A stretch of DNA of 32,556 nt from Synechococcus sp. ARS1019 (lineage in GTDB: Bacteria > Cyanobacteriota > Cyanobacteriia > PCC-6307 > Cyanobiaceae): contig NZED01000031.1 of the NCBI GenBank assembly GCA_002690325.1, positions 6,974-39,529 of the forward strand. The letters run 5' to 3'. The translations under genes were made by a program, and so were the position numbers. The notes under the pieces were generated by a model that was given only the letters and a program-made list of their open reading frames with translations, did no database searches and had not been told where the DNA came from. Below, one piece after another: positions 1 through 32,556 of this stretch (its first letter is position 1; the number at the start of each line of letters is the position of its first letter).

Positions 1-284
1 CAAAGAGAAGACTGAGCCTCACCCGCAAAACTCAATCAATCGAGCAATGGGACCTTTCTCGCCTCTAATAGCAATATACAACGCATATTTCATGCTTTAG
101 GCCTTACTGCTCAAGGGTGATTCCTGGCGGAATCAATTGCGCATGTATCAAAATAGCGCCATATCCACGAGTATATAGATAAAAAAGGAATCAATCCAAT
201 ACAATCAACTCCGCTGAGCAATTGACAAAGGCTATTAAACCAACCCTAAATATTTAAGCTTTTATCGTATTAATTGGGAAAGCC

Positions 285-452
285 TCAATCCCCGCAGGTG
301 CAGCCACAAGAACCACTGCCATGACAGGGCTCGTTATTGACATGACCCGTGGAACATGGCTTAGAGCAGAAGAGCTGTCCATTGAGCGAAACAGCACTCG
401 ACTCTTCGACCTCACATGAACATTTAGTGCACGCACATTTGGCTTTTGTCAC
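285..452 (-). CDS. bmtA: Bacterial metallothionein (SmtA/BmtA family), 55 aa, GTG start
   Basis: Manual reverse-strand translation: VTKAKCACTKCSCEVEESSAVSLNGQLFCSKPCSTGHVNNEPCHGSGSCGCTCGD*. 10 Cys and 2 His; the KCACxxCxC start and the CGC-x-C tail resemble cyanobacterial SmtA. Absent from the ORF track because it is shorter than 60 aa. Confidence 0.93.
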   Translation of the reverse strand: MTKAKCACTKCSCEVEESSAVSLNGQLFCSKPCSTGHVNNEPCHGSGSCGCTCGD

Positions 453-476
453 AACCAACTTGCAATAACACTCTTA

Positions 477-505
477 ACTCTAGTGACATTTGATTCATCA
501 GTCAA
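477..505 (-). promoter_or_regulatory. Candidate sigma70-type promoter of the metallothionein gene (TTGACT-N17-TAGAGT)
   Basis: On the minus strand, TTGACT (505..500), 17-nt spacer, TAGAGT (482..477), about 25 nt upstream of the GTG start. Confidence 0.4.
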
Positions 506-507
506 AT
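488..507. promoter_or_regulatory. Candidate operator: 20-bp inverted repeat ATTTGA-N8-TCAAAT overlapping the -35 element
   Basis: Plus strand ATTTGATTCATCAGTCAAAT; 8 of 10 symmetric pairs match; overlaps the putative -35 of bmtA. Confidence 0.45.
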
Positions 508-803
508 CCAAGAAGTTCAATACAAGAATGGTTCTCATTTCTATCTAAATGTTGCTGACAAACGCCTGCCCTCAACTACCAGGAACACCATGCCGTCATG
601 CGCAAAGCGTGTGACCAGACAGACGCAACCACCCGATCGTCAAGACGACTCGGAGGCACGTCACCGACGACGTCGACGGCCATTGGATCAAGCGTTCTGC
701 CCTTTGAGCCGATCGCAGAGCACGGAATCGGACAGGCAGGACGTTTAGGCATCTGAAGGGATATCTCGTGTTCTACGGTCGCGGCTGCCGATGGAATCCG
801 GTG

Positions 804-2354
804 ATGGCCCAGCGATCCAGCCCGTCCGTGCTGAACCAGTGGTTTGCGAACCCGAGCAAGGACCTTCTCTCAGGACTGGTCGTGGCCTTCGCCATGATTC
901 CTGAGGCGATTGCTTTTTCAGGAATCGCTGGCGTCGATCCGAAAGTGGGCCTATTCGGAGCGTTCTGCCTTTCACTCACGATCGCTGTCGTGGGTGGTCG
1001 GATGGCCATGATCACGTCTGCAACAGGCTCCACGGCTCTGTTGATGACGGGCCTCGTCGCCACCGGTGAAGCTCGCGGTCCCGGGCTTGGCGTGCAGTAC
1101 CTGATGGTTGCAGGGTTGGTCACTGGCGTCCTCCAGATCCTCTGGGGTTACTTGAGACTCGCCTATCAAATGCGCTTCGTCCCCCAAGGGGTTCTCAGCG
1201 GTTTTGTGAACGCTTTGGCGCTTCTGATTTTTCAGGCACAGCTACCGCAGCTGGGGTTGGATTTTCATCACAGCGATGGAGCGTCGTTGCTGCCCCACGG
1301 AGGACAGATTCCGATTGTGTGGGGCCTCGTTGTGCTGGGTTTAGCCATCATTTACGGCCTCCCACGCCTCACTCGAGTCGTTCCATCACAACTGGTCGCG
1401 ATCGTCGTACTAACTGCCATCAGCGTGGGGCTCAGCTTTGACATCCCAACCGTTAGCAGCCTCGGCACGCTTCCAGACGGTCTTCCAACCTTCAGCATTC
1501 CGTTTGGAGCAGGCGGCGTTCCCTTCAATCTCGACACCCTCGGACTTGTCCTGCCAACAGCACTAGCCATTTCGTTGGTCGGTCTGATGGAGACCTTCCT
1601 CACCCAAGACATTCTCGACGACAAGACCGACACGACAACGAACAAAAACACGGAGGCGCGCGGTCAAGGCATTGCCAACATCGTGTCGTCGTTGTTTGGA
1701 GGCATGGCTGGCTGTGCCCTTGTTGGCCAGTCCGTGATGAATGTGGACAACGGCGGACGCACCCGTCTCTCCACCTTGTTCTCCGGTGTCAGTCTGCTGG
1801 CCATGATCCTGCTGGCAGGTCCCTGGCTCAAGCAGATCCCAATGGCTGCACTCGTGGCAGTGATGATCAGCATCGCCGTCAGCACCGCCGACATCAACGG
1901 TCTGCGCAACCTTCGGCAGATTCCCAAGAGCGATACCTCGGTGATGTTGATGACCTTTGCCGTCACCATGCTCACCACACCTCACAACCTTGCACTTGGG
2001 GTTCTTGCTGGTGTTGCCCTTGCTGGAATTCTGTTTAGCCGCAAAGTGGCCAAGGTGATCCAGGTAGACACCATTGATCTCAGCGACGAGGAACGCTGTT
2101 ATCGCGTCACCGGCCAGCTCTTCTTCGTCAGCAAGGTGTATTTCCTCCAAGGCTTCGATCTCCACGATCACCCCGCCAAAATCACCATTGATCTGTCATC
2201 CGCCCATATCTGGGATCAAAGCGGTGTAGCGGCGCTGGACCAAATCATCCGCAAATTCCGCAATGGTGGATCTGTCGTTGAGGTTGTGGGCCTAAATGAG
2301 GAGAGCTTGAATCTGTTTGAACGCATCGGCGGCCAAGAGTCAGCACATGCCTAA
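804..2354 (+). CDS. SulP-family anion transporter with C-terminal STAS domain (sulfate/bicarbonate type)
   Basis: Multi-TM protein with [32 protein letters not shown] and a C-terminal STAS-like segment ([23 protein letters not shown]). The ATG at 804 is preferred over the GTG at 768. Confidence 0.9.
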
Positions 2355-2363
2355 AGCTCAGGA

Positions 2364-2693
2364 TCAGATCGACTGATCCAGCTGATGCATCAGAGCCAAG
2401 CAAGATGTCATATCCGTTTTCATATTGGACAATCGAATTTTGACTTGTTGATCAGCTGGATTGAGCTGCACATATTGAGACGTGACGTCGTTACCGATAC
2501 TCATCAACAAACAAAGTGTTTCCAAATCTCCGCTGTTTGAGGCTCTATCCTTCGCACCATCCACGAGAACTTTTAAGAGCGACATTTTGTTGTTGTAAGC
2601 CTGCCGATCGCCATGATCCCAAGCATGGCAAGGAGTTGCTGCTGAGAGCAGAGAAACCAAAACAGATGCCACCAACGGCACGGCGGCCCGCAT
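2364..2693 (-). CDS. Hypothetical secreted protein, 109 aa
   Basis: N-terminal signal peptide MRAAVPLVASVLVSLLSAATPCHA; intact ORF between flanking genes. Confidence 0.65.
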   Translation of the reverse strand: MRAAVPLVASVLVSLLSAATPCHAWDHGDRQAYNNKMSLLKVLVDGAKDRASNSGDLETLCLLMSIGNDVTSQYVQLNPADQQVKIRLSNMKTDMTSCLALMHQLDQSI

Positions 2694-2781
2694 TAGGGAA
2701 AGTCAGTTACCAAAAAGTTAGGTGCATTTGCCCGACATGAAAGGAGATCTGGGACAATCCATCCGATCCGTACCATCGCCA

Positions 2782-3843
2782 ATGATCCGATTCAGTCGAT
2801 TCCTTCTGATCGGAGCGTTGGCGGGCCTGAGTGGTCTGCTCAGTAGTTGTGCATCGCTCAGTGATGCCGAAACCTCTCGCCTCGATCTTGTCCGCCAACG
2901 AGGTGAATTGCTCTGCGGCGTCAGCGGCAAAATTCCGGGATTCAGTTTTCTCAGCCCAGAAGGCCGCTACACGGGTTTGGATATTGATATTTGCCGGGCG
3001 ATGGCAGCGGCTTTCGTCGGTGATTCAGAAAGCGTTCAATACCGCCCACTGACAGCACCGGAACGCTTCACAGCACTGCGTTCCGGTGAAATCGACCTCT
3101 TGTCGCGAAACACCACACACACCCTCAGTCGAGATGCCAGCGGTGGCAATGGCCTCAGTGTTGGCCCAGTGGTCTTCCACGACGGGCAGGGACTCCTCGT
3201 ACCAACCGCCAGTGGTGTGCGTTCGATGGATGACCTGCGCGGCAAGCCAATCTGCGTGGGGTCCGGGACCACCACCGAGCAGAACCTCAATGATGCTTTT
3301 TCTGCCCAGGGGCTGCCCTATACACCGATCAAATACCAAGACCTCAATCAAGTCGTGGGGGGGTATCTGCAAGGGCGCTGTGCCGCGATGACATCAGACC
3401 GTTCACAACTGGCAGCAGCACGATCTGGATTCGCCGCCCCTAACGCCCATCAAATCCTTGGCGAACGACTCAGTAAGGAACCCTTGGCTCCCGCCGTTGT
3501 CGGCGGAGATCAACGCATGTCTGATGCCATGACTTGGGCTGTGTATGCCCTCATCGAGGCCGAAGAACGGGGCATCACACAGAACAACGTGGACGCCATG
3601 GTGAGCAAAGCCGAAGCAGACCCAAGTCAAACCGCACTTCGGCGCTTTCTTGGCATCGACGGCGGACTCGGTAGCAAGCTTGGACTTGCTGATGATTTCG
3701 TGGTGCAAATTATTCGTGCCACCGGAAACTACGGCGAGATCTACGACCGGCATCTCGGGCCAAAGAGTGCCGTTGATATCCCTCGGGGCGCCAATCGCCT
3801 CGCGGAGGACGGTGGGCTCATGATCGCGCCTCCATTCACCTGA
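2782..3843 (+). CDS. Amino-acid ABC transporter substrate-binding lipoprotein (AapJ/NatF type)
   Basis: Lipobox-like LSGLLSSC; RGELLCGVSGKIPGFSFLSPEGRYTGLDIDICRAMAAA matches the SBP_bac_3 fold of general L-amino-acid binding proteins; followed by permeases and an ATPase. Confidence 0.92.
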   Translation: MIRFSRFLLIGALAGLSGLLSSCASLSDAETSRLDLVRQRGELLCGVSGKIPGFSFLSPEGRYTGLDIDICRAMAAAFVGDSESVQYRPLTAPERFTALRSGEIDLLSRNTTHTLSRDASGGNGLSVGPVVFHDGQGLLVPTASGVRSMDDLRGKPICVGSGTTTEQNLNDAFSAQGLPYTPIKYQDLNQVVGGYLQGRCAAMTSDRSQLAAARSGFAAPNAHQILGERLSKEPLAPAVVGGDQRMSDAMTWAVYALIEAEERGITQNNVDAMVSKAEADPSQTALRRFLGIDGGLGSKLGLADDFVVQIIRATGNYGEIYDRHLGPKSAVDIPRGANRLAEDGGLMIAPPFT

Positions 3844-4733
3844 TGGGTCGGAAAACTGTTCTGATTCAGCTCGCACTTGCCGCCTTGCTGCTGGCAGTGC
3901 TGGCATTGCTGGTCAACAACCTCACCGTGAACCTGATCCGCACAGGCCTCGGGCTTGGATTCAGCTGGCTTAGCCGGCCAGCTGGCTTCGCACTGGCTGA
4001 AACCGCGCTGCCATACTCCCCTTCCGACAGCTACTTGTGGGCCCTTCTGATCGGCTGGATGAACAGCCTCAAGGTCATTCTGGCGGGACTTGTGTTGGCA
4101 ACTCTGCTCGGCATCACAGCAGGGGCTGCACGCATTAGTTCCAACCATCTGCTGCGCACTCTGGCCAGCGGCTATGTCGCCGTCATCCGCCAAGTTCCAC
4201 TGCTCCTGCAGTTGTTGTTCTGGTATTTCGTCGCGTTTCTTGGCCTCCCTGAAACTCCAATCGGTGGACTCATCCAACTGTCGAATCAAGGCATCAATAT
4301 CTTGGGGCTCCCCTTAAGTGTTGAATTCTGCGCTGTCCTCACCGGACTTACCGTATTTACGGGGGCATCCATCGCCGAGATTGTTCGGGGCGGCATCAAC
4401 GCCGTACCAAGAGGTCAATGGGAGGCCTACAGAAGCCTTGGGCTTGGAGAAGGTCTTGGCCTGCGCCGAATCGTCCTGCCTCAGGCGTTGCCAGCGATCT
4501 TGCCAGCGCTCACGAGTCAATACCTCAACCTTGCCAAAAACAGCACCCTGGCCATTGCTGTTGGCTATGCAGATCTCTATGCCGTCAGCGATACCACCAT
4601 CACCCAAACCGGTCGGGCCATCGAAGGGTTTCTCCTTCTATTGGTGAGTTTCCTATTGCTGAACCTATTGATCAGCGGAGGGATGACGGCCTTCAACGGT
4701 TGGGTCCTCGGTCGACTGCGGAGGAGTCGTTGA
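3843..4733 (+). CDS. Amino-acid ABC transporter permease (AapQ/NatG type)
   Basis: HisM-type permease signature TGASIAEIVRGGINAVPRGQWEAYRSLGLGEGLGLRRIVLPQALPAILP; start overlaps the upstream stop (TGATG). Confidence 0.92.
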   Translation: MGRKTVLIQLALAALLLAVLALLVNNLTVNLIRTGLGLGFSWLSRPAGFALAETALPYSPSDSYLWALLIGWMNSLKVILAGLVLATLLGITAGAARISSNHLLRTLASGYVAVIRQVPLLLQLLFWYFVAFLGLPETPIGGLIQLSNQGINILGLPLSVEFCAVLTGLTVFTGASIAEIVRGGINAVPRGQWEAYRSLGLGEGLGLRRIVLPQALPAILPALTSQYLNLAKNSTLAIAVGYADLYAVSDTTITQTGRAIEGFLLLLVSFLLLNLLISGGMTAFNGWVLGRLRRSR

Positions 4734-5707
4734 TGAACAAGGCACTGGACCGTCTCATCACACTCACCTTGATCGCTCTCTTGGGTTGGGGAGGCTGGTC
4801 AGTGCTGCACTGGCTTCTTGTCGGAGCCGACTGGGCGGTGGTGCGCAGCAATCTTCCGCTCTATGCCGTTGGCAGCTACCCAGAGGAGCAACGCTGGCGA
4901 CCCCTGCTTTGGATTGCCGGTCTGATCGTATTGATCACTCTCACCTTGGCTGGCCCCCGAACAGGTCTGTGGCGCAAAGCTCTACCGATCACGTGGATTG
5001 CCATGGCCCCCGTCGGCCTGTGGCTGCTTGCTGGCGGCATTGGCCTCCTCCCAGTGGGAACGCGCGACTGGGGAGGCCTCACACTCACGCTGCTCTTGAC
5101 CGCCGGAAGCGGGCTACTCGCACTTCCGATGGGCGTGCTTCTAGCACTGGGGCGACGCAGTTCTCTACCGGTCCTGCGTTGGACCAGCGTGGGATACATC
5201 GAACTGATGCGAGCAGTCCCGCTCATTGCCGTTCTGTTCTTCGGTCAACTCCTGATTCCGCTGTTCCTGCCGCCAGGATTGGAAATCAACCGGGTGCTGC
5301 GAGCTGTGGTCGCGTTTGCCCTGTTCGCGGCGGCTTACATCGCCGAAGACGTCCGCGGCGGCCTGCAATCCATCCCGCCGACCCAACAGGAAGCCGCTCA
5401 AGTGTTGGGGCTCTCCCCCCGGCAGACCCTGCAATTGGTGGTGTTGCCTCAAGCCCTTCGCATTGCCCTGCCATCACTGACCAATCAAGCGGTAGGGCTG
5501 CTGCAAAACACCAGTCTCATGGCCATTCTTGGACTGGTTGAACTCCTCGGAATCAGCCGAAGCTTGCTTGCGAATCCGGCCTTTATCGGACGTTATCTAG
5601 AGGTCTACCTCTGGTTAGCTGCGGTTTACTGGCTGGCGTGCACGGCGATGGCTTTGCTGGCCCGTCACCTCGAGATCCAGCTCGACCCTGTTCGTTCCAA
5701 CCGATGA
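4733..5707 (+). CDS. Amino-acid ABC transporter permease (AapM/NatH type)
   Basis: AAYIAEDVRGGLQSIPPTQQEAAQVLGLSPRQTLQLVVLPQALRIALP; ATG at 4733 overlaps the upstream stop. The track ORF starting at 4418 is over-extended. Confidence 0.9.
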   Translation: MNKALDRLITLTLIALLGWGGWSVLHWLLVGADWAVVRSNLPLYAVGSYPEEQRWRPLLWIAGLIVLITLTLAGPRTGLWRKALPITWIAMAPVGLWLLAGGIGLLPVGTRDWGGLTLTLLLTAGSGLLALPMGVLLALGRRSSLPVLRWTSVGYIELMRAVPLIAVLFFGQLLIPLFLPPGLEINRVLRAVVAFALFAAAYIAEDVRGGLQSIPPTQQEAAQVLGLSPRQTLQLVVLPQALRIALPSLTNQAVGLLQNTSLMAILGLVELLGISRSLLANPAFIGRYLEVYLWLAAVYWLACTAMALLARHLEIQLDPVRSNR

Positions 5708-6447
5708 CCGTTGCGATTCGCGCCACCGATCTGGTGAAGAGTTACACCCCAGGGCTTCGCGCCCTCGACGGGGTGACGTTGGAGGTCACCAGCGGTGAGG
5801 TGCTGGTCGTCATGGGACCATCAGGCTCTGGGAAAAGCACCCTGATTCGGACGTTCAACGGTCTTGAAACCTTGGATGGTGGGCAACTCGATGTCCTCGG
5901 CGTGCGACTGGATGCCACCCATGAAGAACGCCAGGTGCGGGCCATTCGCCGTCGGGTGGGAATGGTGTTTCAGCAATTCAATCTTTTCCCTCACCTGTCG
6001 ATCATCGACAACATCACCCTGGCCCCCATCAAGGTGCAACAGCGCCCCAAGGACGAAGCCGAGCAGCAGGCCATCGACCTATTGGACCAGATGGGCATTC
6101 GAGAGCAGGCCCATAAGTTTCCGGCGCAGCTGAGCGGTGGCCAACAACAGCGCGTCGCCATCGCCCGCGCCTTAGCCCTCGAGCCAGAAGTCATGCTGTT
6201 CGATGAACCCACCAGTGCCTTGGACCCCGAACGGGTCAAGGAGGTTTTGGACGCGATGCGACAGCTCGCCAAAGGGGGAATGACGATGGTGGTGGTCACC
6301 CACGAACTTGGGTTCGCCAGAGAGGTCGCAGACCGCGTGATGTTCATGGACCATGGCCGGGTGATTGAAACGTCCGACCCCAAATCCTTCTTCAACAATG
6401 CACAAGAGGAACGCAGTCGCCAGTTCCTTAACCAGATGCAAAATTAA
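5704..6447 (+). CDS. Polar amino-acid ABC transporter ATP-binding protein
   Basis: Walker A GPSGSGKST, signature LSGGQQQRVAIARAL, Walker B VMLFDEPTSALDPE; ATGA overlap with the upstream gene. Confidence 0.96.
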   Translation: MTVAIRATDLVKSYTPGLRALDGVTLEVTSGEVLVVMGPSGSGKSTLIRTFNGLETLDGGQLDVLGVRLDATHEERQVRAIRRRVGMVFQQFNLFPHLSIIDNITLAPIKVQQRPKDEAEQQAIDLLDQMGIREQAHKFPAQLSGGQQQRVAIARALALEPEVMLFDEPTSALDPERVKEVLDAMRQLAKGGMTMVVVTHELGFAREVADRVMFMDHGRVIETSDPKSFFNNAQEERSRQFLNQMQN

Positions 6448-6468
6448 GAATAAATTAACCCAATAATA

Positions 6469-6639
6469 TCAATTTTTTTCGTCTAATTTGACAATACTGT
6501 ATTCCACACGCTCATCATCAGAGCAACAAAAGTCTCGGTAATAGCGCTCTAACTCTTCATAAGCATCGTCGTAACTTGCGAAAATCTGCTTTGTATATGC
6601 ATCCATCTCACCATCATCACGCCGAATGGCGAAGCCCAT
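6469..6639 (-). CDS. Small hypothetical protein, 56 aa
   Basis: Manual translation MGFAIRRDDGEMDAYTKQIFASYDDAYEELERYYRDFCCSDDERVEYSIVKLDEKN*; below the ORF-track cutoff; acidic, globular-looking composition. Confidence 0.65.
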   Translation of the reverse strand: MGFAIRRDDGEMDAYTKQIFASYDDAYEELERYYRDFCCSDDERVEYSIVKLDEKN

Positions 6640-6660
6640 AACAGAACCGTTCAGCAGATC

Positions 6661-6846
6661 TCAAAGATCAAAGGCTGGAATGCGCTCAAGTGCACGCTCA
6701 ACAGCAACCAATTCACGTTCTGTGTCGAGCCAGCTTTCATTGCCAAGAGGCAGCGTCTCAATTTGAACCGAGAGAAGAACCTGCAGCCGCTCCAAGCGCT
6801 CGAGCAGACCATGACGACGCATTAACAGGCGCAACGAGCGTTTCAT
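6661..6846 (-). CDS. Small hypothetical protein, 61 aa, helical
   Basis: Intact ORF MKRSLRLLMRRHGLLERLERLQVLLSVQIETLPLG...; upstream of and in the same frame as the 56-aa ORF. Confidence 0.55.
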   Translation of the reverse strand: MKRSLRLLMRRHGLLERLERLQVLLSVQIETLPLGNESWLDTERELVAVERALERIPAFDL

Positions 6847-6929
6847 CCCAGCTCACCTCTCAGTGAATGGACGGTGAGCAGTTTGGCACAGAGGAGGGTC
6901 GCCTTGGGCCTGTTGAATAAAGAGCCTCC

Positions 6930-7853
6930 GTGAAACACCGCGTGCTGCGGTTGCTACTGGAACTGTTGCCCTCACTGGTCGTGGGCTTCTGGATCGGACG
7001 TCGACAACCTTTAATTGGCCAACGCATCGCAGCTCCCTTGGTGCGTTTTGGCGTGCCGATCAGCGTCATGGGTCTGCTTCTGAAGGGGGGCCTCAGCCTG
7101 CAGATGCTGGAGGCAGCTGGTCTGGCCGTCGCAGCCATCGGACTGATGCAAACGCTGATTTGGTCAGCACCACTGCTGCAAAAGCCACTCCACCACAGAA
7201 GCAACAAGCTGGGGTGCTGCGTTGGCAACACCGCCTATGTGGGCATCCCCGTTGCCCTGGCCCTCCTGCCAGCCGAAGCCCTCCCGATCAGCATCGGGTA
7301 CGACCTTGGCGCCACCCTGCTCACCTGGAGCATCGGCCCCTTGCTGCTTGCCCAACCTGGCGAGCACAACAACCGCCCCCTGCATGATCTGGTCAACAGC
7401 CTTAGCTCCAGCCCTGCGATGAAGGGACTGTTGGGGGCCTTGGTTGTGGTGGCCACGCCTTGGGCTAGCGAGGTTGCCTCGATGCTCTGGCTGCCCTCGC
7501 GGATCGTGATTGTGTTGGCCCTCACAGTCGTCGGCATGCGCCTGGGCAGTGTGTGGTCCGAGGGATCTGATCAACAGCCTCCAACCTCCACGGGAATCAC
7601 CACCGCCACCTTGATCAAGTTGGTCGGATTTCCAATGGTGATGTTCGTGTTGACCTCAGCGCTCAATCTCAAACCGGTGATGGTGCAAGCCCTAACACTG
7701 CAGGCAGCCGCTCCGACAGCAATCTCCATCCTGTTGATTGCAGAAGCTGTCCGCCACGACCAAAGCGTGGCGGCAAGTCTGGTCTTGAGAACCACCATTC
7801 TGGCGGCCGTGAGCACACCAATCTGGGGCTGGATCTTGACCAATCTTGTGTAA
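6930..7853 (+). CDS. AEC (auxin efflux carrier)-family transporter
   Basis: About 10 hydrophobic segments; overall Mem_trans-like architecture (two TM bundles; SIGYDLGATLLTWSIGPLLL). GTG start. Confidence 0.75.
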   Translation: MKHRVLRLLLELLPSLVVGFWIGRRQPLIGQRIAAPLVRFGVPISVMGLLLKGGLSLQMLEAAGLAVAAIGLMQTLIWSAPLLQKPLHHRSNKLGCCVGNTAYVGIPVALALLPAEALPISIGYDLGATLLTWSIGPLLLAQPGEHNNRPLHDLVNSLSSSPAMKGLLGALVVVATPWASEVASMLWLPSRIVIVLALTVVGMRLGSVWSEGSDQQPPTSTGITTATLIKLVGFPMVMFVLTSALNLKPVMVQALTLQAAAPTAISILLIAEAVRHDQSVAASLVLRTTILAAVSTPIWGWILTNLV

Positions 7854-8468
7854 TCAAGCCGATTGAAAACAGCGAAACGTCAAATTGATCCGCGTGCTTA
7901 AGACCCGTCTTCGCGTCGGCAGGGAGTGCATCCAACGCTGCTGACACCCGGGGTGCATGACAAGAAGATCACCATCCGACAGCTGAAGCGACACCTTCCT
8001 CTTCAAGGCAGCGCGTTCTCTCAACACAAAATCACGACTGCCACCCAATGACAACGAGGCAATTGGGCACTGCTGATCGATCTCCGGTTCATCGTCGGCG
8101 TGCCATCCCATTCGGTCGTCGCCGTTGCGATAAAGATTCAACAGGCAGCCATTGAAACGAACATCACAGGCTTCATTCACACGATCCAATAAGGGACGAA
8201 ACCACAGCGGCCACCCCTCGCCGTTGTGCACGGTCCCGCTGTAGCGATATCGCAAGCCCTCTTCAGCGAGGAATGTGGTAAGGCGAGGAACAGGGTGACG
8301 ACGTCCATACACCTGGACGGTGGGCTGCTGCCAATCGACCTGCTCTTGCAAGTGTCGACGCCACTGGTGCGCAAGCTCGGCACCCAGCCAGCCTGAATGC
8401 AGTGTCCAAAGTGCAGACGAGACCTCATCCGACAACATCGGGCGACAGCAGTGGTCAACGTCACCCAC
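7854..8468 (-). CDS. AlkB-like 2OG-Fe(II) oxygenase (alkylated DNA repair family)
   Basis: FNGCLLNLYRNGDDRMGWHADDEPEID (HxD) ... HPGCQQRWMHSLP...RINLTFR; typical AlkB motifs. Confidence 0.93.
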   Translation of the reverse strand: MGDVDHCCRPMLSDEVSSALWTLHSGWLGAELAHQWRRHLQEQVDWQQPTVQVYGRRHPVPRLTTFLAEEGLRYRYSGTVHNGEGWPLWFRPLLDRVNEACDVRFNGCLLNLYRNGDDRMGWHADDEPEIDQQCPIASLSLGGSRDFVLRERAALKRKVSLQLSDGDLLVMHPGCQQRWMHSLPTRRRVLSTRINLTFRCFQSA

Positions 8469-8547
8469 TCTGCTGACTTAAGCGTCAAACCATGACGACG
8501 GATAACGCTTGAAGCCAGAACGACGGGTCTTCCCATACATTTCTGCC

Positions 8548-8871
8548 ATGGGAGCACGGATCACACACGAGGAATTCCTCGAGAGAGCACGAACACGCTT
8601 CGGAGATCAGTTTGATTACAGCGAAATCATCTGGCGCAGTTACAAAAGCCCGGTGAAATTGCGGTGCCGTAAGCACCCAGTTCGCGCCATCACGATCACC
8701 CCGGAAAAGCACTTACAAACCCTTGGCGGCTGCAGACATTGTCTGCGAGAACGCAGGGTTGAAGCCTTGGAGCGCGAGCTGAACCGCAAGGCCGCTCCGG
8801 ACCATCAGTTGAACGAACCCGTTCAACCTGCTTCGGAGACAACCCCTCAGCCGACCAAACTCACACGCTGA
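8548..8871 (+). CDS. Small putative zinc-binding (treble-clef/DUF723-like) protein
   Basis: THEEFLERARTRFGDQFDYSEIIWRSYKSPVKLRCRKHPVRAITITPEKHLQTLGGCRHC matches the pattern F..A...-D-YDYS...Y......C..H......P..HL...GGC..C. Confidence 0.75.
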   Translation: MGARITHEEFLERARTRFGDQFDYSEIIWRSYKSPVKLRCRKHPVRAITITPEKHLQTLGGCRHCLRERRVEALERELNRKAAPDHQLNEPVQPASETTPQPTKLTR

Positions 8872-9740
8872 TAACAGAACCAAAGCCACTGCTGAAACAG
8901 CAGATTGCGGTGGGAGCGCCAGAGGGTTTTGGGGTGATCCGAATCAAAGTTTTCTGGAGGAGGAACATCTCCTCGAGCTTTGTCTCGTTCCATCTCAGCC
9001 TGTAAACGGCCGACGTTGTACTCCGGGTGGCCCAGGTGCATCAACTGACGCTGATCGGGTGTTTCGAAAATGGTGTATCCGACTTGCTCTCCATAGGCGA
9101 GCAGACGGAGCCGACCCTGACGCTGCGCAGATTCCATCGCCGCATCCGGCAAACCTGCATAACGGCTCTGAGGACAATAAAAATGATCGTCTTGGGTGCC
9201 CATCAGGGGATGGCCGGGAATCAAGCTGCGAAGTGGATAGATCCCGAAGAGCTTCTGCTCAAAGGGAATCTTGTCCACGCCAGCGAGATAGGCCATGGCA
9301 AAGCCAGCCCAGCACAGACCAAGAGTGCTCGCACAGGTGTGCCGTGCCTGCTCGATCAATGTCACCAACTCTGACCAATACGTGACCTGATCAAAGGGAA
9401 GATGCTCAACAGGGGCACCGGTGATAATCAAGCCATCAAGAGGGCCCTGGGCCAAGGCTTGCTCCCAGGTCACATAGAGCTGGTTGAGATGATTTTGATC
9501 CCAGCTTTTGTAGGCGTGGGACGCTAAACGAATCCAAATCGGCTCAATCTGAAGAACAGATAAGCCGAGGGGATGCAACAAATTGAACTCGTATTGTTTC
9601 CCCAACGGCATGATATTGAGAATGCCAATCCGAAGGGGTCGGATGTCCTGACGCTCAGCCTGTTTTGGCTCAATCCAGGAGATCCTGTTGCGCTCAATCG
9701 CCGCAATTTTGTGATAGCTGCGAGGAAGAATTAGAGCCAT
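8847..9740 (-). CDS. metA: Homoserine O-succinyl/acetyltransferase (MetA family)
   Basis: RPLRIGILNIMPLGKQYEFNLLHPLGLSVLQIEPIWIRL; PLDGLIITGAPVEHLPFDQVTYW; ASTLGLCWAGFAMAYL; all MetA hallmarks. Confidence 0.95.
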   Translation of the reverse strand: MALILPRSYHKIAAIERNRISWIEPKQAERQDIRPLRIGILNIMPLGKQYEFNLLHPLGLSVLQIEPIWIRLASHAYKSWDQNHLNQLYVTWEQALAQGPLDGLIITGAPVEHLPFDQVTYWSELVTLIEQARHTCASTLGLCWAGFAMAYLAGVDKIPFEQKLFGIYPLRSLIPGHPLMGTQDDHFYCPQSRYAGLPDAAMESAQRQGRLRLLAYGEQVGYTIFETPDQRQLMHLGHPEYNVGRLQAEMERDKARGDVPPPENFDSDHPKTLWRSHRNLLFQQWLWFCYQRVSLVG

Positions 9741-9757
9741 AGGTCACCCATTCATCA

Positions 9758-11092
<1,335 letters not shown>

Positions 11093-11114
11093 TCAGGTCG
11101 GTATTCCTCCATTT

Positions 11115-11783
11115 CTAGTCGTCAGAGAGCTCTGGTTTCTCGGTTTCAGCCAGAGAAGGGAACGTACTGCGAATCACAGCATGCAATTCACGATGTGCTT
11201 CTGCCCGGAAACCGGAAATCGCCTCTGAACTCAGGATTGGATAAGTGCGATCGGTTCCGTCACCATCACGAAGATGCTTCCAGCGGCTGTTTTCCGTCTC
11301 TTTGAGTTTGTTGAGCGCTGCTTCGAAGTCGTAGGGCTTCGTCACACCGAGGGCAGCAACCTGACTGGCCAGGGTTTCCCGAACAGGTGCCAGGGCCTTG
11401 GCCTTCAGGGTGTCCGGCAGCCCGAGCACAGGCTCGTAATGGTCCAAGATTCGCAATTCGGCTTCGAGCATCACCGGCCAAGCTCCGCGTTCACCCTCGT
11501 TGAGAGCCATCTCGGCTTCTTCGGCCTCCATGGCATCGAGGTGGAAGCGAAGCCATTTGTAGTAGGTCTTCTCGTTGATGGGCTTTTTCGCCGCAGCGCG
11601 CCCAGTAAGGATTTTGGGTAAGGCGTTTTCGGCTTTGCGAAGAAACAGCCGGTCCTCGCGCTCAAGGTTCATGGCCCCCCAGCGCTGTCTGTACTCCCAC
11701 AACTCCACGTAGCGGGCCACATCGAGATCGGGCCATCCAAGTCCCTTCAGCTCATCACCACGGTGGGAAGTTTCCTTGGGCAC
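11115..11783 (-). CDS. Conserved hypothetical protein, 222 aa, predicted helical
   Basis: Long intact charged ORF upstream of metY on the same strand. Confidence 0.6.
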   Translation of the reverse strand: MPKETSHRGDELKGLGWPDLDVARYVELWEYRQRWGAMNLEREDRLFLRKAENALPKILTGRAAAKKPINEKTYYKWLRFHLDAMEAEEAEMALNEGERGAWPVMLEAELRILDHYEPVLGLPDTLKAKALAPVRETLASQVAALGVTKPYDFEAALNKLKETENSRWKHLRDGDGTDRTYPILSSEAISGFRAEAHRELHAVIRSTFPSLAETEKPELSDD

Positions 11784-11838
11784 GCGCTGCAGAGTTCAAG
11801 CGATTCTGAAGCGTAAGTGCCAACGGACGGAAGTCCAA

Positions 11839-12768
11839 TCAATTGGGGGAACGGCTTCCCGGATTCCTCTCGAGATATGTGGTGACGGCAATCGGTTGGT
11901 TCTGGACATAACCAACCGGTAGCCAGAGGTCACCAAGCGCTGAGTTGAAGTGGATTTCCCAGTGGTAGAGACCGATGTAAGCCCGTGGGTCCTCCTTCAT
12001 GAGGGACGCGTAGAGCAACACTGCACGCCCGTAGTAATCACTGTTGTTGTATCCCCACAGGCCCTGACGAATGTTCTGCAGTCCTCCTCGTCGCACGAGA
12101 TAACGCGCCGCAGCCTGAATCGCATCATGGGGATTGCGGATGTCACCAGCACCAATCCCCGGTTCAGCCCAGGTTGTCGGTAAAAACTGCATCGGTCCCT
12201 GAGCATTCGCCACAGAAATGCCATCGATCCGACCCATGCCGGTTTCGACCAAGTTCACGGCGGCCAAGACTTCCCATTCGATTCCGGTCGTGGCCTCAGC
12301 CTTTCGGTAGTAGCTCAGCAATTGCTCAGCCGGCTCTGGCTGAATGATGCGCCAAGCAGGAAGTCGAGATGGACCTCGACCTCGACTCATCCGCAGAAAT
12401 TCTCGGCGAGCCGCAAGATGCCGTTCAGCCACACTCTTCCAACGCGGAGGAAGGGCGGCCACCACCGCAGCAGATCGCGCGGTATCAGCGGACAAAACCC
12501 TGTAGATCACCTGCTGCTGATGACCCAAATCCGGCAACGCCGATGGCGAAGTGGAGGGATTACGGAGGGCTGCTTCAACTCGGACCAACTGGTCTGCAGT
12601 CTCCTGAGCAGAGCGCGGAACAACCGGATAACGACGGGGAGCCACGGCCGGACGGGTGGCCGACTCTTGGGGAACAACAGGCTGAGGTTCACGGGCTGCC
12701 GTAACGGCAACAAACCCGATCAAACCAGCAACACAACAAGTGCCTGTGAGCAGCAGACGCCTGCGCAT
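11839..12768 (-). CDS. Lytic transglycosylase (SLT) domain protein, secreted
   Basis: Signal/TM N-terminus MRRRLLLTGTCCVAGLIGFVAV; SLT motif WEVLAAVNLVETGMGRIDGISVANAQGPMQFLPTTW...AARYLVRRGGL. Confidence 0.92.
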   Translation of the reverse strand: MRRRLLLTGTCCVAGLIGFVAVTAAREPQPVVPQESATRPAVAPRRYPVVPRSAQETADQLVRVEAALRNPSTSPSALPDLGHQQQVIYRVLSADTARSAAVVAALPPRWKSVAERHLAARREFLRMSRGRGPSRLPAWRIIQPEPAEQLLSYYRKAEATTGIEWEVLAAVNLVETGMGRIDGISVANAQGPMQFLPTTWAEPGIGAGDIRNPHDAIQAAARYLVRRGGLQNIRQGLWGYNNSDYYGRAVLLYASLMKEDPRAYIGLYHWEIHFNSALGDLWLPVGYVQNQPIAVTTYLERNPGSRSPN

Positions 12769-12810
12769 CTCCTCTCCCGAGCGGACATGCAAAAACCCTA
12801 ACGGTGCGGT

Positions 12811-13392
12811 TTAAGGAGCCAAATACAAACTGCGATCGTGAAAATCAGCGCCCTGGTTGGGATGAGCCACACTCCAATGACTGCAACCGGCAGTGCCGAA
12901 ATCCAACACCGTGGTCAAGGCCAATTCAGGAGCCACATTCGATGGCCACCAAGGACTGATGGGAAGCACGGCATCCAGTCGAAGCTGATGGTGGCGCCGT
13001 CTGAGCTCAATGCAAGGAGCATCCAGCAAGGATTGGCGAGCCTGACCTTCGCGGTAGCGATCAAATTGATAGACAGCCCAGTCACCATTGGGCGCCACGT
13101 TGATTTCCCAGTAGCCCTCCTGTCCGGGCATGCCGAGAAACGCTTCAAAACAAGTGGTGGTCCATAACGCATCCCGACGCTGACCCTCTGACTGCCCCCC
13201 ATCAACAAGACCACTGGGAAGAACAAGGTCCGACAGGCCAACGGACGAAGCAGCCAGAACCCCATAACTCAGCTCAAGCCAACCCCGATCATTCCAAATC
13301 AACTCAGCACTCACCTGGAGGCCCGCCGGCACAGCACTCTCGAAGGGAATCAGGCGCGAGGCCTGACGCAGCTCAACAGATTGTCGTCCCAT
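12811..13392 (-). CDS. DOMON-like domain protein
   Basis: DALWTTTCFEAFLGMPGQEGYWEINVAPNGDWAVYQFDRYREG; resembles DOMON-like/carbohydrate-binding folds; start immediately follows the upstream stop. Confidence 0.75.
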   Translation of the reverse strand: MGRQSVELRQASRLIPFESAVPAGLQVSAELIWNDRGWLELSYGVLAASSVGLSDLVLPSGLVDGGQSEGQRRDALWTTTCFEAFLGMPGQEGYWEINVAPNGDWAVYQFDRYREGQARQSLLDAPCIELRRRHHQLRLDAVLPISPWWPSNVAPELALTTVLDFGTAGCSHWSVAHPNQGADFHDRSLYLAP

Positions 13393-13393
13393 G

Positions 13394-14524
13394 TCAGCCT
13401 GCGTTCAGCAAACGGCTGATCAACGCGCGGATCTCAGGCATCTGATTGTCGATGCTCTCGGTGAGTCGGAACTGCACATCGGCTCGGTGCAGGTTTTGAT
13501 TGGGGTGGTTGGTCCGGAAATAACGGTCACCATCGAGATGGTCCGTGAGGAAGCGCAACCCCAACTCAAAAGGAATCAACCGAATGCAATCGGGAAGATA
13601 AGCACAATCTTGTTCGCTCAGAAAACTGCCAGCAACCGAGAGATAGCCCTCGAGAATGGATTCAGCCAAAGCCAAATCAAACCTCACACCGTCAAGATCT
13701 TCTGCTTCTTCTCCAGCCGGATTGCAGCAGGAGCGCAAACAATCGCCAATGTCGTAGTGAATCAGTCCTGGCTTAACGGTGTCGAGATCAATCAAACCAA
13801 CGGCTTGCCCGGTGGCTTCATCCATCATGACGTTGTTGATTTTTGGATCGCCATGAATCGGGCGATGGTGTAGTTCACCACGAGCAACTGCATCCTCCAG
13901 CACGGAAGCGCCCTCCCGTCGCTGATTCACAAAAGCGAGCGCGTTCGTCAGCGCCTTGGAAGGATTCTGCGGAATGGACCTCGCGAGGACCTGATCAAAG
14001 CGCCGGAGATACGAGGGGGTGACGTGAAAGTCTTCCAGGGTGTCCGCGAGTGAATCCGCAGGTAAATCACTGATCAGGGAATGAAACATGCCCAAGCCGT
14101 AGCCAACTTCCCTGGCTTGAAAGCAATCCCGAATCACATCCGTCGTGGTGGCAGCGCCGATGTAAGTAATCGAGCGCCACACCTCACCATCGTGCTCCAC
14201 CCAAGGCCTGGATTCCTGCCGAGACGGCACTACCTGAGGAACCTCCCATCGCCGCCCTTGCAACTCCGGCGGCGGCGTCTCCAAGCGGCGTTGAACATGC
14301 TCACCAAGCGCCACCAAATTGCGCATCACTAAATCAGGACGCGTAAAAACGCTTTTGTTCAATCGTTGAAGAACAAAGGCTCCTCCATCACGTCGTCCGT
14401 CATGGGTTACGAGAAAGGTCTCGTTGACATTGCCCGAGCCAAGACTGTGGATCCCAGTAATTCGCTCACGGGGATGGAAGCGATCTGCAATAGCTTCCAA
14501 AGCCTCGGTCATCAGCAGTCGCAT
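13394..14524 (-). CDS. Phosphotransferase-family kinase, NahK/aminoglycoside phosphotransferase-like
   Basis: HRPIHGDPKINNVMMDEATGQAVGLIDLDTVKPGLIHYDIGDCLRS; the catalytic HGD...N and IDLDT motifs resemble N-acetylhexosamine 1-kinases. Confidence 0.85.
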   Translation of the reverse strand: MRLLMTEALEAIADRFHPRERITGIHSLGSGNVNETFLVTHDGRRDGGAFVLQRLNKSVFTRPDLVMRNLVALGEHVQRRLETPPPELQGRRWEVPQVVPSRQESRPWVEHDGEVWRSITYIGAATTTDVIRDCFQAREVGYGLGMFHSLISDLPADSLADTLEDFHVTPSYLRRFDQVLARSIPQNPSKALTNALAFVNQRREGASVLEDAVARGELHHRPIHGDPKINNVMMDEATGQAVGLIDLDTVKPGLIHYDIGDCLRSCCNPAGEEAEDLDGVRFDLALAESILEGYLSVAGSFLSEQDCAYLPDCIRLIPFELGLRFLTDHLDGDRYFRTNHPNQNLHRADVQFRLTESIDNQMPEIRALISRLLNAG

Positions 14525-14599
14525 GGGTCTCAGGTCGAAACCATGCCTGCTCTTTCACGACTCACAAGCCGTCAGTGTGCAGAACGGCAGGCGACTGAC

Positions 14600-16111
14600 T
14601 TAGGCATCCAGCTGTGTTTCGATCACATCCATCAATTGGACATAGGCCGGCAAGCCATCACCATCGCCCTCCAAGGGAGCTGCTCGACGCATGGCGTTAC
14701 GCGCGTTATCCGCAATCACCGCGTTGACAAATAGATCGAGGGCCTCAACGACATCAAGATTTTGCAAGGCTTCTGCGTATCGCCGGCTGTGGGTCGGTCG
14801 CACCGATTCCTGGCAGTAATTCGACAATTCACGGCTTTCAGTCATCACGCGATAAGCCGTGTCCTTCACAGCGGGGCGCCCATACACAGCCATGTAGAGG
14901 AGATTCACCATGGAGGCGTCGTGAAGAGGGATGGAATATTTCCTCGCAATTTGAGGCCAGTAACGAAGCGATTTGAGGCCTTCCAGACCACCCTTGCGGA
15001 GTCCCGCTGATTCGCACCACTGCTCCAGTTCCTCCATGGAACTTGGACAACGTTTGTGCTCACGCATTTTGGCTGCCAACACCTGACCCACTTGAAAATT
15101 CCGTGTCGGGCTGCCGGAGACCGGGAGCATCATGCTGCCGCGCACATCGGCCACCATCGCGGTGAGCTGCGTAAAGGTGTGATCACGCACCTTTTCAAAG
15201 TCCCCGTCACGAACCAAGGTGGCTTCAATCCGTGGCACCGCATAACCAAGCTCAGTCAGAGGAATCGGTTGACGGTGATAGAGCTTTTGCCGATCCGGAC
15301 GCGCCATCGACACCGTTGCCGCTTGATCCAGGCACTGATCCAACAACAGGGTCAACAGCGTCGGGAGGACCCCCGGGTTGTCTTGATGAAAGGCATACCC
15401 AAAACCAGCAAACACCGAAGCCATGTTCTTCGCGGCCTTGATGTACTGCCCCTCAACGTTGTGGACACCTGGCGACACTTGAATGTTCGGGGACAGACAA
15501 TCCAGCAGCTGCGCACCGAGCATCGCGGTGAGTGCATTGGGGTGGCAGAAATTCGCGGTGAAACTGTCGAATGGATTTCTCAGGGCTCCATGCCGGTGAA
15601 ACCCTGAGAAGAACGCCAGGTTGGGTTCTTGCTCACACAGCACATAGGCGTTGTTGGTAATTGGATCGTGGCTGAACGATCCCGACAAACAAGCCAGAAC
15701 AACCTGCTCACGGCCTAACTCCTCCCGCAGCCGGCAGGCCTCGAGAAGATCCTCCTCAATGTGGTTGCTGTTGGCACTCAGCACCACCAGTTCACATTCA
15801 AGGATGAGATCCCGGAGGGTATTGGGGCGTTGTTCGGTGGAGGAGACATGCGTCCCTGTGCTGCGCACCGTTGCCACGTGGCCAGCGTCCATGTTGGCGA
15901 TCGCTTCTTTTGAAAACGCCCCGAGCAGATCGCGTCCGGGCCGGGCAGCGAGCATCAGGCGTCCAGCCTGGTTTTGCATGGCGCAGTTGTACGCCAGAGA
16001 GGCTGGATAGAGACCAACGCTGTAAAAGCCCACCTTTCCCGCCGCAACATCCCTCACCCGGCGTGCAATCGAGCCGGCATCGAGGCTGCGATCAAAAAAA
16101 GAGTTGCGCAT
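14600..16111 (-). CDS. Hypothetical protein, distantly GpsA/dehydrogenase-like, long C-terminal extension
   Basis: KVGFYSVGLYPASLAYNCAM (Rossmann-like start), VVLSANSNHIEEDLLEA...VVLACLSGS, VEGQYIKAAKNMASVFAGFGYAF (compare the GpsA GVELGGALKNVIAIAAG motif). Confidence 0.6.
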   Translation of the reverse strand: MRNSFFDRSLDAGSIARRVRDVAAGKVGFYSVGLYPASLAYNCAMQNQAGRLMLAARPGRDLLGAFSKEAIANMDAGHVATVRSTGTHVSSTEQRPNTLRDLILECELVVLSANSNHIEEDLLEACRLREELGREQVVLACLSGSFSHDPITNNAYVLCEQEPNLAFFSGFHRHGALRNPFDSFTANFCHPNALTAMLGAQLLDCLSPNIQVSPGVHNVEGQYIKAAKNMASVFAGFGYAFHQDNPGVLPTLLTLLLDQCLDQAATVSMARPDRQKLYHRQPIPLTELGYAVPRIEATLVRDGDFEKVRDHTFTQLTAMVADVRGSMMLPVSGSPTRNFQVGQVLAAKMREHKRCPSSMEELEQWCESAGLRKGGLEGLKSLRYWPQIARKYSIPLHDASMVNLLYMAVYGRPAVKDTAYRVMTESRELSNYCQESVRPTHSRRYAEALQNLDVVEALDLFVNAVIADNARNAMRRAAPLEGDGDGLPAYVQLMDVIETQLDA

Positions 16112-16207
16112 CAGAACCGAGTAGGGACGCACAAAGCGTTCGCTGCACACCCTAAAGACCATCCCCTAGGGAGACTGTCAGGACTGATTGGTTGCTGCAA
16201 CCGAACC

Positions 16208-16792
16208 ATGGCACTGACCCTGTACGGCGGACCTCAGACCAGGGCTTCGATGCCCCGCTGGTACCTCGAAGAAAAAGGCATCCCCTATGAGCTGGTGGAG
16301 ATCGACCTCCGCGGGAATCAACATCGTCAGCCCGACTATCTCGCGATCAATCCCTTTGGAAAATTGCCTGCGCTTGTCGACGACAGCTTGCTGGGTCCCG
16401 ATGGACAACCACTGACGTTGTTCGAATCAGGAGCGATCCTTCTCCATCTCGCAGAACATCACGGCAAGGAAATCAAAGGACCAGCCCAGCGATCACTGAT
16501 CAATCAATGGCTGCTCTTCGCCAACGCAACGCTGGCGATCGCCCTGTTTGTGCCAAGCAATCGTGAGCGCGAGTTTCCCCGGTTAATGCAAGAGCTCAAT
16601 CATCAACTCACTCCAGGCCAACCCCTCGTTGGTGAGCAATGGGGTGCCGCTGACTGCGCCGTGACGGCGTATTTGGCCTATCTACCGATCTTCTTTCCAC
16701 AGGAAGACCTATCGCCTTATCCAGCGATTGAAGCCTTGATTGCATCCACGCAGCAACGCCCGGCCTACCGCAAGGTGATGGGCATGAATTGA
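16208..16792 (+). CDS. Glutathione S-transferase family protein
   Basis: MALTLYGGPQTRASMPRWYLEEKGIPYELVEIDLRGNQHRQPDYLAINPFGKLPALVDD...LFESGAILLHLAE. Confidence 0.94.
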   Translation: MALTLYGGPQTRASMPRWYLEEKGIPYELVEIDLRGNQHRQPDYLAINPFGKLPALVDDSLLGPDGQPLTLFESGAILLHLAEHHGKEIKGPAQRSLINQWLLFANATLAIALFVPSNREREFPRLMQELNHQLTPGQPLVGEQWGAADCAVTAYLAYLPIFFPQEDLSPYPAIEALIASTQQRPAYRKVMGMN

Positions 16793-16806
16793 CGAAAGGC
16801 GGTGTA

Positions 16807-17289
16807 ATGCAGTCAAAAGCTGCTGCCATGCCTTTCAACCGCCAAGAGCTACTCCTGGCTTACCGCTGGCCAGCAGCCGTTGTGCTGTCCAGCCTGGCTC
16901 TATCAGCGGTGCTGTTGAAAGTGCTGAGTGAACCGATTCCGGTCCGGATCGATGGGGGGCTGCAAGTCGACAAATTGGTGATGCCCGCCAGTGTCACCAT
17001 TCGCAGCGACCAACCCCTCCCGGTGTCAGGAACGGTGGGGGTTGACGCCCCCGTGACGATCACTGGTCAGCAACCACTCGTCATCGGCCCCGTCAAGGTT
17101 CAGTCCATTGATCGCCCGGTCGCGATCAATGGCACCGTCGATGCCAATGCCCAGGTGAGTTCCATCACGGGACCGGTTCAGGTGGATGGAGCCGTCACCG
17201 TGAAAGACACAGTCGCTATCGGAGGAACAGTGAACGTGGAAGGCAAGGTCGGAGCCGAAGTCAAACCCCATTTGCTCCCTTTTAAGTAG
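16807..17289 (+). CDS. Membrane-anchored hypothetical protein with Val-rich beta-repeat region
   Basis: One N-terminal TM segment (WPAAVVLSSLALSAVLLKVL), then irregular repeats (PVSGTVGVDAPVTITG, PVAINGTVDANAQV, PVQVDGAVTVKDTVAIGGTVNVEG). Confidence 0.75.
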   Translation: MQSKAAAMPFNRQELLLAYRWPAAVVLSSLALSAVLLKVLSEPIPVRIDGGLQVDKLVMPASVTIRSDQPLPVSGTVGVDAPVTITGQQPLVIGPVKVQSIDRPVAINGTVDANAQVSSITGPVQVDGAVTVKDTVAIGGTVNVEGKVGAEVKPHLLPFK

Positions 17290-17304
17290 GAAGGCTGATC
17301 CCGC

Positions 17305-18639
17305 TCAGCGCGACTGATTACGGGGTGCTTGACCATCCCCGCAGGTCAAACCCTGCTCCCAGCGCCCCAATTGGCGAAGCCCCAAGGCGGCGATGGCAGC
17401 GCAAATCAAACCGATCACGCTCCAGCGGTTGCCTTGTCCAAAACCCACCAAAGCTGCACCACTCCAAAGCAGGGCCCAGGTGAAGGGCCGCGCTTTGCGC
17501 ACTCGATCGAGTGCTGTGGAACAACTGCGGCAGTGAATGGTGTGGCTGTTGTAGCGGTCCATCAAGGTATGGGTCCCTAACCGCGACGGCAATGGCTGAT
17601 CAGCAAAGGGTTCTCCACCGTTGTCGTTCAGCCAACGATGCAGAGCGGCGACGTACCGATCGCTGGTGGTGGGGAGATAAAAGGCTCGATCAGCAGCGGC
17701 GCTACCACCAGCACGCTCCAGAACCCGCTCCTGCCAATGCAGAAAAACCTGGTCATCCTCGAGCACTTTGTGGTTACCGATGTGCTGCAACCAACGCGGT
17801 CGCAAGCCGATGAGCAAGCGCGGAAGAGCCGATTGGAACTGGAAGGGAAAACGCGCAAAGAGGCGGCATTCACCACGCCGGATTGGGACGGCGTAAACCA
17901 CCGTGAGGATGCGTCCGAAACCATCCGCCGTGAGGTCATGCCACATCAACTGAGGTGCACGGAAACAGGTGGATTGCGATCCCAGTTGCCCACGCCGTGG
18001 ACCTTCCTCCCAAAACGCCTCAAAACCGTCCGACGCTTCCTTGGTGATCACTGCATTCACCGGAGCAGCATTCTCCCTCTTCCCCACAGTCCGGTGATGC
18101 GTGAAGGGCACATGACTCACATCCAGCACGTTCTCTAACAACGTGACGGCATCCATGGGCAGGTCCCGAAAGGTGTCCTGCACCGTCCAGCTCTGGGGGT
18201 TCTCATCAAGGGCAGGGACCAACGGCAGCTCAGCCATCGCCGCTGCATCCGGGGCACCCATCCAGACAAACAACAGACCCTGACCTGTCGCTGTATGCAA
18301 GCTGGCGCACCGCGAACGACGCCCCTCAGGCTTGGTGTTGTCATCGGCCTGGGGAATCACACGGCAGTGACCCTCACCATCAAAACTCCAGCCGTGGTAA
18401 GGACACTCCAACTGTCCATCGGCATTGATCCGGCCCTCACTCAACGGCCCCAGCCGATGAGGACAAACGTCCGGAAACACGCGCCAACAGTCGCCGCCGG
18501 CATCCCACCAAATCACCAGATCTCGTTCCAGCAATGTGAACCGACTCGGACGGGATGGATCGAGATCCTGGAGGTAAGCGATCGGCCACCACTGCTCGGT
18601 CCATGTCGGATGCATGACAACCGCTTTAAGGGCTGCCAT
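17305..18639 (-). CDS. Rieske 2Fe-2S oxygenase, PaO (pheophorbide a oxygenase)-like
   Basis: Rieske motif CPHRLGPLSEGRINADGQLECPYHGW; mononuclear Fe region VLDVSHVPFTHH; C-terminal CxxC (HCRSCSTA) and C-terminal TM segments. Confidence 0.92.
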   Translation of the reverse strand: MAALKAVVMHPTWTEQWWPIAYLQDLDPSRPSRFTLLERDLVIWWDAGGDCWRVFPDVCPHRLGPLSEGRINADGQLECPYHGWSFDGEGHCRVIPQADDNTKPEGRRSRCASLHTATGQGLLFVWMGAPDAAAMAELPLVPALDENPQSWTVQDTFRDLPMDAVTLLENVLDVSHVPFTHHRTVGKRENAAPVNAVITKEASDGFEAFWEEGPRRGQLGSQSTCFRAPQLMWHDLTADGFGRILTVVYAVPIRRGECRLFARFPFQFQSALPRLLIGLRPRWLQHIGNHKVLEDDQVFLHWQERVLERAGGSAAADRAFYLPTTSDRYVAALHRWLNDNGGEPFADQPLPSRLGTHTLMDRYNSHTIHCRSCSTALDRVRKARPFTWALLWSGAALVGFGQGNRWSVIGLICAAIAALGLRQLGRWEQGLTCGDGQAPRNQSR

Positions 18640-18667
18640 CTTCGCCAAATGTCACATCAAACGGGCC

Positions 18668-18775
18668 ATGACATCGAACCTGCTGATGCTGGGAGCCCGC
18701 CTGATTGAGGCTGCAGATGTATCCCGACAAACACTCCTGGTAGCGATCATCACAACTGAGACGCAGGCTGCCTAA
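18668..18775 (+). CDS. Putative small ORF, 35 aa, upstream of an intrinsic terminator
   Basis: Manual translation MTSNLLMLGARLIEAADVSRQTLLVAIITTETQAA*; no strong RBS; supported mainly by its position before an orphan terminator. Confidence 0.3.
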   Translation: MTSNLLMLGARLIEAADVSRQTLLVAIITTETQAA

Positions 18776-18814
18776 GTATTTTCACCCTGTCGTGAGAACG
18801 ACGCGTCGAGCATT

Positions 18815-18844
18815 GGAGCCTTTGGGAGAGGGCTCCATTTTTTT
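18815..18844 (+). terminator. Rho-independent terminator: GGAGCC-N10-GGCTCC-ATTTTTTT
   Basis: Perfect 6-bp stem (18815..18820 with 18831..18836) followed by a T tract, in a divergent intergenic region. Confidence 0.75.
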
Positions 18845-18936
18845 CGCCCAAACAAGGGCTAGGTGATTCAACGCACAATGGAGCCAACTGGTGGTCGGCG
18901 GCAGCCAACACGCTGACCCTTCTGTCTCAAACATCC

Positions 18937-20154
18937 GTGCCAAGACTGACTCCTGACCAGCTTCTGGATGAACTTTCGTGGATCGATGATCTGCTCATCG
19001 TCCAGGACCTAGATGGCGTCTGCATGCAGCTGGTGAAGGATCCACTGACACGGCAGATGAACCCCAGTTATGTCCGCGCCGCGGCCCAATTAGAAGGCCA
19101 GTTCATGGTTCTGACCAATGGAGAACATGAAGGCCGTCGCGGTGTAAATCGTCTGGTTGAAGCAGCCTTGGGCGATCCCTCAACACCGCAAAGGGATGGT
19201 CTGTATCTACCGGGTCTGGCCGCTGGGGGGGTGCAATTCCAAGACCGCTTTGGGACGTTGAGTCATCCAGGGGTGAGCCCCGAGGAAATGGATTTTCTCT
19301 CCAAAGCACCCAAACGGATGGAGGCACTGCTGCTGGAACAACTGCCGCAGCTTCTACCGAACTGCTCTTCCGCGGACATCCAGCACCTGGCCAAAACGGC
19401 CGTTCTGGACACCCAAGTTTCTCCAACGATCAATCTGAACGGGGTGTTCGAACGAATCCCAACCGATGTCGCCGGCCAGCGGGCCATGCAGACCATGCTG
19501 GATGCACTGATGCAGCAGCTGTTAAACGAAGCCTGTGCAGCAGGGCTCAGCAACTCGTTTTTCCTTCATGTGGCCCCAAACCTCGGACGGGATTCCGCAG
19601 GCCGTGAGCGATTGAAGCCTGCCATGACAGGCGATGTGGGCAGCACAGATATTCAATTCATGCTCACTGGTTCGATTAAGGAAGCCGGTCTACTCGTCCT
19701 GATTAATCAGCATGTGGCTCAGCGTCACGGCACGGCTCCATTTGGGGAGACGTTCAACGTCCGCACGGCTCCCAAGGATGCGTCCGAGCTGCTTCAACTG
19801 GTGAAAGAGCGTGTTCCGGCAGCACACATGCCTCGACTTGTTGGCGTCGGAGACACGGTGACATCGACGCAAGCCAGCGATGGCTCGCAGTGGCTTCGTG
19901 GGGGTAGCGACCGTGGATTTCTCACTCTGTTGCAAGACCTTGGACGCTGGTGCGGCCAGTCCAACCGTGTCGTGCTGGTGGACAGCAGCCATGGAGAGGT
20001 CGATCGACCGAGCCTGACGGATGGGCGTCTAGATGGAATCAGTGATCCGGACGATCCATTGCAGTTGGATGTCTTGATGCCAAACGGACCAACCCAGTAC
20101 ATCGCCTGGTTCCAAGAGCTGGCCAATCGCCGCCATTCAGTCGCCGTTGTTTAA
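18937..20154 (+). CDS. stpA: Glucosylglycerol-phosphate 3-phosphatase (StpA/GgpP)
   Basis: LLIVQDLDGVCMQLVKDPLTRQMNPSYV...FMVLTNGEHEGRRGVNRLVE; length and motifs as in cyanobacterial StpA. GTG start. Confidence 0.9.
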   Translation: MPRLTPDQLLDELSWIDDLLIVQDLDGVCMQLVKDPLTRQMNPSYVRAAAQLEGQFMVLTNGEHEGRRGVNRLVEAALGDPSTPQRDGLYLPGLAAGGVQFQDRFGTLSHPGVSPEEMDFLSKAPKRMEALLLEQLPQLLPNCSSADIQHLAKTAVLDTQVSPTINLNGVFERIPTDVAGQRAMQTMLDALMQQLLNEACAAGLSNSFFLHVAPNLGRDSAGRERLKPAMTGDVGSTDIQFMLTGSIKEAGLLVLINQHVAQRHGTAPFGETFNVRTAPKDASELLQLVKERVPAAHMPRLVGVGDTVTSTQASDGSQWLRGGSDRGFLTLLQDLGRWCGQSNRVVLVDSSHGEVDRPSLTDGRLDGISDPDDPLQLDVLMPNGPTQYIAWFQELANRRHSVAVV

Positions 20155-21122
20155 CGCATGCGTTTGTGACGCTCATGCCAGGCCGGCGTTGGCGTCAAAC
20201 GCAGCAGAAAAGGCATCTGGGTGATTGATGGTTTCCCCCCGCTAACCCAAATGGCATGTTCTTCGCTCCAATGCCGTTGCCCGGGAACAATCAAGCGTGA
20301 TTTGGAGGCATGGTCCGGCAGGTAAGCCGCCAGGAATCCTTTTTGTTGGACAAACAGTTGAAGATCAGAGAACAACACACCGTCGTCGGTCTCGATCAGC
20401 TCGAGTAAACCATCGGGCCGCAAGCCATAAATGATGCGGACATCGGCCAATTTCATCTCTCCGTAAACGCCGACATAGGACGCAGGCACGGGCCGCGTGG
20501 TGTTGCTGAAGGCATGCAGCCCACCGATAAACACCCTCAGACGCTGCGACAGCTCTGGGGTGAGGGCGCCATAACCGAATTCGAGCGTTCCGTCGTTGGT
20601 GATCCCAAGCCAGGCACGACCAGCTGCCGCCGCTTTGTTTCCGGCGGCCCAACGCCCATTGCCCATCAACAGATCACCATGCAGTCGCATGCCCAGCTCA
20701 CCGTTGCCGATGCCGCGGGCAAAGGTCGGACCCGATGTAAACAACAGGGCATCGAGATCTGCATTGGCCTCCAGTTCTCGGTTCCAGCCTCCAAAGAATT
20801 CGACAGTGACCCAGCGGGGATCGATTAAGGCACTGGTGTAGCCAATCGCCACGAGCTCTCCATCCGGCCGTTCAACTAGAAGCTCCTGATCCTGGTGCAG
20901 ACGAACGAGTTGATCACGCGAGGGCGGCGGTGGTTCAGGCTCCTGCAGCAATGCAGGCAAAACCACGGGGATGACAGAGCGCGTCGCGGGCGGTTGATTG
21001 AGCCACCAAGCCGTCGTCGCCCCAACCAGGCCAGATGCAAAGCACAAGGCAATCAAATGGAGGGAACGCACCACAAACCCTGTCGGCAAACGCAGTGTGT
21101 GGACTGAAACCAGTCGACGCAA
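20151..21122 (-). CDS. Membrane-anchored conserved hypothetical protein, 323 aa
   Basis: N-terminal TM segment (LHLIALCFASGLVGATTAWW), Pro-rich linker, large extracytoplasmic domain; overlaps the stpA 3' end by 4 bp. Confidence 0.7.
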   Translation of the reverse strand: MRRLVSVHTLRLPTGFVVRSLHLIALCFASGLVGATTAWWLNQPPATRSVIPVVLPALLQEPEPPPPSRDQLVRLHQDQELLVERPDGELVAIGYTSALIDPRWVTVEFFGGWNRELEANADLDALLFTSGPTFARGIGNGELGMRLHGDLLMGNGRWAAGNKAAAAGRAWLGITNDGTLEFGYGALTPELSQRLRVFIGGLHAFSNTTRPVPASYVGVYGEMKLADVRIIYGLRPDGLLELIETDDGVLFSDLQLFVQQKGFLAAYLPDHASKSRLIVPGQRHWSEEHAIWVSGGKPSITQMPFLLRLTPTPAWHERHKRMR

Positions 21123-21132
21123 GTCCAGATCG

Positions 21133-22125
21133 ATGGGTCAAGATCGACCAAACAGATCGACTCTGCGGAGTAACTGCCCTGTGACGGTTGACCTGGCCCC
21201 GTTTCCACCCGTGCACCGCGGAGCTGTGACCACGTTGCAGGTGAATCTGGGTTACCGCTGCAATCAAAGCTGCGCTCACTGCCACGTAAACGCTGGTCCC
21301 ACCAGGACCGAAATGATGGCTGAGGAGCTGATCGATCTCATCCCGGAGGTTCTGCAACGGCGCGCGATGCAGTGTCTTGACCTCACCGGTGGCGCACCCG
21401 AACTGCACCCCAGCTTCCGCCGTCTGGTTGAACAAGCCCGTTCCCTCGGGATCAAGGTGATTGACCGCTGCAACCTCACCATCCTCAGCGAACCGGGCCA
21501 AGAGGATTTAGCCAAGTTTCTGGCAGACCAAAGCGTCAGTGTGGTGGCATCGATGCCCTGTTACAGCAAGGACAACGTCGATCGACAGCGGGGTAACGGG
21601 GTGTTTGAACGCAGCCTGAGCGGCCTCCAACAGCTGAATGCACTGGGCTACGGAACGGGTGATAGCAACCACCGTCTCGATCTCGTTTACAACCCACTCG
21701 GTCCGACACTGCCTCCTCCACAAGCTGCACTAGAGGCGGATTACAAAAGGGAGTTGCATGAGCTGGGGTTGTCCTTTGACAACCTCCTCACCCTCGCGAA
21801 CATGCCGATCCAGCGCTTCGCCAAGCAATTAGAACGCAGTGGAGAACTGGAGTCTTACCAGCGACGACTCGAGAACGCCCACAACCCCGACAACCTTCAA
21901 GCGGTGATGTGTCGCACGCTCTTCAGCGTGGATTGGACAGGGCAGCTCTTCGACTGTGACTTCAATCAGCAGCTCGGGATGGCATGCCATGGGGCGTTTC
22001 AACATCTTCGAGACCTCCTCAATCCAGATCAAAATCCCGACGGTGGCGCTGTGCGAACAGATCATCACTGCTTCGGTTGCACTGCAGGTGCAGGATCCAG
22101 CTGTGGCGGCGCCCTACAAGCGTGA
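21133..22125 (+). CDS. arsS: Arsenosugar biosynthesis radical SAM protein ArsS
   Basis: Radical SAM CxxxCxxC in LGYRCNQSCAHCHVNAGPTRTEMM; C-terminal CFGCTAGAGSSCGGAL, typical of ArsS/DUF3641 proteins. Confidence 0.9.
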   Translation: MGQDRPNRSTLRSNCPVTVDLAPFPPVHRGAVTTLQVNLGYRCNQSCAHCHVNAGPTRTEMMAEELIDLIPEVLQRRAMQCLDLTGGAPELHPSFRRLVEQARSLGIKVIDRCNLTILSEPGQEDLAKFLADQSVSVVASMPCYSKDNVDRQRGNGVFERSLSGLQQLNALGYGTGDSNHRLDLVYNPLGPTLPPPQAALEADYKRELHELGLSFDNLLTLANMPIQRFAKQLERSGELESYQRRLENAHNPDNLQAVMCRTLFSVDWTGQLFDCDFNQQLGMACHGAFQHLRDLLNPDQNPDGGAVRTDHHCFGCTAGAGSSCGGALQA

Positions 22126-22179
22126 TCAAGCTGGTGCTGACACCATGGGGCAGAGTTCTAAAAGATCAGAGCGAAGTCA

Positions 22180-22401
22180 TTGAATCGGTTTTACGTGTTG
22201 TGCAGCGCGATCACAGCTCTGCTGGTGATGTCCTGCAGCAATGTGGCTGCCAATAACGAGCCTGGTCAGCCGAAACAGGCGATGTTTAAAACAAGAGCTG
22301 AAGCGGAAGCAGCTGCCGCGGACTTTGGCTGCACCGGTGCTCACCAGATGGGATCGATGTGGATGGTGTGCGAACACCACAAGACCACCCCTCACCACTA
22401 A
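22180..22401 (+). CDS. Small putative lipoprotein with DUF3721-type domain, 73 aa
   Basis: Signal/lipobox-like LLVMSCSN; MFKTRAEAEAAAADFGCTGAHQMGSMWMVC. TTG start. Confidence 0.7.
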   Translation: MNRFYVLCSAITALLVMSCSNVAANNEPGQPKQAMFKTRAEAEAAAADFGCTGAHQMGSMWMVCEHHKTTPHH

Positions 22402-22410
22402 GGCGCACCG

Positions 22411-22806
22411 ATGACTGAAGGAGGACATTGCGGAACAAAGCCAAAACCCATCGCTATCGGAATCGCGCCTCTTGGAACGATTTCAATCGGGATTGTCCCG
22501 ATGGGAGTGATCTGTATTGGCATCGTTCCAATGGGGGTCGTGTCCATCGGAGTGGTGGCCATGGGGGTAATCAACGCAGCTGTGGTCGGCATGGGCTTGA
22601 TCGCTGTTGGGGTGAACACCATGGGGGTGATTACCGCAGGGCCGATGAGCATGGGTCTCATCCAAATCCGCTCAACAACCAACCCCCGCTATCTCGCTTA
22701 CCCCTCCAAAGCGGAAGCCGAAGAGCAAGCCAAAAAACTTGGCTGCACCGGTGTGCATCGGATGGGAGATTCGTACTGGATGCCCTGCAACGAGCATCCC
22801 CAGTGA
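22411..22806 (+). CDS. Hydrophobic decapeptide-repeat protein fused to C-terminal DUF3721-type domain, 131 aa
   Basis: Seven tandem units of type xIGIVPMGVI, followed by YPSKAEAEEQAKKLGCTGVHRMGDSYWMPC. Confidence 0.8.
   Translation: MTEGGHCGTKPKPIAIGIAPLGTISIGIVPMGVICIGIVPMGVVSIGVVAMGVINAAVVGMGLIAVGVNTMGVITAGPMSMGLIQIRSTTNPRYLAYPSKAEAEEQAKKLGCTGVHRMGDSYWMPCNEHPQ
22453..22662 (+). repeat. Seven tandem 30-bp/10-aa coding repeats
   Basis: AIGIAPLGTI SIGIVPMGVI CIGIVPMGVV SIGVVAMGVI NAAVVGMGLI AVGVNTMGVI TAGPMSMGLI. Confidence 0.85.
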
Positions 22807-22825
22807 GCATCGACAGCACTGATGC

Positions 22826-23281
22826 TCAGCTTTGGCAATCGGGGCAGATGGCTCTGACGTTGAGACTGGATTCGATCAATTTGAATCCAAACCCTTTTGC
22901 AGCCTGAGCTCCAGCCTCAAGCACTGGCTGGCTTTCAAACTCTTCTGTACGACCACAGCGAATGCAGACCACATGGTGATGATCGCGATGATCTGCCACG
23001 GCCAACTCGAAACGGCGCCCTCCCTCCGTCAGTTCGAGTTCCTGTAAAAAGCCCATATCCGCCAAAAGGCGCAAGGTGCGATACACCGTGGCCAAGGAAA
23101 CCTTGAGATCCAATTCCACGAGCTGCTGATGCACCTCCTCTGCACTGAGGTGGCAACCCGATCCCCGGCGTTCAAACAACTCCAGCACTCGCTTTCGCTG
23201 AGGAGTCAGCCGACGTCCATCTTGATGAAGCTCCTGCTGAAGCGACTCATCCTCTTGAATAGATGCTGAGGAGAGCGACAC
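22826..23281 (-). CDS. Fur-family transcriptional regulator (Fur/Zur/PerR)
   Basis: RRLTPQRKRVLELFERRGSGCHLSAEEVHQQLVELDLKVSLATVYRTLRLLADMGFLQE...HHHVVCIRCGRTEEFE...CPDC. Confidence 0.95.
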   Translation of the reverse strand: MSLSSASIQEDESLQQELHQDGRRLTPQRKRVLELFERRGSGCHLSAEEVHQQLVELDLKVSLATVYRTLRLLADMGFLQELELTEGGRRFELAVADHRDHHHVVCIRCGRTEEFESQPVLEAGAQAAKGFGFKLIESSLNVRAICPDCQS

Positions 23282-23299
23282 AAGGCTTCACGTCTCTGT

Positions 23300-23323
23300 T
23301 CTCAATAGTAAGCACTAATGAGA
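23300..23323. promoter_or_regulatory. Candidate operator: 24-bp inverted repeat upstream of the fur-family gene
   Basis: TCTCAaTAGT-aagc-ACTAaTGAGA; 9 of 10 base pairs symmetric with a 4-bp spacer; 18 nt upstream of the GTG start. Confidence 0.65.
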
Positions 23324-23396
23324 GCTCTGTCTCCCGCCGCTCACGCAACGAAATCAGCGGTGATACGGTCCGCCACATCGCTCGAATCCCCAGCCG

Positions 23397-23663
23397 ATGG
23401 AAACGCACGTTCTGACGTTCACCATCACCAAACCCTTTGCCGAGTGGGCAAAGACCTACGACGCCTCATTGCCATTGCAAAAAATCTTCGGCATCAAATC
23501 GCTGTATCGCGGCGTCAGCCAAGACGACCCAACGCAAGTTTGTGCCGTGATGCAGGCGGAACCTGGGGTGATGGAACAGTTCATGGCTGACAACACCGAC
23601 ACGATTGTTGCCTCGGGCCATGTGCTCGAAACCACAGTGAACAAGGTGTACCTCGCAGGCTGA
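23397..23663 (+). CDS. DUF3764-like small protein, 88 aa
   Basis: METHVLTFTITKPFAEWAKTYDASLPLQKIFGIKSLYRGVSQDDPTQVCAVMQAEPGVMEQFMAD; recognised as the DUF3764 type. Confidence 0.75.
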   Translation: METHVLTFTITKPFAEWAKTYDASLPLQKIFGIKSLYRGVSQDDPTQVCAVMQAEPGVMEQFMADNTDTIVASGHVLETTVNKVYLAG

Positions 23664-23896
23664 TGGGTTGGATTCCCGCCAAGGCCTGGACCAGTCACCA
23701 GCCCCTCAACGGTTATCGCCATTTCGAGCGGGTGATGACGGGGGGGCGTGGCTCCAAACGCTGGGTTGAGCTGGCAGCTGTGCTCAAACCAAGCCAGAGG
23801 GAGCGCGTGTTGTGGAGCGAACTCAACGACAACAACGGATGGGTCAGCGGTTGGCAACCGATCGTGGAAGCAGATCCGGAATCCGCAGCTGAGTGA
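23663..23896 (+). CDS. TIGR02450-type Trp-rich protein, 77 aa
   Basis: MGWIPAKAWTSHQPLNGYRHFERV...RWVELAAVLKPSQRERVLWSELNDNNGWVSGWQPI; TGATG overlap with the upstream gene. Confidence 0.85.
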   Translation: MGWIPAKAWTSHQPLNGYRHFERVMTGGRGSKRWVELAAVLKPSQRERVLWSELNDNNGWVSGWQPIVEADPESAAE

Positions 23897-23951
23897 TCAG
23901 TCCGCACGGAGGTGCGCCCCTCTAAAAAAGAACGACTGGCGGCTTTCGCTC

Positions 23952-24200
23952 TCAGTTGTTGCGCTGCGAGTCGCGAAAGGCCTTGAGCTTGTCCATATCT
24001 TTCTCCTGATCAATCGAATAATCAGTGAGAATCAGCGCTTTGCCGATCGTGCCCAGTGCATATTCGATGCGATCAAGGTCACGACGGCCGCCTTCATCCA
24101 CGCGAGCGGCACGAATCACGTCCGGTTTGAACTGATCCGCAGCTTGCTCCAACAAATCGGCGATGGACCTGGCCTCGCTGAGGAGATCACTCTGAGCCAT
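23952..24200 (-). CDS. Conserved hypothetical protein, 82 aa
   Basis: Intact charged helical ORF MAQSDLLSEARSIADLLEQAADQFKPDVIRAARVDEGGRRDLDRIEYALGTIGKAL. Confidence 0.65.
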   Translation of the reverse strand: MAQSDLLSEARSIADLLEQAADQFKPDVIRAARVDEGGRRDLDRIEYALGTIGKALILTDYSIDQEKDMDKLKAFRDSQRNN

Positions 24201-24243
24201 GAATCAACCGCACCAGACCGCTCAACAACTCTGCCAGCTCCGC

Positions 24244-24972
24244 CTAGAAGCCTCGGGCACTCGGCCGTTCGCTGGAGAGCGACACATTGCCTGATGCCTT
24301 GGCAGCACTGGGCACTGCAGCGCTCTGTTGGCCTGGAGCCGCCACGGCATTAAAGGCCAAGGACCAACGTTCGCCATCACCGCGGAAGGGCATCACCGAA
24401 TGGGGCTGCCAAGCCGGAAACACATAAAACTCACCAGGAACAGGCAACACGTAATGAGCCATCCCAGTGCGGAAGGATTGGATATGCCATTCCTCCGGGC
24501 CGTGAAAGCACAGCTGGCCATCGAAGCTGTTGCCGTTGATCTGCGGAGGGACCTTCAAAAAAATCACGCCGGAAAAACTTCCACCATGGGTATGGGTGGG
24601 GTTGTAATCACCAGCTCTCTGGCAGTTCAACCAAAGGTCAATGGGTTGCAGCTGGTAACGACCTGGCACCCAGGGGCCACGTCCCTGGGGAGGCTGGCGT
24701 TCCATCACATGCTGAATCCAGTGGTGGCAAGCCGGCAGCAAATGCCCGTCCATGAGCGCCTGCACACCTGGCTGTTCAGGCCGTAGTTCCCTCTGCTGAC
24801 TCAATTGCCCCGCCAGCTTGCTCGATGCATCTGGGCTGGCTGTTGGGTTCGAAAGCACGCTCTCACCCAGATCAAGCAAGGTTTTTAACAAGGGAGCAGG
24901 CAACTCCCCTTTAAAAATCGAGCGAGGGAAAAGATCAAGAACCTCCACGATCTCCTTACCGCTGCAAGTCAT
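24244..24972 (-). CDS. TIGR02466-family 2OG-Fe(II) oxygenase-like protein
   Basis: IDLWLNCQRAGDYNPTHTHGGSFSGVIFLKVPP...PGEFYVFPAWQPHSVMPFRGDGERWSLAFN. Confidence 0.85.
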   Translation of the reverse strand: MTCSGKEIVEVLDLFPRSIFKGELPAPLLKTLLDLGESVLSNPTASPDASSKLAGQLSQQRELRPEQPGVQALMDGHLLPACHHWIQHVMERQPPQGRGPWVPGRYQLQPIDLWLNCQRAGDYNPTHTHGGSFSGVIFLKVPPQINGNSFDGQLCFHGPEEWHIQSFRTGMAHYVLPVPGEFYVFPAWQPHSVMPFRGDGERWSLAFNAVAAPGQQSAAVPSAAKASGNVSLSSERPSARGF

Positions 24973-25017
24973 GGTGACAGCGCCAGAGTGGGGCTGATGG
25001 TTGTTGTCTGATTGTTG

Positions 25018-25593
25018 ATGCGTGCTCTGGTGTCACTGGTTTGCCTAGCTCTCGTCTTGGGCTGTGCTCCAGAAAGCCGAAGCAAGGTACAAAAGTCGTC
25101 CATCACCACAGCAACGGTCGCGACCAAGGCCTCGACACCACCCGTTAACAAGGTGGAGCTGGCAGGACAGAACGGACCCACCGCGAACCTTCTCCAACGG
25201 GGCGGACTGGCACTCACCAGCCGGCGAACCGAGCAAACATTCCCTGATGGCAACAGCATTTGGAGGGTGGACTTGCATGGCCACGGCCAGCTGTTGGCGA
25301 GCTGGATCGCTGCCAGCGGCATTGCAGAGCGGCAACGGGTCGACCGCCAATGGTCTCCTGGTAATGCGTCACCGCTTCCCCCGGGCGATTACAACCTTGG
25401 CGCTCCAGAGCCCTGGGGAGAAGATCTTTGGTTCACGTTGACACCACGCTTCGACACCACACGCAGCGCTCTAGGAATTCACCGCTGCTATCCCGGCACA
25501 GGATGCATCTGTCTTCCCAACCGCGACGACATCGAGGCCCTCGCCGCTTGGGTTCGAGAAGCTGGGATCCGATCGCTGACGGTGCTCAATTGA
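25018..25593 (+). CDS. Putative lipoprotein, hypothetical
   Basis: MRALVSLVCLALVLGCAPESRS lipobox (LVLGC); about 190 aa. Confidence 0.75.
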   Translation: MRALVSLVCLALVLGCAPESRSKVQKSSITTATVATKASTPPVNKVELAGQNGPTANLLQRGGLALTSRRTEQTFPDGNSIWRVDLHGHGQLLASWIAASGIAERQRVDRQWSPGNASPLPPGDYNLGAPEPWGEDLWFTLTPRFDTTRSALGIHRCYPGTGCICLPNRDDIEALAAWVREAGIRSLTVLN

Positions 25594-25594
25594 A

Positions 25595-25849
25595 ATGTTG
25601 AGCACGTTCCTGCTCAACCGCAGCGAGCTCCGATTTGCCGGTGTCAGTTTCACGGTCAAGGTGATTCTGTTTTGGTTAGCGGAGTTAGTGATCTGCCAAC
25701 TCGACGGCGGTCGAGGAATTTGCCGTGTTGTGGCGCGAGGCTTCGTTCCCTGCTTGGTGAGCTTTGCGGTGATGGACCTGTGGGTTGTTCCGAGGCTTCG
25801 TCGTCGAGTGGCACGACGTAAGAACCGCGACTCCCAACACATGCTTTAA
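25595..25849 (+). CDS. Small membrane protein, 84 aa
   Basis: Two hydrophobic segments; starts 1 nt after the upstream stop. Confidence 0.65.
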   Translation: MLSTFLLNRSELRFAGVSFTVKVILFWLAELVICQLDGGRGICRVVARGFVPCLVSFAVMDLWVVPRLRRRVARRKNRDSQHML

Positions 25850-25893
25850 GAAACGTCTGCGCTGGCGAACGTCTCTAGAAAGGAAGAACTTCC

Positions 25894-26913
25894 ATGCAAC
25901 TGCAGGGATTCATGGACGTGAACATCTGGATGATCGTTGGCTTCTTGCTGGCGGCCTTTTCCGTTGTCGCCAACGACTCGCTGCAGACGCTTGGCACCTA
26001 TTTGTCCTCCAACCGAAAACGCACACCCAAAGCCGTGCAGATGGTGTTCATCTGCACGGTCACCGTTGTGGTCCTGATGTTGGGCTGGTACTTGAAGGAT
26101 GGAGATCCGGCGTGGGGTCGCCTCAGTGTTCCGGGGAAAGACTTTCCCCTGCCCGAGCCATTCACCTGGGTGTATGTCATTCCACCGATTGCTGTTCTCG
26201 CCTTAACCCAGTGGGGGGCACCGGTGAGTACATCTTTTCTGGTGCTCTCCTCCTTCCATCCGGCGAATATTGGTGAGCTTCTGTCCAGCTCTCTCAGTGG
26301 ATACCTGCTGGCCTTTTGTGTCGGCTTGTCCGCGTATGGGCTGGGCATGTGGCTGCTCGAACGCTGGGTCTTCCGTCGCAATCAAGACAACAAAGACGTC
26401 CACAAGCTTTGGTACGGATTGCAGTGGGTCTCCACGGGCTTTCTGTGGAGCATGTGGCTGGTTCAGGACCTGGCCAACATCTTCGTGTTCCTCCCTCGAC
26501 AGCTCGATCTCACCGCAATGGTGATTTGCACGTCGGTGTTGTGCCTTGGCCTTTGCCTGCTGGTCTTTACCGGAGGTGGACCGATTCAATCCGTGCTGCG
26601 CAGCAAAACCAACACATCCGATCTGCGATCAGCGACCGTGATCGATTTCTTCTTCGGGTTGTGCCTGCTTTACAAAGCGTTCCTATCGACCTTTCCGCTC
26701 AGCACCACCTGGGTGTTTCTCGGACTCATTGGCGGCCGTGAAATCGCCCTTCGAATCAAAGAACAGGAATTTGAAATCAGATTCACCAATCGCGAAAGCG
26801 GCAACTTGGGCAACGTGATCGGTCGTGATCTCTGGAAAGCCTTTGTTGGCGTTGTCGTCAGCCTTGTCATTGCCCTCAGCATTCAGCCATTGGTGCAACT
26901 CACGTCCAGCTGA
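25894..26913 (+). CDS. Multi-TM membrane protein, divergent PiT (inorganic phosphate transporter)-like
   Basis: VANDSLQTLGTYLSS and TQWGAPVSTSFLVLSSF ... STTWVFLGLIGGREIAL resemble the GANDxxNxxGT and PVSTT motifs of PiT permeases. Preceded by AAAGGAAG (SD-like). Confidence 0.7.
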   Translation: MQLQGFMDVNIWMIVGFLLAAFSVVANDSLQTLGTYLSSNRKRTPKAVQMVFICTVTVVVLMLGWYLKDGDPAWGRLSVPGKDFPLPEPFTWVYVIPPIAVLALTQWGAPVSTSFLVLSSFHPANIGELLSSSLSGYLLAFCVGLSAYGLGMWLLERWVFRRNQDNKDVHKLWYGLQWVSTGFLWSMWLVQDLANIFVFLPRQLDLTAMVICTSVLCLGLCLLVFTGGGPIQSVLRSKTNTSDLRSATVIDFFFGLCLLYKAFLSTFPLSTTWVFLGLIGGREIALRIKEQEFEIRFTNRESGNLGNVIGRDLWKAFVGVVVSLVIALSIQPLVQLTSS

Positions 26914-26976
26914 ACGCATAAACGAACTGGTGGATTGCTCAATCCATGGCTATGGCAGAACTGATGCCTTACCTGC

Positions 26977-27315
26977 ATGGGTGCCCTTTCACTCAGAGCT
27001 CTACCCGTTGTGCTGTTTTGCCTTGGAGCGTCAGCAGCGGGATCCCCATTGGCCTTTCTGCAACCCGACCAGAGCATTCTTGAAGCGCACCAACATCTGA
27101 TTGCAGCCGGATGGCAACCAGCTCCAACCCAGACCCCCTCCGAGCGAGAACGCCAGTGGGCTGCTGTCACGTTGAGTAGTTTGTCCTCTTGCTCGGGAAG
27201 CGGAGCGGGGTTCTGCCGATTTGATTACCAGCGGCAGGAAAAACGCTTGTCGGTGGTCACTGTCCCGTCCAAACCCGGAAAAGCCTCCATTGGACGGGTC
27301 AATCGCTGGTGGTGA
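26977..27315 (+). CDS. Hypothetical secreted protein, 112 aa
   Basis: Signal-peptide-like N-terminus MGALSLRALPVVLFCLGASAAGSPLA. Confidence 0.55.
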   Translation: MGALSLRALPVVLFCLGASAAGSPLAFLQPDQSILEAHQHLIAAGWQPAPTQTPSERERQWAAVTLSSLSSCSGSGAGFCRFDYQRQEKRLSVVTVPSKPGKASIGRVNRWW

Positions 27316-27327
27316 GGGCCCATTCCC

Positions 27328-27888
27328 TCAAGGATTGAGTCGACGTTCGCGCCACTGATCAGCCACTAGCCAACGACGGCGCCGATGGGGGTGGTGGGTG
27401 AGATCGAGATGGTCAACAGCTGAGACCTGCAAGGTGAGGACAAGAAAATGATCCGGTGGAGTGCTTTGCTCAGGGAGCTCACTGGGGAAAGAGGCATCTG
27501 GATCCAGGTCTGCGCCGGGATCTGGCCAAGCCCACAACGCACGACCGCTGTCGCGCATCGTCGCCCAGTAGTGCTGGCAGAGCAGCGGATCCTCAGCAGG
27601 GTTGGTGGTGCTGATCGCGCCACGAAATCGAAACTGCTGTTTGGCCTTCGCGAACAGCCAGCACACTTCAACGCACGACTGATGTGAAAAATCACCAGCT
27701 TTTTCGCTGCGAGCATCGGTAAACAACAGCAGTTGGTCGTCAGATCGCCAACCTCGAGACACCAGGGTGCGCACCCGTGGTGTCCCATCTCGAGAGACGG
27801 TTGCCAACTGAAGCCAACGGGCTGCGGGTGAGCGACTGTCCCGTTGCTGAGCAGCCTTGAGCAAGGGCCTCCAAGGTGGGAGTGGCAT
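27328..27888 (-). CDS. PPOX-class FMN-binding flavoprotein (pyridoxamine 5'-phosphate oxidase family)
   Basis: WLQLATVSRDGTPRVRTLVSRGWRSDDQLLLFTDARSEKAGDFSHQSCVEVCWLFAKAKQQFRFRG. Confidence 0.87.
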   Translation of the reverse strand: MPLPPWRPLLKAAQQRDSRSPAARWLQLATVSRDGTPRVRTLVSRGWRSDDQLLLFTDARSEKAGDFSHQSCVEVCWLFAKAKQQFRFRGAISTTNPAEDPLLCQHYWATMRDSGRALWAWPDPGADLDPDASFPSELPEQSTPPDHFLVLTLQVSAVDHLDLTHHPHRRRRWLVADQWRERRLNP

Positions 27889-27902
27889 GACTGGAACCGT
27901 CC

Positions 27903-28817
27903 CTAAAGACCATATAAACGACCCTGTTCAACCGCAGCTCGAATCACCAAGGCATGGCGAGGGACAAGTGCCTCAAGATCGTCATAACCACCTCCGATCA
28001 CGGTTGCGACGGGAATGGAGCGCCGCAAACAAGCATCCAAAACAAGACGATCACGGTTCAAGAGGCCGTGATCTGTCAAAGCGAGACGGCCCAATCGATC
28101 ATCTTGATGGGGATCAACTCCTGCATTGAACAACACAAGATCAGGCTTGAACTGATCAATCAAGCAGGGAAGTCGATCACCGATGGCTGACAGATAACCT
28201 TGATCATCAACACCATCCTGCAGCGGCAAATCAGCATCACTTTCAACCTTTCGCAAAGGAAAGTTGCTGGCAGCGTGAACAGACAAGGTAAAGATCCTGG
28301 GCTCATCACAACAGCATGCAGCCGTTCCATCACCCTGATGAACATCCAAGTCGATCACCATCAAACGTTCAACTTCACCAGTGGCCAAAAGAACCCGTGC
28401 AGCAATCGCGCAATCATTAAAAATGCAAAATCCGCTTCCAAAATCTCGATGGGCATGGTGGGTCCCTCCTGCGAGATGGCAGGCCAATCCATGCGACAAA
28501 GCCAGTCGAGCCGTCTTGAGTGTGCCACCAACGGCCAACCAGGTTCGTTGGATCAGCGGCGTGGTGGCGGGCAAACCGATCCGACGCTGATCGGCCCGCG
28601 ACAAACGGTCGCGACTGAAATCCTCGTGATAGCGACGGGCATGGACCCGCTCCAGGTCACGCTTGGAGATCGAGATTGGGCGAACCACCTGATCAGCCTG
28701 AATCAACTGTTGATCCAACAGCAGTTGATGCAACAACCGAAACTTGGCCATCGGAAACCGATGCGTACTGGGCAGCGGAGCCGAATACAACGGGTGATAG
28801 ACGACTGGTATTGGCAC
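27903..28817 (-). CDS. Histone deacetylase-family hydrolase (acetoin utilisation/acetylpolyamine amidohydrolase type)
   Basis: GGTHHAHRDFGSGFCIFNDCAIAARVLL, VIDLDVHQGDGTA, LVLFNAGVDPHQDDRLGRLALT, VIGGGYDDLE. Confidence 0.95.
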   Translation of the reverse strand: MPIPVVYHPLYSAPLPSTHRFPMAKFRLLHQLLLDQQLIQADQVVRPISISKRDLERVHARRYHEDFSRDRLSRADQRRIGLPATTPLIQRTWLAVGGTLKTARLALSHGLACHLAGGTHHAHRDFGSGFCIFNDCAIAARVLLATGEVERLMVIDLDVHQGDGTAACCCDEPRIFTLSVHAASNFPLRKVESDADLPLQDGVDDQGYLSAIGDRLPCLIDQFKPDLVLFNAGVDPHQDDRLGRLALTDHGLLNRDRLVLDACLRRSIPVATVIGGGYDDLEALVPRHALVIRAAVEQGRLYGL

Positions 28818-28971
28818 GACAAGCTCAGACCGTGACTGGTTTGGAGTTCACCTGAAGCCACGCCCAGGATGAAGGCAAAGGTAACAACAATCCCGAAACC
28901 GGTGAGCACAAGCAGTCAAAAAAAGCAGACCAAAAGCGTGCTATAGGAAGGTCACAATCAAATATCTAAAA

Positions 28972-29127
28972 ATGAAGCGACTTCTTATCGTTCATAACAT
29001 CATTACCGGGCAAGATATTGTTCACGAATTTTGCGAAACAGACTTCGCAATCGAAATCGTCGAAGGCGAAGACGATGGACAAGGGGAGCTTGACATTGAG
29101 TCAAAACTCTTTTACCGACTTGACTAA
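28972..29127 (+). CDS. Small hypothetical protein, 51 aa
   Basis: Manual translation MKRLLIVHNIITGQDIVHEFCETDFAIEIVEGEDDGQGELDIESKLFYRLD*; below the ORF-track cutoff. Confidence 0.5.
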   Translation: MKRLLIVHNIITGQDIVHEFCETDFAIEIVEGEDDGQGELDIESKLFYRLD

Positions 29128-29177
29128 CACTGTCAAGACAACAAATAACCCCTGAGCCTTCAGAAGCAAAAGGCGTG

Positions 29178-29285
29178 GTGAAAGAAAGTCAAAAAAGTGA
29201 TTGGTTAACGATCAACAATTCTGGCATGATCGGCTTCATACGATTTTTGCTCGATCACCAGGGCAAGGAGACCAAAAAAAGATAA
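29178..29285 (+). CDS. Possible small ORF, 35 aa
   Basis: Manual translation VKESQKSDWLTINNSGMIGFIRFLLDHQGKETKKR*; may be a degenerate small protein. Confidence 0.25.
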   Translation: MKESQKSDWLTINNSGMIGFIRFLLDHQGKETKKR

Positions 29286-29302
29286 CAACAAAGAAACAAC
29301 CA

Positions 29303-29488
29303 TCATGCTGCAGAACGTGTCGCCAACTGATCAGCAAGGAACTGATTCAAAGCATGAACGCCTGACTGTCCAGATCGATCTGCCGACAACAGGGATTGAG
29401 CCTCTCGCAAATAATGAAAATAACTTTGTCGATCCGAAGCTTGATTAGCCAAATCCATGAGTTGACGATATCGGCTCGAAAGAGTCAT
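29303..29488 (-). CDS. Small hypothetical protein, 61 aa
   Basis: MTLSSRYRQLMDLANQASDRQSYFHYLREAQSLLSADRSGQSGVHALNQFLADQLATRSAA; SD-like AGGGAGA upstream of this ATG; the track start at 29599 is probably over-extended. Confidence 0.6.
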   Translation of the reverse strand: MTLSSRYRQLMDLANQASDRQSYFHYLREAQSLLSADRSGQSGVHALNQFLADQLATRSAA

Positions 29489-29556
29489 GCAATTAATTTC
29501 TCCCTTGGAGGAATTTTCAATCAAACACGCCTTTGCGGCTGTAGCGAATGCGTCAA

Positions 29557-29739
29557 TCAGGCTGCAAGCTCGGTGCCGAACTCCATCTCGTCCGACCAAT
29601 CGCTCATGATTGATGTCTCATCGAGCTGCCCAAGCTGATAAAGGCTGAATGCAGCCAGCGTCCAGTCCTTCAGTTTCAGAGCGTCGAGGTGCTTAGCAGC
29701 TAGCAATGTCGCAACGATCTCGAGATCAACCCCGTTCAT
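29557..29739 (-). CDS. Small hypothetical protein, 60 aa
   Basis: MNGVDLEIVATLLAAKHLDALKLKDWTLAAFSLYQLGQLDETSIMSDWSDEMEFGTELAA. Confidence 0.5.
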   Translation of the reverse strand: MNGVDLEIVATLLAAKHLDALKLKDWTLAAFSLYQLGQLDETSIMSDWSDEMEFGTELAA

Positions 29740-29836
29740 CTGCCAGCGGCAACTGAGTGAATCAAACCGCTTGAACGGCAGCGGGCAAGACGAGAAAACA
29801 GAAAACAGTCTGGAAAGATCCGATCATCGATTCATC

Positions 29837-30238
29837 TCACTCCGCCGATCGAGTCACACCGTCCAACTCGATCCTGAAGATCGGAGCAATGAGCTCAATC
29901 GCGCCCTGAGGTTTCAAGACCTGCAAGCCATAAACAAAATCATTGGGGACTTCAATCCGAACAGTGCACCGTTGCGTCGTCCCGTCAGAGCCTTGATCGG
30001 AGCCACACCGCCCCAAGCGTTTGGTGCGAATCACGGAGCCATCGGCGCGCACGACGGTGAGAGCAGTCCCGATCAAAGTCGCCTCACAGGATTCAACGCT
30101 GCCATCGATCGTGCAAACGGGTTGCGATCGCAGCGGGCCGGCATCGATCAACAGGCTGCCAACACCAAGCACGAATGAGACGCACGCACCCATGCCCATG
30201 GAGCGCCAATGCCAAGGGGAGCGATTTTGGTCTGTCAC
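29837..30238 (-). CDS. Hypothetical secreted protein, 133 aa
   Basis: Hydrophobic signal segment MGMGACVSFVLGVGSLLIDA; GTG start overlaps the argF stop (TAGTG). Confidence 0.6.
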   Translation of the reverse strand: MTDQNRSPWHWRSMGMGACVSFVLGVGSLLIDAGPLRSQPVCTIDGSVESCEATLIGTALTVVRADGSVIRTKRLGRCGSDQGSDGTTQRCTVRIEVPNDFVYGLQVLKPQGAIELIAPIFRIELDGVTRSAE

Positions 30239-31197
30239 TACAGACCACCGAGGACAGCTGCAAGCAAGGCCTGCTGAGCATGCAATCGGTTTTCTGCCTG
30301 ATCAAAAATGCGACTGGAGGCTCCTTCCATCACCTCCGCCGTGATTTCCTCACCGCGATGCGCTGGAAGACAGTGCAAGACGATCGCATCGGCTGCGGCA
30401 TGCCCCATAAGCTCCTGATCAAGGCAGAACGCAGCAAACGCTTGCTCACGCTCGTGCTGCTCCTCTTCCTGCCCCATCGACGCCCAAACGTCGGTATACA
30501 CAGCCTGCGCCCCGCGCACAGCTTCGACCGGATCGGAGAGAACCTCGATGGAGGCTCCCTGCTGAGCCAGCGAGCGTGCCTGGTCGAGAATGCCTGACAG
30601 TGGCTCAAAGCCTTCCGGACAACCAATCCGGACGTTGACTCCAAGCAGGGCTCCACAAAGCATCAAGGAGTGAGCAACGTTGTTGCCATCTCCGATATAA
30701 GCCAAGGTTTGACCAGCCAGATCACCATGCACCTCACGCATGGTGAGGAAATCAGCCAAGGCCTGACAGGGATGTTCAAGATCCGTCAGGGCATTGATCA
30801 CAGGAACTGTGGACCAGTGGGCGTAGTCGACAATCTCCTGTTGCGCGTAGGTGCGAACAGCCAAAGCGTCGCAATAACGGCTCAAGACCCGCGCTGTGTC
30901 CTGCAAAGGCTCACCACGACCCAACTGCGTCACGCTGGGGTTGAGATCCACAGTTTGTCCGCCGAGGCGAGTCATCGCAACGGAAAAACTCACTCGCGTG
31001 CGGGTGGAGGCCTTCGTGAAGATCAGACCGAGAACACGATTGCCAAGATCAATCCGGCGTTCACCCGATTTGAGTTGAGACGCCAGCTCGAGCAGAGCAG
31101 CGGTCTCCTCAGCTGAAAAATCGGCCGAGGAAAGAAAATCTCGGCCTGTCAGGGCTGTTAATGAGGCGGCAACCCCCGCTGCAGCGGTAGCCATCAT
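30238..31197 (-). CDS. argF: Ornithine carbamoyltransferase
   Basis: KASTRTRVSFSVAMTRLGG (STRT), EHPCQALADFLTM, HCLPAHRGEEIT. Confidence 0.97.
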   Translation of the reverse strand: MMATAAAGVAASLTALTGRDFLSSADFSAEETAALLELASQLKSGERRIDLGNRVLGLIFTKASTRTRVSFSVAMTRLGGQTVDLNPSVTQLGRGEPLQDTARVLSRYCDALAVRTYAQQEIVDYAHWSTVPVINALTDLEHPCQALADFLTMREVHGDLAGQTLAYIGDGNNVAHSLMLCGALLGVNVRIGCPEGFEPLSGILDQARSLAQQGASIEVLSDPVEAVRGAQAVYTDVWASMGQEEEQHEREQAFAAFCLDQELMGHAAADAIVLHCLPAHRGEEITAEVMEGASSRIFDQAENRLHAQQALLAAVLGGL

Positions 31198-31239
31198 TCA
31201 CTTTCAAAGGACTGTTATCGGGGATAAGAGGCCTGCGCG

Positions 31240-32556
31240 TCAAGCGCTGACACCCTCAGGAAGCACGCTGGCTTCGAGCATTTGCTTGAGATCATCACCC
31301 TCAATCACCTCTTTTTCGAGGATCTTCTGGGCGATTGTTTCCAGCAAAGCGATGTTTTGACGCAGGATCGAAATAGCATCGTCATGCGCCTTGTCGACCA
31401 GACCGCGGACTTCATGGTCAATGGCCTGAGCAGTGGCATCACTCACCGAACGCCGTGGGTTGTTGTTACCCCCAAGGAAACGACCACCACCCTGCTTGTC
31501 GTAAGCAAGGGGGCCAAGGGTTTCACTCATCCCATAGGTACCGACCATTTGCTCAGCGAGATCCGTGGCTCGCTGGAGATCATTGGCGGCACCGGTCGTG
31601 ATTTTGCCGAACACAATTTCCTCAGCGGAGCGCCCACCCAACAAGGTTGCAATTTGACCCTGTAATTCCTCTTTGGAGTTGAGGAAGCGTTCCTCCGTTG
31701 GCAACTGAAGGGTGTAGCCGAGGGCACTCATCCCCCTGGGCACAATCGAAATCTTGGCCACTTTGCTCCCACCGGGCATGAGATGTCCGACGATCGCGTG
31801 ACCGACTTCGTGATACGCGACAACCTTTTTTTCATCGGGCTGAAGCACACGGCTCTTCTTCTCCAGACCAGCCACGACCCTCTCAATGGCTTCACTGAGG
31901 TCTTGCTGTTCAACACTCTTTCGCATCGCTCGAGCCGCAAGCAAAGCAGCTTCATTGACCAGGTTGGCCAGATCAGCCCCGGCGAATCCACTGGTGGCTT
32001 GGGCGACGCTGTCGAGGTCGACAGCCTCCGCCAGCTTCACTTTTTTGGCATAGATCTCAAGGATGGTTTTCCGACCGGAAAGATCCGGACGATCGACCAA
32101 GACCTGACGGTCAAAACGTCCTGGACGCAAGAGAGCAGCGTCGAGCACCTCGGGTTGGTTGGTGGCTGCCAGCACAATCACCGGTTTGTCCTGGGCGGTG
32201 AAACCGTCCATCTCGGTCAGCAGCTGATTCAGCGTCTGCTCGCGTTCATCGTTGCCACCAACAACACCCATAGAGCCGGAACGGCTCTTACCAATGGCAT
32301 CGAGCTCATCGATAAAGATGATGCAAGGTGCTTTTTTCTTGGCTTCTTCAAACAGATCGCGAACGCGAGCGGCTCCTGCACCAACAAAGAGTTCGACGAA
32401 CTCTGAGCCAGAAATAATGAAGAACGGAACACCAGCTTCGCCAGCCACGGCCTTAGAAAGCAGGGTCTTACCGGTGCCAGGAGGACCAACCAGCAGCACT
32501 CCTTTGGGAATCCGTGCACCAATATCGGCATAACGCTCTGGCGTTTTGAGGAAATC
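31240..32556 (-). CDS. ftsH: ATP-dependent zinc metalloprotease FtsH, 5'-truncated by the window edge
   Basis: Walker [29 protein letters not shown] region [19 protein letters not shown], zinc site HEVGH. The reading frame stays open to 32556 ([20 protein letters not shown]). Confidence 0.98.

Follow-up and report, generated by a model that had tools for sequence, protein, structure and literature searches.

A DUF3721-fused decapeptide-repeat protein of Synechococcus and the copper associations of its relatives

Synechocystis sp. PCC 6803 has a regulatory system, PetRP, whose targets are petE, petJ and slr0601-slr0602, only four proteins in all (PMC12382314, PMC7896320). Slr0601 was found to decrease along with cytochrome c6 at high pH, and for Slr0602, which is co-controlled with it, interactions with plastocyanin and other photosynthetic proteins are reported (PMC12382314, PMC7896320). 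When copper is low, PetR is reported to activate petJ and to repress petE. CopM, a copper-binding protein of Synechocystis, belongs to the DUF305 family. Here we compare with these systems a gene from Synechococcus sp. ARS1019, located in a stretch of 32,556 nucleotides that we call the window.

An initial annotation of the window proposed a 131-residue open reading frame in which seven near-perfect decapeptide units are fused to a DUF3721-type domain. The length and coordinates of this frame, which starts with ATG and ends with TGA, are borne out, and its features are listed in Table 1.

Table 1. Features of the repeat gene and of its neighbours in the window
Feature	Position	Strand	Basis
arsS-like radical SAM gene (TIGR04167), upstream	20998..22125	+	family match
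DUF3721 exported/lipoprotein-like protein, 73 aa, putative same operon	22180..22401	+	Pfam E=1.4e-16
Repeat and DUF3721 protein, whole gene, 131 aa	22411..22806	+	ORF list, Pfam, homologues, third-position bias
HCGxKPK motif, residues 6-12, N-terminal to repeat	22426..22446	+	alignment of 54 Cyanobiaceae sequences
Seven decapeptide units, residues 15-84	22453..22662	+	GLTT Pfam match, predicted beta strands
DUF3721 domain, residues 97-130	22699..22800	+	Pfam, invariant alignment columns
Fur-family regulator, convergent downstream	22826..23281	-	Pfam FUR

The repeat units are of the type xIGIVPMGVI and read, in order, AIGIAPLGTI, SIGIVPMGVI, CIGIVPMGVV, SIGVVAMGVI, NAAVVGMGLI, AVGVNTMGVI and TAGPMSMGLI. 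The proposed glycine at every fifth residue is present at 13 of the 14 such positions with a longest run of eight, a run that was matched by one of 100,000 composition-preserving shuffles. There are indeed seven units, but with a mean pairwise identity of 46% in protein (53% in DNA) the term “near-perfect” is apt only for the first three or four of them. Where residues match between units, 56 of the 97 are encoded by a different codon, and Tandem Repeats Finder reports no array in the repeat DNA. Because the same residues use different codons and the units have diverged, the repeat is not a product of recent DNA slippage; because the unit DNA differs and forms no tandem array, its periodicity is maintained at the protein level. 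The repeat is strongly hydrophobic (GRAVY 1.89) and contains no charged residue.

The frame is under protein-level selection: in the comparison with one homologous locus (L053), the third codon position accounts for 73 of 94 differences, and 64 of the 75 codons that differ are synonymous. Frameshifted or non-coding relatives, which would have spoken against the gene, were looked for; instead the frame is coding, and the aligned Cyanobiaceae homologues retain both the repeat and DUF3721. The fusion is real and conserved; homologues occur in 179 of the 201 Cyanobiaceae genomes sampled. We located 46 loci in named genomes, nearly all of them Synechococcus and Prochlorococcus. Across 54 Cyanobiaceae sequences Cys-7 of the HCGxKPK motif is invariant, and the motif and the repeat are strongly conserved. 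One relative is a decapeptide unit short (L041 1651-2076, genome G056), and one copy carries an in-frame TGA (L025, G010:C1:1375177-1375563), with a tail-less repeat copy nearby (L107). Some Prochlorococcus/Synechococcus-type genomes also have unfused, tail-less repeat copies (L201 4921-5250, L202 5914-6168, L203 6112-6363). A phage origin was considered and gave zero matches; for a plasmid origin the single match is weak and unconvincing.

At the C-terminus, 34 residues span the full model of Pfam DUF3721 (PF12518; model positions 1-33) with E=3.3e-17 and 62.4 bits against a curated cut-off of 27. The motif GCxG(V/A)HxMG...WMPC is present in the family of the window gene, and Cys-112, Gly-114, His-116, Met-118, Gly-119, Trp-123, Met-124, Cys-126 and His-129 are invariant among the 54 Cyanobiaceae sequences, with exactly two invariant cysteines in the DUF3721 of the fusion. 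Other DUF3721 members found here are mostly short exported proteins without a repeat. A phylum-wide sample places DUF3721 in 36 of 292 genomes, all from the window's own family, while the repeat itself also occurs in about 30 sampled genomes of other cyanobacterial families. There, a His/Met-rich tail stands where DUF3721 would be; these tails contain 15.6% His and 10.7% Met, lack Cys, have at least three His in 29 of 32 cases and in several cases are of the MDHSGMDHG type. In some Cyanobiaceae members DUF3721 comes together with a His-rich linker; in the window protein the His/Met-rich tail is absent and DUF3721 takes its place. An alignment of both groups has 12 invariant columns, every one of them in the repeat, and both share the same repeat architecture. 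Since the same repeat precedes either a His/Met tail or DUF3721, the ligand-rich C-terminal module has apparently been exchanged and the repeat retained.

These comparisons shift the candidate metal ligands from the repeat to the C-terminus. The aligned Met side chains of the repeat had been suggested to bind soft metals, a suggestion that finds no support, as those positions vary in relatives (MG or HG). The conserved candidate ligands, judged from sequence, are instead the Cys, His and Met of DUF3721 or the His/Met-rich tail. Soft metals as such, copper in particular, remain the likely theme.

We searched for known folds and repeat families with which the protein might be compared. AlphaFold gave a mean pLDDT of 54 with the Cyanobiaceae alignment (repeat about 45) and of 67 with a wider alignment (repeat about 60-74). 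Both models place one strand in every ~10 residues of the repeat and a helix plus two short strands in DUF3721. By sequence, no relatives with a solved structure were found, and Foldseek returned no significant PDB match for either model; the best matches of the second model are left-handed beta-helix enzymes, which are weak (E>2). The initial annotation had suggested a beta-solenoid or a packed membrane-inserted stack. With one strand per ~10 residues in both models, beta structure is the better guess; the fold is predicted with no more than moderate confidence, and a beta-solenoid or a membrane-associated beta stack is plausible. The window protein scores 53.1 bits against a curated cut-off of 21 for the Pfam GLTT repeat (PF01744), a five-residue Gly-periodic repeat described from nematode proteins, but contains no xGLTT unit; the match reflects periodicity and is no evidence of common function. 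Pentapeptide-repeat proteins share the five-residue periodicity and the likely beta fold, but they are built of A(D/N)LXX units, whereas the window repeat has Gly instead and is uncharged, and no Pfam pentapeptide-repeat match was obtained at E<=1. The literature searched contained no paper on DUF3721 or the GLTT repeat.

The closest link to a described system comes from gene order. At one locus outside Cyanobiaceae (L148) a Ser/Thr kinase gene is followed by a thioredoxin-reductase-like gene, the repeat gene, a gene for a 138-residue protein, DnaE with an intein-splicing domain and a LepA-like gene. In Synechocystis sp. PCC 6803, slr0599 encodes the kinase SpkC, slr0600 the NADP-thioredoxin reductase (NTR) and slr0604 is lepA; slr0603 we take to be dnaE. 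Because the two orders match, the repeat gene of L148, whose product has the same decapeptide repeat, corresponds to slr0601 by position. We therefore treat the repeat gene of this locus as the positional counterpart of slr0601, an identity based on synteny and not on the sequence of slr0601. The initial annotation knew of no characterised function for this architecture; this holds for the molecular function but not for the regulation, since the syntenic relative Slr0601 belongs to the published PetRP copper regulon. There are two differences: Slr0601-type proteins have a His/Met-rich tail whereas the window protein has DUF3721, and Synechocystis has PetR whereas none of 101 Cyanobiaceae genomes yielded a homologue. 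Co-occurrence of the repeat gene with PetR was uninformative as a test because most Cyanobacteriia outside Cyanobiaceae have PetR.

A shared promoter element supports this connection. When the upstream regions of 40 repeat genes were searched de novo for palindromes, GACA-N3-TGTC turned up in 18 of them, compared to one of 577 control upstream regions (p=1e-22). We extended the box to TTTGACANNNTGTCTTTTGA and searched 12 genomes, each of which contains it only a few times; among the sites with at most one mismatch, 20 of the 27 inspected adjoin a repeat gene, petJ or petE. A Synechocystis-like genome (G276) has just two perfect sites, one ahead of the repeat gene and the other ahead of a petJ-like gene. 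Being asymmetric, the box has an orientation: forward at every repeat gene and petJ gene seen, reversed at the petE cases seen. We infer that it is the PetR site. Because the box is oriented as at petJ, and given the reported action of PetR, we predict petJ-like behaviour of the repeat gene, which would be on in low copper. A CopY/BlaI-type operator, TACANNTGTA, was also considered and is not enriched upstream of repeat genes. This regulatory evidence does not transfer to the window gene, because PetR was not found in Cyanobiaceae and the window has no TTTGACANNNTGTCTTTTGA box with up to three mismatches.

Other genes carry the box as well. Outer-membrane-like proteins with a TSGRPDGHAPxGVMGDH motif (L258 1585-2706, and L272 near the box) are possible further members of the regulon. 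Downstream of the box we also see His-rich, apparently exported proteins (L275 1636-2127 in G308; L257 1577-2446 in G305).

The neighbours of repeat genes outside Cyanobiaceae point to copper in part. A PetR-PetP-like pair lies directly downstream of the repeat gene at three loci (L138, L179, L196). Elsewhere the gene is accompanied by cytochrome c and CopC-CopD (L129), an RND pump (L131), a multicopper oxidase and DUF411 (L193, L194) or a heavy-metal-type P-type ATPase (L191). When these categories, together with HMA, were counted as copper-type in a BLAST comparison, they made up 18 of 303 repeat-gene neighbours against 3 of 755 control genes of the same genomes (p=6e-8, an optimistic value because the categories and the reference set were picked from contexts already seen and related genomes are not independent). 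The copper-type neighbours are spread over six of about 19 genera. Against the copper reading, the neighbours counted include no copper-type gene in 32 of the 40 relatives outside Cyanobiaceae, and two of the unfused picocyanobacterial copies (L201, L203) lack any ligand-rich tail.

Within Cyanobiaceae, stand-alone DUF3721 genes have copper associations of their own. A Pfam-based test in 20 genomes found that 9 of 18 DUF411 genes (p=1e-18) and 5 of 6 DUF305 genes (p=2e-12) have a DUF3721 gene no more than 1.2 kb away, p-values that are optimistic because related genomes are not independent. CopM, of the DUF305 family, is comparable as a small His/Met-rich cyanobacterial copper protein, but its sequence is unrelated; it is exported and helical, and its induction follows the addition of copper. 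An RND pump is found near DUF3721 at L285, parallel to the RND pump near the repeat at L131. Genes for other metals also occur: an ABC-3 (Mn/Zn-type) transporter adjoins some DUF3721 or repeat genes (L206, L208, L288, L290), and HupE lies beside a stand-alone DUF3721 gene at L288. In a further context, which suggests an arsenate link, a DUF3721 lipoprotein-like gene (L295 4911-5120) has genes for an ArsR-like regulator and a GAPDH-like protein in its vicinity. Many stand-alone picocyanobacterial DUF3721 genes (L281-L298) are followed by a gene for a membrane protein of about 90 residues (RxxHRWLVPxAAxPLLxTA...); the one tested, at L284, had no Pfam match.

We consider it probable that the protein is a low-copper-responsive, membrane-associated or self-assembling one that presents a soft-metal-binding C-terminus, and that it belongs to a family of small copper-homeostasis proteins spread across cyanobacteria. 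For the family we regard the assignment to copper homeostasis as well supported, for the window protein as moderately so. The family relationship, the tails, the box in common with petJ and petE and the gene-neighbourhood links come from the present analysis and the regulation of Slr0601 from publications, while we infer the fold, metal binding and its mechanism, the location, the direction of action and the continued service of the picocyanobacterial form to copper. The hydrophobic, uncharged Gly-periodic beta-repeat would act as a scaffold, membrane-associated or self-assembling. It would carry a swappable C-terminus with soft-metal ligands, which is DUF3721 (Cys2-His2-Met) in marine picocyanobacteria and a His/Met tail in most cyanobacteria with the protein. 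Outside picocyanobacteria, PetR/PetP would switch the protein on in parallel with cytochrome c6 under copper scarcity, and the protein might bind copper and hand it over or recycle it close to the membranes in which plastocyanin and oxidase receive theirs. Picocyanobacteria lack PetR and have the protein as a fusion to DUF3721, whose stand-alone copies often sit in copper clusters.

The locus itself speaks against copper for the marine form. The immediate neighbours in the window are arsS and a Fur-family gene, with no copper genes, and for this reason arsenic, iron, zinc and manganese stay alternatives. The fusion could then use a membrane scaffold to carry a thiol/His module, by which one of these elements is buffered or sequestered, and be co-transcribed with arsS or placed under the Fur-family regulator. 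In the window the gene comes after arsS and the DUF3721 lipoprotein gene at short gaps (9 bp to the latter) and faces the Fur-family gene; among 53 Cyanobiaceae loci, 30 have the DUF3721 partner immediately upstream in the same orientation, 27 have arsS nearby upstream and about 28 a convergent Fur-family gene downstream. The ABC-3, HupE and ArsR-like contexts fit such a role too. Yet the neighbours differ between clades while the protein persists, and in statistical terms both halves are associated most strongly with copper genes, so we regard service to another metal or metalloid as unlikely. At eight loci, including L205 (4277-5428) and similar Prochlorococcus loci, the DUF3721-repeat pair has near it, on the other strand, the gene of a His/Met-rich, weakly OprB-like protein (GGMNHHDHHLHDDSHMNM); this protein was considered as a relative of the box-controlled outer-membrane-like proteins and has no similarity to them.

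Could the protein instead serve the photosynthetic electron chain as a redox or assembly accessory, for example one that tunes complexes for cytochrome c6 use, with a Cys/His/Met module that is structural (disulfide) and not metal-binding? Co-regulation with petJ and petE by PetRP, the reported interactions of Slr0602 and the exactly two invariant Cys of DUF3721 would agree with this. The tails outside picocyanobacteria, however, are Cys-free and His/Met-rich as is typical of metal binding, and DUF3721 genes cluster with DUF411 and DUF305 and not with photosynthesis genes, which makes such a role quite improbable. The hydrophobic, uncharged repeat and its beta prediction would also suit a coat or membrane filler, structural or self-assembling and either beta-solenoid or amyloid-like, that has nothing to do with metals and whose C-terminus is incidental; given that the C-terminal module is conserved or swapped for another ligand-rich one and that the gene belongs to a copper regulon, we give this hardly any credence.

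Should the copper reading hold in full, which we propose tentatively and think possible rather than likely, the family would represent a new structural class of copper-handling protein, with a hydrophobic Gly-periodic beta-repeat scaffold and exchangeable metal-binding ends, that extends from Synechocystis-type cyanobacteria to Prochlorococcus and scavenges or recycles copper under limitation, and DUF3721 would be a copper-binding domain not recognised before. The gene is near-universal in Cyanobiaceae, a family that includes the ocean's most abundant photosynthetic organisms, and the literature searched assigns it no function. Its link to Slr0601, itself an uncharacterised member of the four PetRP-controlled proteins, merges two unknowns into one copper question. 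How cyanobacteria manage scarce copper thereby becomes testable at this gene, and DUF3721 gains a likely role.
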